Shown here piece after piece: positions 1 to 64,000 of a DNA stretch of 64,000 nt (position 1 is the stretch's first letter; each line of letters opens with the position of its first letter). Both the position numbers and the translations under genes were made by a program. The DNA comes from Paenibacillus swuensis (GTDB taxonomy: Bacteria > Bacillota > Bacilli > Paenibacillales > DY6), in assembly GCF_001644605.1 (NCBI RefSeq), contig NZ_CP011388.1, forward strand, positions 706,501-770,500, given 5' to 3'. The notes beneath the pieces are model-generated. The model had not been told where the DNA came from. It saw only the letters and a list, made by a program, of their open reading frames with translations, and ran no database searches.

Positions 1-2856
1 ACCGTTGTCCAATGCTTTAAAAAAGTGGCTTTCCGCACGCGCATAACTGTAAGGCGGCGCCCCGTTACCGACCTCGATCATCGACATCATGTGATCAATG
101 TCAGGATCGTAAGAAAGGTTGTTGAACGAATCGTTCGGCCAGTTCGGATGATTGAACGCCGCGATCGCGCCTTCTTGCTCGCCAAGCCAATCGTAGAAAT
201 CGGCTAAATCCGTCATGGTTTTACGTTCAACATATTTATCGGTATTAAATACATTGGAGTGACCCACATTGCTGTACGTCATCTCAAACCCGCGAAGGGC
301 AAGGAAGTCGCTGTTAGCGGCGTTAAACGCATCCGCTTGCTGCTTGGTCAGCGCCCACTCGGAATTCGTTTTCTCTTCATATTCATTCTTGTTGGTAACA
401 TAAGTGTCGCCTTCAAATTGATTCGAATGATCTGTGACAATCAGATAATCCAGGTTGTTCGCTTTCGCTTTGGCAAAAGCGTCGGTCGGCGTTCCTGCGC
501 CGTCCGAATACTGAGTATGCGCATGAGGGATGCCGAAGAACGTTTTCAGTCCCGCATCCGCAACGTTTTCCTGTACGAAGAAGTAAGATTTGTAAGTATT
601 CAAGTTTGCATTGGTATCCGCAAGCGCGATTTCGAGTTTATGCTCGCCGATGGACAGATCCGTTGCCGGCGTGTAGCTGATGGTTCCGGCGGCTTCATCT
701 TTGATTACAGAAGAACTGACATCCGTCCCGTCCAACTTAACCAATAAGCTAGACCAGTTCAGATCATACGAGGTCTTCTCCACTTTGGCCGAAATGACAG
801 GTTTCTTGTTGTAGGTGGATTCCATCTTGCCTGGCTTCACCTGATACACGAGCGGAACCTGATCAGCCGCAGGCAAGTCTTTCACCTTCATATCTTCCAG
901 CGAGCGCGGAAAAATTTGATATCCGGTTTTACGAACATCACCGGCGACAAATTGTCCCAATATACCCGTGATCTCGTAGGTTTCATCTTTAGTCAGCTTG
1001 TCGGTTGAGAAGCCGGGAACGGTAGTCATCACACGCATCGTCATGGATTTTCCGTCCGGGTCGGCAACGATAATGTTGTAGCCTCCGCCTGCAGCTGTTG
1101 CAGGAATGGTTGTAATCTTTGCCTCTGTTTTCACTAACTTGCCTTCCAGAGATTCGGCTGTGTCATAGTTTGTTAATTCCGCTACTGTTTTGGAGACTGC
1201 CGTTGGTGCTGTCTCTGTGCTTATTTTGCTGACAACAGCCTTATCCAGTTCGATCAATCCATTGTAATCTGTAATCTTGCCTGTTACTTCAACACGGTCA
1301 CCCGGAGCAACCATGAGGGAACTGCCGTATACGTTAATGCCCGCTTCCTGATCCTGAATGTAGATGGATTTGTTGCCGATGATATTGTTACTTACCGTGA
1401 CAACACCTTGTACCTTGTACTTCAACCCGTTGCCGTCGAGAACAGCAATTCCGTTGGAATCTACCGCTCTCAGATCCTTAATGCCGTTAACGGATGTAAT
1501 CTCAATCGACTGAGTTACCGCGACACCCGGGCTTTCCGCCTTGGTTAGTCCCGCTTCCGTTACCGTTTGCGTTACATAAACTTGAGAGAGTTGGAGTGCG
1601 CTGTTATCAAACTTGAACTCAAATTTCCCTGTGTTCCCTGTCGCAATGGATGTCATTCCGTCGGAAGGGGTACCTTTAAACATTAATTTGGACCCAGACG
1701 CGGCTGGATTTCCGTTGTAAACCGAGATGGTTACACTTGTCGATCCGGTTGTGGCCACCGCTGATTTCATTTGCCCTGTAACGATGCCGAGACCTGTCGC
1801 GGCTTCAGTGTAGAACGTCACTCTGGAGCCGTTCACATCCGGAGATTGCGAACTGCTGGTGCCTGTCGCCTGGACAAGCACAGGCGCGCTTTCCGCAAGG
1901 CCCGGTGCCGTTGCGGTTACGTATACGGCTGTTTTCGCGGCAGCCGCGTTATCGATCGGCGCGAATCCAAAGACGCCGTAAGTGTCCGCGGTAACCGTCT
2001 GTACCGGGTTGACGCCTGCACCAGGCATGTCCAGGTACAGCTTCACTTCGGAGGAAGCCGCAACCGCGTAGGTTGTGCCTGTTACCGTAGCTGCCGCAGG
2101 GTTGGTGTTGTTGAACACCATTTTGGAAGCGTCAGGTGTGGTTGTAATTGTTGGTGTAGGGTTGCCTCCGCCTCCGCTTGTGACGGATGAGTTCTTAGGC
2201 GAAGGTGCGCCCAATGTGAAATCCGCACTATTGTTATTCGTGTCCCAACCGCTTCCGTTGCTCGTGTCGGATACGGCGTCCGTACCGGAGTTTGTTTTGC
2301 GGTGGACACTGGTTGTATTGGAAAGAGCAGGCGTTGCGGCCGTTTCAAAGGCATTTGCCGTTCCCGCACCAACGAAATCAACCACATTTGCGTCCGTTGG
2401 ACCGGTAATGTTTGAAGTACTACTTACCAACGCCAATTTAAACTCTGTTGCGCTCATACCAATAGTGCCGCCTGCTACATCAGGCGAATTTAAACCAGGT
2501 GCACCATGTGTATTTGTACCTTTTGCTTCTTCAACTAAGAAATAGCTGTACGGTGCAATGGTACCTGTCAAGTTCGTTTTTAGTGGGGAAGTGAAGTTCC
2601 CCGTTTTGCTCGTATATTGCACTGACCATCCTGTCAAATCCACGGGATTGCTTGTAGGGTTATATAACTCTATAAAATCGTTACTAAGCTGTGCCCCGCT
2701 ATTCCCTCCTCCGCCATAGGCTTCACTAATGACGACGTGATCTGCCTGAGCAGCCTCTGCCTGACCCATGAAGCCTTGCGGTAACAATGTCCCCACGATC
2801 ATCAACAACGCCATCAACGCGCTGATTGTTCTTTTGCCCCGATTAAACCAATTCAC
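1..2856 (-). CDS. Secreted LTD / OB-fold / PHP-domain protein, C-terminus beyond window
   Basis: The reading frame is open from a GTG at 2856 (a TTG at 2859 is the alternative) to the window edge, giving at least 952 residues. A GGGGGAG ribosome site precedes the start. Residues 1-36 form a signal peptide ending near QAEAA. Residues about 38-220 look like a lamin-tail domain (LTD), with VVISEAYGGGGNSG and FIELYNPTSNPVDLTGW. Residues 225-440 are Ig-like linker material. Residues about 450-540 resemble the OB-fold seen in extracellular nucleases (YIQDQEAGINVYG, GDRVEVTGKI). From about 770 a PHP metallohydrolase domain begins, with HAHTQYSDG and YLIVTDHSN as metal ligands. PHP/CehA-type domains hydrolyse phosphoesters, so an extracellular phosphodiesterase, phosphatase or nuclease-like role is inferred; the substrate is unknown. 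The C-terminus, where any surface anchor would lie, is not visible. Confidence 0.85.
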   Translation of the reverse strand, partial: MNWFNRGKRTISALMALLMIVGTLLPQGFMGQAEAAQADHVVISEAYGGGGNSGAQLSNDFIELYNPTSNPVDLTGWSVQYTSKTGNFTSPLKTNLTGTIAPYSYFLVEEAKGTNTHGAPGLNSPDVAGGTIGMSATEFKLALVSSTSNITGPTDANVVDFVGAGTANAFETAATPALSNTTSVHRKTNSGTDAVSDTSNGSGWDTNNNSADFTLGAPSPKNSSVTSGGGGNPTPTITTTPDASKMVFNNTNPAAATVTGTTYAVAASSEVKLYLDMPGAGVNPVQTVTADTYGVFGFAPIDNAAAAKTAVYVTATAPGLAESAPVLVQATGTSSSQSPDVNGSRVTFYTEAATGLGIVTGQMKSAVATTGSTSVTISVYNGNPAASGSKLMFKGTPSDGMTSIATGNTGKFEFKFDNSALQLSQVYVTQTVTEAGLTKAESPGVAVTQSIEITSVNGIKDLRAVDSNGIAVLDGNGLKYKVQGVVTVSNNIIGNKSIYIQDQEAGINVYGSSLMVAPGDRVEVTGKITDYNGLIELDKAVVSKISTETAPTAVSKTVAELTNYDTAESLEGKLVKTEAKITTIPATAAGGGYNIIVADPDGKSMTMRVMTTVPGFSTDKLTKDETYEITGILGQFVAGDVRKTGYQIFPRSLEDMKVKDLPAADQVPLVYQVKPGKMESTYNKKPVISAKVEKTSYDLNWSSLLVKLDGTDVSSSVIKDEAAGTISYTPATDLSIGEHKLEIALADTNANLNTYKSYFFVQENVADAGLKTFFGIPHAHTQYSDGAGTPTDAFAKAKANNLDYLIVTDHSNQFEGDTYVTNKNEYEEKTNSEWALTKQQADAFNAANSDFLALRGFEMTYSNVGHSNVFNTDKYVERKTMTDLADFYDWLGEQEGAIAAFNHPNWPNDSFNNLSYDPDIDHMMSMIEVGNGAPPYSYARAESHFFKALDNG

Positions 2857-3038
2857 CAATCTCTTCTCCCCCTCAAATGGATGGTTATGGAATCACCTCT
2901 TAATCTAGCAATCATTCATCAACGGGGTGTCATGCTTTTCTTAAAATCTTGTAAATATTACATTATTCGATCAGATTTAACATACTTTACTTATAATGAA
3001 CTCATGGAAAATCCTCTATCTAAGGTGGTCAAAAAAAT

Positions 3039-4157
3039 ATGAAACGATTACGACGTTTATCCCGTTGGTTCCGTTCTTTTCGCCCTTTAACTCTATGTAT
3101 GTCTTTCATTTTCCTGTTCTCCCTGCCTTCCGCCGTAATGGCGCATCCGCTTTCTACGAGTTTTACCGAAATAAACGTTGACGAGAAACATGTCGACGTT
3201 TCCTTCGCGCTGGACGAGCTGTCGGTTCTGGAGCAACTGCAGATTGACGCGAATCAAGACGGTCGGTTGGACCCTATGGAAACGGAAGCTCAGGCCGCTA
3301 ACATTGCCGGTATGATCGAGCAATTTGTTACGATTCAACTGGACGGAATGTCCCAACGAGGGGAATGGCAGTCCGTCGAATACCGACAAAGCCAGGATAA
3401 GTGGGTTGTAGAAACTACGGTGCGCTATGCATTACCAGCCAAGTCGGAGCAATTAACCCTGCAAGACCGATTCTATGAAAATTCGCAGGAAAGCGTGGCC
3501 TACACCAACTTCGTCTCCATTGCCAAAGAGGGCCAAACGACTGAAACCATATTGAAAGGCGACGACCGTTCCTGGTCCCTTCCGCTTCAACAGGCAGAAG
3601 CCATGAACAACTCTTCTTGGTGGTCCTTCTTCAAGCTGGGTATGGAACATATCCTCACGGGCTATGATCATCTGCTGTTCTTATTTGCGTTATTATTGGC
3701 AAGACAGTCTCTCAAAGAGCATATTCAAGTGGTCACCGCCTTCACCATCGCGCACAGTATCACCATTACGCTTGGGGTCATGGGTATTGTAAGTTTACCG
3801 GGCCGGTTTGTGGAATCATTCATCGCATTCAGCATCTGTTACGTGGCGGCCGAAAATATTTTCCGTCGGAAAATCCAGCTCCGCTGGTCGCTCACCTTCC
3901 TGTTCGGACTGATTCACGGGTTGGGCTTTGCCGGAATTCTGACCGAGATGAACATTCCGAAGAGTCATCTGGCGGTCTCTATGTTAAGTTTTAATCTCGG
4001 AATCGAAGTCATCCAGATCGCGCTGATCCTATGTGTCGTGCCTGTTCTGCGTTGGGTGCAACAGAAGCAGCTTTATCCGGTGGCCGCCAACATCGCTTCC
4101 TCTCTAATCATCGCCATGGGCGGCTTGTGGTTGTTCGAACGGATCTTCTCCTCCTAA
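3039..4157 (+). CDS. HupE/UreJ family membrane protein
   Basis: A protein of 372 residues. Residues 1-35 are a hydrophobic signal segment that should be cut after VMA, leaving HPLSTSFTEI at the mature N-terminus. A soluble extracellular domain follows (about 36-190) with an EF-hand-like Asp/Asn-rich loop, DANQDGRLDPME. From about 195 there are six or seven membrane segments including GMEHILTGYDHLLFL, a HupE/UreJ_2 hallmark whose His and Asp are typical metal-ligand positions. The family is linked to nickel, cobalt or other metal uptake, but the metal here is not known. ATG 3039 has AAGGTGG upstream. A -10-like TATAAT lies at 2992-2997, but no good -35 is seen. The gene appears monocistronic, with a terminator directly after it. 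Confidence 0.8.
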   Translation: MKRLRRLSRWFRSFRPLTLCMSFIFLFSLPSAVMAHPLSTSFTEINVDEKHVDVSFALDELSVLEQLQIDANQDGRLDPMETEAQAANIAGMIEQFVTIQLDGMSQRGEWQSVEYRQSQDKWVVETTVRYALPAKSEQLTLQDRFYENSQESVAYTNFVSIAKEGQTTETILKGDDRSWSLPLQQAEAMNNSSWWSFFKLGMEHILTGYDHLLFLFALLLARQSLKEHIQVVTAFTIAHSITITLGVMGIVSLPGRFVESFIAFSICYVAAENIFRRKIQLRWSLTFLFGLIHGLGFAGILTEMNIPKSHLAVSMLSFNLGIEVIQIALILCVVPVLRWVQQKQLYPVAANIASSLIIAMGGLWLFERIFSS

Positions 4158-4168
4158 CAACGGAGCGT

Positions 4169-4198
4169 AACTCCTGCCGTGAGCGGGAGTTATTTTTA
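4169..4198 (+). terminator. Rho-independent terminator after the HupE-like gene
   Basis: A 9-bp stem (AACTCCTGC with GCGGGAGTT, one G-U pair) closes a CGTGA loop and is followed by ATTTTTATTTT. It sits 11 bases after the stop codon at 4157. Confidence 0.8.
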
Positions 4199-4264
4199 TT
4201 TTGGAACACAGTTGGATAAAGCACGTAACAGTACATAAATTACTGATGAATGAGGTGGGATGTC

Positions 4265-5023
4265 ATGCGTATTGAACAATCCATTGTGAAAACGTCCAAA
4301 GGAAATGTGCAGTACCATAAGAGCGGTAACGGCGAGTGCCGTGTGGTTCTGATCAACGGAGGTTCGGGGCCGATCGAAGGCTGGATGAGGGTTCTGACCG
4401 ACATTTCGCAGGCATCCACGGTGTTTGCCTATAACCGGTTAGGGGTCGCAGGCAGCGACAAACCGAAAGAATCGCAAGACGGCATAACGATCGTGGAAAC
4501 GTTAAGGGAGGCTTTAACGCTTGCAAATTTCCAACCTCCCTATGTGCTCGTAGGACATTCGCTTGGGGGATTATATGCTAATTTATTTGCGCGGATGTAC
4601 CCGAGTGAGGTTGCGGGGATCGTCTTTTTGGAAGCCAGTCATCCGAAAGATTTACTCCTGAACCAGCATCAGGGCAAGGTCGTGCGATGGTTGAACAAAG
4701 CACTTTCGATGTTCGATTCCTTTTCTCCAAGCAAAGCATTTAACGAAGTTCATTATGTGAACCAGACCGCTGAGCAAATCCAGCAGCTGGATGCTTTCCC
4801 GGAGGTTCCGGTGTATGTGGTAACGGGCGGCAAGGAAAACCGAATGATGCCTGAGGAGGCTCGAAAACAACGGCTTGCGAATCAACGGGAGTTACTCTCT
4901 CTGTCCAAATATAGCAAACACATCATCGCGAACAACAGCGGACATTTCCCTCAATTAACAGAACCCGCGCTTGTCATTAACACCATTAAAGAATGTGTGG
5001 AACAAGTTAATCATCGCGCCTGA
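4265..5023 (+). CDS. Alpha/beta hydrolase
   Basis: A protein of 252 residues from ATG 4265, chosen because AGGTGGG lies just upstream; the earlier in-frame ATG at 4250 overlaps that ribosome site. The fold shows an oxyanion-type loop (INGGSGPIEGW, about 30-40), the nucleophile elbow GHSLGG with Ser99, and a C-terminal His in NNSGHFPQL (about 227). The acid residue probably lies in the strand VPVYVVTGGKE. There is no signal peptide or membrane segment, so it is cytoplasmic. The substrate cannot be told from sequence; esterase or lipase-like activity is the default for the family. Its 3' end overlaps the convergent lipoprotein gene by 13 bases. Confidence 0.8.
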   Translation: MRIEQSIVKTSKGNVQYHKSGNGECRVVLINGGSGPIEGWMRVLTDISQASTVFAYNRLGVAGSDKPKESQDGITIVETLREALTLANFQPPYVLVGHSLGGLYANLFARMYPSEVAGIVFLEASHPKDLLLNQHQGKVVRWLNKALSMFDSFSPSKAFNEVHYVNQTAEQIQQLDAFPEVPVYVVTGGKENRMMPEEARKQRLANQRELLSLSKYSKHIIANNSGHFPQLTEPALVINTIKECVEQVNHRA

Positions 5024-5562
5024 TAAGGCTCTACGCTGGCATCCACCAGCCTGTACATGCTGATTAATCCTGTCGCTTCATCGGCCTCTTCGCCAATTTC
5101 GAGCTTCCCGTAGGCCCACAAGGCTTGATTCGTGAAGTCAACGGATGCTCCATCTTTCACGTACACGGCGATGGCTTCCATATACTTGGGATTATCCGTG
5201 GAACAGAACGGACAGGCGGCTCCGGCCGTCGGCACCAGATAGATGAAACGGTTATCGATAGGCGTTAACTCGGTCATGTAGCCGTGAATACCCACCATCT
5301 TGCCGTGAAGTTCCGCCATGTCCGGGTTAATTTGACCGTCCCCCGTGGCGGAGGAGGTAAAGAAATCCTTGAACTGGATTTCGGTGAGACCGTTATCGGA
5401 TGTGGAGACGGATTTGGAGATGGGTGAGACGTTGTTGGCGATGCCTGAAGCGGCGGGCTCCTGTGGATTGACCGTTCTGTCGTCCGTGCCGCAACCGATG
5501 AGCAACAGGAGTAAGGCTAGCATGGTTATGCTTGTTTTGATAATAGTGGACCCTCGTGTCAT
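5011..5562 (-). CDS. Lipoprotein, DUF3299-like, of the ABC operon
   Basis: A protein of 183 residues. The signal peptide ends in a lipobox (LLLIGC, Cys24), so it should be tethered to the outer face of the membrane. The mature part carries ELHGKMVGIHGYMTEL, then FIYLVPTAGAACPFC (Cys117 and Cys120) and a C-terminal strand about gain or loss of activity is not readable. This layout resembles DUF3299-type proteins, small extracytoplasmic proteins often encoded near MacB-like ABC transporters. The CPFC pair could bind a metal or be redox active; that is inference. It is the last gene of the operon, 18 bases after the permease stop, and converges on the hydrolase gene. Confidence 0.65.
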   Translation of the reverse strand: MTRGSTIIKTSITMLALLLLLIGCGTDDRTVNPQEPAASGIANNVSPISKSVSTSDNGLTEIQFKDFFTSSATGDGQINPDMAELHGKMVGIHGYMTELTPIDNRFIYLVPTAGAACPFCSTDNPKYMEAIAVYVKDGASVDFTNQALWAYGKLEIGEEADEATGLISMYRLVDASVEPYQAR

Positions 5563-5580
5563 ATGATGTACTCCCTTTTT

Positions 5581-6834
5581 TCAGTGTATGGAACGGAATC
5601 TGCCTTGGATTTGTCGATACGTAACCATCATCGGAATTAAAGCGATGAAGAAACCTAGCAGCATGAACATCCCTGCCGAACGAAGCATTGCCGGGTTTAA
5701 AGTCCAGGGCGGCAAAGACAACCCGAACTGAGACTTACTGTATACATCGATTCCAAGCATGAGCAAAAATGAGACGATTCCTCCGCCCGCGGTGCCAATC
5801 ACCGTAATCAGCAGTGTTTCCAAAATTAAACATTGTAGGATTACTCTCTTCGAAACGCCAATCGCACGGAGCACCGATGTTTCTGAGCGTCTACGCTCGT
5901 GCGCGTTCAGCATCGTAAGAATAACCAGAATCCCCGCCAAGGCAATGGATATCCCAGATAAAACATACACCAGCTGCTTGCCCCAATCGAGATTGGCGAG
6001 TAATTTACGGAACGTTTGCACGGTATAGACCGCTTGAACTCCCTCCGCCGCATCCAACTCGGACTTTAGCTGCGGGGCATATCCCAACTGCTCAGGCTTG
6101 ATCAGGATGGCCGTAATTTCGCGTTCGTGTTCTGATGCGGGTTCTTCTGGAGTAGTTTCAGGTGCTGTATGCGTATCTGTGGTCGAGCTTGGCTCCTCTT
6201 GATGTTCATGGACATGCCACACGCTCTCTAATGTGGTGAATACCGTCAGATCATCCGCATTCCCTGTCGGACGTAGGATGCCGACTACTTGGTGTTGCAG
6301 TTGGTCGTGCACTTCCGAAGACAAATCTGTCCCGTGATTGGAGTAGAACGTATCTCCCACCTGCAGTTTCAAGGTCCGCGCCGCTTCTGATCCGAGAACG
6401 ACTTCACCCTCTTGGTGAAACCAGTTCCCGCCAACCAACTGAAATCTGGTCTTCATGCCGGCTCTATAGGGTTGAAAGTAGGCTTTCGTCGTGCCCACAA
6501 TCGGAACACCGAGATAGGAGTCACCAAGAGCGACGGGCACAGCTTGTAACACACGCTTGTCCTGTTGCATCTTTTCATAAAGCTCATAAGAAATATTGCC
6601 CAAAGGCACGTCCATGCGCATCAGACTGCTCAATACTAGTTGCATCGAGCTTCCCTCTGCGCCGGCGACAAGATCATAAGTGGCGGACTGTCTCTTGATC
6701 GTTTCATCCAACCCGTTAGATAGAATTAGGATGGTAAATACCAATGCCGAGGCGACCATCATCGAAATCGCTGTAATGGCGGTTGTCGCCCAGCGCCCGC
6801 GCATGCTTAACAAGGTGAACTTCCATAGGGTCAT
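5581..6834 (-). CDS. ABC transporter permease, FtsX/MacB type
   Basis: A protein of 417 residues with the layout of a MacB/LolC-like permease: one N-terminal membrane segment (about 18-40), a large extracytoplasmic domain (about 45-280), then three C-terminal segments (about 285-310, 330-355, 375-400) with the conserved cytoplasmic region NAHERRRSETSVLRAIG of FtsX domains. Residues 207-238 are an unusual His/Glu/Thr-rich loop (HVHEHQEE at its start, SEHERE at its end) that looks able to bind metal. Its start overlaps the ATPase stop in an ATGA junction, so translation is probably coupled. Such permeases usually act on lipoproteins, peptides or cell-envelope processes rather than as classical pores. 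Confidence 0.85.
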   Translation of the reverse strand: MTLWKFTLLSMRGRWATTAITAISMMVASALVFTILILSNGLDETIKRQSATYDLVAGAEGSSMQLVLSSLMRMDVPLGNISYELYEKMQQDKRVLQAVPVALGDSYLGVPIVGTTKAYFQPYRAGMKTRFQLVGGNWFHQEGEVVLGSEAARTLKLQVGDTFYSNHGTDLSSEVHDQLQHQVVGILRPTGNADDLTVFTTLESVWHVHEHQEEPSSTTDTHTAPETTPEEPASEHEREITAILIKPEQLGYAPQLKSELDAAEGVQAVYTVQTFRKLLANLDWGKQLVYVLSGISIALAGILVILTMLNAHERRRSETSVLRAIGVSKRVILQCLILETLLITVIGTAGGGIVSFLLMLGIDVYSKSQFGLSLPPWTLNPAMLRSAGMFMLLGFFIALIPMMVTYRQIQGRFRSIH

Positions 6835-7544
6835 AGCGCTGCCTCCGCAGTTAGAGCGTTGGTCTTCGCTTCTTGGAGGCGGGACATGGATTCCCGGCGG
6901 GGAAACTGTGCGGCCAGATGCTGATCATGGGTCACCATCAGGAGGGTCTGACCGGTTGCATTGCAAAGCTCGCGCATTTGCTCCACAATCTCCGCTCCCA
7001 TCTGTGCATCCAGGTTGCCTGTAGGCTCGTCCGCAAGAAGCAGCTCCGGCTCATGCAGCATCGCCCGCGCTATCGCCACGCGTTGTTGCTCGCCTCTGGA
7101 GAGCAGACCCGCCTTGGTGTGCATGCGATGACCCAGATTCATACGGGTCAGCAGGTCTTTGGCCCGCTGCTGCGCTATTCCCGCCGGAATACCGGCTGCC
7201 ATGCGCTGAACGAGCACATTATCTATTGCGCTGAAATGCGGGAACAACAGGAAATCCTGAAACACAATACCTATCCGTTGTCCCCGAATGGAGTCTCTTT
7301 CCGCTTCTGACAGGCTGTGAAGGGCATGGTTAAACAACGTAACCTCCCCGGATGTGGGCAAGTCCATACCGGAGATTAATTGGAGCAGCGTCGTCTTCCC
7401 CGATCCGCTGGGGCCGGTTAACACAACTTGTTCTCCGCGCATAATGCGCAGCGCCTCAATCCGGAGAAGCACTTCTTCCTGACCGTTTACGCGTATGCTT
7501 TTGACCAGATTTGTACATTCTATTGCGGTTTCTTGCATCCTCAT
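6831..7544 (-). CDS. ABC transporter ATP-binding protein, LolD/MacB type
   Basis: A protein of 237 residues from ATG 7544, chosen because GGAGG lies 5 bases upstream; an in-frame ATG at 7568 would add 8 residues. It has Walker [10 protein letters not shown], a Q-loop ([12 protein letters not shown]), the signature [10 protein letters not shown] with Arg in place of the usual Gly at position 3, Walker [13 protein letters not shown] and the switch His in MVTHD. It belongs to the LolD/MacB/FtsE group, which works with FtsX-like permeases, and such a permease follows directly with a 4-base overlap. It is the first gene of the ATPase-permease-lipoprotein operon. The 227 bases upstream contain no recognisable operator. 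Confidence 0.9.
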
Positions 7545-7795
7545 CACAACCTCCATACCCTTGACCATCGTTCTACTCTAGCAAAACACTGTTTTGGGAA
7601 ATGAAGTATTGTGTAAAATCGTGGTTAAAACAAATATTAGCTAACTACTACGCGCACATCCTTTCGCTCACGGGCGAAAGTTTCCGTCTACAGCAAGCCA
7701 TAGATTCACTGGCAGGTGACCTCGGCATTTTTAGGGATTACATGGATTACCCTTATTCTCTATATAAAATAAGGTTAACTCGGCACTAGGTAGCC

Positions 7796-7852
7796 AAAAA
7801 AAAAAAAAAAAAAAGAAACCTTGAAAGGCATAATTTCAGCCAATCAAGGTTT
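7796..7852 (-). terminator. Terminator at the end of the immunity gene array
   Basis: On the minus strand a perfect 9-bp stem (AAACCTTGA with TCAAGGTTT) is followed by CT and then about 19 T residues (the A run 7796-7814). It lies just after the stop at 7859. Nearly the same stem and loop sequence recurs at 9149-9179. Confidence 0.85.
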
Positions 7853-7858
7853 TGTCCG

Positions 7859-8185
7859 TTATTTATCAGAATATTTCTTAATCCAGTCTTCAAGGTCTCT
7901 TTCAACATGTAAATATTCATCTGGACTATCTTTTATATCGACCCCAGAAACAACTTGAAGAAAATCCCACACAATCTCATCTGCGATATTTGGTTCGTCT
8001 TGCATTACATATTCTGACGCCCAATCCGAAACTTCTTCTCTTGATAGTTTTCCTTGTAAAATCATATTTAATTTATATATAATTTCTTCTTTTGTTGGCT
8101 GACCCACTTTCTCACCACTTTCCAATATAAGTTCCACTACTATCAAATCTATAATGAACTTTTGACCCACCTGTAAATTTAACAT
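7859..8185 (-). CDS. Small acidic immunity-like protein of the RHS locus
   Basis: A protein of 108 residues from ATG 8185, which has GGGAGG just upstream and overlaps the TGA of the preceding Imm26-like gene (TGATG), implying translational coupling. An in-frame ATG 39 bases earlier lacks a good ribosome site. It is acidic and mostly alpha-helical in appearance, with REEVSDWASEYVMQ and VSGVDIKDSPDEYLH, and has no signal peptide. I cannot name the family. Its place as last gene in a run of immunity-like genes behind an RHS toxin makes an immunity role the best guess. Confidence 0.6.
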   Translation of the reverse strand: MLNLQVGQKFIIDLIVVELILESGEKVGQPTKEEIIYKLNMILQGKLSREEVSDWASEYVMQDEPNIADEIVWDFLQVVSGVDIKDSPDEYLHVERDLEDWIKKYSDK

Positions 8186-8561
8186 CAGGCCTCCCACACA
8201 GCTGCAATTTCCATCCCCTCGCACTGTTCTTTAGTTGCTTCTAACATCTCACCCTTATAATAAATGAAATATTCACCCGAGATACTATCTATTATACAAG
8301 TAGAGGATGGCCATTTTTCGTTATCATTTCGGAATGGACGGCTATCTACCAATGGCCAGTTTCCCGATTTTAGTACATCATCGTAAACTCCAACTATAAA
8401 TTGATATTCCTCAATGCTCGGTAAATCTCCAATATTCTCTCCAACATGTTTATACACTCCGATAGAAGCATCAAAAAACACTCTTCCAAAAGCAAATTTC
8501 CATTGGGTAAAGGTATTGCATGTACGTTACCTATTTCAATTCGCTTTCTTCGTTTAATCAT
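8185..8561 (-). pseudogene. Imm26-like immunity gene, frameshifted
   Basis: From ATG 8561 (AAGGAG upstream) the frame reads MIKRRKRIEIGNVHAIPLPNG and then loses register. From about 8500 the next frame continues as FAFGRVFFDASIGVYKHVG and runs to 8185, ending in EGMEIAAVWEA. Joined together, the two parts look like one Imm26-family immunity protein (start IPLPNG-FAFGR, middle FIVGVYDDVLKSGNWPLVD, PFRNDNE, then WPSSTCI). The break falls at GGAAATTTGC, where one more A would restore NGKFAFGR, so a 1-base deletion in an A run is the simplest reading. A sequencing error in the same run cannot be excluded. Confidence 0.7.
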
Positions 8562-8623
8562 CTCATACCAAACTCCTTATTTCGTCAAACAACTGATAAC
8601 TTGATTTAATCGATAACTGACTG

Positions 8624-9058
8624 CTATTCAAGAAATCTTTGTTTAACTTTCCCAAGATCAATAAATAATTGTTCTTCATTAATGATTAATTTTTTCTCTT
8701 TTATCCTCAGCACTACTAACTCAAGAGCATAATGCATCCAGTTATATAGATAATTACGAATATCAGCATTACTTTTTTTTTGCCATTTTTCTTTTGGCAT
8801 ACCAATATCCACTGTAATATAACGTTGTTTTGTATATAGCTTTAGATATTTACAACCTTCGAATTCCCAATACCATATCTCGCCATCAATACGTCCAATC
8901 AATGCAATTTCATCTACATCCGGTGAATAAGAATGATTACAGAATCGTTTTAGTAGTTTTCTCAATTCAATTAAATGCGGTGAGACCGCAGTTGCTGAAG
9001 CCTCGTCACCCATTTGCGAGCCAAATGTTATATAGTTATTGGTAGTCAAAGTTGTCAC
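8624..9058 (-). CDS. Immunity-like protein of the RHS locus
   Basis: A protein of up to 144 residues. GTG 9058 sits on top of the only AGG ribosome site; TTG 9049 is an equally plausible start with better spacing. There is no signal peptide. Readable blocks are HLIELRKLLKRFCNHSY, PDVDEIALIGRIDGEIW, YWEFEGCKYLKLYTKQRY and ITVDIGMPKEKW, a pattern I associate with immunity proteins of polymorphic toxin systems, though I cannot give a family number with certainty. It lies between the cognate immunity candidate and the broken Imm26 gene and is transcribed in the same direction. Confidence 0.65.
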   Translation of the reverse strand: MTTLTTNNYITFGSQMGDEASATAVSPHLIELRKLLKRFCNHSYSPDVDEIALIGRIDGEIWYWEFEGCKYLKLYTKQRYITVDIGMPKEKWQKKSNADIRNYLYNWMHYALELVVLRIKEKKLIINEEQLFIDLGKVKQRFLE

Positions 9059-9148
9059 CTCGTTTTTTTTGCAATTCTTATATGGTAATATTGCGAAGCA
9101 TCTTATTTGGTTTTACATAGGTGAAGTGTGTGCTAGGTTACAACAAAG

Positions 9149-9179
9149 AAACCTTGAAAGGCATGAAGCCAATCAAGGT
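9149..9179 (-). terminator. Terminator-like hairpin, second copy of the 7816-7850 sequence
   Basis: A 7-bp stem (ACCTTGA with TCAAGGT on the plus strand) sits directly after the immunity gene stop at 9187. The minus strand continues TTTCTTTGTTG, a weak T-rich tail. GAAACCTTGAAAGGCAT and GCCAATCAAGGT are shared with the terminator at 7796-7852. Confidence 0.6.
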
Positions 9180-9186
9180 AATATAA

Positions 9187-9645
9187 TTAATTTAGTTCCG
9201 ATAAATCAAGATCAAAATCATCCTCTTCGTAATCATACGCACTATTACCAATAATCTCACTTTCCACACGAACTTGTATTTCTCGTATACGTTTTTCAGG
9301 AATTCCATAAGAACCCAATAATATTATCAATGCATCAAAATAAAACTGAAGATATGGAATAACTTGATTAGAGGAACTTACAATAGCTTCGTATGGTAGC
9401 CATAAGCCCCAGTTAATAAATTTGTCCTTCCGGTTAATTTCAGGACCTTTTACCATGACATTTAAAGTTGCTTTGTTTGTAGAAACTATTAAATTAATAA
9501 AATCCATATCTTTCTCTTTTGTATTTAGTTGTAGATCTGAACTAATCGTGTCATTTAACTCTTCCCTAATCTTCAAGTCAACTTTATGACTAATTGAAAA
9601 AAAACTATTTACTTCACTAAATAAACTGCTCGTTAATATCCTCAA
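9187..9645 (-). CDS. Probable cognate immunity protein of the RHS toxin
   Basis: A protein of 152 residues beginning 19 bases after the RHS toxin stop, the usual place for the immunity gene that protects the producer. It has no signal peptide. The N-terminal part contains FFSISHKVDLKIREEL, the middle WGLWLPYEAIVSSSNQV, and the C-terminus is very acidic (YDYEEDDFDLDLSELN), as expected for a protein that must cover a basic nuclease. It may belong to an Imm family such as Imm44, but that name is from memory and unsure. A terminator-like hairpin follows the gene, separating it from the older immunity genes. Confidence 0.7.
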   Translation of the reverse strand: MRILTSSLFSEVNSFFSISHKVDLKIREELNDTISSDLQLNTKEKDMDFINLIVSTNKATLNVMVKGPEINRKDKFINWGLWLPYEAIVSSSNQVIPYLQFYFDALIILLGSYGIPEKRIREIQVRVESEIIGNSAYDYEEDDFDLDLSELN

Positions 9646-9664
9646 GTTTTTCTACCTCCTTCTA

Positions 9665-12600
9665 TTATCTTATTCCTGGATGATTCTGATTACCATTGGG
9701 ATATTTCTTAAATTTATCATAGTAATTTTGAATAGCTTTTGTCTCAATTTTCTTAATGCCTCTTGTACTAATTGTTTTATTATGATAAATCACCCTACCA
9801 GTTACTTGTGAATTTGGATTCTGCCTCTGTAACTTATTAATTTGAGTTTGTAACCTTTTGGGATTCCCTGATCTAGCTAATTTTGTCATATCAGCCTTTC
9901 CATATTTGTACAGGCTCCCGTCAATATCTATCTTGTACACACCTTGATTACCAACGTAACTATTTGAATTTTTATGAACATTTCTTGTGCCTTTAGTTGC
10001 CTTTATTGCAGCTTTCATTACGTGTTTTTTCAACTGTCTCTTTAATACATATTTAGTACCTTCACGAGCTACAAATACTACAGCATAAACAATTAAGGGG
10101 TTATCCCCATCTGGATCAGTAATATTAACAGGATTACTAATACTGTAATTATACCCATTCTTACTCACTGGTATATCATTGTGACCAGGATGGCTGTCTA
10201 GAGTAATAAAGTTTCCGTGCAAAGCATTGTAATACCTTGAATTCAGGAAATACAAGCTAATTGCCTCATCAAATCTATATCCAGCATAACGATATGGATT
10301 TACAGACGCCAATGGTCCACTTTGTGTAAGTGTATTTCCCCAAGCATCATACTCATAATTCGCGACTACACTGCCGTTACTATCGGTAATAGACACGACA
10401 TCGCCATGATTATTGGTATGATAATAGTAAGTTTGATTATTATAGATTAACCCAACCGGATTACCCTCATCATCCCAAATATACTCTAATGTTGCTCCGG
10501 TGGTTATATTCTTTTCAAAGATGACATCTGAGCCATCGTAGTAATAGTTGATAACCCCTTGGGCCGTTTCCGTTTGAGTTCGAAGACCCGCTTCTTCATA
10601 CGTTGCTTTAAAGATGGTCTGATTCGTGGAGTTCTTCACTTCTGTGAGTTGGTCTAGAGCATCATATAAATACGTATATTTTCCATCTGAAGTTAGATTA
10701 CCATTATCATCATAGGTGTAAGCTTGTCCATTTACTGTACTAATCTGATTGGCTTTATTGTAACTATAAGATGTCGTCGTATTGGAACCACCCGAAGTAA
10801 CTATTTTTGCAATTCGGTTTCCAACTTCATCGTAGTCGTAATTAATGGAGGAACCGTTTAATAACGTCTCCTTCGTTAATTGTTCAAGTTCATCGTAGGT
10901 GTAATTAAATGTACCTTTACTTGTTTGAATAGAAGTGATGTTACTATTTCTATCGTATCCAAGGTCGTAAAACTCTAATGGAGTTCCATCTTGTTTAAGG
11001 TTTTTATAGATATCTAACCTATTCCCGGTATCATACATAACGGATGTTCGCAGTCCGTTTGGCCGATGGATGGTTTCCAAGTCATCCAGTTCGTTATAAC
11101 TATAGCTAACTAACTCTACGCCATCTTTATTGATCTTTGAAAGCTGCTTAACTGGAGTATACTCATAATTTAATGACCTGGTTCCCGTGTTCACAGCATA
11201 GTTCATATACTTTCTTTCATCATCTGCATAGTACAGATAATTTACAGCTGTCCCGCGGTCAGTTACTTTTTGGACAGAATCATTTTTATAGTAATCTATA
11301 TCCTTGGTAACGGTCCCTGAGGTTTTTACTGTATCCAGATTACCAAGAGCGTCATAGCTATAATCCCATTTAACAATCCCGTCTAAGAACACTCTGCTCA
11401 ACTGGTTTAGTTGATTAGGTACGTTGGTAACAGTCTTTCCGTTTGCTTTTGTTGTTCTGGTGAGGTTGCCGTTCGTGTCATACTTGAAATTTGTTTCTTT
11501 TAATAACGGGTTGGTTATCTTCGTAAGTTGATTAAATCCATTATAATCGTAGTAAGTTATATTTCCCTTTGCGTCCTTAAAACTTCTTAAATCGCCGGAA
11601 TCCGTATAACTATATTCAGTTAATCGTTGTTTAGCGTCCCTAACCTCTTTAAGTTGATTCAGCTTATCGTAGCCATACTTGGTTAGATGCTCTTCTCCAT
11701 TTATTTCTTCCGTTACGTTTCCGACAGCGTCTGTAACGGTTTCAATAGTATTACCTGTAGCATCCTGTGCATAATTAACATGGTTACCTTTAGGGTCATA
11801 ACTATAAGTTTCAGTGGTACCATCAGAATTTTTTACAGAGCTAATGTTTCCGTTACCATTATAAAAGTACTCTTTAATTTCGTTCTTTGCGTTTTTCGTT
11901 GTCCATAACTTACCATGCAAATAATAAGTATTAGTTATCACTTTATTTTCTGGATCGGTGATGGTTAAAACCTTGTTTAAGTTATTGTAAGTGTAAGTTG
12001 TCTTATGATTTTCTGGGTCCGTAGTTGTGAGTAAATTCCCCATATTATCATAGGTATTCACTGTTAATCCAGCATTGGGATCTAAACTCTCCAGAACGTT
12101 GTAATTCTCATCATAGGTATATATCCACGCTTTGTTATTCGCATCGGTTACCGTTCTAGGCATATAGTTCACAGTTAAACTATATGTTGTTGTTTGATTT
12201 AACGTGTCCGTCACCGTGGCTTCATACCCAAGTAAATTATAAGAATATACAGTTCCAACGCGTGAAGATAAATCATTACCTAGCGGATCATCCACCGGCT
12301 CCTGCACTTTATGAAGCACATCTTGATTGTAGGTATAGTCCGTTCTTCTACCGTTCGGATCAATGACTGCTTTAATTCTTTTATCCGCATTATACTCAAA
12401 AGTTGATCTTGAATATTTCGTTGGCTCTGAATATTTATCTACTGCGGTAAGTTTACCTTCCGAGTCATACGTGTAATCAGTCTTCTGACCTTCCAGTAAG
12501 CTGTAATCCACAAGCCCATTACTATCGTACGTGAACGAAATCAATCTGCCCGAAGGATCTGAAATACTGATTAACCTACCGTTGTTTGCATCATAGTTAT

Positions 12601-14527
12601 ATTTAATTTGATTGCCGTGAAGATCCTGTTCATATGCTATACGGGCCTTGGTAATATTGACAGTATCATCATATCCTACTGAATCGAATCGAGTTATAAT
12701 TCCTTGTTTATCTTTAATTTCATATCCGCCTGTCACTTTACTAAGCGTAAGATATTTCCCGGGTGGTGAAATATATTTATCTGTTGGAGAATCGTATTTA
12801 AACTCAAAAGAAGTTCCGTCCGAGTCTGTAAATAATACAATTCCATCTCGATTAGCATCAATAATACTTTCATTTCCAGTGAACGTCCATCCATAACCGA
12901 AAACTGATTTCTCTATAGATTTAGAATTATATGTTCGAGTGAAGTCAATTCCAAATTCGCCTCGTCCATCTAGGGAATAATCCGTATATTGAATCACATT
13001 GTTTCCTGTACCTAGATTGGTATAGCTAGTTCCATCAACTAGGCCTCTGCTGTCATAAGTCCAGTATGGTTCTAGCCCCAAACGGCTTGCTGGATAGTAA
13101 GTAACGCTTAACAGCGGACCGTAACCCAACACGGAAGTTTCATCGCTTGAAATAAACCGCTTATAGCTTAGCGTAGTTTCATTGGTGCTTTTTAATAATA
13201 AACCGTTGTTTTTAGTTTTATCATTAATCCACTCATTCACTTTATTACTAGATACAGGCCATTGTAATTTGGAAGTTAATTGCCCTACACCAGAAACTGT
13301 GGATAGTGGTTGTGCTACAAAGTCCCCTCCAGGTTTAGTCCAAGCTTTACCATTATTAGCGATATTCCAACTAGCGTGATACTCCGACCATAAGGTTGTA
13401 GCTTCATGTAACGATATATTAATTGGTGTATTATTTGAAACAGAAGCCATCCATAAATTCATATCAGAACTTAAAACCTTTGAACCTACAGGAACAATAC
13501 CTTCCAATTCAAAGCGCAACAGAGATCTCATAATATTCGGACTGCCTAAACCAGCAGTTAAAGTTGTTTCTGCAGCTGCCGTAGTTGTAGGTTGAGCACT
13601 TCGCAAATAGGTATCGGCAAGAGCATAATTAGGTTGAAGCTTTACTATAGTTGGATCCAGAGTTACAGGATAAACCCTGTTCTCGCTAAGCAACCATTCT
13701 TTGTTAGGGATTATCTCTATTAAGAGCGAGTCTCCGTCTTGTTTCACATCATACTTAATATCGTATGACAGAGCTTCCTCAGCATATGTAGTAATATCTT
13801 CACGTTGTTGATACCCTTCAGGTCTGTAAGAGTCAAACATGAATGGCTTACTTATTAAGTAGACGGGTTTATCTGTTGCGGAATCCAACAGTGTAATTGA
13901 TCCGTCAGAGTTCTCCAGATATGTCAGGTTGGTTAAATTATATTTGAATTTGTAAGATAAGAGATCGTCTTTAGCAGGCTTTTTCTTAAGGACAATGCTC
14001 TCCTTGACCATGTTAGAATTAACTTCATACTCAAGAGAAGAATTTGGGAATAAGTTATCATAAATAAGTTTATTACTTTTGATTTTTTTAGCTAATGATT
14101 TACTTGGAGTAGATATAGGATTCATACCAATTGAATATTTATCTTCCTTTACCTCAAGTAAATCTTCAGTTGTAGAATGCCCCTTATCTAAACTTACTTT
14201 AAATTCATTCTTATTTGTGCGAAACTCTTCTTTATCTTCGATAAATGAGTTATCAATTTCAAGCCATATTTTCTTGTTTTCGTCAAAGTAATGGATGGGA
14301 CTTGTTGATATTTCCGAGGTGTACGAGCCGTCTGGATTTTCATACGTTTTGGATTTTTCCGTTCTAAGTTGTGTTTTCTCTTTCTTTGTAAATTTTGCAC
14401 TAATATCTTTTTTCTCCTGCGGGGCAGCAACAGCTGTATTAACTACTGCAGGTATTGGTAACAAACTACTAAGTAACGAAGTTACAATTGCCCAACTAAT
14501 GACCTTTGTCTTGCTTTTTTTAAACAT
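9665..14527 (-). CDS. RHS/YD-repeat polymorphic toxin with URI/GIY-YIG-like C-terminal domain
   Basis: A protein of 1620 residues from ATG 14527, with AAGGAG 11 bases upstream (a GTG at 14539 overlaps that site). Residues 1-35 form a signal peptide. About 40-480 is an N-terminal region with DNRVYPVTLDPT-like beta structure (here ENRVYPVTLDPT). About 480-1480 are YD repeats (GNLTSDGKYTYLYDALDQL is one example) that build the RHS shell. The core closes at about 1430-1480 with PYRYAGYRFDEAISLYFLNS and the DPDGDNP boundary. The last 95 residues differ from the shell: GVYKIDIDGSLYKYGKAD, RLQTQINKLQRQNPNSQVTG, KIETKAIQNYYDKF and NGNQNHPGI. This resembles Tox-URI1, a GIY-YIG-like nuclease toxin, with the first Tyr pair, an Arg and a Glu as candidate catalytic residues. 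It probably acts in contact or short-range competition. The gene is AT-rich relative to the flanks. Confidence 0.9.
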   Translation of the reverse strand: MFKKSKTKVISWAIVTSLLSSLLPIPAVVNTAVAAPQEKKDISAKFTKKEKTQLRTEKSKTYENPDGSYTSEISTSPIHYFDENKKIWLEIDNSFIEDKEEFRTNKNEFKVSLDKGHSTTEDLLEVKEDKYSIGMNPISTPSKSLAKKIKSNKLIYDNLFPNSSLEYEVNSNMVKESIVLKKKPAKDDLLSYKFKYNLTNLTYLENSDGSITLLDSATDKPVYLISKPFMFDSYRPEGYQQREDITTYAEEALSYDIKYDVKQDGDSLLIEIIPNKEWLLSENRVYPVTLDPTIVKLQPNYALADTYLRSAQPTTTAAAETTLTAGLGSPNIMRSLLRFELEGIVPVGSKVLSSDMNLWMASVSNNTPINISLHEATTLWSEYHASWNIANNGKAWTKPGGDFVAQPLSTVSGVGQLTSKLQWPVSSNKVNEWINDKTKNNGLLLKSTNETTLSYKRFISSDETSVLGYGPLLSVTYYPASRLGLEPYWTYDSRGLVDGTSYTNLGTGNNVIQYTDYSLDGRGEFGIDFTRTYNSKSIEKSVFGYGWTFTGNESIIDANRDGIVLFTDSDGTSFEFKYDSPTDKYISPPGKYLTLSKVTGGYEIKDKQGIITRFDSVGYDDTVNITKARIAYEQDLHGNQIKYNYDANNGRLISISDPSGRLISFTYDSNGLVDYSLLEGQKTDYTYDSEGKLTAVDKYSEPTKYSRSTFEYNADKRIKAVIDPNGRRTDYTYNQDVLHKVQEPVDDPLGNDLSSRVGTVYSYNLLGYEATVTDTLNQTTTYSLTVNYMPRTVTDANNKAWIYTYDENYNVLESLDPNAGLTVNTYDNMGNLLTTTDPENHKTTYTYNNLNKVLTITDPENKVITNTYYLHGKLWTTKNAKNEIKEYFYNGNGNISSVKNSDGTTETYSYDPKGNHVNYAQDATGNTIETVTDAVGNVTEEINGEEHLTKYGYDKLNQLKEVRDAKQRLTEYSYTDSGDLRSFKDAKGNITYYDYNGFNQLTKITNPLLKETNFKYDTNGNLTRTTKANGKTVTNVPNQLNQLSRVFLDGIVKWDYSYDALGNLDTVKTSGTVTKDIDYYKNDSVQKVTDRGTAVNYLYYADDERKYMNYAVNTGTRSLNYEYTPVKQLSKINKDGVELVSYSYNELDDLETIHRPNGLRTSVMYDTGNRLDIYKNLKQDGTPLEFYDLGYDRNSNITSIQTSKGTFNYTYDELEQLTKETLLNGSSINYDYDEVGNRIAKIVTSGGSNTTTSYSYNKANQISTVNGQAYTYDDNGNLTSDGKYTYLYDALDQLTEVKNSTNQTIFKATYEEAGLRTQTETAQGVINYYYDGSDVIFEKNITTGATLEYIWDDEGNPVGLIYNNQTYYYHTNNHGDVVSITDSNGSVVANYEYDAWGNTLTQSGPLASVNPYRYAGYRFDEAISLYFLNSRYYNALHGNFITLDSHPGHNDIPVSKNGYNYSISNPVNITDPDGDNPLIVYAVVFVAREGTKYVLKRQLKKHVMKAAIKATKGTRNVHKNSNSYVGNQGVYKIDIDGSLYKYGKADMTKLARSGNPKRLQTQINKLQRQNPNSQVTGRVIYHNKTISTRGIKKIETKAIQNYYDKFKKYPNGNQNHPGIR

Positions 14528-14665
14528 TATAACCAACACTCCTTATGTAATATCTAGTTAGCTTGGGTAATTTTACAGAAGTATTCATTTGAGAGCAAGA
14601 AATATTATGTAAATAACCAAAAGGTAAATACAGGTAAATTATATTTATTACTCTGCAGATTTCGT

Positions 14666-14720
14666 TAAAAAATAGCCCCTATCGAGACCTCTCAAAATGA
14701 GAGAACGCGAATAGAGGCCA
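14666..14720 (-). terminator. Terminator of the PepSY/YtkA operon
   Basis: On the minus strand the hairpin has an inner stem CTCTCA with TGAGAG and an imperfect outer stem (CCTCTATTCG with CGATAGGGG), followed by CTATTTTTTA. It lies 33 bases after the stop at 14753 and before the RHS gene. Confidence 0.7.
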
Positions 14721-14752
14721 GTTGTTACACATACTTCTATTGGTCAATCTAA

Positions 14753-15232
14753 TCAATGATGCCCGCTATGCTGCCCTTCCTCAGGCTTGGCTTCTTCCAG
14801 CTCGATCAGCTGTTTCACAGCCTCCCCGCCAACCGCGATTCTTTTGATCGGAACCACCATTCCGCTAGCGGCCACAACTCTGGATTGAACGAGATAGATG
14901 CCTTCCTCCGCAAGGATATGCGAGACGGTGTACACGCCCGGGGACGATTCAGCCGCAGGTACAGTAACAGCCGAATTCCGCTTACCTTCCCGCCAGAACA
15001 CAAACTCGACTTGTTCTGCGTCCGCCAGCGGTTGCTTGTTGTTGAACACTTCAACGGTATAGTGGCTTGATGCCCCTACTTCCAGTTGTTTTGGCAAATG
15101 AAGATCGACGGTCAGATGGGGTGGAAGTCCGCTTTCGTCGGTTTCGGCAAGGTTGGCCGTGCATCCGGAGAGCACCAATCCCAATAGCAGGAAGCAAGCC
15201 CATCGTGCGGACCATTGTAGTTTCTTATGCAT
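14753..15232 (-). CDS. YtkA-like lipoprotein
   Basis: A protein of 159 residues. The signal peptide ends in the lipobox LVLSGC (Cys24), so the protein is membrane-anchored and faces outwards. The mature domain is an Ig-like beta sandwich of the YtkA/FixH-like type (LTVDLHLPKQLEVG, HYTVEVFNNKQPLADAEQ, SPGVYTVSHILAEEGIYLVQ). The C-terminus is charged and His-rich (EEGQHSGHH), which may bind metal. It is 15 bases downstream of the PepSY gene and surely co-transcribed. Related pairs occur near copper or iron handling genes in Bacillales; a metal-related job is inferred from that context only. Confidence 0.7.
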   Translation of the reverse strand: MHKKLQWSARWACFLLLGLVLSGCTANLAETDESGLPPHLTVDLHLPKQLEVGASSHYTVEVFNNKQPLADAEQVEFVFWREGKRNSAVTVPAAESSPGVYTVSHILAEEGIYLVQSRVVAASGMVVPIKRIAVGGEAVKQLIELEEAKPEEGQHSGHH

Positions 15233-15247
15233 ATGTGTAATCCCCCC

Positions 15248-16648
15248 TTAAATTGAGAACCAGCGGCGTAACGGCTTCACCCTGCGAATGACCACCACGT
15301 CGAGCAAAAGAACCACGAGAATCGAAATACCCACAAGCGGCATGATAACTCCACATAATCCCATAATCAAAAGTACGCCCATCGTCACCTTGGCATGGTC
15401 TGGTTTCTTAGGCGCACCAAGCTTGCCGTCCGGCTTGCGCTTACGCCACATAAAGAAGGAGCTGACGGCTATGAGAATGAGGCCCAGACAAGCAATCAAG
15501 CCCAGCGCTTGGTTAAACCAGCCGAAAAGCGTGCCTTCGTGGAACGCGATCCCATAGGAAATCGCTTTGGCCATGATGCCATAGTCGGCCCAGCGAACAT
15601 CCGTCAACACGGCGCCGCTATATTGATCCAGGTGCAATGTAGCATTCCGGCCCGGGTTAACATGAGCCGTCGAAGCGGTGAACACGCCGGTTTCCCCTTG
15701 CGGCATCGTCAAGGTATAGGGCTTGGCTACTTGCTTCTCATCCACAATGCGCTCCACATCATCCATGGAGATCGGAACATACCCGCCTGCCACGGATGCG
15801 GGAACGGGCAGCTTCTCTGCCGCCCAAGGTAAGTCTTCCGCAATATCTTCGGCCACCGTGACCGATTGCGGTTTCTCTCCGAAGCTGTAGGCGTACGGAG
15901 GAGTATTGGTATTCGTGGAATTTGCAAGCTTGTCAATCTGACCGCCCATAATACCGGACCATGGCAAGCCGCTTAGAATAATCACAAGAATCAGCAGTGA
16001 TAGCCAGAAGGCCGGCACGGCGTGAAGATCACGCCAGAACATGCGGCTGCCCGGCTTACTCAAGCGCGGAAGCACCGTTCCCCAGATCGATGCCCGGTTC
16101 CTCGGCCACCATAAATACAAGCCGGTCAGCAGCAGAATAACAGCCCAGCATGCCGCCAACTCAACAATCCGATTCGCTAGTGTGCCTCCGACCACAAGCT
16201 CGCTGTGCATCTTCATGAAGAATGCGGAGAACGTTTTGTCGCTGTCCAGTTTTCCGAGGATTTCACCTTTGTAAGGATCCACATACATCGTTGTGGGCAG
16301 ATCATTATCCATCACCGACAGCTTGTAGCTGGCGTTCTTTTGATCCGGGAGTGTAATGGAAGAGACCTTCAGACCCTCATGCTCCTTCTCCAGCTTCTCG
16401 ATGATTGCGGCCGAAGGCATTACCTTCGTTCCGACCTCGCGCACAACCATCATGTCCTTGTAGAGATATCCTTCAATTTGAGGCTTAAATAAATACACCG
16501 CACCGCTGAAAGCGAGAATAATCAAGAATGGAGCAAAAATCAATCCCGCGTAAAAGTGCCACCTCCATACCGATGCATAGATCGCTTGGCGCAAGCCGGT
16601 GCGTGTGTTGTTGGGTTCATTCATGTCAAACATAACCTCGTCCTTCAT
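15248..16648 (-). CDS. PepSY-associated TM (PiuB-like) membrane protein
   Basis: A protein of 466 residues; ATG 16648, 16633 or 16624 are possible starts, and 16624 has GAGG 11 bases upstream. Near the N-terminus WRWHFYAGLIFAPFLIILAF is the first membrane segment typical of PepSY-TM proteins, with the HxxxGL motif. PepSY-like extracytoplasmic regions follow at about 60-160 and 290-370 (GGYVPISMDDVERIVDE, LHLDQYSGAVL). Further membrane segments lie at about 165-185, 210-235, 375-400 and 425-455. FHEGTLFGWFNQALGL is another family hallmark. Such proteins are often iron-regulated and may assist metal or heme reduction or uptake; no Fur site is visible upstream here. It heads a two-gene operon with the YtkA-like lipoprotein. 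Confidence 0.8.
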   Translation of the reverse strand: MKDEVMFDMNEPNNTRTGLRQAIYASVWRWHFYAGLIFAPFLIILAFSGAVYLFKPQIEGYLYKDMMVVREVGTKVMPSAAIIEKLEKEHEGLKVSSITLPDQKNASYKLSVMDNDLPTTMYVDPYKGEILGKLDSDKTFSAFFMKMHSELVVGGTLANRIVELAACWAVILLLTGLYLWWPRNRASIWGTVLPRLSKPGSRMFWRDLHAVPAFWLSLLILVIILSGLPWSGIMGGQIDKLANSTNTNTPPYAYSFGEKPQSVTVAEDIAEDLPWAAEKLPVPASVAGGYVPISMDDVERIVDEKQVAKPYTLTMPQGETGVFTASTAHVNPGRNATLHLDQYSGAVLTDVRWADYGIMAKAISYGIAFHEGTLFGWFNQALGLIACLGLILIAVSSFFMWRKRKPDGKLGAPKKPDHAKVTMGVLLIMGLCGVIMPLVGISILVVLLLDVVVIRRVKPLRRWFSI

Positions 16649-16841
16649 CCAATTTCATAACTATTTAAAAGTACACGATGCGCACTGAAAAAGGATGACT
16701 CCTTAGAGCTATATCTGTGAAATAAATAAAACTCCTGCAATCGCAAGAGTCAGAAAAAATTTATTAAGTTGAACCCTACCATTAATTCTAATGCTATCAT
16801 TATTGTACATTCACTAGACTTGGGAGGTATTCATTCTACTG

Positions 16842-17357
16842 ATGCATAGAGATAATAATATAAACATGCTTATGGACAAGTTTGAACATATGAACCTTCC
16901 TCACCATTACTCATTAAGTGAAACCAATGCCATCTTAATATCTAAATTTAAAGCTGTTGAGAAAGAGAAAGCTCTATTCAATGAACTTAATAATGATCCC
17001 CATGTCAATTTTCTTGCTGTTCATAAATGTTATTCTATAGAGGACAATCTAGTATTGGACTCATTGTATAGCAGAGATGAGAAAATGATGCATGCACAAT
17101 TTAAATCCATGCTCTGCGACAATAAAGAATTGTTAATCTCTGATGAAAGCAAAGCTATTAATCAAGGTAACATCATTAATATTATTATTGAAGGAGACAT
17201 GAATAACAGAATCTCGGCATTTACTGTTCAAGGTCATTGTGAGAGACTGGTTGATGAGTTGACAATACTTAAGGGAATAAGTTCATATGATGTCAACTCT
17301 AAAACTGAAATTTATAGAGATTATATATTATTGCTTAATAAGTTCGAATATATTTAA
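16842..17357 (+). CDS. Hypothetical cytoplasmic protein
   Basis: A protein of 171 residues that I do not recognise. It has no signal peptide or membrane segment, is AT-rich in codon use, and looks mainly helical in the first half (FKAVEKEKALFNELNND). GGGAGG lies 14 bases before the ATG, rather far, so the true start may differ. It converges on the lipoprotein gene at 17386 with 28 bases between the stops. Together the two form a short AT-rich island unlike the neighbouring genes, which suggests acquisition by transfer. Confidence 0.5.
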   Translation: MHRDNNINMLMDKFEHMNLPHHYSLSETNAILISKFKAVEKEKALFNELNNDPHVNFLAVHKCYSIEDNLVLDSLYSRDEKMMHAQFKSMLCDNKELLISDESKAINQGNIINIIIEGDMNNRISAFTVQGHCERLVDELTILKGISSYDVNSKTEIYRDYILLLNKFEYI

Positions 17358-17385
17358 ACTGACCGATCACCGTATCTAGGATTTG

Positions 17386-17838
17386 TTAATTTTTATTTTT
17401 ATCACTATCGATGGCATTTAACATTTGTATCAACATCCCCTGATTTTTTGAATACTCGTTTGGTGAATCCGGCAAGTTCAGCTCCCAGGTTTTTTTGGAA
17501 CCATCGCCATTGTTCTTAAAACCTTGGGTGTTTTCAGTTCCCCAGAAAAAAATAGGATATGTTACTTTGTCATAAAAAGATACATATTTCTCCTGGTCTG
17601 CTTCCTGAAGACGGTCTTCCGCAATAATCAAACCGTCATATGGTTTACTGGCTGTTGCTAATGTATCTAAATCTTCAATCATTTCAAAATCAATATTTTT
17701 TAGATCTTGCTGTTTATTACTACTTAGGAGAGCGATTTTTAATGGACCCCCAATATAATCCTCACGAGGTTCATTTTGATCTGTACAACCAATAAGTATA
17801 AACATCGATGCCCACATCGTGAATAGGATTTTTTTCAT
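17386..17838 (-). CDS. Hypothetical lipoprotein
   Basis: A protein of 150 residues with a clear lipoprotein signal (MKKILFTMWASMFILIGC, Cys18). GGAGG lies upstream of the ATG. The mature part (LKIALLSSNKQQDLKNIDFE, PYDGLIIAEDRLQEAD, YPIFFWGTENTQGF) has the rhythm of an alpha/beta Rossmann-like domain, with strands ending in Asp or Glu. I cannot assign a family. It is AT-rich and stands alone. Confidence 0.6.
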   Translation of the reverse strand: MKKILFTMWASMFILIGCTDQNEPREDYIGGPLKIALLSSNKQQDLKNIDFEMIEDLDTLATASKPYDGLIIAEDRLQEADQEKYVSFYDKVTYPIFFWGTENTQGFKNNGDGSKKTWELNLPDSPNEYSKNQGMLIQMLNAIDSDKNKN

Positions 17839-17935
17839 TTAAAAACCTCCTAATTTCTGAACATTCACATATACCACATATTGTAATTAAAGAAATTCTC
17901 TATATTATGTTACTACATGGGCTATACACAGATAA

Positions 17936-17963
17936 CAAAAGGGCCCCTGCGTCAGGAGCCCTC
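17936..17963 (-). terminator. Terminator of the siderophore-binding protein gene
   Basis: On the minus strand AGGGCTCCTG pairs with CAGGGGCCCT (10 bp, one G-U) around ACG and is followed by TTTTG. It starts 11 bases after the stop at 17974. Confidence 0.85.
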
Positions 17964-17973
17964 ATTTCATAAG

Positions 17974-18969
17974 TTACTTATAAGCAGCGATCACATCATC
18001 CAGCCTGCGATCCATTGAAATCGGACCGGCGTTCATCCAGTGCGTTCCTGTCAGGAGCACGGCTTTGTCATTTTTAATAGCAGCTACCTTGCCAAGCAAG
18101 GGATCTTTCTTCCAATCCGCTAACACTTTGGCAGGATCTTTCGAGGAAAACAGGAGGATATTTTCCGGATTTTCAGTTACAAAAGCTTCCGTGCTCACCA
18201 TACCCGCCCAACCCTCAGGAACGATGGGAGAAGGCTTGATGCCAAGCTCGTAATAGAGCACATCCGCGTAGCTAAGCGGTCCGCCAATGGCGAGTTCTTT
18301 AGCGGATAGATCCGTGTGAACCCATACCGCATCTGGAATGGTTACCGCCGCTTTACCTTGTTCTACCTTATCCTTAAGCCCGTTAAGGATCTCAGCTGCT
18401 TTCTCTTCTTTACCGAATACAACTGCTAGGTTCTGAAAGATTGTGCGCCAATCTTCTTTGGAACCATCTATTATAATGGTTGGCGCGATCTGGGTAAGCT
18501 TCTCATATTGGTCCTTCTGATCAATGGATGCGATGATCAGGTCCGGCTTCAGGCTGAGCACCTGCTCCAGGTTGGGACGATAATCGGTCATTGGAAGCGG
18601 CGTGACTTCGGAACCAAGTTCAAGATAAGGCGCTGTAGTCACTTTACCGGAACCTACCCAGTCAATGGCCGTCGCGCCAACAAGCGGTGCATTCAACGCC
18701 TTCAGGTAATCCGTTGCATAGCCCACATCTACCACACGCTTTGGCATAGCAGGTATTGTGGTTTCGCCCAAAGCATGTGTAATTTTCTTAGGATATACCG
18801 CAGCGCTATTCGAGCTGTTAGTGTCCGTCTCATCAACCGGCTTCGAGTCGTTGGCAGTATTGCCTGCATTGGCATTCGTGTTGGTCGCTGTATTCGTGTT
18901 ATTGCCGTTCGCGCACCCTACTACGAATAAGATGGCTATTAATGTGAGGACCAGCAGTGTTCTCTTCAT
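17974..18969 (-). CDS. Iron-siderophore ABC transporter substrate-binding lipoprotein
   Basis: A protein of 331 residues. The lipobox ILFVVGC gives a lipid-modified Cys19, followed by a Thr/Asn/Ala-rich linker to about residue 55. The rest is a class III (FecB/FhuD-like, PF01497) binding protein: ITHALGETTIPAMPKRVV at the start of the first lobe, LSLKPDLIIASIDQKDQYEK, the long bridging helix, and TEAFVTENPENILLFSSKDP with PISMDRRLDDVIAAYK at the end. It captures ferric siderophore (type unknown) at the cell surface and hands it to a permease. No permease or ATPase gene is nearby, so it must use components encoded elsewhere. A Fur-box-like site upstream suggests iron repression. Confidence 0.9.
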   Translation of the reverse strand: MKRTLLVLTLIAILFVVGCANGNNTNTATNTNANAGNTANDSKPVDETDTNSSNSAAVYPKKITHALGETTIPAMPKRVVDVGYATDYLKALNAPLVGATAIDWVGSGKVTTAPYLELGSEVTPLPMTDYRPNLEQVLSLKPDLIIASIDQKDQYEKLTQIAPTIIIDGSKEDWRTIFQNLAVVFGKEEKAAEILNGLKDKVEQGKAAVTIPDAVWVHTDLSAKELAIGGPLSYADVLYYELGIKPSPIVPEGWAGMVSTEAFVTENPENILLFSSKDPAKVLADWKKDPLLGKVAAIKNDKAVLLTGTHWMNAGPISMDRRLDDVIAAYK

Positions 18970-18988
18970 TGTAAAATACCCCTTTAAT

Positions 18989-19007
18989 AATAATGATAAT
19001 CAGTCTC
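18989..19007 (-). promoter_or_regulatory. Fur-box-like site
   Basis: The plus strand reads AATAATGATAATCAGTCTC, which matches about 15 of 19 positions of the classical Fur consensus GATAATGATAATCATTATC. It lies 20-38 bases upstream of the siderophore-binding protein start, where Fur binding would block transcription or its initiation. Confidence 0.7.
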
Positions 19008-19150
19008 ATTATAAGGGTGAATGATGTACTTGTCTATGTTAATATTTTTATGCGCTAACGAATCCAATACACGCTAATTGCCCCTTTTCCGCCCCCTCGC
19101 CGTTCTAAACATTCCTGTATGAGCTAAGAAATGAGCTTGGACAAAAAACA

Positions 19151-19218
19151 GGAGCGCCTTGTATGATGGGGGTGTACGGGGTCATAGCCCTTAAGAAAAC
19201 CCATCAGGAGGCGCTCCA
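19151..19218 (+). promoter_or_regulatory. Inverted repeat covering the transposase ribosome site
   Basis: GGAGCGCCT at 19151-19159 is the exact reverse complement of AGGCGCTCC at 19210-19218. The second arm overlaps the AGGAGG ribosome site of the transposase (start 19221), so folding would hide it. This may limit transposase translation, especially from read-through transcripts, or may be part of the left end of the element. Confidence 0.55.
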
Positions 19219-19220
19219 TA

Positions 19221-20501
19221 ATGAATTTTACTAAAAAAGATCAAACAAATCAACGGATTGAACGAATCACCATGAAACATGCTGTCGTTGGAATCGACAT
19301 TGCTAAAGATGCACACGCTGCTCAAATTACGGACTACCGCGGTCGGGCACTTACCCCTCGTCATCTTGCTTTTACCAATACCCAGGAGGGGTATGAGAGA
19401 TTGCTTCGGTGGGTCAAGGATGTCCAGGCCAAGAAAGGGCTCTCCTATGTTGTTGTCGGGTTGGAACCTACAGGACATTACTGGTTTAATCTCGCCCATT
19501 GGCTTCGTGAGCAAGGTGTGAAAGTCGTTCTGGTCAATCCTGTAACGACTCATCGCAACAAGGAAAACCGCGACAACAGCCCTTCCAAGAACGACCCTAA
19601 AGACGCATTGGTCATCGCCGATGTGGTCAGCAGAGGATACTATACGGAGTACAACCCGCAAGCTGACACGTTTGAACAAATGAAGGCTATGGTAAGTCAG
19701 CGAGAGTTCTGGGTAAAGCAATCCGTCACTTACAAAAATCGCATCACGCGTTGGATCGACCTGTACTTCCCGGAGTTCAGTCAAGTGTTTCCCGACTGGA
19801 CTCGCCTCCGTTCACTGGCCACGCTCCGTATTTATCCCTTGCCTTCTGACCTGGTAAACATTTCGGCGGATCAGATATTAGATACATGGCGCGAGCAAGG
19901 AATGAAGCGAGTCGGAGGTGTAAGTGGCGTAGCCAAGGCGACAGAACTCCTGTCCGTTGCTCAGAGAAGTATTGGTAAAGCGAATGTCCCTGAAGAAGCT
20001 CGCCTAGAAATAAAATGCTTGTTGAAAGCGTATGATGAAGCTGTAGCCGCGCTTGATGCCATAGAACTCCACATGGAGACGTTGCTAGAGTCTCTGCCCC
20101 TTACGGAACAGCTCCAGAGCATTCACGGGCTTGGTTCCATGACCATTGCAACAATAATAGGCTGCGCGGGCGATCTTCGCCTTTATGCTCATGGACAGCA
20201 ACTCCTGCGGCGAGCCGGTCTTAATTTAGCGGAGTCAACATCCGGCAGGCATAAGGGTCAAATTAAACTTTCCAAACGCGGAGACGCAACCTTAAGAAAA
20301 CATTTCTTTTTAGCAGTGCTATGCCTGATCCGACAGCACCCGGACTTTAAAAGGTTTCATGAACACAATGTTAAAGTCAAAGGGATGAAGAAAATGGTGT
20401 CGGTGTTTAAACTCATTGGCAAGCTTGCCCGTATGATCGTGGGCATGATTCAGCGCGGTGAGTCGTACCGTTCGGATTTACATTTCCAAGCAGTAGCCTA
20501 A
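19221..20501 (+). CDS. IS110-family transposase (DEDD/RuvC-like plus Tnp domain)
   Basis: A protein of 426 residues from ATG 19221 with AGGAGG upstream; internal starts (for example residue 18) also exist. The N-terminal DEDD_Tnp_IS110 domain shows VVGIDIAKDAHAAQ (first Asp), VVGLEPTGHYW (Glu), and NDPKDALVIADVV (last Asp pair). The C-terminal Transposase_20 domain shows LQSIHGLGSMTIATIIG and RRAGLNLAESTSGRHKG, whose Ser in STSG corresponds to the catalytic serine region in this family. The enzyme is a recombinase that moves a circular element and is guided by an RNA encoded in the element in the cases studied. The gene is full length with no frameshift, so the copy may be active. Confidence 0.93.
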   Translation: MNFTKKDQTNQRIERITMKHAVVGIDIAKDAHAAQITDYRGRALTPRHLAFTNTQEGYERLLRWVKDVQAKKGLSYVVVGLEPTGHYWFNLAHWLREQGVKVVLVNPVTTHRNKENRDNSPSKNDPKDALVIADVVSRGYYTEYNPQADTFEQMKAMVSQREFWVKQSVTYKNRITRWIDLYFPEFSQVFPDWTRLRSLATLRIYPLPSDLVNISADQILDTWREQGMKRVGGVSGVAKATELLSVAQRSIGKANVPEEARLEIKCLLKAYDEAVAALDAIELHMETLLESLPLTEQLQSIHGLGSMTIATIIGCAGDLRLYAHGQQLLRRAGLNLAESTSGRHKGQIKLSKRGDATLRKHFFLAVLCLIRQHPDFKRFHEHNVKVKGMKKMVSVFKLIGKLARMIVGMIQRGESYRSDLHFQAVA

Positions 20502-20830
20502 TTCACGAACACGCAACACTATGAATATTGACTCATTCGCAGGATCTTACAATGCATAGAGAACCAAGTGTGGGATTCGTAAGGGCTTTGACCCATCTTC
20601 TAAACGCGACTGGTCTCCACGCCTTGGACAGGCATAACGAAGGAATGTAAGGGCAGTGACCCGTTGAGACATGGGAGGGTAAGCCTCCAAGGGACAAGTG
20701 GAGTGTGCACTATATGGAAACACTATTCGTGACTTCTATTCCTGCATGCCCAAGTTCATGTTTCGAGGCTGATCGCCCCATATTCCTACAATGTTGGTTT
20801 GTTCAAAGCGATGATATCCTGCGAATGAGT
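20502..20830 (+). ncRNA. Candidate IS110/IS1111 guide (bridge or seek) RNA region
   Basis: This stretch has no coding potential but clear structure. A perfect 15-base inverted repeat (ACTCATTCGCAGGAT at 20531-20545, its complement at 20816-20830) frames it. Inside, GTAAGGGC..TGACCC occurs twice (20579-20594 and 20647-20662, 2 mismatches in 16), and a small hairpin GGAGG/CCTCC lies at 20674-20688. IS1111-type members of the family encode their guide RNA in the 3' noncoding end, so this is the natural candidate. RNA limits and strand are not determined. Confidence 0.45.
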
Positions 20831-21031
20831 GAGGATTTATGAGAAAACCCCTTAAATACGAGGGAGGAATCCCAGCCACCTTATTACTTCATTTAACCCC
20901 TCATATAGCCCATTTCGCAGAAATAGCGTTGTATGGATTCGTTACATTTCCAAAAGGGTTCATTTGGGCCCAATAGCGTTACCTCAGTTCGTTAGAGATT
21001 CCTAACCCTACCCTAGCCTACCCTACCGCAC
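20831..21031. other. Spacer with a dispersed intergenic repeat module
   Basis: There is no gene here. TGGATTCGTTACATTT at 20934-20949 recurs, inverted, in the spacer at 27976-27991. Nothing else is recognisable. Confidence 0.5.
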
Positions 21032-21060
21032 CAAAAAAGCCGAGACCTAAGCCCCGGCTT
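21032..21060 (-). terminator. Terminator of the DUF3243 gene
   Basis: On the minus strand AAGCCGGG pairs with CTCGGCTT (8 bp, one G-U) and is followed by TTTTTTGG. It lies 38 bases after the stop at 21098. Confidence 0.8.
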
Positions 21061-21097
21061 CCATTACAATTACTATAGTAGTCTCACCCGCAACAAC

Positions 21098-21442
21098 TTA
21101 CTGCTTCGCTTGCGCCAAACGTACAAGCATATGCGCCAGCATGTGGCGTTGCTCCTCGTTGCCGACTTTCCACAGCTCTTGCAGCAGCTGCTCTTCCGCG
21201 TTGCGCGGCTCTTCGTGGTTCGCGAGATAATCCGCTACTTTCTCCGCTGTTGCAGCCAGTTGCTCTTCGCTCAGTCCGATCGCCTCGCCCATCTTGATCC
21301 GCTTAGCGAGATACCCGCGAAACTCTTCGAAATCGGCAAGAATGCGATCCTTATCTTTGGAACCCATACGTTCTACAACTTCGGTTACCTTATTCGTTTG
21401 GAGATCTCCGTCTTTCTCAATCACATGGTTATGTTCAGACAT
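21098..21442 (-). CDS. DUF3243 domain protein
   Basis: A protein of 114 residues from ATG 21442, chosen because GGAGG lies 9 bases upstream; an upstream in-frame start would add 16 residues without a good ribosome site. The C-terminal 80 residues match DUF3243 as I remember it: LADFEEFRGYLAKRIKMGEA, LSEEQLAATAEKVADYLANH, EEPRNAEEQLLQELWKVGNE and LAHMLVRLAQ. It is small, helical and cytoplasmic. The family is common in Bacillales; its function is unknown. It is monocistronic. Confidence 0.8.
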   Translation of the reverse strand: MSEHNHVIEKDGDLQTNKVTEVVERMGSKDKDRILADFEEFRGYLAKRIKMGEAIGLSEEQLAATAEKVADYLANHEEPRNAEEQLLQELWKVGNEEQRHMLAHMLVRLAQAKQ

Positions 21443-21549
21443 CTTTAACGCCTCCTTCAGATTGGTGTAACACTTATTACCTAACCGCAAAGGACACGCT
21501 CTGAACCAATAATGAGAGTTCTTTAATAAAATTTGTATAATCTTTGTAC

Positions 21550-22722
21550 TTAGTTTGTTTCCTTCAAAAGATTTCGATACTCCGTCGGCGTCATCCCGTA
21601 TTTTTTGCGAAACACCTGGGTGTAATGCCGCATATCCCCATAGCCGATCCGCTCCGCCACGTCGGCCAGCTTCAGTTGGGAGTTCTGCAGCAAGCCTTTG
21701 GATTGCTCCATGCGCAGGTGAGTCACGTACTCCTTATATCCCTGTCCGGTCTTCTGTTTAAACAACTGGCTGAAATACACCGGGTTCAAAAAAACGACAG
21801 CCGCCACCTTCTCCAACGATAAATCATCATGGTAATGCGTCCGAATATACTGGAGCGCGATCTCGATGGCTTTATCACTGCCGCGAACATCATGATCATA
21901 ATCGCGTAAAGCACAATCTTGGCGCATCTCGCGGACCTTATCCGGCACCCTTCGGTAATCCGAAATCAGATCCGAAACCATCACTTGGAACGGAACTTTC
22001 AGGTATCGTTTCAGATGAGCTTTCAACGCATCAGCCAGCACTTCCATCGTTGTTCCGCTCTCCAGCCGCACCAGACCCAGCAGGCTCTGATTGTCATAGG
22101 ACGCCACGAAACCCGCCCCATGCAGTTCAATCAGCTCCGACAACACATTTTCGATAATATAGTGCTCCAGATGCACGTTCTTGTCGCTGTCCATCTTCAC
22201 CATAATGAGGTGGAATTTCGGAAAATGCTTGATAAACTCATGCAGATCCAGCTTCCCGGTATCCAGTCCGGAGGCCCATCGCTGAAACACCGCTTCGCGC
22301 AAATACTTCAGGTTGCTCTTCCACAGATTCGCTTCTTTGTTCAGAGCACTCTCGCGCGCCAGCTCTTCACTGACACTCTCCACCAGCTCCACCAGCCGCT
22401 CTTTGCCTATAGGCTTCAACAAGTAATCTTTGGCCCCCAACCGCACAGCCTCCTGAGCATAGCTGAATTCGGAATGCGCTGAAACCACGATCCATTTCAC
22501 ATGCGGATACCGGTTCCGCGACAGACTCATCAGCTCCAGTCCCGTCATACCGGGCATCAGGATATCCGTCAGCACTACATCCACAGGGTGGCTGCGCAAA
22601 GCGGCCATCGCTTCTTCCGGTGAAGCCGCCAGCAAGATGGTATGCCCTGAATCGTGATGACTGATCGTGCGCTTGATCCCTTCGCGTATAATATGCTCGT
22701 CATCGACGATGAGAATGTTCAT
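21550..22722 (-). CDS. YesN-type response regulator (REC plus AraC HTH)
   Basis: A protein of 390 residues. The receiver domain (1-120) has the acidic pair in VDDEH, the phospho-acceptor Asp in VDVVLTDILMPGMTG (about 55) and Lys in DYLLKPIG. The middle (130-280) is a linker typical of YesN proteins. The C-terminal AraC-type double helix-turn-helix (about 290-390) shows YIRTHYHDDLSLEKVAAVVF, YFSQLFKQKTGQGYKEYV and ADVAERIGYGDMRHYTQVFR. Its start overlaps the kinase stop by 4 bases. It should be phosphorylated by that kinase and activate the sugar transporter operon of which it is the last gene. Confidence 0.93.
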   Translation of the reverse strand: MNILIVDDEHIIREGIKRTISHHDSGHTILLAASPEEAMAALRSHPVDVVLTDILMPGMTGLELMSLSRNRYPHVKWIVVSAHSEFSYAQEAVRLGAKDYLLKPIGKERLVELVESVSEELARESALNKEANLWKSNLKYLREAVFQRWASGLDTGKLDLHEFIKHFPKFHLIMVKMDSDKNVHLEHYIIENVLSELIELHGAGFVASYDNQSLLGLVRLESGTTMEVLADALKAHLKRYLKVPFQVMVSDLISDYRRVPDKVREMRQDCALRDYDHDVRGSDKAIEIALQYIRTHYHDDLSLEKVAAVVFLNPVYFSQLFKQKTGQGYKEYVTHLRMEQSKGLLQNSQLKLADVAERIGYGDMRHYTQVFRKKYGMTPTEYRNLLKETN

Positions 22723-24512
22723 TCCGTCTCTCCTCCTCCAAGCGGCGGCAGCGGCATCGATACCGTAACCGTGGTTCCCTCGCCGCGCACGCTTTCTACT
22801 TGTAAACCGTAACCTTCGCCAAACATCAGGACGAGTCTGCGATGCAGATTGGTCAAACCAATCCCTTTCCGTCCCCGGCGAACAGCAACCTCATCCACGA
22901 GCGTTTCCCCTAAAGACTCGCGCAATCGCCGCAACACCTCGGCTTCCATCCCGCAGCCGTTATCGGTTATGACGATGTTCAACCGATGCCCGTCGATGAC
23001 CGCGAACACCCGGATTTCCCCCGGTCTGCCGACCGGCTCCAACCCGTATTTGACCGCATTCTCGATAATCGGCTGCAGGGTCATCTTCGGCAGAATCATC
23101 TCGTTCCATCGCGCATCCACTTCAATCCTCGTCTGGATCCGCCCCTCTAGGCGGTAGCCGATGATGGATAAGTAGTGCTGAATCTGCTCCAGCTCCTCGC
23201 GCAAGGTCACATCCGCGCCCTCTTCCCAACGGGAGCTGTACTGAAACATGCGGGACAGCGATAACACGACCCGCCCCAGACGGTCGTTCTCCTTCTCATC
23301 CAGCATCCAATAAATCATATCCAGCGTGTTATACAGAAAATGCGGATTCACCTGGGACTGCAGCGCTTGCAATTGCGCGCTTTTCTCACTCATAGAGGAT
23401 ACCTTCACACGTTCAATCAGCTCATCCATCCGGTGCACCATATGGTTAAAGGAGGTCACAACGCTGTTGATCTCCTCATACGACCTCACGTTCACCATGC
23501 CCCGGAAGTTCCCGTTCTCCACTTGTCTCATCTGCCGAATGAGACGTTTGAGCGGATTGGAGATGGTACGCGATACGAACGTGGCGAGCAACACCGACAG
23601 GACAACCAACACCGAGACCACGAGAATGAAATACTGTTTCGTTTCGTTCAGCTCCACGTTCAGATCCTTGTTCGGCGTCACACTCAGCACGGTCCATGGT
23701 GCATTCGACGGTTTAGCCGCTACGATGAGCTCCTCCGGCCCCTGCTCCAGAAGCGGCTGGCGCCCGCCCGAATTGCGAATATATTTGCGCAATGCGGAAG
23801 GCACCTCCGTCGATGGTGTGTTGGAGGCCATAATTCGGCCATCCTCATCAATCACGTAGGATTGACTGCCCGGCCCCAGGCTCAGGTTGGACAACGCCGA
23901 AAGGATCGGCTCCGAGAACACCTCGAAGAGCACGACCCCTACCGGACGATTGTTGTACACATCATAAATCTGGCGGCCGAACGAGAACACGGAGCGATTC
24001 ACCGACTTGTCGATTAAGGACGACTTGTTGACGCCCAACCACACCATTTCTCCGCCGGAATTCCGCAACTGGTCCACCCAAGGGGCGGATTTATAGTTGA
24101 GATCAATGACGTTCAGATAATTTTGGTAACTGTAGATGCGGTCCGAATTCGTAATGATATGAATGCCCAGTAAATCATCCCGGGAGAAATAAATCGTACC
24201 CAACATATTCGTAATCGTCCGCTCATTAATGACGCTAACCGCGGGATTCTGGTCCTTCGTTTCCCGCAGCAGCCGCTGCAAATCCACATTACCGCTGATG
24301 GATTTACTTAATCCGTCATAGCCGTTCAGCAGGAGATCGAACAGGCCTACCGTTTGGGAAATGCTTTTGCGCGAAATCTCGCCGATCTTGGATTGAATCT
24401 GATCCGTTGAAAATCGATAGAACAGCGCACTGATAATCATCAGCAAACCCAGCATCCCGAACAGAAATAAGAGAAATAAACGATTGTGTATCGTATGAAA
24501 ACCGCGAATCAT
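22719..24512 (-). CDS. YesM-type sensor histidine kinase
   Basis: A protein of 597 residues from ATG 24512, which has GAGAGGGG 9 bases upstream; an earlier start at 24563 is possible. Membrane segments lie near residues 9-30 and 285-308 and enclose a dCache-like extracellular sensor domain. A HAMP domain follows (RTISNPLKRLIRQMRQVENG). The kinase core begins with LQALQSQVNPHFLYNTLDMI (phospho-acceptor His in NPHFLYN), and the ATPase domain has PIIENAVKYGL, ITDNGCGM and GKGIGLTNLHRRL. YesM kinases sense sugars or oligosaccharides, often together with a solute-binding protein, and such a protein is encoded three genes upstream in the same operon. Confidence 0.92.
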   Translation of the reverse strand: MIRGFHTIHNRLFLLFLFGMLGLLMIISALFYRFSTDQIQSKIGEISRKSISQTVGLFDLLLNGYDGLSKSISGNVDLQRLLRETKDQNPAVSVINERTITNMLGTIYFSRDDLLGIHIITNSDRIYSYQNYLNVIDLNYKSAPWVDQLRNSGGEMVWLGVNKSSLIDKSVNRSVFSFGRQIYDVYNNRPVGVVLFEVFSEPILSALSNLSLGPGSQSYVIDEDGRIMASNTPSTEVPSALRKYIRNSGGRQPLLEQGPEELIVAAKPSNAPWTVLSVTPNKDLNVELNETKQYFILVVSVLVVLSVLLATFVSRTISNPLKRLIRQMRQVENGNFRGMVNVRSYEEINSVVTSFNHMVHRMDELIERVKVSSMSEKSAQLQALQSQVNPHFLYNTLDMIYWMLDEKENDRLGRVVLSLSRMFQYSSRWEEGADVTLREELEQIQHYLSIIGYRLEGRIQTRIEVDARWNEMILPKMTLQPIIENAVKYGLEPVGRPGEIRVFAVIDGHRLNIVITDNGCGMEAEVLRRLRESLGETLVDEVAVRRGRKGIGLTNLHRRLVLMFGEGYGLQVESVRGEGTTVTVSMPLPPLGGGETE

Positions 24513-24583
24513 CGCTCTAACCCCTCTCGAACTGCTGTATCCGCCTCCCATCTTAGCATACACCTGTGAAGCTGGAAATAAGC

Positions 24584-25483
24584 CTACCCTTTCACCGCGC
24601 CCGCGACCATCCCTTTGGTGATTTTCTCCGACAACAAGAAGTAGATCAGGATGACCGGAGCCGCGCCCATCACGAGATACGCGCCAATCGCGCCATAATT
24701 GACCGAATACTGACTCACGAAGGAGAATACCCCGAATGGCAATGTCTTGAGCGACGCCGAAGAGATGAACGTGGCCGCCAGAATGTACTCATTCCAGATT
24801 TGGATAAACGTCAGGATACACACCGTCATCATCGGCGGAACCGAAATCGGCACGATAATGGAGAGGAACGTGCGATACGTATTGGCTCCGTCCATAACCG
24901 CCGACTCCTCGATCTCCGCGGGAATCGTGCGCATGAATCCGCTGAGGATAAACACCGCGATCGGAATCTGGAAGGCGATATACGGCAGGATCAGGGATAG
25001 ATGGGTGTTGAGAATGTCTACTTTTTTGAACATGACCATCAGGGGCAGTAACGTTGCTTGTAACGGAATCATCATCCCGAGCAAAAAAATGATCATGATC
25101 AGGTTTCCATAACGGAACCGGAACCGGGTAATCGCATACGCCACCATGGAACTGAGAAGGATGACGCATACCATTGTAATGGAAGTGATTTTGATCGAAT
25201 TCAGTAAAGATTGCAGGTAATGTCCGCCCTCGTATGCCGCTTGATAGTTGCTCCACAGAAACTCCGCCGGCAAGGCGAAGAAGTTTCCGGACAGGATTTC
25301 TTCGTTATTTTTCAATGAGTAGAACAAGAGCCATACCAGAGGGTAAAGCTGTGTAATGAACAACACCGTGAACAGAATCATCGCCGCGAGCTTTCCCAGG
25401 GACCAGGGTCCGCGCCGACGTGTAACGCTAGGTTGTTTCGCTGTAGAAGTAGTAGTTGCTGCAGTTCCAACGGTACCGTTCAT
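24584..25483 (-). CDS. CUT1 sugar ABC transporter permease (MalG type)
   Basis: A protein of 299 residues with six predicted membrane segments (about 30-52, 92-113, 125-148, 158-180, 205-228, 265-285). The EAA loop that contacts the ATPase is EIEESAVMDGANTYRTFLSI. The C-terminal KITKGMVAGAVKG is typical of MalG-like permeases. The 18-base gap to the other permease indicates one transcript. No ATPase gene is in the operon, which is usual for Bacillales CUT1 systems that share a common MsmX-type ATPase. Confidence 0.92.
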   Translation of the reverse strand: MNGTVGTAATTTSTAKQPSVTRRRGPWSLGKLAAMILFTVLFITQLYPLVWLLFYSLKNNEEILSGNFFALPAEFLWSNYQAAYEGGHYLQSLLNSIKITSITMVCVILLSSMVAYAITRFRFRYGNLIMIIFLLGMMIPLQATLLPLMVMFKKVDILNTHLSLILPYIAFQIPIAVFILSGFMRTIPAEIEESAVMDGANTYRTFLSIIVPISVPPMMTVCILTFIQIWNEYILAATFISSASLKTLPFGVFSFVSQYSVNYGAIGAYLVMGAAPVILIYFLLSEKITKGMVAGAVKG

Positions 25484-25501
25484 AAATCGATGCTCCCTTC
25501 C

Positions 25502-26392
25502 TTAAGACAGTTTATTTTCCACGCGGCGGAACAAAGTGTTAATCAGAATTGTGGCGCTCAGGCAGAGCACAACCAGGAACGTTGCCAAGGCGGAACCGTA
25601 CCCGTATTTCATGGACAAGAAGGACATGTTGTACATATGGGTGGCGATGACATCCGTAGCATGCGCGGGACCGCCGCCGGTCATGACCATAATCATATCG
25701 AACGACTGCAGGGAACCGATAAAGGCAAGCACGACCGAGATTTTGAAGATCGGCACCACCATCGGGAACGTGATGTAACGATCCGCTTTAAACCCGTCGG
25801 CGCCGTCGATCTTGGCTGCTTCGTAAATTTCAGCGGGAATGTTCTGAATACCGGTAAACTGAATGAGCAGGTGATAGCCGAGATACTGCCACAGCGCGAC
25901 AAAATACAACGCGTACATCGCAACCTTCGGTTCGGTCAGCCAGGAATGCGTCCAGCTCTCAAGTCCAAAAGTGATGAGCACCTGGTTAAGCATACCGCCC
26001 ATGGAGGCCGGATTATAGATGGTTTTCCACAATTGGCCGATAATGACCACGGAAAGGATGACAGGCATGAAATAACTGGATACCAAGAAGTTCGGGCGTT
26101 TAATATAACGGTTTAACAGAATAGCCAGCATCAGCGCCAGCGGAATCTCCAGCATGGAGAAGAGGGCGAACATCAATGTACGCTTCACCGAAGGCCAGAA
26201 CACCGGATCCGCGGTAAACATGTGCTTAAAGTTATCGAGTCCGATAAAGGTGGAAGTACCGATGCCGTTCCAATCCAAAGTGGAGCTGTACATGGAAACC
26301 AAGATGGGTACGAATACGAGACATACATAAAGCAGCAGACACGGCAGCACGAACACTGCGATGGTCGCCTTGGAAACTTTCAACACGTTCAT
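25502..26392 (-). CDS. CUT1 sugar ABC transporter permease (MalF type)
   Basis: A protein of 296 residues with six predicted membrane segments and the usual MalF-type start IAVFVLPCLLLYVCLVFVPI. The EAA loop is EIYEAAKIDGADGFKADRYI. YSSTLDWNGIGTSTFIGLDN is the conserved periplasm-facing region after the first segment. It forms the membrane channel with the downstream MalG-type protein. AGGAGG precedes the start. A hairpin at 26423-26450 separates it from the binding-protein gene. Confidence 0.92.
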   Translation of the reverse strand: MNVLKVSKATIAVFVLPCLLLYVCLVFVPILVSMYSSTLDWNGIGTSTFIGLDNFKHMFTADPVFWPSVKRTLMFALFSMLEIPLALMLAILLNRYIKRPNFLVSSYFMPVILSVVIIGQLWKTIYNPASMGGMLNQVLITFGLESWTHSWLTEPKVAMYALYFVALWQYLGYHLLIQFTGIQNIPAEIYEAAKIDGADGFKADRYITFPMVVPIFKISVVLAFIGSLQSFDMIMVMTGGGPAHATDVIATHMYNMSFLSMKYGYGSALATFLVVLCLSATILINTLFRRVENKLS

Positions 26393-26422
26393 GGCAGTCC
26401 GCCTCCTGATCTAGAAATGAAA

Positions 26423-26450
26423 GTGAGAGAAGACCGAAGTCCCCTCCCAC
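26423..26450 (-). promoter_or_regulatory. Intercistronic hairpin with UUCG loop
   Basis: On the minus strand GTGGGAGGGGAC pairs with GTCTTCTCTCAC over 12 positions (three G-U pairs) and closes a TTCG tetraloop with C-G. It has no T tract. It lies between the binding-protein stop and the permease start, where such hairpins protect the upstream mRNA from 3' decay or reduce downstream expression. Confidence 0.65.
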
Positions 26451-26463
26451 CTGTTGGTTAATC

Positions 26464-27825
26464 TTATTGATTGTTGGCGTCAAACGCGGTTTGGTGCTGT
26501 TTGGCTACTTCTTTAGCGTCTGTCTTTTGAACAAAAAGGTTCTGGATCGCCGTCAAATGCTCTTGGGATGTCGCAGGATTCATCGTGTTATCGAAGGAAA
26601 GGTCTCCGCCTTTAACGCCGCTGAACATACCGTTGATTTCAACCGCCAGATCGGAATAACCCGCAGCAGCGAAGTCGCCGTCCACTTTCTGGGCAACACC
26701 TACAGCGTCTTTGTTCTCGAATTTCACTTTAGGGTAGTTCGTCATGAAATAGTTCAGGAAATCCTTCGTTTCTTGCAGATGGTCGCTCTTCGCGGATACC
26801 GCGAAAGCGGATCCCGGCGCTAACATGAACTCATCCGGGTTCCCTTTACCATTAACCGTTGGGAATTTGAATACGCCAACCTTGCCTTTAACGGAAGAGT
26901 CATCGATGGAACCGGTTGCCCAGGATCCCATGAAGTACATCGCCGCTTTGCCAGTCTTGAACAGGTTCTCACCCGCGTTATAGTCCATGGAAGTCGCTCC
27001 TTCTTGGAACGCGCCTGCCTGAACGAGGTTCTGGAACGCGTCAACCGCTTCCACGAATGCCGGATCTTCAAACGTTTTCTTCTTATCCATAATGTCTTGC
27101 AGGAATCCAGGGCCGCTTGTGCGAAGCAGCACGTTCATGAAGAGGAAGGATCCGGTCCAAGTGTCTTTCTCCCCGATGACCATCGGCTGAATGCCTTTGG
27201 ATTTCAGCGTTTTCACGGTTTCGACCATTTCTTCGAAAGTAGCCGGAATCTTCACGCCCGCTTGCTCGAACAATTCTTTGTTGTAGTACACGACAGCGAC
27301 GTTGTTACCGTCCGGTACAGCATACACATTGTTATCGAAGCTGTAGAAGTCCAGGATGCCTTGCTGGAACGTGTCTTTCAGACCGTTCTGGTCCAGCATG
27401 TCGTTCAGCGGAGCCAGCAAACCTGCATCCACGTAAGGCTTCATCTGTGCTTTCGGATTCACGATCGTGATATCAGGCACTTCCTGGGAAGCCGCTTGTG
27501 TCTTGAGCTTAATTTTCTGTTGGTCTGTATTGAGGGAATCCAGTTCAATCTTGATGTTCGGATGCGCCGCTTCGTAGTCGCCTACGATCTTGTTCAGCGT
27601 GCGTGCCGAAGGGGTGTTCGGATCCGGATAGATGTTCTGGAATGTGATCGTGATTTTCTCGTCCGACGCTTTATTGCCGCCTGTGTTGGTTGTTGTGTTG
27701 TCCTTGCCGGCATTGTCCGTGCCGCCGTTGTTCGTAGCCGCGTTGTTTCCGTTCCCGCAAGCTGCCAGGCTTAATGCCATGACGCCCGCCAAGACGGTTG
27801 TTAACACTTTGGAGCTCTTAGCCAT
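26464..27825 (-). CDS. CUT1 sugar-binding lipoprotein
   Basis: A protein of 453 residues with lipobox LSLAAC (Cys23), then an Asn/Thr/Gly-rich linker to about residue 55. The rest is a family 1 extracellular solute-binding protein: ITFQNIYPDPNTPSARTLNK, PDITIVNPKAQMKPYVDAGL, YAVPDGNNVAVVYYNKELFE and GKAAMYFMGSWATGSIDD. It binds a sugar or oligosaccharide at the outer face of the membrane and delivers it to the two permeases; the sugar is not identifiable. It is the first gene of the five-gene operon binding protein, permease, permease, kinase, regulator. Confidence 0.93.
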   Translation of the reverse strand: MAKSSKVLTTVLAGVMALSLAACGNGNNAATNNGGTDNAGKDNTTTNTGGNKASDEKITITFQNIYPDPNTPSARTLNKIVGDYEAAHPNIKIELDSLNTDQQKIKLKTQAASQEVPDITIVNPKAQMKPYVDAGLLAPLNDMLDQNGLKDTFQQGILDFYSFDNNVYAVPDGNNVAVVYYNKELFEQAGVKIPATFEEMVETVKTLKSKGIQPMVIGEKDTWTGSFLFMNVLLRTSGPGFLQDIMDKKKTFEDPAFVEAVDAFQNLVQAGAFQEGATSMDYNAGENLFKTGKAAMYFMGSWATGSIDDSSVKGKVGVFKFPTVNGKGNPDEFMLAPGSAFAVSAKSDHLQETKDFLNYFMTNYPKVKFENKDAVGVAQKVDGDFAAAGYSDLAVEINGMFSGVKGGDLSFDNTMNPATSQEHLTAIQNLFVQKTDAKEVAKQHQTAFDANNQ

Positions 27826-27874
27826 TTGTTCTATCCCCTTTATCTGTGAGAGTGGTGAAGCAACTCATGACTTT

Positions 27875-27903
27875 ATTATGGTGGAGAAAGGGGATGAGAA
27901 CAA
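27875..27903 (-). promoter_or_regulatory. Possible sigma-A promoter of the sugar transporter operon
   Basis: On the minus strand TTGTTC and CATAAT are separated by 17 bases and lie about 50 bases before the binding-protein start. The -35 is imperfect, as expected if the YesN-type regulator activates it. Confidence 0.4.
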
Positions 27904-28064
27904 TGTGTGAACTTAGGGGGTTAGGTTTGATTTTTCTAGGGGGCGGCGCTAAGGTCGCATCATAATCCTATTTGAAAATGTAACGAATCCAGGTAACACT
28001 AACACGACGATATTGGGTAAATTAGGCTAGAAAACGGCAAATAGAGTGATACCGGTAAGTTCGC
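27904..28064. other. Spacer with a dispersed intergenic repeat module
   Basis: GAAAATGTAACGAATCCA at 27974-27991 is the inverse of a sequence in the spacer after the IS110 element (20934-20950). GATACCGGTAAGTTCGC follows near 28050 and recalls the TTACCGGTTTTCGC at 47166-47179. There is no gene. Confidence 0.45.
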
Positions 28065-30008
28065 TTATTCCCTCTCAAACGAACGCTCCGGCAAGGTGCC
28101 CACATACCGATCCGACAGCTTTATTAACGCCATAATATGGTCATAATCTCTGCGGAGCGCCTCATTAACCTGAACAGGCTTCAGCGTTCTCAAGCTGGTC
28201 GCGCTCCCATCCTCGAAGCCTTTACCGGGCACGAACAACACTTCATTATTCATAAATGACCCAGTCGGCAAATAATATCGCACACCCAACACATTCCGAT
28301 CCACGTTCATCAAGTCTTGCCCAAAGGCGGTGAATTTCTCTGCCTGAAGCGAAATGCCAAGCAGGTTCGCAATGGTCGGCAATAGATCCACCTGTCCGCC
28401 GGTTTGCTTCATTACTTTCCCCTGACCTTCGCTCTGCCCGGGAACATGGATAAATAAAGGCACGTTGAACCTGCTCACCTTCTCATCATAAGGGAACCCT
28501 AACAGCTGCTGAATTTCCTGCGGATCCGTCTTCTGCGGCTTCAAACCGAAATGATCTCCGTACACCACGACCAACGTTGAATCCCACACACCCGTTTTCT
28601 TCAGCCCCTCTATAAACTTTCCCAACGCCGCATCCGCATAATGAATCGACGTCAGGTAATCCCCCAGTTGTGTTCCCGCAGCCTTCTGGGGAATCTTCAA
28701 CTTCCTGCTCTTTTTCGGTATGACAAAAGGGGCGTGCGAGGACGTGGCTATGAAATGCGCGTAGAATGGCTTCTTCGCGGCGGCCATGTCCGACAGCTTG
28801 TCCAAGCTTACCCGGTAAAGTTCCTCGTCGGACGCGCCAAATTTATTAAAGTGGTCGTTAGTGAAATAGCGGCTGTCATAGAATCGATCGAAGCCAAGCG
28901 CGGGATACAATTGATTCCGACTCCAATACTCCACATTGTTAATGTGGAACGTGGCGGATGCGTAGCCATGCTTGCCTAACAGACGCGGCAAACTAGGAAG
29001 CTGCTTCGCTCCGTATCCCTCCGACATAGCTACCTTACCGGTCGGGTACATGGACGTGTTGACCGTGAATTCGGCATCGGATGTATTGCCCCGTCCGATT
29101 TGCGTGAAGAAATAAGGGAAATAATAGCTATCCTTCATAAGCCGATTTAAATTCGGCGTAATCTCTTGGCCGTTCAACCTGGCCTGCACCGTGAAGTTCT
29201 GAAAGGATTCCAACTGAACCATGATGACGTTCATGTTCTTGGCCGCGCCAAATGCGGCGGGTCGGTAGTCTACCGAGGAAGATGCAGCTCGTTTATAGGG
29301 ATAACTTGATTGCAGCCGCGCCGCTTGGTTCTCGGTTACCAACCGTGTTTCCGCATTCAACCTTTCCTGCTCCCGCGCTTGGCCGGTTACCGCAACAAAC
29401 TGGTACTGAACCAGTCCCAGCTTGGCTGCACGCCCCGGATCATTCCATTGTCGGATTTCGTGCATTGCATACACACCCGTGAGAGCCAAACCTACACAGA
29501 ACATCCCTGCCCATAATGCGCGCTTGCGTCTCGCTGAAGACGATGGATAGCCAAAGGAGAGCGAATACGGTTTATTCCAAATCCGCTCCCGATTTCGAAT
29601 CATTCGGAACAAGCCTAGAATGCCCGCGATCAACAGGTCAACAAAAAACACAAACTGCACAGGCCGTAATCGCGGCCCTAACGTGGATTGAAGCTGGTTC
29701 CAGGATTCCAACTCCATAAATACGGTATATGTAGGCACGGTCCCGAAATAATGGTGATAAATCACCGCCGCGAACAACAACCCGGAAATGGCCAAGTTCA
29801 GCAATGCGTAGACCGTTTTTCGGAACCGTGGTACGCTCAACATTTCTACCAAACTAACGAGCGTCAGAACGAACAACACATCAGGAAACAGACCCGCGGC
29901 CGTAACGTTGCCGAACACCAGAATTCGAAAAACGATGATTTTCACAAATAGACATACGAAGAAAACTTGGGAGGGAAATATCCGTTCCCGCTTGGATCCG
30001 ATTTGCAT
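28065..30008 (-). CDS. LTA synthase family phosphoglycerol transferase
   Basis: A protein of 647 residues, the usual length for LtaS-like enzymes. Five membrane segments occupy about residues 12-30, 38-57, 66-86, 117-136 and 165-183. The extracellular sulfatase-fold domain begins at about 258: VIMVQLESFQNF (metal ligand Glu267), GRGNTSDAEF with catalytic Thr309, FHINNVEYWSRNQLYPALGF and VVVYGDHFG near the second metal site. Enzymes of this family move glycerol phosphate from phosphatidylglycerol to a growing teichoic acid chain or a primer; which subtype this is cannot be said. The gene stands alone, downstream of the germination operon by 33 bases, so read-through is possible. Confidence 0.9.
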   Translation of the reverse strand: MQIGSKRERIFPSQVFFVCLFVKIIVFRILVFGNVTAAGLFPDVLFVLTLVSLVEMLSVPRFRKTVYALLNLAISGLLFAAVIYHHYFGTVPTYTVFMELESWNQLQSTLGPRLRPVQFVFFVDLLIAGILGLFRMIRNRERIWNKPYSLSFGYPSSSARRKRALWAGMFCVGLALTGVYAMHEIRQWNDPGRAAKLGLVQYQFVAVTGQAREQERLNAETRLVTENQAARLQSSYPYKRAASSSVDYRPAAFGAAKNMNVIMVQLESFQNFTVQARLNGQEITPNLNRLMKDSYYFPYFFTQIGRGNTSDAEFTVNTSMYPTGKVAMSEGYGAKQLPSLPRLLGKHGYASATFHINNVEYWSRNQLYPALGFDRFYDSRYFTNDHFNKFGASDEELYRVSLDKLSDMAAAKKPFYAHFIATSSHAPFVIPKKSRKLKIPQKAAGTQLGDYLTSIHYADAALGKFIEGLKKTGVWDSTLVVVYGDHFGLKPQKTDPQEIQQLLGFPYDEKVSRFNVPLFIHVPGQSEGQGKVMKQTGGQVDLLPTIANLLGISLQAEKFTAFGQDLMNVDRNVLGVRYYLPTGSFMNNEVLFVPGKGFEDGSATSLRTLKPVQVNEALRRDYDHIMALIKLSDRYVGTLPERSFERE

Positions 30009-30040
30009 ACTGCATCACTCTTTTCTAGAACATGTTAACT

Positions 30041-31237
30041 TCACTCTTTAAGCTCCATACTACCATAACGAATTCCGGCGCGTCGTAAGTTCAATCTCAC
30101 TTTCACCTCTAGGTCGGCCGCCGCAAATTGCTCATTCCACTCGTTCTTTATCTTCTTATAGCTTTTGTTGTCCCGCTCCCTAAGGTTACTGCCGAACCCG
30201 AACATATCCGCCTTGAAATCCCTTTGCACTTTCTGAATGACTTTCTTAATCCTTGCGGTTATCACCTTCTCCCCTTGTTCCTCGATCTTCTCAAAATCTT
30301 CAGAACTTCCGTCAAAATAGCCCTTGCATTGCGACTCATCCAATCGGGCCGTCAAATCCAAATCCACGAATAAATGAGGCTCGCCTCTTCTCATCTCCAC
30401 ATGGATGTTCCCGTCTTGATGCTGCAAATAAAGACTGACGTATTTCCCTTTACCGCAGGGCATCTCCATCGCGCTTTCCTTAAACTGTCGATGGGTCAGC
30501 ATGGCATCTCTGGTTTCTTCATTGTTCAGAATTCCCGCTAACTTTCCCTTTCTGAAGACGCCCATACCTGCGATTTCGACGACATCGTTGACTTCAATTT
30601 GCTTGGCAGCCTCAATGGAAGTCCCTTTCTCCGTTTCATCAGCTATGGTCACCATCGGCATGATTGGACTACGGCCGGATTCGCCTAAATCCCGGACAAA
30701 ATGTTGCAGTTTAATAGGGTATGTCCCCCCATAGTCTCTGTAATACTCCTGAAGCTGTTCTCGGATCTTATAGGTGGATACACTGAGGTCCGGCGTTACG
30801 GTAGACATGACCGCCTTCACTTTGCCTTGTTCGGCTCCTACCATCAAGATATTATTACGGACTTCCCGGTATCTCTCGATGAAGTCCAGATAAGATAAAT
30901 CACCTTTACGTAATAGCTCCTGGTCAATAACCAACAGCTGCAAGTGGCTGAATTCAATATGCTTATTCAGCTTCTTATTCAGAACCGTAACTCCGTCCGC
31001 TACGGTATTTACCTCTTCCTCCACAACATAGGAGCGCGCGCTGCCCAATCGCTTATCCGATACGAATTCAGCGGTTCTGATAATTTCGATATACAGACGA
31101 TATTTGGCTTTGGTACCGGCCTCGATGCCCATACCTGAAACAATCTGAATTTCGCCCAGTTCCCGATAGTCCCAACATCCTGTTAGCATCATGCAACAAA
31201 GGAGAACCTGAAATACAGACGCCTTCATGCTTCTCAT
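30041..31237 (-). CDS. Spore germination lipoprotein, GerAC/Ger(x)C family
   Basis: A protein of 398 residues with lipobox MMLTGC (Cys22) followed by the family start WDYRELGEIQIVSGMGIE. It then follows the three-domain Ger(x)C plan: DLSYLDFIERYREVRNNI and GGTYPIKLQHFVRDLGESGR in the N-terminal part, and FGFGSNLRERDNKSYKKIKN in the C-terminal domain. It is the lipid-anchored C subunit of a germinant receptor in the inner spore membrane. Its start overlaps the GerAA stop (ATGA). It is the last gene of the operon. Confidence 0.93.
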   Translation of the reverse strand: MRSMKASVFQVLLCCMMLTGCWDYRELGEIQIVSGMGIEAGTKAKYRLYIEIIRTAEFVSDKRLGSARSYVVEEEVNTVADGVTVLNKKLNKHIEFSHLQLLVIDQELLRKGDLSYLDFIERYREVRNNILMVGAEQGKVKAVMSTVTPDLSVSTYKIREQLQEYYRDYGGTYPIKLQHFVRDLGESGRSPIMPMVTIADETEKGTSIEAAKQIEVNDVVEIAGMGVFRKGKLAGILNNEETRDAMLTHRQFKESAMEMPCGKGKYVSLYLQHQDGNIHVEMRRGEPHLFVDLDLTARLDESQCKGYFDGSSEDFEKIEEQGEKVITARIKKVIQKVQRDFKADMFGFGSNLRERDNKSYKKIKNEWNEQFAAADLEVKVRLNLRRAGIRYGSMELKE

Positions 31238-32571
31238 GAGTCGGAGGCTCCCTTCGGTTTAGAGGGAACCAGAATGTTATGTGTGGCTAATTGTACGGTT
31301 AAGGCAATGAAACCCAGAAACAGACCAAACAGACCCAGGAATGACGCGAGGAGTATAAAAACCAATCGGACAATACGAGCCACATTAATTAAATCGCTGT
31401 ACGGCAAGGCAAACGTGGCCAGCATCGTAAGTGCTACAATAATCATCACAATATTCGTGACAAGACCGGCTTGCACCGCCGCTTGTCCTATGACAAAGGC
31501 TCCGGCTATCGTTAAAGTGGATCCGACCAGACGCGGCATGCGAATCGTTGTTTCACGCAACAATTCAAACAACAATTCTAGCAGGATTAACTCTATAACT
31601 GAAGGAAACGGCGCATCTGTCCGTTGACCCGAGATGGCGATGGCTAAAGAAATGGGGATGATCTCGACATTATAATTTGTTAAACCGATATAGATCCCCG
31701 GCAGAAGCACCGCCAGGAAGAATGCGAAGTAACGCATATTCTTCAACAGGAAGGCGTAGGGAGGAAATATATACGAATCTTCCTGGGCAATAAAGAAATC
31801 ACTTAGATTTGAAGGAGCAACGAGCACAAACGGCGTCCCGTCCATAATAATCAGCAATTTGCCCGCCAATAAGGCTGAGGCTGCGGCATCGGTCCTCTCT
31901 ATATATAACATGTAAGGTACGAGATGAAAGCCTCGTTGTCTTTGAATGAATTGCATGATTTGAGACGTATCCATTGCATAGTCTAATGAAAGATTGTTGA
32001 GTCGCTGAGTCATGGCCTCGACCATGGCCCCATCCGTAGTGCCTTCAATATACACCAGCACAGCCCGGGCTTGATTGACAGTCCCGATCTGCAAGGGGAC
32101 GAACTGGAGCAGTGGGTTTCGAATTCTTCTTCGAATCAGGCTGATATTCGTTTCCATGGACTCGACAAAGCCTTCTTTAGGCCCTTGCAACACGTTATTG
32201 GTTTTCGGTTCTTCAAGAGAACGTACCGGATAGCCTCCAATGGAAACGGCTAAGGCTTCTTCTTCCCCTTCTACATTTATAATGGCGGAACCGGTGAGCA
32301 GTTCCTTCATCAGTTGCTCCCAAGTGTGGATATAAGCAAATTGCAAACCAGCCATATATCTTGAACGAAACTGCTCGACGGTGAGCGCACCCGATGTACC
32401 CAATGCGGAAGCATAAAGCATGAGCGGCTGCATGATATTCCGTTGGACCGCCTCCGGCACAGCAAGGGAAGAATAGTATATGATAGATCCTTGTCTCTCT
32501 CCAAGCTGGATGTCCGCCCAGATTACGTCATCGGAGCTTCCCAGCTTCTCTTTCAATCCATCCAGATTCAC
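31234..32571 (-). CDS. Spore germination protein, GerAA family
   Basis: A protein of 445 residues from GTG 32571, which overlaps the GerAB stop (GTGA) and has GGGGGA upstream. The N-terminal soluble domain (1-235) contains TVEQFRSRYMAGLQFAYIHT and RRIRNPLLQF, and the membrane domain (about 270-430) contains the conserved LPGIYIGLTNYNVEIIP and the segment with LILLELLFELLRETTIRMP, a GerA-family hallmark. It is somewhat shorter than common GerAA proteins (about 480-500), mainly at the N-terminus. It is the A subunit that oligomerises as a ligand-gated channel in the spore membrane. Confidence 0.93.
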   Translation of the reverse strand: MNLDGLKEKLGSSDDVIWADIQLGERQGSIIYYSSLAVPEAVQRNIMQPLMLYASALGTSGALTVEQFRSRYMAGLQFAYIHTWEQLMKELLTGSAIINVEGEEEALAVSIGGYPVRSLEEPKTNNVLQGPKEGFVESMETNISLIRRRIRNPLLQFVPLQIGTVNQARAVLVYIEGTTDGAMVEAMTQRLNNLSLDYAMDTSQIMQFIQRQRGFHLVPYMLYIERTDAAASALLAGKLLIIMDGTPFVLVAPSNLSDFFIAQEDSYIFPPYAFLLKNMRYFAFFLAVLLPGIYIGLTNYNVEIIPISLAIAISGQRTDAPFPSVIELILLELLFELLRETTIRMPRLVGSTLTIAGAFVIGQAAVQAGLVTNIVMIIVALTMLATFALPYSDLINVARIVRLVFILLASFLGLFGLFLGFIALTVQLATHNILVPSKPKGASDS

Positions 32572-33671
32572 ACGCTCTTCCCCCTTCTTCTGAGAATTAC
32601 GGTTATGATTAATAGTAGGGCTGGAATAAGAATTTCCATGATTAACGCGTAGAAAGGAACTACTTCGTAAGATATTTCAAAGTGCTCTGCTGTATTCCCG
32701 GCTATAAAGAAGGCTTGTATACTCAACAGTCCCCCCATCGGAATCACCATCTCTCGGAACGAAAGACCCGTTAACATTTCCATCCCTTTAACAGACGCAA
32801 ACAGAAACAAGGCTACTTTAACGGTCAGAGTGATTAGCATCACGAATACAAACAGGACTTCAACTCTTTCAATAAACATACCAACCGAAATATTGCGGAA
32901 CGCGCCCAGCATCGGGAACGGTGAGCGATTCTTCACAGCGATACCCAATGTAATGACTTGCAAGGCCGTGCCCGCAGCCAAAGTGCACCCTCCGACAACT
33001 ACAGCCCAAAGTGTAGCTTTCCTTGCTGATTTGAAATTTTCGCGAATCCATGGCAAAGCTCCAATCATGAAAGCAAGGGTTTCGCCGAATGGAAAAAACA
33101 CGAGCTGGGTATAGGCGGGTTCCATGACGGGACCGATTCCGTATTCAAACACAGGAAGCAATTCCCCGAGATCATAATCCTTATTGATAAAAATCAGCGC
33201 GCTGATGAGAATGAATACGAAAGCGAAGAGGCCGAAGTAAAACGAGCTTATTCTCATTAAGGAATCCATTCCCAATAAGAGCGTATACACGACCACTATG
33301 GTGAAGGCACCCGCTATAAACGTTGTAGGCGTATCAACCAGCACGGCATTGGAAATCAGTTCAACCATATCCCGGACATCCCTGGATCCAAGGTATAGAA
33401 AATAAAGGACATACACATAGAGCACCAATCCTCCCGCGTAGCGGCCGAGATGCTCTTGAACCAATCCGTAATACCCGGTATCCGTGCGGTTCTTGATCAG
33501 GTTGAAGTATCCGTAGACTAATATATATCCCAATAAAGTAGCGGTTAAAATGGAGACCCAAGAGCTTCTGCCGGCGGAGGGTGCGATATTCAGGAGAATC
33601 GTGCTGCCTTGAATAAACAAAAACATAAGCGTAAACATCTTCACCCGAACAGGCGCTTCAAACAGTTTCAT
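32568..33671 (-). CDS. Spore germination permease-like protein, GerAB family
   Basis: A protein of 367 residues with ten predicted membrane helices and the APC-superfamily fold of GerAB proteins. The first helix region is VKMFTLMFLFIQGSTILLNI, followed by GRSSWVSILTATLLGYIL. Conserved GerAB positions include YLGSRDVRDMVELI and FPFGETLAFMIGALPWI. It is the B subunit, which binds the amino acid or other germinant. It lies 16 bases after the small 2-TM gene and overlaps the A gene by 4 bases, so all four genes form one transcript. Confidence 0.93.
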   Translation of the reverse strand: MKLFEAPVRVKMFTLMFLFIQGSTILLNIAPSAGRSSWVSILTATLLGYILVYGYFNLIKNRTDTGYYGLVQEHLGRYAGGLVLYVYVLYFLYLGSRDVRDMVELISNAVLVDTPTTFIAGAFTIVVVYTLLLGMDSLMRISSFYFGLFAFVFILISALIFINKDYDLGELLPVFEYGIGPVMEPAYTQLVFFPFGETLAFMIGALPWIRENFKSARKATLWAVVVGGCTLAAGTALQVITLGIAVKNRSPFPMLGAFRNISVGMFIERVEVLFVFVMLITLTVKVALFLFASVKGMEMLTGLSFREMVIPMGGLLSIQAFFIAGNTAEHFEISYEVVPFYALIMEILIPALLLIITVILRRRGKSV

Positions 33672-33687
33672 AGCAATTGCCTCCGTA

Positions 33688-33906
33688 TTAGGTCTTGGTC
33701 CGCTTCTTCTTTCTCATGGTCCAATCGAAATAAAGGGACGTACACAGTCCCGCAAGAAACATAAACCACAAAGAAGAAAGCAAAGAACGGGGCGGCTGCA
33801 GCTCTCCCGCAACGGTAAGTAAACCATGGCGATTCTTCAGCATCTGTAAAACAAGAAGCACCGCAAAGGAACTTGAGGCTACAAGAATATACATCAAGGT
33901 ACGCAT
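33688..33906 (-). CDS. Small two-TM protein of the ger operon (candidate D subunit)
   Basis: A protein of 72 residues with two hydrophobic helices (about 4-22 and 44-62), a short loop with PPRSLLSSLW, and a very basic tail (MRKKKRTKT). GGAGATAG lies upstream of the ATG. Some germinant-receptor operons contain a fourth small 2-TM gene, called the D subunit, which tunes receptor function; this gene has the right size, topology and position. It is the first gene of the operon. The assignment rests on size and context, not on a motif. Confidence 0.65.
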   Translation of the reverse strand: MRTLMYILVASSSFAVLLVLQMLKNRHGLLTVAGELQPPRSLLSSLWFMFLAGLCTSLYFDWTMRKKKRTKT

Positions 33907-33978
33907 ACCCTATCTCCTTTCAAGGATGAATCGAATGACGTTTGCCAGTAGTATGGTAAATTATTCATAAAAGTATGC

Positions 33979-34013
33979 AAAACAAAACCCCGGCGCCAGA
34001 TGCGCCGAGGTTT
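33979..34013 (-). terminator. Terminator of the lone YesN-type regulator
   Basis: On the minus strand AACCTCGGCGC pairs with GCGCCGGGGTT (11 bp, one G-U) and is followed by TTGTTTTG. It lies 43 bases after the stop at 34056 and insulates the ger operon. Confidence 0.8.
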
Positions 34014-34055
34014 CATGTTTAATGCAACTCCCTAATGATCGTGACCAACGATCCA

Positions 34056-35660
34056 TTACTTTTCCCCGTCGGAATTTGCTCTGTACTCCGAAGGCAGTTC
34101 ACCCGTATACTTCTGGAACACTTTCGTGAAATAACGCCGCTCCGCGTACCCCACTTCCTTGCAGATCTTCGAGATGCTGAGTCCGCTCATAAGGAGTAGC
34201 GACTTCGCCTTTTCCATCCGTTGACGGGTCAAATATTCAATAAAAGTCTCGCCATGCGTTTGTTTAAACAACAGGGAGAAATAGGACGATGAGATCCCTA
34301 ACATCTGCGCCAATTCTTCCACACAAAGATCCTTGGCCAGATTGCGGTCGATATAATCTTTGGCGGTAATCATGAGTACTTCGCTGGATTTCTTACGCAC
34401 AAAACCCTCCACACTGTCCTCAATCAACTGCTTAATGGACGCTAGTAAGTCCCGCACACCGACGTTACGCTCCAGTTGCTTCCAAATCTGGTCTTCCTGT
34501 TGCTTCGTGACGACTTGCATCTCACGCATCTCCCGAAGGATGTGCAGGACGAGGAAGTTCAAAATCTGTTTCACCCGGTCCAGCGATTGCTCGGATATTG
34601 CTTGCAGCCGGGTATTCAACTCAACCAGCGCGCGGTCGGTCCCCGCACGGTCCCCTTTCTTGATGCCGGACACAATGTCCTCAATTAAACTCCACATTCC
34701 GAAATCCATTTCGTTCTTTTCTTGCGCTTCCGGATAATAAAGGGTGGCATGCCCGGTCTGCGAAGTCAGCTGTAATCCCCGTTGCACCGCCTTGTAGGCT
34801 TTGGAAAGCTGTGTGATCGCCAGAACATCACCGTAAACTCCCATGGAAACAGGAATCTTGGCATTCTCAAGCACCGCATGTTGCAGCTCTTCGGCCCATC
34901 CCATCACTTCATCCTGGTCCATGCCTGTCAGAAAGTCCGAGGTATATTCCAGAACGATACACCATTCCCCGTCACGCATCTGAATGACGGCGTGCCCGAC
35001 GGACTTCTTCTCAAGCGTATCCTGTATCACGTTATTGACGGCGAAGTTCCACAGCTTACGTTCCCGGTCATCCCAGTTGCGAGCCCGTTGCGAGTAATGA
35101 TCCATATCCGCGACGAATACCACGTACTGCTGATCCTGAAAAATATGCTCCACGCCGGCCAACATCAGATTCCCTTTGGACACTTGCGAGTAATCCATCA
35201 GAATGTCGTAAAGAATTTTTTCCGAAGCAAGGCCTACGATCCGCCCGATCTGTTTCTTCTCCTGATTCGATTGAATGGCTTTGGCCCGAATGCCAGCCAC
35301 CACCCGTTCGACAACCTCCTGAAGCTCATCGTAGTTAATCGGCTTGAGGAGATAATCCTTAACCCCGTAACGGATCGCCGCTCTCGTATAATCATAGTCC
35401 TGGTACCCCGTCAGCATTATGATCTCACAGGCGGATTCTTCTTCGCGCAGCCTGCGGATTAATTCCATTCCATCCATGACCGGCATACGGATATCGCATA
35501 ACATGAGGTGTATTTCTTCTTTGTTCACATGCTCCAGCGCTTCGACGCCGTTCTTGGCGAACCCGACAATTTCGACGCCTAGCGCTTCCCAGGGTATAAT
35601 TTGTTCCAAATTCCTTGCGATATGAATCTCGTCATCGACCAGCAGCGCTTTAATTCTCAT
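34056..35660 (-). CDS. YesN-type response regulator without a partner kinase
   Basis: A protein of 534 residues. The receiver domain (1-125) shows VDDEIHIARNLEQIIPW, the phospho-acceptor Asp in LMLCDIRMPVMDG and Lys in DYLLKPINYDELQEVVERV. The long middle region (about 140-420) contains LWNFAVNNVIQDTL and a GGDEF-like degenerate fold region typical of large YesN proteins. The C-terminal AraC HTH (about 430-530) shows YIDRNLAKDLCVEELAQMLG, YFSLLFKQTHGETFIEYLT and ICKEVGYAERRYFTKVFQKY. No sensor kinase or transporter gene adjoins it, so its kinase and targets must be elsewhere. Confidence 0.92.
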   Translation of the reverse strand: MRIKALLVDDEIHIARNLEQIIPWEALGVEIVGFAKNGVEALEHVNKEEIHLMLCDIRMPVMDGMELIRRLREEESACEIIMLTGYQDYDYTRAAIRYGVKDYLLKPINYDELQEVVERVVAGIRAKAIQSNQEKKQIGRIVGLASEKILYDILMDYSQVSKGNLMLAGVEHIFQDQQYVVFVADMDHYSQRARNWDDRERKLWNFAVNNVIQDTLEKKSVGHAVIQMRDGEWCIVLEYTSDFLTGMDQDEVMGWAEELQHAVLENAKIPVSMGVYGDVLAITQLSKAYKAVQRGLQLTSQTGHATLYYPEAQEKNEMDFGMWSLIEDIVSGIKKGDRAGTDRALVELNTRLQAISEQSLDRVKQILNFLVLHILREMREMQVVTKQQEDQIWKQLERNVGVRDLLASIKQLIEDSVEGFVRKKSSEVLMITAKDYIDRNLAKDLCVEELAQMLGISSSYFSLLFKQTHGETFIEYLTRQRMEKAKSLLLMSGLSISKICKEVGYAERRYFTKVFQKYTGELPSEYRANSDGEK

Positions 35661-35801
35661 TTCATCACCCGGTTGTCATAGTGTCTCACCACAAATTATA
35701 AAGAACTTTATTAGCGGTCAAAAGGTGAACATTCCCCGAAAAAGGGGGTAAATTTGTCTTGTTGAAAGTTTGCTTTAGCAAGCTTAGTTCGGAAGCATAG
35801 G

Positions 35802-36479
35802 CTATACGCCCCAGGCTTTAGCGATGAAAGCTCTCGCTTTAGCCGGCAGCAACCCATCCAATTCTTCAGCAAGCTCTGACTTGGCTTCCGCCAACGATCC
35901 GCTATAGGGCTGAATCCCCTGCGATTCCATCCAGAAATCGGTCGTCTCAAAAGAAGTGCTGCTCCAACCGCTTTGCTCTCCGTCGGCATTCCGCTTGATT
36001 TTGACGCCGGAGATGACCACATGTCCTGTCGCCTGCAGCTCGGTAATGGCCGCTTCATAGACCTTCTTGGCTTCCGTTGCTTTCATACCCGCCTCAGCCC
36101 GAAGCTCTCGCGTATCAATGCCTTGCTGTTCGGCGATAATCGTGTACACCTGGTGCGCGTCGCGTGAGAGGTTGCCGTCGCGGTAAGCCTGTCCGGCCGA
36201 TTTCCCATTCCGCAGCACTATGCTTACGAGCGGTGTCAGCCGGGCGGCTATGAAGATATTTTTCTTCTTCAGCAGCTTGCCGTAAGCCGCCGTCCCGTCG
36301 CCCGGAAAACGAACCCGCCATGCCCAAGGATCGTATTCGGTATCGGAATGCCAATCTTCTTTGGGCGTTAGAGAATCCAGCGAGGGATAATCCGGAATCA
36401 GGTTTGCCATAGGCAATAATCCGAGTTCTCCGATGCGTTCCGCCATTTGTGCATAAGTTAATTTGGACGAGTTGGACAT
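35802..36479 (-). CDS. AlkZ/YcaQ-related winged-helix protein
   Basis: A protein of 225 residues from ATG 36479, which has CGGAGG 9 bases upstream; the first 14 codons of the longer frame lack a ribosome site. Readable blocks are LTYAQMAERIGELGLLPMAN, PSLDSLTPKEDWHSDTEYDP (then WAWRVRFPGDGTAAYGKLL) and a winged-helix-like segment, LSRDAHQVYTIIAEQQGIDT through LQATGHVVISG. I associate this with proteins annotated as AlkZ-related, similar to part of the YcaQ/AlkZ DNA glycosylases, but the catalytic QxQ/QxD glycosylase motif is not visible, so activity is uncertain. It is divergent from the aldose-epimerase-like gene. Confidence 0.6.
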   Translation of the reverse strand: MSNSSKLTYAQMAERIGELGLLPMANLIPDYPSLDSLTPKEDWHSDTEYDPWAWRVRFPGDGTAAYGKLLKKKNIFIAARLTPLVSIVLRNGKSAGQAYRDGNLSRDAHQVYTIIAEQQGIDTRELRAEAGMKATEAKKVYEAAITELQATGHVVISGVKIKRNADGEQSGWSSTSFETTDFWMESQGIQPYSGSLAEAKSELAEELDGLLPAKARAFIAKAWGV

Positions 36480-36610
36480 GGTTATGAGCCTCCGTTTAAT
36501 ATCCATTTTTGAACCTATCATACCATAACTTGTCCCTCTGATTTGTGTTATGCTGTGGATGCGAATGTTGTGACATCACCCATATTTGGAAGAGAGGCGG
36601 AGGTAAGTTT

Positions 36611-37468
36611 ATGTATAAAGTGTCTACATATGAGGATGTTTATCAAGTGTATGAATTGTCGGATGAGCTCACGGGCTCTTGGGTGAAAGCGGCGCCGGAG
36701 CGCGGGGGTATTATTATCGGCTGGGGCGCTGGCGGTGAGGAGCTTCTGTATCTGGATCGGGCCACTTATGAGGATCCTGTGGCCAATATCCGGGGCGGGA
36801 ATCCGATTCTGTTTCCCATTAGCGGGCAGTTGGAGAATAAGCGCTACGAGTGGGACGGCGTGACCTATCCGATGGCAAATCACGGATTCGCGCGCAATAT
36901 GGCGTGGGAGGTTGTGGCAACGGGTACGGATGACGGGGCGTGGATGACAATCAAGCTCGTGTCGAACGAGATGACGCGGGAGAGCTATCCGTTCGACTTT
37001 GAAATCGTGTATACGTACCGACTTCGGGACGGCGTGCTGGCGATTGAACAGGAATACCGGAACCTGTCCGAAGCACCGATGCCGTTCTATGCGGGTTTCC
37101 ATCCGTATTTTGCGGCGGATGGGAAGGATTTGGCGTATGATACGGACGCCCGGACGTATCTGGACTACAACGACGGCGAGGTCAAGTCGTATACGGGCAG
37201 CCTGGATCTGACGCCGATGGTTGAATCGGCGGCGTTCCTGGATGCCCAGCGGTACGAGATCGGCTTTGAGCCGTCGGCGGGCCGGAGCATCCGGCTGGAA
37301 TACAGCGACGACTTCAAGTACGTCGTGCTGTGGTCTGTGGCGGGACGCGAGTTCGTCTGCGTCGAGCCGTGGATGGCGCTGACCGGCGAGTTTCACCGGC
37401 GGGCGGAGCTGGTCTACGCGCCGCCGGGCGGTGCGGTCCGCGCGGAGCTGCGCATGCGCCGGGTTTGA
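36611..37468 (+). CDS. Aldose 1-epimerase-like protein
   Basis: A protein of 285 residues from ATG 36611, which has GGAGG 8 bases upstream. It has the galactose-mutarotase beta-sandwich pattern: GGNPILFPISGQLENKRYEW, YPMANHGFARNMAWEV (the HGFAR His is a family active-site residue), FYAGFHPYF (second His), and a C-terminal acidic residue in FVCVEPWMALTGEF. The family interconverts sugar anomers; some members act on hexose 6-phosphates. No transporter or sugar kinase adjoins it, so the sugar is unknown. The last third is very GC-rich. Confidence 0.88.
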   Translation: MYKVSTYEDVYQVYELSDELTGSWVKAAPERGGIIIGWGAGGEELLYLDRATYEDPVANIRGGNPILFPISGQLENKRYEWDGVTYPMANHGFARNMAWEVVATGTDDGAWMTIKLVSNEMTRESYPFDFEIVYTYRLRDGVLAIEQEYRNLSEAPMPFYAGFHPYFAADGKDLAYDTDARTYLDYNDGEVKSYTGSLDLTPMVESAAFLDAQRYEIGFEPSAGRSIRLEYSDDFKYVVLWSVAGREFVCVEPWMALTGEFHRRAELVYAPPGGAVRAELRMRRV

Positions 37469-37760
37469 TGCAGGGGCGGGGCGCATGGGGCGGGTTTGAT
37501 GAGGTAACTGCATGCGGAATTGCGCATGCGGACGACTGTGCGCGCAACGTTGCGCATGGGGCAGTTTGAGGAAATAGCATTCGAACAGCGTAATTTTGAT
37601 TCTATGAAACGAGCCCGATTGGATGGACAGCGGAGAGCTTGCCAGACGGCAGGCTCCTTTTTTAATCACATGGAAAGTAAAAGTTTCTCGCCTCACGAAA
37701 ACGGAACTCCAATCGGCATCATAACCTACCCCATAACGCGCCCGCTCAATCGGCAAGCGC
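37469..37760. other. GC-rich spacer with remnants
   Basis: No gene is supported. A run of GCGCATG-type repeats (37480-37560) follows the epimerase stop, and the terminator described separately lies inside. Confidence 0.4.
37635..37663 (+). terminator. Rho-independent terminator downstream of the epimerase gene
   Basis: GAGCTTGCC pairs with GGCAGGCTC (9 bp, one G-U) around AGAC and is followed by CTTTTTTT. It is 167 bases after the stop codon at 37468. Confidence 0.75.
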
Positions 37761-38320
37761 TCGCCCTAACGGCCTTTTGCGCCGTTAGATGGCGGGGCGC
37801 TCGCCCTAACGGCCTTTTGCGCCGTTAGACGGCGGGGCGCTCGCCCTAACGGCCTTTTGCGCCGTTAGGGGGCGGGGCGCTCGCCCTAACGGCCTTTTGC
37901 GCCGTTAGACGGCGGGGCGCTCGCCCTAACGGCCTTTTGCGCCGTTAGATGGCGGGGTGCTCGCCCTAACGGCCTTTTGCGCCGTTAGCGGGCGGGGCGC
38001 TCGCCCTAATGGCCTTTTGCGCCGTTAGATGGCGGGGCGCTCGCCCTAATGGCCTTTTGCGCCGTTAGCGGGCGGGGTGCTCGCCCTAACGGCCTTTTGC
38101 GCCGTTAGACGGCGGGGCGCTCGCCCTAACGGCCTTTTGCGCCGTTAGGGGGCGGGGCGCTCGCCCTAACGGCCTTTTGCGCCGTTAGACGGCGGGGCGC
38201 TCGCCCTAACGGCCTTTTGCGCCGTTAGCGGGCGGGGCGCTCGCCCTAACGGCCTTTTGCGCCGTTAGCGGGCGGGGCGCTCGCCCTAACGGCCTTTTGC
38301 GCCGTTAGCGGGCGGGGTAT
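37761..38320. repeat. Fourteen tandem 40-bp hairpin repeats
   Basis: The unit starts TCGCCCTAACGGCCTTTTGC and ends in GGCGGGGCGC, with period exactly 40 from 37761 to 38320. In each unit CTAACGGC and GCCGTTAG form a perfect 8-bp stem around CTTTTGC. Copies 7 and 8 have CTAATGGC, which keeps pairing through G-U. The units are almost identical except for two bases after GTTAG, which read AT, AC, GG, AC, AT, CG, AT, CG, AC, GG, AC, CG, CG, CG. The block AC-GG-AC occurs twice (copies 2-4 and 9-11), indicating duplication of multi-unit segments. A 40-base period is not a multiple of three, so this is noncoding. Confidence 0.95.
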
Positions 38321-38465
38321 TTTATTTCTAATAGTAGTGGACCAAATCGACTTCATCATTCCCCCTCCGAGCCGTTTGCATGGACCATCTGTAAGTTGAG
38401 TATAATACCATTTGTTACCTATGGAAATGGCAGATCATTGCATCGTTGGGAGGGAGGGGAATTTC

Positions 38466-39086
38466 ATGTCTGAAACAGCAAACCGCCGTTTGGTCCTAAC
38501 TTTGTTGTTGTTATTAGCTGCTGTGCTCCTATGGTCCGTTATAGATGCAAACCGCTATTATATCTGGTTCGCCGAGGCAATGCCTGCGCTTGCGATCGTT
38601 GCAATTCTAATTATTACGTACAAACGTTTCAAATTTTCTTCGCTATTCTATGTGCTTCTATTCGTCAGTTTCGTCTGGATGCTGATTGGTGCGCACTATA
38701 CGTATGAGAGAGTACCCTTGTTTAACTGGATTCGGGATGAGTTTGGGCAAAACCGGAATCATTTTGATCGAATCGGACATTATTTCCAGGGGATTATCCC
38801 TGCGCTTGCGGTGAAGGAACTGGCGTGGCGATTGAACCTGATCCCGCACCGTAACGTTCGTGCTATCGTCGCCCTCTCCTTCACTTTGGCGGTCAGCGGC
38901 TTCTATGAAATCGTAGAATTTCTCGCCTACTTAGCCTTTGGGGGCGAAGCTGATGATTTTCTGGGTCATCAAGGCGATGAATGGGACGCCCAATGGGATA
39001 TGATATGGGCCTTCTGCGGCGGACTTACCAGCATCTTGCTGCTCGATAAACTACATGACAAGCAGATCCGGAAGCTGAATCGATGA
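38466..39086 (+). CDS. DUF2238 (YjdF-like) membrane protein
   Basis: A protein of 206 residues from ATG 38466, which has GGGAGGGAGGGG upstream. It has five or six membrane segments. The DUF2238 hallmarks are visible: RNHFDRIGHYFQGIIPALAV, SGFYEIVEFLAYLAFGGEAD and LGHQGDEWDAQWDMIWAFCG, with many conserved charged residues in or near membrane segments (Asp, His, Glu). The role of the family is not established. It lies 146 bases after the 40-bp repeat array and is followed by its own terminator. Confidence 0.85.
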   Translation: MSETANRRLVLTLLLLLAAVLLWSVIDANRYYIWFAEAMPALAIVAILIITYKRFKFSSLFYVLLFVSFVWMLIGAHYTYERVPLFNWIRDEFGQNRNHFDRIGHYFQGIIPALAVKELAWRLNLIPHRNVRAIVALSFTLAVSGFYEIVEFLAYLAFGGEADDFLGHQGDEWDAQWDMIWAFCGGLTSILLLDKLHDKQIRKLNR

Positions 39087-39117
39087 CAATATGACCCCCA
39101 TGTAATAACAACAAATA

Positions 39118-39164
39118 AGCGGCAACCTAGGAATAAAGCTTTCCAAGGTTACCGCTGTTTTTTA
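39118..39164 (+). terminator. Terminator of the DUF2238 gene
   Basis: AGCGGCAACCT pairs with AAGGTTACCGCT (one mismatch) around a 16-base loop and is followed by GTTTTTTA. It is 32 bases after the stop codon. Confidence 0.8.
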
Positions 39165-39650
39165 TTGCAAATCCCATCACGACCAAGCCCAATGTCCGCC
39201 ATAGATGGACAAATAACCTCCGAATGTCCTTCGTATAATGGACACCCGTTTTATTCAGATATAGTTCGGGGTCTAGCCTCAGATATCCATATGTGGTGTC
39301 ATAAGAGTTCATCCTAATACTACTTGTAGATATCGGCAGCTTGATTTGAAAAACAACCCCGTGTCCACGCTATGAAGGACATTTTTCCATGCAAAGTTCC
39401 CCTGAGGTGTACATCTACAATAATTTTCGCCAAAAATATGGATATATACCTTTATAATATAAACATTATTGGAATGAGGGGTTTAGAACAACTTAAACTC
39501 TGCCCGATGTAATATATATCTTAGAACCTGGTACTAAGTAACGCGAACATAAATTTGAAATAGGTTGGAACATTTGCGCAGCAACGGGGAACGGTGTGTT
39601 CGACATTGGCGAAGCCAACTGACCTCGCTTCTTGAGCTCCACCGACCCGG
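39165..39650. other. Spacer without a supported gene, containing a duplicated gene end
   Basis: 39611-39640 matches 26 of 30 bases of the 3' end of the adjacent GH76 gene (39667-39696). The remaining bases show no gene or clear regulatory site. A small minus-strand frame at 39127-39312 overlaps the terminator and is not supported. Confidence 0.5.
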
Positions 39651-40709
39651 CTACACCGTCTCCGCGGCAGCCAACTGCCCACGCTTCTCGAGCTCCGCCG
39701 CCCGCTCGAGCAACTTCACCCCGCTGAGCTGCGTGCTCAGCGTAACCCGCTCCACCGGCTGGGCATCCCAGCTGGTGGAGAACACGCCGCGGCGCTCACA
39801 CCGGCCGCGGCTCCAAAGCGCGTCGGCGTTGTGCCCAAGCAGCACAGCCGCCTCCGCCAGCGACGGCTCCTCGTGCGCCAGTTCCGCTACATAGCGGACC
39901 AGCACGCCCTTGAACAAGCCGCCGTCGCCATCCTCCTCATCCGGTAACAAGCCCGTCTCCGGATGAACCAGCTCCGCCACTGCCGCATGATACGTGCGGA
40001 TGGCGTCATCCAGATATCCGCGTTCGCCTGTGACGCGGAACAGCTCAACCCCGGCGCCGATCACCACCCCTTGGCAATAGGTGAACTTCCATTCCTTATC
40101 AATCGAACCGTCCCCGGTCCGGTTCATCCCGTCCCAGGCAAATCCGGTCTCCGGATTGATCAGATGCGCTTTTTGCCATTCATAAATTTTCACAGCCCAT
40201 GCCAAATCTTCCGGACGACCGAACGCTTTGTACAGACGCGCCGCAAGGATGACCGCAGGTGCGTTGGCCGGGGTGTTTTTGTAATCCAACTGCGACTTCT
40301 GCCAAGCGATCCCGCCGCCCATATGGTCGTTCCAACCGGTTTGAATGTCCGTCCACAGGATGTCCGCCGCTTCTTTGTACTTAGTCTCGCCCGTCGCACC
40401 GTAAGCACGCAACCAGGCAAGAGCCATCCACTCCATGTCATCATAGAGCTCATTCGGCCACACGCCGCCGTTCCGCTCCAGCAATCCGTCATATAACGCG
40501 GCTAACCGTGCGGCATACTTGGCATCCCCCGTGCGCGTAAGTCCGTCCACCAGCACATCCACCGCATGCGCCATCCACCAATAATGAAAAATCGTATTAC
40601 ACGCCCCGTCCGGGCACGGAATTTCAATGTCATACAACCCAATCTGCTCATTCCAAAATAATTCATCCAACGCCTGCTGAGCCTCTTCAGCACGATTGTT
40701 CCACAACAT
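39651..40709 (-). CDS. Cytoplasmic GH76 alpha-1,6-mannanase-like hydrolase
   Basis: A protein of 352 residues from ATG 40709, with AGGAG 8 bases upstream, and no signal peptide. It has the alpha/alpha barrel of GH76: FHYWWMAHAVDVLVDGLTRT, the catalytic Asp pair in NELYDDMEWMALAW (Asp90, Asp91), GGGIAWQKSQLDYKNTPANA and WKFTYCQGVVIGAGVELF. GH76 enzymes cut alpha-1,6-mannan backbones; a cytoplasmic member would cut imported manno-oligosaccharides. It is the last gene of the mannan operon, 87 bases after the secreted GH76. The 3' end is partly duplicated just downstream, so the extreme C-terminus (LAAAETV) may be recent. Confidence 0.85.
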   Translation of the reverse strand: MLWNNRAEEAQQALDELFWNEQIGLYDIEIPCPDGACNTIFHYWWMAHAVDVLVDGLTRTGDAKYAARLAALYDGLLERNGGVWPNELYDDMEWMALAWLRAYGATGETKYKEAADILWTDIQTGWNDHMGGGIAWQKSQLDYKNTPANAPAVILAARLYKAFGRPEDLAWAVKIYEWQKAHLINPETGFAWDGMNRTGDGSIDKEWKFTYCQGVVIGAGVELFRVTGERGYLDDAIRTYHAAVAELVHPETGLLPDEEDGDGGLFKGVLVRYVAELAHEEPSLAEAAVLLGHNADALWSRGRCERRGVFSTSWDAQPVERVTLSTQLSGVKLLERAAELEKRGQLAAAETV

Positions 40710-40795
40710 GGTCAACACTCCTTATCTCTGTATGCTTGCTAAAATCAGGCCGGTCCCGCACATCCTTCCGGATATAACCGGACCGACCGTTATAC

Positions 40796-42337
40796 TTACA
40801 GACCGTACATTTTATCCACATTCAAATAATTGGTATTCCCTTTGGAACTGTCATAACCGATTACGATCGTGTTGGATCCCGCGTTTAAATTGACGTTGAG
40901 CGTGACCGTACTCCATGAACCCCAACCGCCTGTTCCGTTGAAGGTGAGATTGTTGGATACTACGTTGCCGTTCACTGACACATACCGTCCGGCATTCCCC
41001 GCGCCCGCGGCATATCGAATCGTGATGGTACGCGTACTTGCCGAGTTCTGGTTTACATGGAACGTAATGTTCGTCCCGTTCGTATTCCAGCCGGCCACAT
41101 ACCCCCTCCCGGTATATCCCGCCGCGGTGCTTTCGTTTCCGATACCCCCGCCGCCTGATTTCACGAGCACGGCATTCTCCGCTTCATAGGTGCCGTTCCC
41201 CGCAATGTATCCCGTATAGTTGTCCGCCGGTGTCAGTTGCAGAAGGGAAGCTCCCGCCGCCGCGGCCATACTTTGGATGTATCCGCTGCCCGTTGGCGCC
41301 GTCCAGTCGCTGCCGATGATGTTATCCGAGGTTCGCCGGTGATTGAACGCCTGGGTCGCATTTTGCTGAAGGAAATTCAGATAGGTAGAACTGCCCGTTT
41401 CTTTACGCAGATTGTTTAAATTGCGCGCGAACACCATTTTGAACCCGGCCCCGTCATTCTCGCCTTCATACAGCAATGTGTTGGATAAGGTCAATTTACT
41501 GATCGCATAATCCGCTGCCGTTGTCGCGTCGGTTAAGTAGGATTGGGTTCCAGTCGCTTTGTACAACGCTAATGCCGCCCCTAAGAACGTTCCGTAGTTA
41601 TACGTGAAATCCCAGTCAATCACGATCCCGTTGCCGCTGCCCTCCACATGATCGTTGATCTTGTTTCCCGCGACCAGTCTGCTCTTCATCCAGTTGTACA
41701 GATTCAACGCTTTGGTTTGATAAGTGCTGTCATTGGTGGCATTTTTCAGCTTCATGGCGGTCATGACCATCGGCGCGTTGGTTGCGATATTCTTCTGTTG
41801 CGAGGTGCCGTCGCGTTTCCACCAGATGCCGCCGCCGTAAGTACTGTCGTTAAAGTTATATATCTGATCAAAAAGGTATGAGGCCCGATTCCGATATTCC
41901 ACCGTTCCTGTCAGCTCATAAGCCCGCATAGCCGCCAGCGCCCACCAGCCCAGGTCGTCATTGAAGTCATTATCCATCATGTTCGGATATTTACTGTTGA
42001 AGCCCGCGTAAATGTCGTCAATCATCGTCCGGTATGTCGAGCTTCCCGTACGTTCATAGGCATCCATGACCGTTTCCCACATTTGGGCTTCCCACCAGAA
42101 ATCCGTGTACAATCCTCCGTTAGGTCCGTGCGCGTGCGTATGAATTTGATGATCGCTGTTGGTGTAGAAATACTTCGCGTTGGCGTCATAAAACGTATTC
42201 ACGAAGCCGTTCATCGCTGTATCCGCGTTAGCTGAAGTGAAAGCATTGGCGTCCTTTATTCCGATTACAGGCGTGATGACCGCGGCCGCCAGCAAGATGC
42301 TTAACCATTTGGATGTTTTCTTTAACTTGTTCTCCAT
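40796..42337 (-). CDS. Secreted GH76 endo-alpha-1,6-mannanase with C-terminal CBM
   Basis: A protein of 513 residues with a signal peptide (about 1-32, ending DANA). The GH76 catalytic domain spans about 33-370: LYTDFWWEAQMWETVMDAY, the catalytic Asp pair in NDFNDDLGWWALAAMRAY (Asp127, Asp128), YGGGIWWKR and WDFTYNYGTFLGAALALY. A CBM6/CBM35-type carbohydrate-binding domain follows (about 380-513; YEAENAVLVKSGG, TAAGYTGRGYVAGWNTNGTN, LNAGSNTIVIGYDSS). It is like the Bacillus endo-alpha-1,6-mannanases that cut yeast cell-wall mannan backbone. It has no cell-wall anchor, so it is released. It sits 15 bases after the MalG-type permease gene. Confidence 0.93.
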   Translation of the reverse strand: MENKLKKTSKWLSILLAAAVITPVIGIKDANAFTSANADTAMNGFVNTFYDANAKYFYTNSDHQIHTHAHGPNGGLYTDFWWEAQMWETVMDAYERTGSSTYRTMIDDIYAGFNSKYPNMMDNDFNDDLGWWALAAMRAYELTGTVEYRNRASYLFDQIYNFNDSTYGGGIWWKRDGTSQQKNIATNAPMVMTAMKLKNATNDSTYQTKALNLYNWMKSRLVAGNKINDHVEGSGNGIVIDWDFTYNYGTFLGAALALYKATGTQSYLTDATTAADYAISKLTLSNTLLYEGENDGAGFKMVFARNLNNLRKETGSSTYLNFLQQNATQAFNHRRTSDNIIGSDWTAPTGSGYIQSMAAAAGASLLQLTPADNYTGYIAGNGTYEAENAVLVKSGGGGIGNESTAAGYTGRGYVAGWNTNGTNITFHVNQNSASTRTITIRYAAGAGNAGRYVSVNGNVVSNNLTFNGTGGWGSWSTVTLNVNLNAGSNTIVIGYDSSKGNTNYLNVDKMYGL

Positions 42338-42352
42338 TACATACGCTCCCCC

Positions 42353-43285
42353 TTAACCCTTAGTACCGCTAAACGCAATGCCTTGGACAAAATACTTCTG
42401 CAACACCAAGAACAAAATCAGAATCGGCACAATCGCGATCAACGCGCCGGCCATCATGGGACCGAAATCGGTCTGATAGTTGTACGAGAACGCTTTAAGA
42501 CCCATCTGAATCGTCGCTTTCTCCGGATCGTTAAGGACAATCATCGGCCACAGGAAGGAATTCCAGCCTGCTTGGAAGGTGAAGATCCCTAAGGTCGCCA
42601 GTGCCGGCTTGGTCAGCGGTAAATAGATGTTCCAGAAGATCCGGAACTCTTTACAGCCTTCGATTCGAGCCATTTCCATCATATCGGTGGGCAATGTCAT
42701 GAAGAATTGGCGCATGAAGAACACCGCGAACGAACCCGATGCGCCCGGGATAATAACGCCCCAGAACGAGTTCATAAAGCCGTTGCCGCCCGAGCCGAAG
42801 ATGTCGTTCCCGCCGATCAGAGGGAAGTTCTTCAACACGTAGAAGCTGGGGATCATCGTGACGATCCCGGGAATCATCATCGCCGCAAGCAGCACCATAA
42901 ATAAAGGTTTATTCAGCCGGAAATTCAATTTCGCGAACGCGTACCCGCTTAAAGAACCGAAGAATAAGTTAGCGATTACGCCCCCGATCGCCAATACCAA
43001 TGAATTCCAGAAATATAAGCCGAAAGGGACTGTGGTAAAAGCCGTTCGGTAATGCTCCCAAGAAATCGAAGACGGAAACCACCGGATCGGCAGGGAGAAA
43101 ATTTCTTCACTCGGCTTGATTGAAGTCATTAAGCTCCAGAAGAACGGGAGGAACATGAACACCGCAATGGAAATGCTCACCGCGTAGAACAGGATGTTGC
43201 CTGCCCATTTGCGTGCCTTGTAACCTGGTGTATGCACGGACGTCTTGTAGGAAAGAGCGCCTCGGTTTGTTTGTGTGTCAGCCAT
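42353..43285 (-). CDS. CUT1 sugar ABC transporter permease (MalG type), mannan operon
   Basis: A protein of 310 residues with six predicted membrane segments. The EAA loop is MMEMARIEGCKEFRIFWNIY, and the C-terminus KYFVQGIAFSGTKG is typical of MalG-like permeases. AGGAGG-like GGAGGAGC precedes the start. It pairs with the permease gene 13 bases upstream to import manno-oligosaccharides made by the secreted GH76 (substrate inferred from the operon). No ATPase gene is present; a shared MsmX-type ATPase is expected. Confidence 0.92.
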   Translation of the reverse strand: MADTQTNRGALSYKTSVHTPGYKARKWAGNILFYAVSISIAVFMFLPFFWSLMTSIKPSEEIFSLPIRWFPSSISWEHYRTAFTTVPFGLYFWNSLVLAIGGVIANLFFGSLSGYAFAKLNFRLNKPLFMVLLAAMMIPGIVTMIPSFYVLKNFPLIGGNDIFGSGGNGFMNSFWGVIIPGASGSFAVFFMRQFFMTLPTDMMEMARIEGCKEFRIFWNIYLPLTKPALATLGIFTFQAGWNSFLWPMIVLNDPEKATIQMGLKAFSYNYQTDFGPMMAGALIAIVPILILFLVLQKYFVQGIAFSGTKG

Positions 43286-43298
43286 GATTTGCTCCTCC

Positions 43299-44186
43299 TT
43301 ACAGAATAGACTCTTCCGACTTGTTAACTTTCGTATTTATATAGGAGAACACCAGAATAACGATGGCCAGTACGAACGCCTGCGCGGACGCATAGCCCAT
43401 CTGTAACTGATTAAAGCCTTGCTGGTATATCAGATATACCGGTGTTTTTGTCACATTCGCCGGTCCCCCTTGCGTCAGCACAAACGCCTGATCAAAGAGC
43501 TGCAGGGCTCCGATAATCGACATGGTGGAAACCAGGAATGTGGTAGGGCGCAGCTGCGGCCAGGTAATATAGCGGAACCGGTCAAACGCCGATGCGCCGT
43601 CCAGCTTCGCGGATTCATACAGGTAATCCGGTACGCCTTGCAACCCCGCGATATAGATCACCATGTTGGAGCCGATGGACTGCCACAGGGTAACGAGGAT
43701 AATGGAGAGCATAGCCGTATTCGTTTGCGCCAGCCAAGCCGGACCCGTAATGCCCAGATAACCGAGCAAACCGTTGACCAGACCGAACTCCGGGTGCAGC
43801 AGCCAAATCCACACCGTTGCCGCCGCAACCGCCGAGGTCAGCGTAGGCAGGTAGTTCATCGTCCGGAACAGCTTGACGCCCGGTTTGTTAAAGTTCAAGA
43901 GCAGGGCAATCAGCAAGGAAATCAAGATGTTCAGAGGCACAAAGATGACGGAGTAGAAAATAACGTTCCGGAATGTTTGCCAATATAATGAATCTTGGAA
44001 CAGTCTGCGGTAATTATCGAGTCCCACCCAGTCTCTCCTCGAGACCACGTCATAGTTCGTGAAGCTTAAGTACATGGCCATGACCACGGGAACGATGGTA
44101 AACGCCAAGAACAACAGCATCGTTGGGGTAATAAACAGATAACCCATTCTGGCTTGGTGCTTATGAAGCTTGTGCATGGAAGCCAC
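43299..44186 (-). CDS. CUT1 sugar ABC transporter permease (MalF type), mannan operon
   Basis: A protein of 295 residues from GTG 44186, which has GGGGGAG 5 bases upstream; ATG 44177 is the alternative and an earlier in-frame ATG at 44234 lies inside the upstream hairpin. Six membrane segments begin with MGYLFITPTMLLFLAFTIVP. The EAA loop is YLYESAKLDGASAFDRFRYI. It forms the transport channel with the downstream permease. Confidence 0.9.
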   Translation of the reverse strand: MASMHKLHKHQARMGYLFITPTMLLFLAFTIVPVVMAMYLSFTNYDVVSRRDWVGLDNYRRLFQDSLYWQTFRNVIFYSVIFVPLNILISLLIALLLNFNKPGVKLFRTMNYLPTLTSAVAAATVWIWLLHPEFGLVNGLLGYLGITGPAWLAQTNTAMLSIILVTLWQSIGSNMVIYIAGLQGVPDYLYESAKLDGASAFDRFRYITWPQLRPTTFLVSTMSIIGALQLFDQAFVLTQGGPANVTKTPVYLIYQQGFNQLQMGYASAQAFVLAIVILVFSYINTKVNKSEESIL

Positions 44187-44230
44187 GAATACTCCCCCTT
44201 TCATCAACACATATATGCTCGGATATTCGT

Positions 44231-44258
44231 GCAAAAGGGAGGTTGCCCTCCCTTTTGC
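44231..44258 (-). promoter_or_regulatory. Perfect intercistronic hairpin in the mannan operon
   Basis: GCAAAAGGGAGG and CCTCCCTTTTGC form a perfect 12-bp stem around a 4-base loop, 10 bases after the binding-protein stop (44269). There is no T tract after it. It should protect the binding-protein mRNA from 3' decay and lower expression of the permeases, giving excess binding protein. Confidence 0.75.
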
Positions 44259-44268
44259 GCTGTGGTGT

Positions 44269-45576
44269 CTATTGAACTGTCGCGTTATCCTTCAACAATT
44301 GATCGCCGCGTTGCTGCGCTTTCTTCAGCGTATCTTCCGCGCTTAGTTTGCCGTTCAGGAACAGATCGAGGTTCGGCAGTAACGCATCGTCTTCCATGAC
44401 GGAGTATCCGGAATGCTGCGGACGAATTTTAGCTGTATTCAGCGTTTCAATAAACGGTTTAAGGTTAGGATCCTCTGTGAAGAACGGATCTTCTAAAGCC
44501 GGTTTGAAGCCCGGGATGTTCAGACTTGTTTTGGCCCATAGCAATGCATTGTCTTTGTTGGCTGTCCAGAACTTGATGAATTCCCAAGCTTCTTCCTTGT
44601 TCTTCGCTCCTGCCGGAATGACAAGACCGAATCCTCCCATGATGCTCGCTTGGTCGCCGTTAGGTCCCGCCGGAGGCGCTACAACGCCAAAGTCCAGATC
44701 TTTACCAAACTTCTTGTACGTGCTCAGATTCCAAGGACCGTTGTATTGCATAGCCAGCTTGCCCGTTACGAACGCGTCCGTACCTTCACCCAAGCCTGTT
44801 TCGAATCCAAGCTTATACACCTTGTCTTTATTCAACATACGATCCCAAAGATCCAGAACCGCTTTACCTTGCTCGTTATTAAAGTTCGTTGCTGTGTTGT
44901 CCGCGTTCAGCATTTGTCCGCCTGCTTGCTGCAGATACATGTTGAACAAACCTTTATCATTCAGGGAGAAACCGGCTACTTCCAGCTTGTTTCCGTTCCA
45001 TTTCGTCAGTTTCTTCGCCGCGGCTTCAAGCTCCGCCCAAGTGGTTGGCGGTGTTACACCCGCGTCCGCAAGTAATTTTTTGTTATAAAATAAAGCCCTG
45101 GCATCTACCGTTAAAGGCAACCCGTATAATTTATCTTGGTATGATAACTCTTTCAATGCTTCGCCGTAGAAATCTTCTTTGTTCAGTCCGTCCTTAGTCA
45201 CATACTCATCAATCGGGTGCAATACGTTCTTAGGCGCGTAAAGGGATGTGCGCCATCTGTCCCAGAACAGAACGTCCGGGGAACCGCCTGAGGTTGCCGC
45301 TGTCAGGAATTTCGTAATCATGTCCTGTTGCAGGACGTATTTCACTCGAATTTTGTCTTGCGAATTATTAAACGCGTCAACCATGGTTTCGAATTGCTTC
45401 TGCCCTTCACCGCCCCAGTCACCCCAGAACGTTACTTCTTTCACTTTGGCGGAACTCTCCTTGTTCCCGCCATTAGTTGGAGCGTTAGCGTTGTTATTCG
45501 CCGTATTCGCCGTGTTTCCGCAAGCCGCCGTGAACATCAATGCAACCAAGGTAAATACCGTCATCCATTTCTTCAC
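44269..45576 (-). CDS. CUT1 sugar-binding lipoprotein, mannan operon
   Basis: A protein of 435 residues with lipobox FTAAC (Cys20) and an Asn/Ala-rich linker to about residue 45. The family 1 solute-binding fold follows: VTFWGDWGGEGQKQFETMVD, PDVLFWDRWRTSLYAP, LYGLPLTVDARALFYNKKLL and GKLAMQYNGPWNLSTYKKFG, with aromatic residues suited to stacking on sugars. The operon partners suggest alpha-1,6-manno-oligosaccharides as ligand. It is the second gene of the operon, 61 bases after the GH125 gene. Confidence 0.92.
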   Translation of the reverse strand: MKKWMTVFTLVALMFTAACGNTANTANNNANAPTNGGNKESSAKVKEVTFWGDWGGEGQKQFETMVDAFNNSQDKIRVKYVLQQDMITKFLTAATSGGSPDVLFWDRWRTSLYAPKNVLHPIDEYVTKDGLNKEDFYGEALKELSYQDKLYGLPLTVDARALFYNKKLLADAGVTPPTTWAELEAAAKKLTKWNGNKLEVAGFSLNDKGLFNMYLQQAGGQMLNADNTATNFNNEQGKAVLDLWDRMLNKDKVYKLGFETGLGEGTDAFVTGKLAMQYNGPWNLSTYKKFGKDLDFGVVAPPAGPNGDQASIMGGFGLVIPAGAKNKEEAWEFIKFWTANKDNALLWAKTSLNIPGFKPALEDPFFTEDPNLKPFIETLNTAKIRPQHSGYSVMEDDALLPNLDLFLNGKLSAEDTLKKAQQRGDQLLKDNATVQ

Positions 45577-45637
45577 TTGTATTGCCTCCCTTTTCTATAG
45601 TGAATGCTATTTCATAGGTCACCCTATTGAAATCGAT

Positions 45638-46930
45638 CTATTTCTGTACACGGAATCCGCAATAATCCATAAGCAGCTCCGCGAACATCATGTTGGCCCA
45701 AGAGAACCAGGAGCGTGTAAACTCATGCGGATCATCGACATGAAAGCCTTCGTGCATCATCCCTGTATCTGCTTCTGTTGCGGCCAGTAATCCAAGCATC
45801 CGCGCCTTTTCTTCGCTTGTTGTCGCCGTTAAACCTTGCATGGCCAGTGCGATCGGCCAGATATACCGGTTCGGCGTATGGGGACTGCCGATGCCTTCCG
45901 CCGCCTTCCCTTTGAAGAAGTAAGGGTTGCTTTCGCTCAGGATGAACCGCCGGGTATTCTGATAGACGGGATCGGACGCATCCGTGTAACCAAGATAAGG
46001 GATGGAGAGCAAACTTGGCACATTGGCGTCATCCATGAAGTTGTATCTGCCCATCCCGTCCGTCTCGTAGGCATACATACGACCGAACTCCGGATGATCC
46101 ACGATTGCATGTTCTTGAATCCCCTGATCAATCTCCTTGCGAAGCGCTTCCGCTTCTTCCACCAGGTTAGGATCGCGCAGAATTTCTGTCGCGATTTCCG
46201 TAACATATCTTAAAACGACCACCGCGAACATGTTCGCCGGAACCAGATAGCCGTATGTGCAGGCATCGTCACTCGGCCGGAATCCGGACCAGGTCATGCC
46301 GGTGTAGGCGGTTTCGCTGCCTTTGCCGTCCCGCGCCAAGGTGTCCGTCGGCGGACAATTCGCGCGTTGGAACGTGTACGCGGATTCCGTTTCGTGATGC
46401 TGTTCTGTTCTCCACAAGTTAAGGATCGTTCGCGTCGCCTGCAAGAAAGTATCGTTAAACTGCGATGTTCTGCCGGTATTCTTCCATAGAAGGTATGCTA
46501 ATTGTAACGGATAGCACAGGGAGTCGATTTCGTACTTGCGTTCCCACAGCCAAGGTGTCATCTCCGTTGCGTCGTCCTGATGTCCCTTTCCGCTCGGTTC
46601 AATATTGAAAGCGTTCGCATAGGGATCCAAAACAATGTATTGCAACTGCCTCTGCACCAATCCTTGAATCATATCGGCCAGACCCGCATCTTCTTGGGCG
46701 AGGACTAAATAGGGTCTGACTTGAGCCGCCGAATCCCGAAGCCACATAGATGGTATATCACCTGTTATAACAAATGTGGTTCCGTCTTCCAACCGCCGGA
46801 CTGTAGTCTGTAATGTATTGGTAAAACCGTTGTTGAAAATCTGTGACCAACGGGGATGGTCCTTGATCTTATCAGCAATTTCAGTTGCGAACCGCTGAAC
46901 GGAGACCGGGTTTTCCGTTTGAGAAATCAT
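45638..46930 (-). CDS. GH125 exo-alpha-1,6-mannosidase
   Basis: A protein of 430 residues with no signal peptide, so cytoplasmic. GGAGGGAG precedes the ATG. It shows the GH125 (former DUF1237) pattern: TTFVITGDIPSMWLRDSAAQ, LDPYANAFNIEPSGKGHQDD, ERKYEIDSLCYPLQLAYLLW and SGFRPSDDACTYGYLVPANM. The family removes non-reducing alpha-1,6-mannose units with inversion. It is the first gene of the mannan operon, preceded by a consensus promoter, palindrome and cre-like site. It would finish breakdown of imported oligosaccharides. Confidence 0.93.
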   Translation of the reverse strand: MISQTENPVSVQRFATEIADKIKDHPRWSQIFNNGFTNTLQTTVRRLEDGTTFVITGDIPSMWLRDSAAQVRPYLVLAQEDAGLADMIQGLVQRQLQYIVLDPYANAFNIEPSGKGHQDDATEMTPWLWERKYEIDSLCYPLQLAYLLWKNTGRTSQFNDTFLQATRTILNLWRTEQHHETESAYTFQRANCPPTDTLARDGKGSETAYTGMTWSGFRPSDDACTYGYLVPANMFAVVVLRYVTEIATEILRDPNLVEEAEALRKEIDQGIQEHAIVDHPEFGRMYAYETDGMGRYNFMDDANVPSLLSIPYLGYTDASDPVYQNTRRFILSESNPYFFKGKAAEGIGSPHTPNRYIWPIALAMQGLTATTSEEKARMLGLLAATEADTGMMHEGFHVDDPHEFTRSWFSWANMMFAELLMDYCGFRVQK

Positions 46931-46968
46931 GCTGATCTCCCTCCTCTGCTTCTGGATTAAATCATCTT

Positions 46969-46982
46969 GTTAACCGCTTACA
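46969..46982 (-). promoter_or_regulatory. cre-like site (CcpA) downstream of the mannan promoter
   Basis: The minus strand reads TGTAAGCGGTTAAC, which fits the core of the catabolite-responsive element (TGWAARCGNTWNCA) except near the end. It begins 3 bases after the -10, where CcpA roadblock or promoter occlusion is common. Confidence 0.45.
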
Positions 46983-46985
46983 TTG

Positions 46986-47014
46986 ATTATAGGAGGGATT
47001 AAACAACATGTCAA
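46986..47014 (-). promoter_or_regulatory. Consensus sigma-A promoter of the mannan operon
   Basis: On the minus strand TTGACA (47014-47009) and TATAAT (46991-46986) are both perfect and separated by exactly 17 bases. They lie about 56 bases upstream of the GH125 start. Such a strong promoter needs tight repression, which the overlapping palindrome can provide. Confidence 0.85.
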
Positions 47015-47026
47015 TATGTTTTTTAA
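46999..47026. promoter_or_regulatory. 28-bp palindromic operator candidate over the -35
   Basis: The sequence TTAAAnAACAT, a 6-base centre, and ATGTTnTTTAA (11-base arms, one mismatch per arm) is an almost complete palindrome and covers the TTGACA. The GntR/LacI-type regulator encoded at 47566-48750 is the obvious candidate to bind it. Confidence 0.65.
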
Positions 47027-47565
47027 TAACATTATATCATTCAATATACTAACCTATTAGATCAATAGTAGGGTATCACATCCTTTACGGGTGATCCAAT
47101 GTGCATAGTTAGTGTGCACCGCCGTGGAGTAACCATTGTTTATGGTAACGAATTACGTTGATGAGTTACCGGTTTTCGCTATATTAAGGCACCTTTGTGG
47201 GGAATCGGACCATAAAGAAACAAAGTTCCTTCATGTGCAGTGACGAACGCACACGAAGGAACTTTGTTACGTTATAGATGGGCACAGCTCAAATTTCAGT
47301 GAAATTAGCCCAAATCGGCTGCAGCTCAAGGAAAATGGTTACCTTTCGACCAGCTCCCACCCCGCACGAGGTTTGACCGCCTGCGTATTTACCATCAAAT
47401 CCGTTCGGTTCACACCACCTAAGCTACCGAGAACCGCGCGACGGGAATCGCACGTGGTGCGAACTGGGGTGAGCCTGAGTCTAATGGTGGTTCAACACCT
47501 GTGGAACAACAAAAAAGGACTCCCGAAGGAGTCTCTCAAACCATCCCATCACGACTCGAATCCCG
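47027..47565. other. Spacer with a long hairpin and dispersed repeat modules
   Basis: There is no supported gene. A perfect 14-bp stem (AACAAAGTTCCTTC 47219-47232 with its complement 47255-47268) encloses a further 5-bp stem. TTCCTTCATGTGCAGT (47226-47241) recurs at 59091-59106, and GGTTTTCGCT near 47171 recurs inverted near 59193. Confidence 0.6.
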
Positions 47566-48750
47566 TCAGCTCCGGCCCGTGGTCTTCGCAGGACCTGTGG
47601 ACTGGCTGATGATCAGGGATGCGTCGAGCATGATTTTGCCAGGAACCGTTTCGCCCTCCCTCAGCTTCAGGACATGCTCGAACGCCAGCCGCCCCATCTC
47701 TTCCTGGTTCTGCTTCAGATGCGTCAACGGGAAATATCCGTTCGTTTCCGGACTGTCGAAGGAGATGAGCGAGATGTCCTCGGGAATGGACAAGCCCAGC
47801 TGCTTCACCGCTTTCTGCGCCAGCACCGCGATGTTGTACTCCGTTGCGAAGATGCCGGTAATGTGCGGATTCTCCTTCAGCCGCCGCTTGATCTTCTCAA
47901 TATCCTGCTGCTTGTTCTCCTCGGTGTTAGCCGACGGGAGCGTGGACAGGATATCCTCGATCCACAGTTCCCGGTCAATCGCGATGCCCTGCTCGGCATG
48001 AGCCTGAATAAATCCTTCAATTCGATCCTCAATCGCCGTGGTATCGGCAGGAGGCGGCGTAACAAACGCGATATGCTGATGCCCCAGCTCGAATAAATAC
48101 TCCGTGCCCCTCTTTGCCGCGGCAACATTGTCCGTACTGATCGACCCGGCGGAGATTCCCTTGAGATGACGATCTACCAGCACGAACGGGAATCGCCCGA
48201 TCACAAGCTTGAGTATCTCCGGATTGAAATACTCCCCCTGGGCAGGGAAAATAATCAGGCCGTCGACTCCAAGCTCGAGCATGCCCTGGATCGCCTCCTC
48301 TTCCAAGGCGGGGATCCCGAACGTCCGGCGTATAACCAGATAGCTGTCCGCCTTGCGGGATGCCTCTTCCATACCGTATACCAAACCCATGCCGTAGCTG
48401 TCCCCGAAATCCGTAATAATTAATCCCACGAGAAGCTTGCTCGTTTTGCGGCGGTTGTACGCTCCCGCTCCCGTTCCCGATCCTACCCCGCTCACGTTTC
48501 CCGTTACACCAGCCGTTCGCTGCCCTTCGGCAACAAAGGACCCGCGCCCGGGCTGACGAATGATATAACCTTCATTCGCAAGAAGCTCCAACGCTTTCTT
48601 GCTTGTAATTCGGCTGACGTTGTACTCCTCCCCCAGCTCTTTCTCGGAAGGAACCCGTTGCCCTACTTTATATTGCTTATCTTCAATCCGTTCGCGAAGC
48701 GCGTCGAATATTTTCTCATACATCGGTTTGGATGGTGATTCATTTGCCAT
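47566..48750 (-). CDS. GntR/LacI-type transcription regulator (AraR-like architecture)
   Basis: A protein of 394 residues. The N-terminal winged helix (about 8-75) is of GntR type: MYEKIFDALRERIEDKQYKV, VPSEKELGEEYNVSRITSKK and GYIIRQPGRGSFVAEG. A Gly-rich linker (about 78-100) leads to a LacI/Peripla_BP_3-type ligand domain (105-390): GLIITDFGDSYGMGLVYGME, FVLVDRHLKGISAGSISTDN, GIFATEYNIAVLAQKAVKQL and DISLISFDSPETNGYFPLTH. It probably senses a sugar and represses the flanking operons: the mannan operon downstream and perhaps the divergent transporter operon. Most local gene of known type for the mannan operator. Confidence 0.92.
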   Translation of the reverse strand: MANESPSKPMYEKIFDALRERIEDKQYKVGQRVPSEKELGEEYNVSRITSKKALELLANEGYIIRQPGRGSFVAEGQRTAGVTGNVSGVGSGTGAGAYNRRKTSKLLVGLIITDFGDSYGMGLVYGMEEASRKADSYLVIRRTFGIPALEEEAIQGMLELGVDGLIIFPAQGEYFNPEILKLVIGRFPFVLVDRHLKGISAGSISTDNVAAAKRGTEYLFELGHQHIAFVTPPPADTTAIEDRIEGFIQAHAEQGIAIDRELWIEDILSTLPSANTEENKQQDIEKIKRRLKENPHITGIFATEYNIAVLAQKAVKQLGLSIPEDISLISFDSPETNGYFPLTHLKQNQEEMGRLAFEHVLKLREGETVPGKIMLDASLIISQSTGPAKTTGRS

Positions 48751-48791
48751 AGTACCGGACCTGCCTCTCCCTAACCTTCAACTTTATAATA

Positions 48792-48807
48792 ATATATCAT
48801 GATATAT
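48792..48807. promoter_or_regulatory. 16-bp perfect palindrome upstream of the regulator gene
   Basis: ATATATCA followed directly by TGATATAT is a perfect palindrome 42 bases upstream of the regulator start. It could be an operator for autoregulation. It is AT-rich, so chance is not negligible. Confidence 0.4.
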
Positions 48808-48972
48808 ACACTTTGTGAAGAAGTGTTCTATTACTTCAATCAACCGCCCTTTTTAACCGCAAAACCTTCCCCAATGACAAGCTGCCTATACATCGCTCCC
48901 ATGCTGAGAATACATTAGTTTAGCTGACAGAAGGCGAGGGAACGCGGCCGGAAACCGGAGGTGCACTTCGAC

Positions 48973-49869
48973 ATGCTTCGCAACCTGTACAACCATAGAC
49001 TGTTGTTGTTCATGCTTTTGCCCGGACTACTCTACTTTATCGTGTTTCATTACATGCCTATGGCCGGTCTGCTTCTTGCCTTTACGGATTACACTCCCTC
49101 TTCAGGCCTAGCGGACAGCAACTGGGTGGGGTTGGAACATTTCAAGAGACTGGCTTCAGAGCCGACCTTGGGCATGCTGGTTCGGAACACGGTGCTGCTT
49201 TTTCTGTTCAATGTCCTCATCACGTTCCCCCTGCCGGTCATGCTTGCTTTCTTGTTTCACGAACTGAAGAAAGGACCCTTGTCCTCTTTTGTGCAAAACG
49301 CGCTCTACCTCCCCTATTTCTTGTCCTGGGTTGTGGTGGTCAGCTTGTTTTACGTTCTGTTTGAAGAAGCCGGCTCCCCCTTTCAAAAGGTGCTTGAAGC
49401 GTTCGGACTCGCTCCGGTGCACTTCATGTTGGAAGAAAGCTGGTTTCGTCTGCTTTACACGGGACAGAACCTGTGGCGGGAAGTCGGGTGGGAAACGCTG
49501 ATTTACGTTGCGGCTATCTCCAGCATCAACAAGACGCTGTATGATGCGGCCAAGCTGGACGGAGCGGGGCGATATCAGCTGATGCTGCATATCACCTGGC
49601 CCGGTATACGCAACATGGTCTATATGCTGCTCATCCTCAAATGCGGCCACATCCTCGATCTGGGCTTCGAACATGCCATGCTGCTGATCAACCCGGTAAA
49701 CCGAAGCTCGGCTGAGATTCTGGATACTTATATGTACACCGCGGGCATTCTGGGCGGACAGTTCGGATATACGACGGCCATCAGCCTGTTTAAATCCGCG
49801 GTTGGCGTCACGCTCCTGTTGTGCGGCAATGCCATCATACAACGAGTTCGGAAGGACGAGATTCTCTGA
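48973..49869 (+). CDS. Sugar ABC transporter permease (LplB type)
   Basis: A protein of 298 residues from ATG 48973 with CCGGAGG 11 bases upstream (a GTG at 48961 overlaps that site). It has six predicted membrane segments, an N-terminus LLLFMLLPGLLYFIVFHYMP typical of LplB-like permeases, and an EAA-type loop KTLYDAAKLDGAGRYQLMLH. It is the first gene of a three-gene operon divergent from the GntR/LacI regulator. LplB-type systems import oligosaccharides or related compounds; the substrate is unknown but may be linked to the mannan locus by position. Confidence 0.9.
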   Translation: MLRNLYNHRLLLFMLLPGLLYFIVFHYMPMAGLLLAFTDYTPSSGLADSNWVGLEHFKRLASEPTLGMLVRNTVLLFLFNVLITFPLPVMLAFLFHELKKGPLSSFVQNALYLPYFLSWVVVVSLFYVLFEEAGSPFQKVLEAFGLAPVHFMLEESWFRLLYTGQNLWREVGWETLIYVAAISSINKTLYDAAKLDGAGRYQLMLHITWPGIRNMVYMLLILKCGHILDLGFEHAMLLINPVNRSSAEILDTYMYTAGILGGQFGYTTAISLFKSAVGVTLLLCGNAIIQRVRKDEIL

Positions 49870-49901
49870 TTACTTTCTCGGGTGAAGGGAGACGTGAAAC
49901 C

Positions 49902-50762
49902 ATGCTTAACCGTTACGGGGCACGTAGGAAGGGAATCTGGTTTGACTGGGTCAACCGGACCTTCCTGTTCTTGCTGGCGATGACAACCGTCATTCCGCTT
50001 CTCTATGTCGCATGGGCATCCGTTACCGTGCATGGCGCGTCCAATGCGGCCTTCCCCGGCTTCACGCTGGCTGCCTACAGATACCTGCTGGGTTCCGAAG
50101 GCATCGTGCGGAGCTTGGCCAACACCTTCTGGATCACAACGATCGGTACAGTTATCAATGTGTTGCTGACTTGTCTGACGGCGTACCCGCTGGCCCAAGC
50201 CTCGCTCCCGTTTCGCAAGGGGTTTCTGCTGTTCATCGCTTGCACCATGATCTGCTGGGGTGGCATGATACCGGATTACTTGGTCGTCAGTCAACTCGGT
50301 TTGTTGGATACGTATTGGGCGTTATGGTTGCCCGCGGGCATTCAGCCTTTGCTGCTGTTTGTGCTGGTCGCCTTCTTCCGCAAGCTTCCGTCGAACGTGA
50401 CGGATTCTGCCAAGTTGGACGGCTGCGGACATCTGGATCTGTTGCTCCGCGTCATCCTCCCTCTGTCCGTACCGCCGATTACCGCGTGCGCGATGATGTA
50501 TGCCGCCGCGCACTGGAACGATTTCATGAGTCCCCTGCTGTATGTGTCCGACGTGCATCGGTGGCCGATTCAAATCTGGCTTCATCAGGTCATTCTCCTG
50601 TCCGCGGGGGGGATTGAACCGCCCGCCGGGGCGAAGCCGCTGCCTCTCTACGCCATTCGTAACGCGTTAATCATTCTGGCCGTTATCCCCTTGTCATTAC
50701 TCATCGCTTCCTTCCATTCATCCCTGTTGCACGCCCTTCCCGGCGGTTCGGTTAAAGAATAA
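49902..50762 (+). CDS. Sugar ABC transporter permease (LplC/YtcP type)
   Basis: A protein of 286 residues from ATG 49902, which has AAGGGAG upstream; longer in-frame versions start inside the previous gene. It has six membrane segments and the start WVNRTFLFLLAMTTVIPLLY. The EAA loop is NVTDSAKLDGCGHLDLLLRV. The stop overlaps the region of the next gene's possible ATG (TAATG), so translation may be coupled. Confidence 0.9.
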   Translation: MLNRYGARRKGIWFDWVNRTFLFLLAMTTVIPLLYVAWASVTVHGASNAAFPGFTLAAYRYLLGSEGIVRSLANTFWITTIGTVINVLLTCLTAYPLAQASLPFRKGFLLFIACTMICWGGMIPDYLVVSQLGLLDTYWALWLPAGIQPLLLFVLVAFFRKLPSNVTDSAKLDGCGHLDLLLRVILPLSVPPITACAMMYAAAHWNDFMSPLLYVSDVHRWPIQIWLHQVILLSAGGIEPPAGAKPLPLYAIRNALIILAVIPLSLLIASFHSSLLHALPGGSVKE

Positions 50763-50782
50763 TGAAAGAGGTTGATTCAAGT

Positions 50783-52288
50783 ATGAAACTCACGAAATTT
50801 CATGCCAAATGGTTCTTCCTGACGGCCCTCATCGCCGCTTTTGTATGGAGTACGCTGCGTTTTCCCGACACGGATCTGACAACAGAGAAGAAGCCGGGTA
50901 AAGCCGTAACCTCCTTCTCCATGATGTCTTTCTACAACGATGCCGCGCCACCGCCTGAGCCTATGGCCTTCTTTGAAGAGGTGCAGCAACGAACAGGTAC
51001 GGATATCCGCATGATCTGGGTCCCGAAGGCGGCTTATACCGACCGGGTAAACCTAGCGCTTTCCTCGGGCGAGATGCCGGATGTGCTGTTCGTAAAGGAC
51101 AACAAGCCCTCTCCCATCGTTGAGGCTGTCCGTAAAGGTCTGTTCTGGGAAATCGGCCCCTACTTGTCCCGGTTTCCAAACCTGCGTCAATTGAATCCGA
51201 AAACCCTGGAGAACCTCTCCATCGACGGCAAAATATACGGCATACCCCGCAGCAGACTCCTCGCCCGCGATGCGATTACCTATCGCAAGGACTGGCTGGA
51301 TTCGCTCGGGCTGCAGGAGCCGCAAACGATTGACGAGTTGTATCGGATGCTGAAGGCCTTTACGTACGACGATCCGGACGGTAACGGAAAGCAGGACACG
51401 TGGGGACTGCTCTCCGCGAAGGACGGATACATGTATTTCCGTACGGTCGTCGGGTGGTTTGGCGGACCGAACCGTTGGCAGGTTCAAGAGGGACAATTCA
51501 CCGCGGATCATGAAACGAAGGCCTATCTACAGGCTTTAAAGTTTATGAGACGGCTGTACAGCGAAGGGATTCTGAATCCTGATTTTGCCGTATTCAGCGA
51601 AACGAAGAAAGCCCTGCAAGAAGGTACAGGCGGCGCGAATATCGCCAATATCGAGAATGCGTATAATTACACGTTTTCCTTAGAGAAGGATTCCAAAGCC
51701 GTTTTTGACATATTGCAGCTCATTGAAGGTCCTCAGGGCATTCGCATTCCGGCCCTGCCGGGTTACGGCGGTACCTATCTGTTTCCGAAGAGCGAGGTTA
51801 AGACCGAGAGTGAGCTATTGAAGCTTCTGCAGTTTTTTGACACGTTCATGTCGGAGTCGATGATTAAGCTGTTGGATTTCGGAATTGAAGGGAAGCATCA
51901 TACGGTGTTGGAGGGTGTTCCTACGCTGAATCGCGACATCCCTGAATCCATCGCCAGCGAGCTGCAGATAATTAAGGAACTGCGCATTGATCCAAGGTCT
52001 ACACTGCCGAAGGGACGGGAGCCGTTGGCGCTCAAGATCAACCGGTTTTATGATGATCATGCTCAAAATACGGTGGAAAACCCCGCGGATCCTTTGCTGT
52101 CCGAGACGATGATTCTGCGCGGCGCAGAGTTGGACCAGATTGTCGAAGACGCTTATGTTAACTTTATTATGGGCCGAATCGACGAAGCGGGTTGGCGCGC
52201 TGAAATCGAGAAGTGGAGGAAGCAAGGCGGAAATGCGGTAAAAAATGAATTATCGGCCGCTTATGGTAAGCTTCAATCTCCCAAGTGA
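50783..52288 (+). CDS. Extracellular solute-binding protein (LplA-like) without lipobox
   Basis: A protein of 501 residues from ATG 50783 (AGAGG upstream); ATG 50762 would add 7 residues. The N-terminus KWFFLTALIAAFVWSTLRF is a hydrophobic signal or anchor segment, but no Cys follows, which is unusual for a Gram-positive binding protein. The fold is of the large LplA-like type: IRMIWVPKAAYTDRVNLALS, GKIYGIPRSRLLARDAITYR, and the calcium-loop-like DDPDGNGKQDTWGL. GEMPDVLFVKDNKP marks the first lobe. It probably stays membrane-anchored through an uncleaved segment. It is the last gene of the operon. Confidence 0.88.
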   Translation: MKLTKFHAKWFFLTALIAAFVWSTLRFPDTDLTTEKKPGKAVTSFSMMSFYNDAAPPPEPMAFFEEVQQRTGTDIRMIWVPKAAYTDRVNLALSSGEMPDVLFVKDNKPSPIVEAVRKGLFWEIGPYLSRFPNLRQLNPKTLENLSIDGKIYGIPRSRLLARDAITYRKDWLDSLGLQEPQTIDELYRMLKAFTYDDPDGNGKQDTWGLLSAKDGYMYFRTVVGWFGGPNRWQVQEGQFTADHETKAYLQALKFMRRLYSEGILNPDFAVFSETKKALQEGTGGANIANIENAYNYTFSLEKDSKAVFDILQLIEGPQGIRIPALPGYGGTYLFPKSEVKTESELLKLLQFFDTFMSESMIKLLDFGIEGKHHTVLEGVPTLNRDIPESIASELQIIKELRIDPRSTLPKGREPLALKINRFYDDHAQNTVENPADPLLSETMILRGAELDQIVEDAYVNFIMGRIDEAGWRAEIEKWRKQGGNAVKNELSAAYGKLQSPK

Positions 52289-52291
52289 CAT

Positions 52292-52342
52292 AAAAGCCGC
52301 ACCGGTTAGCTTCAGAGCTAACTCGGATGCGGCTTTTTTTTG
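52292..52342 (+). terminator. Strong, probably bidirectional terminator
   Basis: AAAGCCGCA pairs with TGCGGCTTT and GGTTAGC with GCTAAC further in, followed by TTTTTTTT. It is 4 bases after the binding-protein stop and also ends the convergent BNR gene, whose minus-strand read ends in CTTTTATG. Confidence 0.85.
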
Positions 52343-52367
52343 ATCCGTAATAAGGTGAGGTGTCGGC

Positions 52368-53609
52368 TCAGGTGCCAAAGAATACGTCCTGCTTACCGGT
52401 TCTTGTGTCCGTCCATACGGCGGCCAGCGTTTCCGGCGCGGTAGTGCGAGCGGTAATATAATCCGCCAGCAAGTTGATCGGAGGCGCGATGACGGGATTG
52501 AAGGACTGCAGGGAAACACGGCGGTTTATAAAGCTGTTGCCTCCGTCCGTGGATTCGGCGACATAGCAGTCCAACAGAAAACCGTTGGAAACGTTGGTGT
52601 AATAAATGCAGTATATTTTGCCTGTCGCGGGTGCCACGGTAATGGAGGGTTGAAAGCTCTGCGAGAAAGGGACTCCGTGCGAGATCGTTACAGGTTCGCT
52701 CCAAAGCTGTCCGTCCGGGGAACGGCAGAACAGAATTTCCGAATACCCTTTGCGGAAATCCTGCCAAGCGGCATACACATTGCCTGCCGTCGGGGTTGCC
52801 GAGACATCGGCGGCAAGACTGGCAATCGTCAGCACCCGGAATTGATAGCCGGGTACAGGCAACGGTGTGGGCGGAAGGACAACGCTTGATATACCAATGG
52901 CTCCCCGAAACGTAGGATCCGGAAAGAATGTAGCTCCGCCGTCATACGATATGCGCACAAAAAATTGCGGCATCGTCGGACCTGTTCGAATATAGCCGAC
53001 ATAAACTTCGCCGCTGACGCCTACTGCGATCGAGGCTCTGTCGGTGTAACCTCTGACACTGGAAATTCTGATCGGCGTCAGCCAGTTAAAGCCCCCGTCC
53101 ACGGATCTTCGAAAGAATATCCCGGAATTACCCACACTGTACTCAATATCATACAACGGCGTGTACGTGGCGTAGGCATATCCCCTGTAGGGGCTGGCCG
53201 AGGTACGGTCAAATGCGATATAGGGTTCATCGTTGTGCAAATCGAATCCGAACCCTTGCGCAACAACAATAGGATCCGTCCAGGTAACGCCGTTGTCATC
53301 CGATACATAGACGAAGATGGAACCGTCCGCAAAGTTGTTAAACGCATGAACAATGACAATAAACCGATTCGGAAACGTATAATCGATTGAAGCCGCTTCC
53401 GCCCCTCCAAATCCTGCTGGTAAAGGCAGCAGTCCCGTAATCCAGGTCAATCCCCCGTCCGTGGATCGATACAGACCGGTGCGCGCCACACCGGTGCCGG
53501 TGTCGGTGGCAACCACGGCCATAATTTTCGGATTCAACTGGTTGACGGCGATCGAGGGTTCCTGATGAGCCCCCGGCAAGTTGGCCGTGATGTTCACATT
53601 GATTCCCAT
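52368..53609 (-). CDS. BNR/Asp-box beta-propeller protein without signal peptide
   Basis: A protein of 413 residues. Asp-box motifs recur about every 50-60 residues: STDGGLTW, SDDNGVTW, SVDGGFNW, SYDGGATF, SPDGQLW and STDGGNSF. This indicates a six-bladed propeller as in sialidases and related proteins. The sialidase catalytic Arg triad and Tyr/Glu pair are not clearly identifiable, so enzyme activity is uncertain. There is no signal peptide, and the N-terminus is MGINVNITANLPGAHQEPSI. It is 6 bases after the small partner gene, with which it forms an operon. An outer-spore-layer or internal role is possible, but nothing shows it. Confidence 0.75.
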   Translation of the reverse strand: MGINVNITANLPGAHQEPSIAVNQLNPKIMAVVATDTGTGVARTGLYRSTDGGLTWITGLLPLPAGFGGAEAASIDYTFPNRFIVIVHAFNNFADGSIFVYVSDDNGVTWTDPIVVAQGFGFDLHNDEPYIAFDRTSASPYRGYAYATYTPLYDIEYSVGNSGIFFRRSVDGGFNWLTPIRISSVRGYTDRASIAVGVSGEVYVGYIRTGPTMPQFFVRISYDGGATFFPDPTFRGAIGISSVVLPPTPLPVPGYQFRVLTIASLAADVSATPTAGNVYAAWQDFRKGYSEILFCRSPDGQLWSEPVTISHGVPFSQSFQPSITVAPATGKIYCIYYTNVSNGFLLDCYVAESTDGGNSFINRRVSLQSFNPVIAPPINLLADYITARTTAPETLAAVWTDTRTGKQDVFFGT

Positions 53610-53615
53610 CCCTCT

Positions 53616-53993
53616 TCACACCCCCATTACTGTAAATCGGTCTATATATTGAAAATCATTTTGCAAGAAATACTGCGTAGAAATGGTACCTCCGGGACCG
53701 GCAAACCCGACAGCTGTTACTGCCGTATTCAAAGAGCTGAAAAAACTGAACTGCAATTCGAAACCGTAACCCGATAAAGGATAATTTCGAACTGCGAACT
53801 GAAGCGGGCGGATCGTGAACAATTCACGGATGACTACAGATTTAACCAGGGGATTTCCTGCGTATTGAAACAAGATAATCTCCAGATTGGACGGGACGGT
53901 ATTGGAGTTATTGACTGCCGTGATGTTAAGGATCGTTGAGATGAAGTTATTTCCCTCGTCCACGTTCACGATGAATCCGCTTGTATAAGGCAC
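53616..53993 (-). CDS. Small hypothetical protein paired with the BNR protein
   Basis: A protein of 125 residues that I do not recognise. It looks all-beta (TSGFIVNVDEGNNFISTILN, SNTVPSNLEIILFQYAGNPL, GYGFELQFSFFSSLNTAVTA), with no signal peptide or Cys. The stop is 6 bases before the BNR start, and AGAGG precedes the ATG. The close coupling suggests the two proteins act together, perhaps as shell or adaptor and propeller. Confidence 0.6.
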   Translation of the reverse strand: MPYTSGFIVNVDEGNNFISTILNITAVNNSNTVPSNLEIILFQYAGNPLVKSVVIRELFTIRPLQFAVRNYPLSGYGFELQFSFFSSLNTAVTAVGFAGPGGTISTQYFLQNDFQYIDRFTVMGV

Positions 53994-54088
53994 TTACACC
54001 CCTCTTTTCATCCATTTAGCTTAGTGTATGAAAGAAGGGTCGGTGCCCGATTAGACGATTCCCCTGATTGAGTTTGTGAATTTAAACA

Positions 54089-54117
54089 CAAAAAAGAGCC
54101 CGCTGTTAGCAGGCTCC
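54089..54117 (-). terminator. Terminator of the esterase gene
   Basis: On the minus strand GAGCCTGCT pairs with AGCGGGCTC (9 bp, one G-U) around AAC and is followed by TTTTTTG. It starts 38 bases after the stop at 54155. Confidence 0.85.
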
Positions 54118-54154
54118 TCAGGTCATGCATGGATGCGATTGTTGAAGGGTAACA

Positions 54155-55114
54155 CTAAAGTTTTGACAAGAACATCATAGCCTTATCATTAAACCCCGGC
54201 AGATGCTCATGGCCGAAGTCCGGGAAGATTTCCAGCTGTTTCGGGGCTGTAATTTTATTGTAGGCCGCGAACTGTGTGGAAGGCGGGCAAATCGTGTCCA
54301 TCAAGCCGACAGCCATCAGCACTTCGCCTCGGACTCTCGGCGCCAGGTACTGAATATCAATATAGCCCAGGCGCTTAAACACTTCTTCCTCCCGAACGTG
54401 CTGCGGATCATGGTGCCTGAAATACGTGCGCAACTCTGAATACGCATCCTTCGCCATATCCATTTCCCACACGCGCCGATAGTCGCTCAGGAAAGGGAAC
54501 ACCGGCGCCAGCCGCTTAATGCGGGGCTCTAACGCCGCGCATGCGATGGTGAGGGCCCCGCCTTGCGAACCGCCCATAGCGCCGACCCGATCCGGATCTA
54601 CTTCCGGCAACTCCATGACGATGCCCGCAAGTTGAGCGCAATCCAGGAAAATATCCCGGAAGGCGAGCCTGTCTTCATGATCGTCCAATCCGCGAATAAT
54701 ATGACCCTGATGGGTGGTGCCTTTCACCCCGCCGGGGTCTTCACTGGTTCCGCCTTGACCGCGGCAATCCATGGAAACGACGGAGAAACCCAGCGCGGCG
54801 TAGTTTAATTTATCATTCCAATCGCCCGCGTTGCCGGTGTAACCATGAAATTGGACAACCGCGGGGTGCTTGCCTTCCGTATGTACAGGCTTTACATATT
54901 TGGCATGAATGCGGGCTCCCCTGACCCCTGTAAAATACAAGTCATAGCATTCGGCAAAAGGCACCTGAAACTTCGCTTTCACCAGCTCGACATTTGGATC
55001 AACCGCTTTCATTTCTTTTAATGCCCGATCCCAGTAAGCATCAAAATCATCCGGGCGCGGGTTAATTCCCTCATATTTCTTTAATTGTTCCAACGGCATA
55101 TCGATTAACGGCAT
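54155..55114 (-). CDS. Acetylxylan esterase / cephalosporin-C deacetylase family
   Basis: A protein of 319 residues from ATG 55114, which gives the usual family length; an upstream in-frame start would add 60 unrelated residues. AGGAAGAG lies upstream. It has the AXE1 fold: MPLEQLKKYEGINPRPDDFD, HAKYVKPVHTEGKHPAVVQF, GYTGNAGDWNDKLNYAALGF, the nucleophile elbow GAMGGSQGGALTIA, an Asp in VGLMDTICPPSTQF and a His in FPDFGHEHLPGF. It has no signal peptide, so it deacetylates small imported acetylated sugars in the cytoplasm. It is encoded right after the PdaA-like gene. Confidence 0.9.
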   Translation of the reverse strand: MPLIDMPLEQLKKYEGINPRPDDFDAYWDRALKEMKAVDPNVELVKAKFQVPFAECYDLYFTGVRGARIHAKYVKPVHTEGKHPAVVQFHGYTGNAGDWNDKLNYAALGFSVVSMDCRGQGGTSEDPGGVKGTTHQGHIIRGLDDHEDRLAFRDIFLDCAQLAGIVMELPEVDPDRVGAMGGSQGGALTIACAALEPRIKRLAPVFPFLSDYRRVWEMDMAKDAYSELRTYFRHHDPQHVREEEVFKRLGYIDIQYLAPRVRGEVLMAVGLMDTICPPSTQFAAYNKITAPKQLEIFPDFGHEHLPGFNDKAMMFLSKL

Positions 55115-55223
55115 CTTCCAATCTCTTCCTCTCCACAGACGGTTTCCCCTATCATAGTCCAGATGAATTTCCGTTGTAAAGAGGGAGGTTGGTCGATTTA
55201 CGAGAAGGTTTATAGTCCTGAAC

Positions 55224-56006
55224 TTAGTGATACGTTCTCTTCGATAGTTGATCCAGCGACTTGAACTCATATCCTTGCTTTCTCGCATCGTCAATGATCG
55301 TCCCTAACGCGTCCGCATTATCTTTGGACACGCTGTGCAGCAGGATGACCGCGCCCGGATGCAATTGCGCCATCACTTTGTCATAAGCGTATTGCGCGCC
55401 TTTCTGCGCCTTCGTATCCCAATCCTTATAAGCGACGGACCAGAATACATTCGTATAGCCAAGCTCGCCGCTTACCGCCAATGTCCGCTCATTAAACACG
55501 CCCCGGGGCGCGCGCAGGTACCGCATTTCCTGTTGACCTGTCAGCTCCGCGGTCGCGGTCTTTACCTTCTCAAGCTCCTGGCCCAGCTTCTCGTTCGTCA
55601 CCGTGGTCAAGTCCGGGTGGCTCCAGGAATGATTGCCGATCAGATGACCTTCGGCTTTCATCCGCTTCATCAGCTCAGGCTGATCCTTGATATAGTGTCC
55701 TGTGACAAAAAAAATCGCCGGCACCCGCTTCGCTTTCAGCACATCCAATACCTGCCGCGTGAGTCCGTTCTCATAGCCGTTATCGAAGGTCAGATAGAGC
55801 TCTTTCTTGGAGGTATCCCCCAGAAAGATGGCGCCATGCTTTTGCACGATGCTATAAAATCCTTCCTGTGCGATCGAAGGCAACTCTCCGCCCCGGCTGC
55901 GCTTGAACCCGAAACCGTAAGGAACATACCCCGCCCCGTTCGCTACGGTGAAGGTCGCCGTTAATAGCACAAGCAAGGTTGCGCCAATAATGGCTATTTT
56001 TCTCAT
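55224..56006 (-). CDS. PdaA-like polysaccharide deacetylase
   Basis: A protein of 260 residues from ATG 56006 (AAGGAG 11 bases upstream); longer upstream in-frame sequence has no coding sense. The N-terminus MRKIAIIGATLLVLLTATFT is a signal peptide or anchor. The NodB-type catalytic domain shows ELYLTFDNGYENGLTRQ (motif 1 in the FDNGYEN form typical of PdaA), GNHSWSHPDL (motif 2, metal His pair), RAPRGVFNER (motif 3) and VILLHSVSKDNADALG (motif 5). PdaA removes acetyl groups from muramic acid of spore cortex, making the muramic lactam needed for germination. This fits the spore-forming host. Confidence 0.88.
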   Translation of the reverse strand: MRKIAIIGATLLVLLTATFTVANGAGYVPYGFGFKRSRGGELPSIAQEGFYSIVQKHGAIFLGDTSKKELYLTFDNGYENGLTRQVLDVLKAKRVPAIFFVTGHYIKDQPELMKRMKAEGHLIGNHSWSHPDLTTVTNEKLGQELEKVKTATAELTGQQEMRYLRAPRGVFNERTLAVSGELGYTNVFWSVAYKDWDTKAQKGAQYAYDKVMAQLHPGAVILLHSVSKDNADALGTIIDDARKQGYEFKSLDQLSKRTYH

Positions 56007-56244
56007 GATGATCAGCACTCCTTGCCTTGTTGGGTTTATTGCATTCAAGGAATAATATGCCACCTGAAGATGGTTTTTATGCTTTAGACGGAATGAAGAG
56101 GCAATTGAAGGAGAATGAGGACGCATAGCGGCGTTTTTGTGCGGGGAATGGGGGATTTTTGCACTGGTCAAAACCTCACCTCCTCTGTTAATATTTTCAT
56201 AATCTAATGGACCGTTCATGATATTAATTAAGAGGGGTGTTTCC

Positions 56245-57501
56245 ATGTCAACCGCGCAAGTTACTCTACCTTCAGGGTTGCCGCCGTCCGGTGCCAATCT
56301 CAAACCGCAAGCAGCTCCGAATACGATGTTCACCATTCTGTTCGCGATCAGCTTCGTACATTTAATGAACGATATGATACAGGGTGTTGTGCCCGCCATG
56401 TATCCCATTCTTCAACAATCGCTGAAGCTCTCCCTGTCCCAGATCGGGTTTATCGGGTTCACATTCAACGTGACCTCATCGCTTCTGCAGCCCCTGATCG
56501 GCGCTTATACCGACAAACGTCCGATGCCCTATATTTTGCCCATCGGCACGCTGTTCTCCATGGCTGGAGTGGTAGGATTGGCTTACGCCTCTTCGTATGA
56601 GATGATCCTGCTATTTGTGGCCATTATAGGCATCGGCTCGGCTATTATGCATCCCGAGTCTTCCAGAGTCGCGCATATGGCCGCGGGACCCCGCAGAGGT
56701 ATGGCGCAGTCGATCTTTCAAGTTGGCGGGAATGCCGGGCATGCCTTCGCACCGTTGATTGCGGCTTTTATCCTTGTTCCGCTGGGGATCCGGGGCGCCG
56801 TATGGTTCGGGTTCGCGGCTGCCATTGCCTTTGTGCTGCAAACCTATGTAGCCAAGTGGTACGCTTCCTCGCTGGACCGCCGAATCAAAAAAGCCAAAGC
56901 CTCCGGAAACGGAGAAGGTCTGGTTCGGAGCCGTAAGGCCTTAATATTCAGCATGGGACTCTTGGTGCTGCTCCTGTTCTCGAAGAACATTTATCTGGCG
57001 GGCATGAGCAATTATTACAGCTTTTATCTTATCGACCGTTTTCAACTGAGCATTGAGAATGCCCAATATTTTGTATTCGTTCTGCTGGCTTCAGGAGCCA
57101 TCGGCGTGTTTATCGGCGGTCCGCTCGCGGATCGATTCGGAAGAAAGAATATGATTCTTTTCTCCATTCTGGCGCCCGCCCCGATTACCATTGCTCTGCC
57201 TTATCTGAATTTGGTCGGCGCTACGTTATGCACCATAGCGATCGGACTCATTCTGTATTCCGCATTCTCCATCATTGTCGTTTACGCGCAAGAACTGATG
57301 CCCGGGAAAGTTGGACTTGTTTCCGGTCTGTTCTTCGGCTTATCGTTCGGGCTGGGAGGCATCGGCGCCGCGTTGCTGGGCAACCTCGCCGATGCGACCT
57401 CCATTGAGTACATGTTCAAAGTCACGTCTTATCTTCCGTTGTTGGGGCTTGCCGCTGTCTTCTTGCCTAGTGACAGGAAGAAGGGCACCGTCGCCGCTTA
57501 A
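56245..57501 (+). CDS. MFS transporter, fosmidomycin-resistance (Fsr) type
   Basis: A protein of 418 residues from ATG 56245, which has AGAGGGG 8 bases upstream. Twelve predicted membrane segments. The Fsr-type start is SFVHLMNDMIQGVVPAMYPI, followed by IGFIGFTFNVTSSLLQPLIG and the motif-A region GAYTDKRPMPYILPIG; the second half repeats it as GGPLADRFGRKN. Members export fosmidomycin or related compounds; the physiological substrate is unknown. It is divergent from the PdaA-like gene and ends at a strong shared terminator. Confidence 0.9.
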   Translation: MSTAQVTLPSGLPPSGANLKPQAAPNTMFTILFAISFVHLMNDMIQGVVPAMYPILQQSLKLSLSQIGFIGFTFNVTSSLLQPLIGAYTDKRPMPYILPIGTLFSMAGVVGLAYASSYEMILLFVAIIGIGSAIMHPESSRVAHMAAGPRRGMAQSIFQVGGNAGHAFAPLIAAFILVPLGIRGAVWFGFAAAIAFVLQTYVAKWYASSLDRRIKKAKASGNGEGLVRSRKALIFSMGLLVLLLFSKNIYLAGMSNYYSFYLIDRFQLSIENAQYFVFVLLASGAIGVFIGGPLADRFGRKNMILFSILAPAPITIALPYLNLVGATLCTIAIGLILYSAFSIIVVYAQELMPGKVGLVSGLFFGLSFGLGGIGAALLGNLADATSIEYMFKVTSYLPLLGLAAVFLPSDRKKGTVAA

Positions 57502-57518
57502 GCTATTAATCCGCGCAC

Positions 57519-57566
57519 AAAGAGAGGGAAGTCATGTTCCGGTTGGAACGCGACTTCCCTCTCTTT
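57519..57566. terminator. Bidirectional terminator between convergent MFS genes
   Basis: A perfect 15-bp stem (AAAGAGAGGGAAGTC with its complement) plus an inner GTTCC/GGAAC stem. It is followed by ATATTATTT on the plus strand and lies between the stops at 57501 and 57570. Confidence 0.8.
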
Positions 57567-57569
57567 ATA

Positions 57570-58811
57570 TTATTTCCGGACTCGGACCAATGTCAGGTAA
57601 CATAGGACAGCCATTGCCTCCGCGGCAGCGATTACTGCGGCCATCGGCCATGCCGCTGCGTCTGTTCCGCCGATCATACCTACGAATGGAGCGAGCAAGC
57701 TGCCCAGAATATAGGAGAGCAATCCGAGCAAGGCCGATGCCGTTCCCGCATGGTGACCATAATTCTGCATCGCCAGCGGAAATCCTGAAGTACCGACAAT
57801 GCCGACAGCGGCTACGATCAGAAACAGCGGGGGCAGCATCGCGTACAGCCCGCCTCCGGCCAAGTTAACCAAGAGCAATGAGGCTCCACCCGTTGCGGCG
57901 GTGGCGAGACCCATTGCGAATAAGGTGCTGTCCTTCAGCTTTCCCGACAATCTGCCGGTAAGTTGACTGGCCAATATAATCCCTGCCCCGTTTACGGCAA
58001 AAATCACACTGAAGAACTGGGGGGACTTGCCGAACACTTCCTGCACGACAAAAGGCGACCCCGCGATATAAGCGAACATGCCTGCTATAACGAACCCTTG
58101 CGTCAGGGCGTAACCCATGAACGAGCGATCCTTGAGCAGAAGGCCGAATGTGCTCAGCATATTACGAAAGCCTCCCGCTGAACGTCTAGCCTGGGGCAAG
58201 GTTTCCTTAAGACCGAACAAGGAACCCAGCAACAATAACCCGCCAATCCCGCTTAGCACCATGAATATGCCGCGCCATTCCATCACTTTCAGCAGTTGTC
58301 CGCCAATAATCGGAGCAAGAATGGGAGCGGCGCCGTTCACCAGCATGAGCATGGCATAGAACTTCGTAAGCTCTTTCCCCGCATACAGATCTCTTGCGAT
58401 AGCCCTGGAAATTACAATTCCGGCCGAGCCTGCCATGCCTTGTATAAATCGGAGCATTAAGAATAATTGGATCGTAGGCGCCCAACTGCACAATATTGAA
58501 ATCAGCGCATATAGAACAAGGCCGGCAATCAGCGGTCCTTTCCTGCCGCGAACATCACTGAGCGGACCCGCAAACAGCTGTCCCGCGGCTAGCCCCATGA
58601 GACAAGCCGTCAAGCTCAATTGGGCATAGTAAGCATTCGTGTGCAAGTCCTGAGCCAAAGCGGGCAAGGCGGGCAAATACATATCCAGCGAAAGCGGTCC
58701 GAAAGCCGACAAAGAGCCCAGTAACAGAATTAATCCGATTAAGGCGCCTCCCGTTTTTGAGCTATTTTTAGACAGTGCCCCGTCCGCAGAGTTATTCGTT
58801 AATTTCATCAC
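57570..58811 (-). CDS. Bcr/CflA family MFS multidrug exporter
   Basis: A protein of 413 residues with twelve predicted membrane segments. The Bcr/CflA signature is clear: FGPLSLDMYLPALPALAQDL, then QLSLTACLMGLAAGQLFAGP, motif A GPLSDVRGRKGPLIAGL, and RFIQGMAGSAGIVISRAIAR. Drug export by proton antiport is the family function; bicyclomycin and chloramphenicol are known substrates of relatives. The first 25 residues are a polar leader (residues NNSADGALSKNSSKT). It appears monocistronic. Confidence 0.9.
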   Translation of the reverse strand: MMKLTNNSADGALSKNSSKTGGALIGLILLLGSLSAFGPLSLDMYLPALPALAQDLHTNAYYAQLSLTACLMGLAAGQLFAGPLSDVRGRKGPLIAGLVLYALISILCSWAPTIQLFLMLRFIQGMAGSAGIVISRAIARDLYAGKELTKFYAMLMLVNGAAPILAPIIGGQLLKVMEWRGIFMVLSGIGGLLLLGSLFGLKETLPQARRSAGGFRNMLSTFGLLLKDRSFMGYALTQGFVIAGMFAYIAGSPFVVQEVFGKSPQFFSVIFAVNGAGIILASQLTGRLSGKLKDSTLFAMGLATAATGGASLLLVNLAGGGLYAMLPPLFLIVAAVGIVGTSGFPLAMQNYGHHAGTASALLGLLSYILGSLLAPFVGMIGGTDAAAWPMAAVIAAAEAMAVLCYLTLVRVRK

Positions 58812-59282
58812 ATCATCACCTATTTCTTTAGTTAACCCTAGATATAGCAGGTAGCAGCAACATATTCCCTCAGTCTACGCCAGCCGATGTCTTCCCGCAA
58901 GCTTTGTCTGCGTCAGGAAGCAGTACCTGTTGGGACTATGCCGCTGCCGCTAAACGAATCGACAGTCTCCGTAAAGTAGTTGTAATGTAACTATAATGTA
59001 GCTGTAATGTAACTAACTTCTCTCAAGTGTTGCGAGTTTAGTCTATTTCCCGGCCCCCTTCGGTATTGGAGCGCTTACTAGGTAATGAATTTCCTTCATG
59101 TGCAGTCCCCGCAACACATGAGAGTAATGGGTTACTTTATTTACGAGTTTACTCTGACATCAGCCGAATATAGCGTAAATGGGTGACACCTCAGCGAAAA
59201 CCGTTACCTTCATGCGCCTTGCTTCTCCACTAGGGCTCCGTAGGAGACTGCGATTGAATTCGGTTTCTTAGAATTAGACAAC
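58812..59282. other. Spacer with repeat modules
   Basis: There is no gene. Two 22-base direct repeats start GTAG(T/C)TGTAATGTAACTA (58976-58997 and 58998-59019). TTCCTTCATGTGCAGT at 59091-59106 is shared with 47226-47241. AGCGAAAACCGTTACC near 59193 is the inverse of a sequence type near 47166. Confidence 0.55.
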
Positions 59283-59318
59283 CAAAAAAAAAGACTGCCG
59301 AATATATCGACAGTCTCC
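59283..59318 (-). terminator. Terminator of the giant repeat protein
   Basis: On the minus strand AGACTGTCGA pairs with TCGGCAGTCT (10 bp, one G-U) and is followed by TTTTTTTTTGG. It is 25 bases after the stop at 59343. Confidence 0.85.
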
Positions 59319-59342
59319 GCAATTTTTCCTGCGCGATTACAC

Positions 59343-62300
59343 TTACTCTTCCCCGTCAGGTTCAATAGTTATGGTCACCGTTGCCGTGGCCGTACCTCCG
59401 CGTCCGTCCGAAACCGTCACGGTAAACGTATCCGTCCCGGTGGTAAATGCATTCGGGATATACACAAAGGTTCCGTCTGCGTTTAGCTGCACGAATCCCA
59501 ACCGAGGACCTTGCGTCAGCGAGAAAGTCAACGGATCGCCGTCCGGATCCGATGCGGACAGTTTCCCCCGAACCGGTGTATTTTCCTGGGTAACCAGCGA
59601 TAGATTGTTGATTTGGGGCGCCCTGTTACCCGACGGATTTACTGGCCCGCCAATGACGTTGATCGTAACCGTGATGACGACAGAACCTCCGTTGCCCTCC
59701 GAAGCCAGGATTGTAAACCGCTCTGCTCCCACAAAATTCGGGTCAGGCGTATACGTAAACGTCCCGTTAGAATTCACAACGACCTGACCGTTAATCGGAG
59801 AATGCTGCAAGGCATACGTAATCGCATCGTTCTCCGGATCCGTCGCCTGCGCACGGCCGCTGACAGGCTGACCTTGGGGTGTGGTCAACGTGATGTTGTT
59901 GCCGTCGGGTCCCAGATTCGGCACCAGCGGCGATACATTAATGGCAACTTCCGACTGGGAAACTCCGCCGTAACCATCGTTTACCTGGAAGATGAAGGAG
60001 TCCCTGCCCACAAAGCCCGGATTGGGAACATACCGGAAGCCGCCGTTCTCGATATCCACTTCCACCGTACCGTTAAGCGGGTTGCGAATGACCGTATACA
60101 ATAACGGATCGCCGTTCGGATCCGTTCCGGTCACTTTACTTATAATCGGTGTGTCAAAATACACGACAACCGCGGCCCCATCCGCCGTAGGTATCAAATT
60201 GTATACGTTGACGGTAATGGTTGATAAAGCCGTTGCTCCGTTTACATCGTTAACCAACACCGAGAACACGTCGGTTCCTACAAATCCGATATCCGGCGTA
60301 TAGATGAAGCTTCCGTCCGCATTCAGCAACACCGTGCCCCCTTGCGGGAAGTCCTGAATGGCATACGTCAGAACATTGCCGTTTGGATCCGATGCTGTAA
60401 CCTGACCAAGCATCCGGATGTTAGCCGGGGTAGAAATTAGAGAATTTTCCGCGAGCGGCGGAATGTTAAACACCGTTACGGTAACCGTTGATACCGAGGA
60501 GGCGCCCGCGCTATCGGTGACAAGCACCGTAAACGAGTCTACACCGACGAAACCGAACCGCGGTGTGTAGCTAAAGGTGCCGTCCGGGTTAACCGCAGCC
60601 GTACCGTCGGTAGGCGGCGCATTCAGGCTGAAAACAAGCGCCCCGCCATCCGGATCCGAGCCGACAACCTGACCGTTAACCGGTGTAGTGCCGGAGGTGG
60701 TTATTTCAAGGTTCTGCGCAACAGGCAGACGGTTAATGACACTCACTTGTACCGTGGAGACGGCTGTTCCGCCTGTAGGCGTAGAGGCAAGCACTGTGAA
60801 TGAATCCAGTCCGCTGAAGCCCGGCGCCGGCGTGTAGAAGAATGTCCCGTCAGGCGCCACCGTCACCGTTCCGTTTAAAGGCTCTGAGTTGACGGTATAG
60901 GTGATTGGATCCCCGTTCGGATCAATGGCAATAACCTGGCCGTTTACCGGTGTATTCTGAAACGTTATGAATGAGTATGCCATAATGGTCGGCGCTTGGT
61001 CGAATACGTTGATCGTTACGGTGCTGACTGCTGATAAACCTGAAGGATCGGTAACGATGATCGTAAATCCGTCCACACCCGAGAATAGCGGATTCGGGGT
61101 GTAAGTGAACTGACCGTTCGGATTTAGGACCGCAGTGCCGTTCAGTGCCTGCGAATTTAAGGTGAACACCAACGGGTCGCCGTTCGGATCCGTTGCGCTG
61201 ACTTGACCCTGAATCGGTGTGGATGCCGGGGTGTTCAAGGTAAGGTCCTGCGCGACAGGCGGCAAGTCGAATACATTGATGTTGACCGTCGCGATCGCGG
61301 ATAAACCGTTCGGGTCGGTCACCAAGACCGTGAAGGCATTGCTGCCGACGAAAGAAGGATTCGGTGTATAGATGAATGATCCGTCCGCCGTATTCAATAT
61401 AACGGTACCGTTAGCCGGGAATGAATTGACGGTATACGTCAGCGGGTCCCCATCTGGATCTGTAGCGCTGACGACGCCCGTCACCGCCGTGTTTTCCGGC
61501 GTACTCAAGCTAATGGCCTGGGCGACAGGCGCTTGATCGAATACGGAAATCGTCACGGTAGCTACCGAGGATTCTCCGAACGGATCGGTGACGATCACCG
61601 TAAACGAGTCCGTCCCCGCGAATTCCAGATTTGGGAAGTAGCTGAATGTTCCGTCCGGATTCACAACGGCCGTTCCGTTCACAGCCAACGAATTTAACGC
61701 GAACGTTAGAAGATCGCCGTCCGGATCCGTCGCTGTAACCTGGCCGCTGATCGGCGTATTTTCCGGTGTGCTCAGGCTTAAATTTTGGGCCGTCGGCGGT
61801 TGATCGTAGACCAGAACCGTAATGGTCGAGTTAGCCGACAAACCGGCAGGATCCGAAACGGTGACGGAGAACGCGTCCGTTCCCACAAAGTTCAGATTCG
61901 CCGTATAAGTGAAGCTGCCGTCCGCGGCAAGCGCGACTACACCGTTAACCGGGGCGTTGGTCAAAGTATAGGTTAAAGGATCGCCGTCCGGATCGGATGC
62001 CGCGACTTGCCCGGCGAACGGGATATTTTCCGGCGTACTGTAATTCGCGTTAAGCGCCGTTGGCGGCTGATCGAACACCGTCACTACTACGGTTGCAATG
62101 GCCGTCGCGCCTGCAGGATCCGATACAACCACCGTGAACGCATCCGTGCCGATAAAGCCCGTGTTCGGTGTATAGATCAAGCTGCCGTCCGGATTGACTA
62201 CAGCCGTACCGTTCACCGGACTTGCACCCAATGTGAATGTTAACGGGTCTCCGTTCGGATCTGTAGCGTTAACCTGGCTGCTTACGGCAATATTCTCCGG

Positions 62301-64000
62301 CGTGCGTAATGCCAAATCGGATACGGTCGGAGGCAGATCATAGACCGTCACCGTCACTGTTGCTATGGCGGACAGACCGAACGGATCCGATACGATAATA
62401 GTAAATGAATCAATGCCGATAAAATTCAAGTTCGGCGTGTACGTAAAGTTTCCGTCCGCAGCTACCACCGCTGTACCGTTCGTAGGCGGGGCATTCAGCG
62501 TAATGGACAACGGATCGCCGTTCGGATCGCTTGCCGAAATTTGACCGTTGACGGCGAAGTTTTCCGGTGTAGATAAGGCAAGGTTCTGTGTGGATGGCGG
62601 CAAGTCGAATACCGTGATGGTTACCATGGAGGCCACGACCCCGCCAAAGCCGTCATTGACCAACAAGGTAAACGTATCCGTGCCGACAAAACCAATATTC
62701 GGTGTGTACGTGAAGGTACCGTCCGCGGCCACAACAGCCGCGCCGTTGGTTGCCGCGGAGTTTAACGTGAAGGTTAACGAATCGCCGTCCGGATCAAAGG
62801 CTGTTACCTGACCTGATGTGACAATATTTTCGGGCGTGCTGATGTTTAAATTATTCGTAATCGGCGGCTGGTTAAATACAGTTACTGTGACAACCGACGT
62901 CGCCGTTCCGCCTAAACCGTCGCTTATTGTTACCGTAAACGTGTCTGTTCCGATAAAGTTTAAGTTTGGTGTGTACGTAAACGTGCCGTCCGGATTAGCC
63001 ACGGCTGTTCCGTTCGCAGCAGGCACCGTTACCGCGTAAGTGAGCGGGTTTCCGTCCGGGTCTGTTGCCGGAACGGGGCCGCTGACCGCGACATTTCGCG
63101 GAGTGGATGCGGAAGTGTCCTGCGCGACAGGCGGGATGTTGGAAACGTTAACGGTAACGGTTCCTGTTGTTGAAGCCCCGTTATTGTCCGACACGACGAC
63201 AGTAAACGTATCCGTGCCAAGGAATCCCAGATTCGGCGTATACGTGAACGATCCGTCCGGATTCACAATCACCGTACCATTCGCCGGCGCGGCGCCGAGT
63301 GCGAACGTAATCGGATTCCCGTCCGGATCGGTCGCAATCACTTGACCGTTGACCGGAACATTCGTTGTCGTATTGACCGTCAGATCCTGCACAATCGGCG
63401 GCTGAGTTACAACATATACAGTCACCGTGGATACGGCGGTTCCGCCATTCGTATCTGTCACTAACACCGTAAATACGTCGCTGCCTACAAAACCGACATT
63501 GGACGTGTACGTAAACGTTCCGTCCGGATTCACAACCGCAACTCCATTCGCCGGCGCCGTATTCAATGTAAATACAATGGCATCGCCATTCGGATCGGTT
63601 GCCGGCACCTGTCCGTTGACTGGAGTATTTTCCTGCGCGTTGATAAATACGTTCTGGGTCACCGGCGGCAGGTTATACACCGTAACGGTTATATCCGATG
63701 AAGCGGAAGCCCCGAACGGATCCGACACGACCACCGTAAATGTGTCCACGCCTACAAAACCGGTATTGGGCGTGTACGTGAACGTACCATCCGGGTTTAC
63801 AACCGCAACCCCGTTCACCGGCACGGAATTCAATGCGAACGTCAACGGATCCCCGTTCGGATCGGTTGCCGTCACCTGACCGTTCACAGGGAAATTCTCT
63901 GGGGTAGAGAGGTTAATATTTTGCGTGATCGGCGGCATGTTGAATACATCTATTCTCACAGTCGCGATGGCCGAAGCCCCTGCGGGATCCGAGACCTTAT
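59343..64000 (-). CDS. Giant tandem Big_9/cadherin-like repeat protein, N-terminus beyond window
   Basis: The frame is open from the right edge to 59343, at least 1552 residues; the true start lies outside. Seventeen complete repeats of about 88-95 residues are visible, each with PPxTQN, STPEN, GQVxATDPNGDPLTF, NPDGTFTYTPNxGFVGTDxF and TVxVSDPxGxSAxATVTV elements. This is the Big_9/cadherin-like pattern, with DxNGD and DPDGD loops likely to bind calcium. The last repeat ends in VTITIEPDGEE with no LPxTG, SLH or other anchor, so attachment, if any, depends on the missing N-terminus. It is probably a secreted or surface stalk or adhesin. Internal repeats 3-12 are the most alike; 13-17 are more divergent. 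A terminator follows. Confidence 0.9.
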   Translation of the reverse strand, partial: KVSDPAGASAIATVRIDVFNMPPITQNINLSTPENFPVNGQVTATDPNGDPLTFALNSVPVNGVAVVNPDGTFTYTPNTGFVGVDTFTVVVSDPFGASASSDITVTVYNLPPVTQNVFINAQENTPVNGQVPATDPNGDAIVFTLNTAPANGVAVVNPDGTFTYTSNVGFVGSDVFTVLVTDTNGGTAVSTVTVYVVTQPPIVQDLTVNTTTNVPVNGQVIATDPDGNPITFALGAAPANGTVIVNPDGSFTYTPNLGFLGTDTFTVVVSDNNGASTTGTVTVNVSNIPPVAQDTSASTPRNVAVSGPVPATDPDGNPLTYAVTVPAANGTAVANPDGTFTYTPNLNFIGTDTFTVTISDGLGGTATSVVTVTVFNQPPITNNLNISTPENIVTSGQVTAFDPDGDSLTFTLNSAATNGAAVVAADGTFTYTPNIGFVGTDTFTLLVNDGFGGVVASMVTITVFDLPPSTQNLALSTPENFAVNGQISASDPNGDPLSITLNAPPTNGTAVVAADGNFTYTPNLNFIGIDSFTIIVSDPFGLSAIATVTVTVYDLPPTVSDLALRTPENIAVSSQVNATDPNGDPLTFTLGASPVNGTAVVNPDGSLIYTPNTGFIGTDAFTVVVSDPAGATAIATVVVTVFDQPPTALNANYSTPENIPFAGQVAASDPDGDPLTYTLTNAPVNGVVALAADGSFTYTANLNFVGTDAFSVTVSDPAGLSANSTITVLVYDQPPTAQNLSLSTPENTPISGQVTATDPDGDLLTFALNSLAVNGTAVVNPDGTFSYFPNLEFAGTDSFTVIVTDPFGESSVATVTISVFDQAPVAQAISLSTPENTAVTGVVSATDPDGDPLTYTVNSFPANGTVILNTADGSFIYTPNPSFVGSNAFTVLVTDPNGLSAIATVNINVFDLPPVAQDLTLNTPASTPIQGQVSATDPNGDPLVFTLNSQALNGTAVLNPNGQFTYTPNPLFSGVDGFTIIVTDPSGLSAVSTVTINVFDQAPTIMAYSFITFQNTPVNGQVIAIDPNGDPITYTVNSEPLNGTVTVAPDGTFFYTPAPGFSGLDSFTVLASTPTGGTAVSTVQVSVINRLPVAQNLEITTSGTTPVNGQVVGSDPDGGALVFSLNAPPTDGTAAVNPDGTFSYTPRFGFVGVDSFTVLVTDSAGASSVSTVTVTVFNIPPLAENSLISTPANIRMLGQVTASDPNGNVLTYAIQDFPQGGTVLLNADGSFIYTPDIGFVGTDVFSVLVNDVNGATALSTITVNVYNLIPTADGAAVVVYFDTPIISKVTGTDPNGDPLLYTVIRNPLNGTVEVDIENGGFRYVPNPGFVGRDSFIFQVNDGYGGVSQSEVAINVSPLVPNLGPDGNNITLTTPQGQPVSGRAQATDPENDAITYALQHSPINGQVVVNSNGTFTYTPDPNFVGAERFTILASEGNGGSVVITVTINVIGGPVNPSGNRAPQINNLSLVTQENTPVRGKLSASDPDGDPLTFSLTQGPRLGFVQLNADGTFVYIPNAFTTGTDTFTVTVSDGRGGTATATVTITIEPDGEE

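Follow-up and report, generated by a model that had tools for sequence, protein, structure and literature searches.

The described systems closest to the locus reported here are short extragenic palindromes and dispersed minisatellites, the latter exemplified by the mycobacterial MIRU loci. Among the palindromes, REP and BIME elements include GTAG- and CGTC-tagged REPs (PMC3733652, PMC2817692). The paper on these two tags, cited with the same accessions, reports CGTC REPs without a dedicated transposase and makes no mention of Paenibacillus, Brevibacillus or Firmicutes. REP elements also contain target sites of IS110-family elements, as described for IS621 and ISPpu9/10 (PMC1525189, PMC11187229). 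Here, we analyse a 14-unit array of 40-bp hairpin repeats in the window, the whole 64,000-nucleotide stretch of DNA examined, together with related arrays in the same genome and related boxes across Paenibacillales. At a probability of about one half, we read the array as the local tandem amplification of a 21–23-bp dyad-symmetric box from a REP-like extragenic family of Paenibacillales, the boxes of which would be DNA docking sites for a putative protein. A literature search confined to open-access papers, and thus weak evidence of novelty, returned no description of this box family for Paenibacillus, and the family seems to be undescribed in Paenibacillales.

Structure of the 40-bp array

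The array comprises 14.0 copies with a period of 40 bp, 95% matches and no indels (TRF; Table 1). Each unit consists of a 23-bp hairpin core, CTAACGGC-CTTTTGC-GCCGTTAG, and a 17-bp spacer, and the units run head-to-tail. Copies of the core, 14 in all, start exactly 40 bp apart (37766–38308), and 100 dinucleotide shuffles of the window contain none (mean 0.00, largest 0), so the 14 hairpin repeats recognized in an earlier, sequence-only reading of this DNA are real. That reading had every unit as a perfect hairpin, which holds for 12 of the 14 cores, with their 8-bp stems fully paired; in the other two, units 7 and 8, a single C-to-T change gives CTAATGGC and, with it, a T·G pair. Its view that variation is almost confined to a two-base site stands with minor corrections: the site reads, in unit order, AT AC GG AC AT CG AT CG AC GG AC CG CG CG, and changes are also present in units 7 and 8, as above, and in units 6 and 9, where GTGC replaces GCGC. 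The AC-GG-AC block that it described does occur twice, in units 2–4 and 9–11, and this recurrence, together with spacers that are uniform within arrays and different between them, supports the proposed growth by multi-unit duplication. For either strand, the folding of the array is better than that of dinucleotide shuffles (z −6.1 and −7.4). Regularly spaced palindromic repeats are also features of CRISPR arrays, but CRISPR spacers are unique, whereas the 17-bp spacers here are 91% identical to one another; this identity rules out a CRISPR array, the probability of which we put at practically nil.

The array has the position given in the sequence-only reading, with a plus-strand gene on each side: an aldose 1-epimerase gene upstream and a DUF2238 gene downstream. 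A terminator-like hairpin separates the array from the former. The array stems are followed by no T run on either strand, and the other four arrays of the genome yielded neither a terminator-like nor a promoter-like site. Intrinsic termination by the array was rejected on the missing T run and the lack of a terminator-like site at the sister arrays.

Table 1 Features of the window and the sister arrays (window positions unless marked C1, the contig of the genome)
Feature	Position	Strand	Remarks
Box 1 of four-box element	19056–19076	+	TAACGAATCCAATACACGCTA
Box 2	19106–20883	+	Split after CTAA by IS110-family insertion; insert about 1756 bp
IS110-family element	19109–20866 (approximate)		
Transposase gene of this element	19221–20501	+	426 aa; PF01548 and PF02371
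Box 3, inverted	20924–20944	−	
Box 4, inverted	20974–20994	−	50 bp from box 3
Aldose 1-epimerase gene	36545–37468	+	PF01263; upstream of array; start may be 36611
Intrinsic-terminator-like hairpin, then T run	37635–37656	+	Between epimerase gene and array
14-unit direct 40-bp array	37757–38317	+	T-rich loop (CTTTTGC) on + strand
First hairpin core	37766–37788	+	8-bp stem, 7-nt loop; every 40 bp to 38286–38308
First 17-bp spacer	37789–37805	+	Opens with two-base variable site (AT/AC/GG/CG)
DUF2238 membrane-protein gene	38412–39086	+	PF09997; downstream of array; true start probably further in
Sister array 1	C1 891773–892158		
Sister array 2	C1 967243–967547		
Sister array 3	C1 2791897–2792280		
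Sister array 4	C1 2919846–2920280		

Related arrays in the genome and in Paenibacillus nanensis

The host genome (5.01 Mb, a single contig) contains five arrays in all, that of the window included, with periods of 39–41 bp (40 ± 1), related cores and different spacers. One sister array is found in the gap between a glgD-type and a glgA-type gene, one follows a ThiF-family gene, one adjoins a transglutaminase-like gene and one separates a GGDEF/EAL gene from a convergent gene. Core identity between the five arrays is 0.86, and spacer identity is 0.78–0.91 within arrays, 0.52 between them and 0.36 after shuffling. Outside the arrays, the core-like sites among the matches listed (three mismatches at most) are scattered singles.

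An 80-bp query gave no match in 40 other genomes of the order. A pattern search of the order and of named genomes identified related boxes in, among others, P. nanensis, P. faecis and Paenibacillus sp. NEAU-GSW1. P. nanensis has arrays with a 51-bp period at no fewer than, and thus at least, 11 loci, each of 7–22 units, with spacer identities of 0.61–0.80 within arrays, 0.44 between them and 0.31 after shuffling. Because spacer identity in the two species is high within arrays, lower between them and still above the shuffled value, it appears to fit a common origin followed by local homogenization. Rfam covariance models gave no match for the window array and no relevant match for nine loci with related boxes. 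No plasmid, phage or viral-contig match was obtained, and such an origin was rejected on that basis.

In P. faecis (G382; L035, L047 and L060), TAACGGCCTTTTGGGCCGTTA is dispersed as about 33 single copies with a conserved downstream flank, and the genome has 14 Y1_Tnp matches; these copies are possibly a separate, RAYT-linked REP family. No near-exact or one-mismatch-consistent box family was found alongside the P. faecis Y1 genes.

A four-box element across Paenibacillales

In many Paenibacillales, the pattern TAACGG-N(5–12)-CCGTTA far exceeds its reversed-pattern control (boxes/control: 180/6 in G094, 179/11 in G117, 144/21 in G103, 129/12 in G151 and 38/3 in the host genome); in other members of the order it does not rise above background. 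Even species of a single genus differ in copy number, some being at background and others having well over 100 boxes. The generalized box TAACGG-N9-CCGTTA is likewise strongly enriched in many members of the order. Most genomes of a class-wide sample are at background, with 49 boxes versus 0 in G522 and 27 versus 2 in G406; these two belong to other families of the class, so enrichment extends beyond the order, and G522 has four-box elements with a 51/62/51 spacing.

Most enriched genomes carry the boxes as a dyad-symmetric element of two forward and two inverted copies. The search for four-box elements, which scored the best 150 candidates of each genome, yielded 59 distinct elements, of which 58 had a spacing of 50/62/50 bp (±1–2 bp). 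Over all 59, the centre spacings are 49–52 bp for boxes 1–2, 61–62 bp (once 72) for boxes 2–3 and 49–52 bp for boxes 3–4. The exception (L106; 51/72/51) is longer by about one helical turn. Between genomes, the boxes of these elements are 0.62 identical and the spacers 0.31, near chance; that spacer length is fixed while spacer sequence is free speaks for a DNA complex assembled on the helix. The spacings share a best helical fit near 10.2–10.4 bp per turn, which is suggestive only because independent spacing classes are few. Whole four-box elements are tandemly duplicated at L148 (1450–2709), L220 (2413–2988) and L221 (2671–3240), with a period of about 250–260 bp.

The host genome has about ten four-box elements with a variant box, TAACGAAC...ACGCTATT, which is unlike its own array boxes (TAACGGCC...), and the P. 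nanensis stretches that surround arrays yielded no four-box elements. The common ancestry that we infer for array boxes and four-box boxes therefore draws on two features, the common 21-bp frame and the ends TAACG/CGTTA.

One four-box element is located in the window (19056–20994). Its second box is split by an IS110-family insertion, and the spacing between boxes 2 and 3 is 62 bp without the insert. Identical transposase genes lie within boxes at L220 (1020–2300) and L221 (3353–4633), at the same insertion point, so that three such insertions occupy the same box position. In each, the target is a box of the four-box type, at CTAA^GGAA or a close variant; no IS110-family insertion was seen within the 40-bp arrays.

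Genomic setting

According to a simple codon-usage gene caller, of the gaps that hold four-box elements, 21 are convergent, 23 tandem and none divergent, some of these elements sharing a locus or genome. The host arrays are in 2 convergent, 3 tandem and 0 divergent gaps (n = 5), and those of P. nanensis in 4, 6 and 0, respectively (10 classifiable). All classified elements and arrays are extragenic and adjoin the 3′ end of a gene. A circle has as many convergent as divergent gene pairs, and 27 convergent versus 0 divergent gaps thus represent a strong bias away from promoter regions. The sequence-only reading would have counted it against its own proposal if the unit had proved to be a common dispersed element of no fixed context. 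Half of this holds: the element occurs dispersed, yet in a consistent setting, outside genes, beside their 3′ ends and never in divergent gaps. The T-loop strand follows the gene 3′ end in all five host arrays and runs into the gene 3′ end in 10 of 11 P. nanensis arrays.

Origin and possible function

Protein binding, DNA topology and replication slippage had all been offered as explanations of the array. These options find partial support, docking gaining it indirectly from the fixed, near-helical spacing of related boxes in other genomes, with the protein itself putative. A reading confined to the window could not show that the unit is probably one member of a repeat family that extends through the genome and the order. 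In the reading that we favour, the box would be a DNA-level docking site for a probably dimeric protein, and neighbouring boxes, at spacings near 4, 5, 6 and 7 turns, would lie on about the same face of the helix. A bound complex might act in chromosome organization, in topology or in mobilization of the element. Array growth would come from slippage, or from unequal recombination of one unit with another, with hairpins promoting it, and each locus would be homogenized separately; that arrays persist at 3′ ends between genes may be due to the slight harm that they cause in such places. A broader version, which we put forward tentatively and consider rather doubtful, has an order-wide nucleoprotein element in which a putative protein on four same-face boxes, 50/62/50 bp apart, would serve chromosome organization, the 40- and 51-bp arrays being amplified multi-site versions.

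The chief rival to docking sites is neutral, hairpin-driven slippage, in which replication slippage multiplies the hairpin-forming unit and the stem arms stay complementary through template switching, with no bound protein and no function. The repeated AC-GG-AC block, the locus-specific spacers and the strong self-complementarity of both strands suit such a minisatellite, as does the orientation of arrays to neighbouring genes, which differs between species (5/5 in the host versus 10/11 opposite in P. nanensis). Hairpins with compensatory changes can both arise and be kept up through template switching (PMC8794818). Neutral slippage leaves unexplained, however, both the 50/62/50 spacing with freely changing spacer sequence and the recurrence of one 40-bp period in five arrays with differing spacers, and we regard it as possible though not probable. 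If the hairpins instead acted in transcripts, as 3′-UTR stabilizers or terminators, their location at gene 3′ ends would be expected. P. nanensis stems do covary (C-G/T-A, or U-A in RNA) at three pairs, in excess of a shuffle control, and U·G exceeds C·A on the T-loop strand (85 versus 28). This covariation is no proof of RNA function, because the units are related to one another and template switching could produce the same pattern. An RNA function is further weakened by the inconsistent sense strand: the T-loop follows the gene in the host and the A-loop in P. nanensis, where the wobble excess becomes C·A mismatches, and the host arrays have U·G and C·A in equal number (5 versus 5). The window array also lies beyond the terminator-like hairpin, its stems are without a T run, the four-box half element has no consensus base pair, and the Rfam comparison gave no match; action as RNA is accordingly improbable.

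A non-autonomous, MITE-like element, spread by a putative transposase that binds the boxes, would account for box numbers that vary from background to well over 100 within a genus, for the additional tandem copies of four-box elements and for the inverted arrangement of box pairs. A search for RAYT (Y1_Tnp, PF01797), however, gave no match in the host genome, P. nanensis, G094, G117, G156, G113 or G131, and a RAYT/REPIN identity was rejected for the host genome on this ground. Every strong half-element examined has its mirror half about 110 bp away, separated transposon ends were not seen and no target duplication was recognized. The IS110-family element lies inside boxes, which are thus its targets and not its boundaries. 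We consider MITE-like spread unlikely.

If the boxes are docking sites, they could lead to the identification of one chromosome-binding protein common to a large group of soil bacteria, with the arrays as ready-made high-affinity baits. If the arrays are neutral, they show cleanly, in nature, how hairpin arrays grow and become homogenized at many loci while keeping a single fixed period. In both cases, the existence of REP-like elements in genomes that lack RAYT is relevant to the spread of such repeats.

Comparison with known systems

As palindromes of 20–40 bp that are extragenic and present in many copies per genome, the boxes conform to the description of REP elements. They further resemble REP and BIME elements in being often paired in inverted orientation and in being targets of the IS110 family (for REPs, PMC1525189). 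They differ in that the Paenibacillales boxes are either grouped in fours with fixed 50/62/50 spacing or strung together in long direct arrays, and in that the array genomes are without RAYT. Read by eye, the window array units show no GTAG or CGTC tag beside the core. The IS110-family element was found three times at one fixed point of a repeated palindrome, as in the described REP targets, but here that palindrome is the four-box box, and the 40-bp arrays are free of visible insertions. As direct tandem repeats at several intergenic loci, the arrays also qualify as minisatellites or VNTRs, and they share with MIRU-type loci direct repeats of 40–100 bp at several intergenic sites per genome. 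Unlike those minisatellites, their units are built on a conserved palindrome common to all arrays and combined with spacers specific to each locus.
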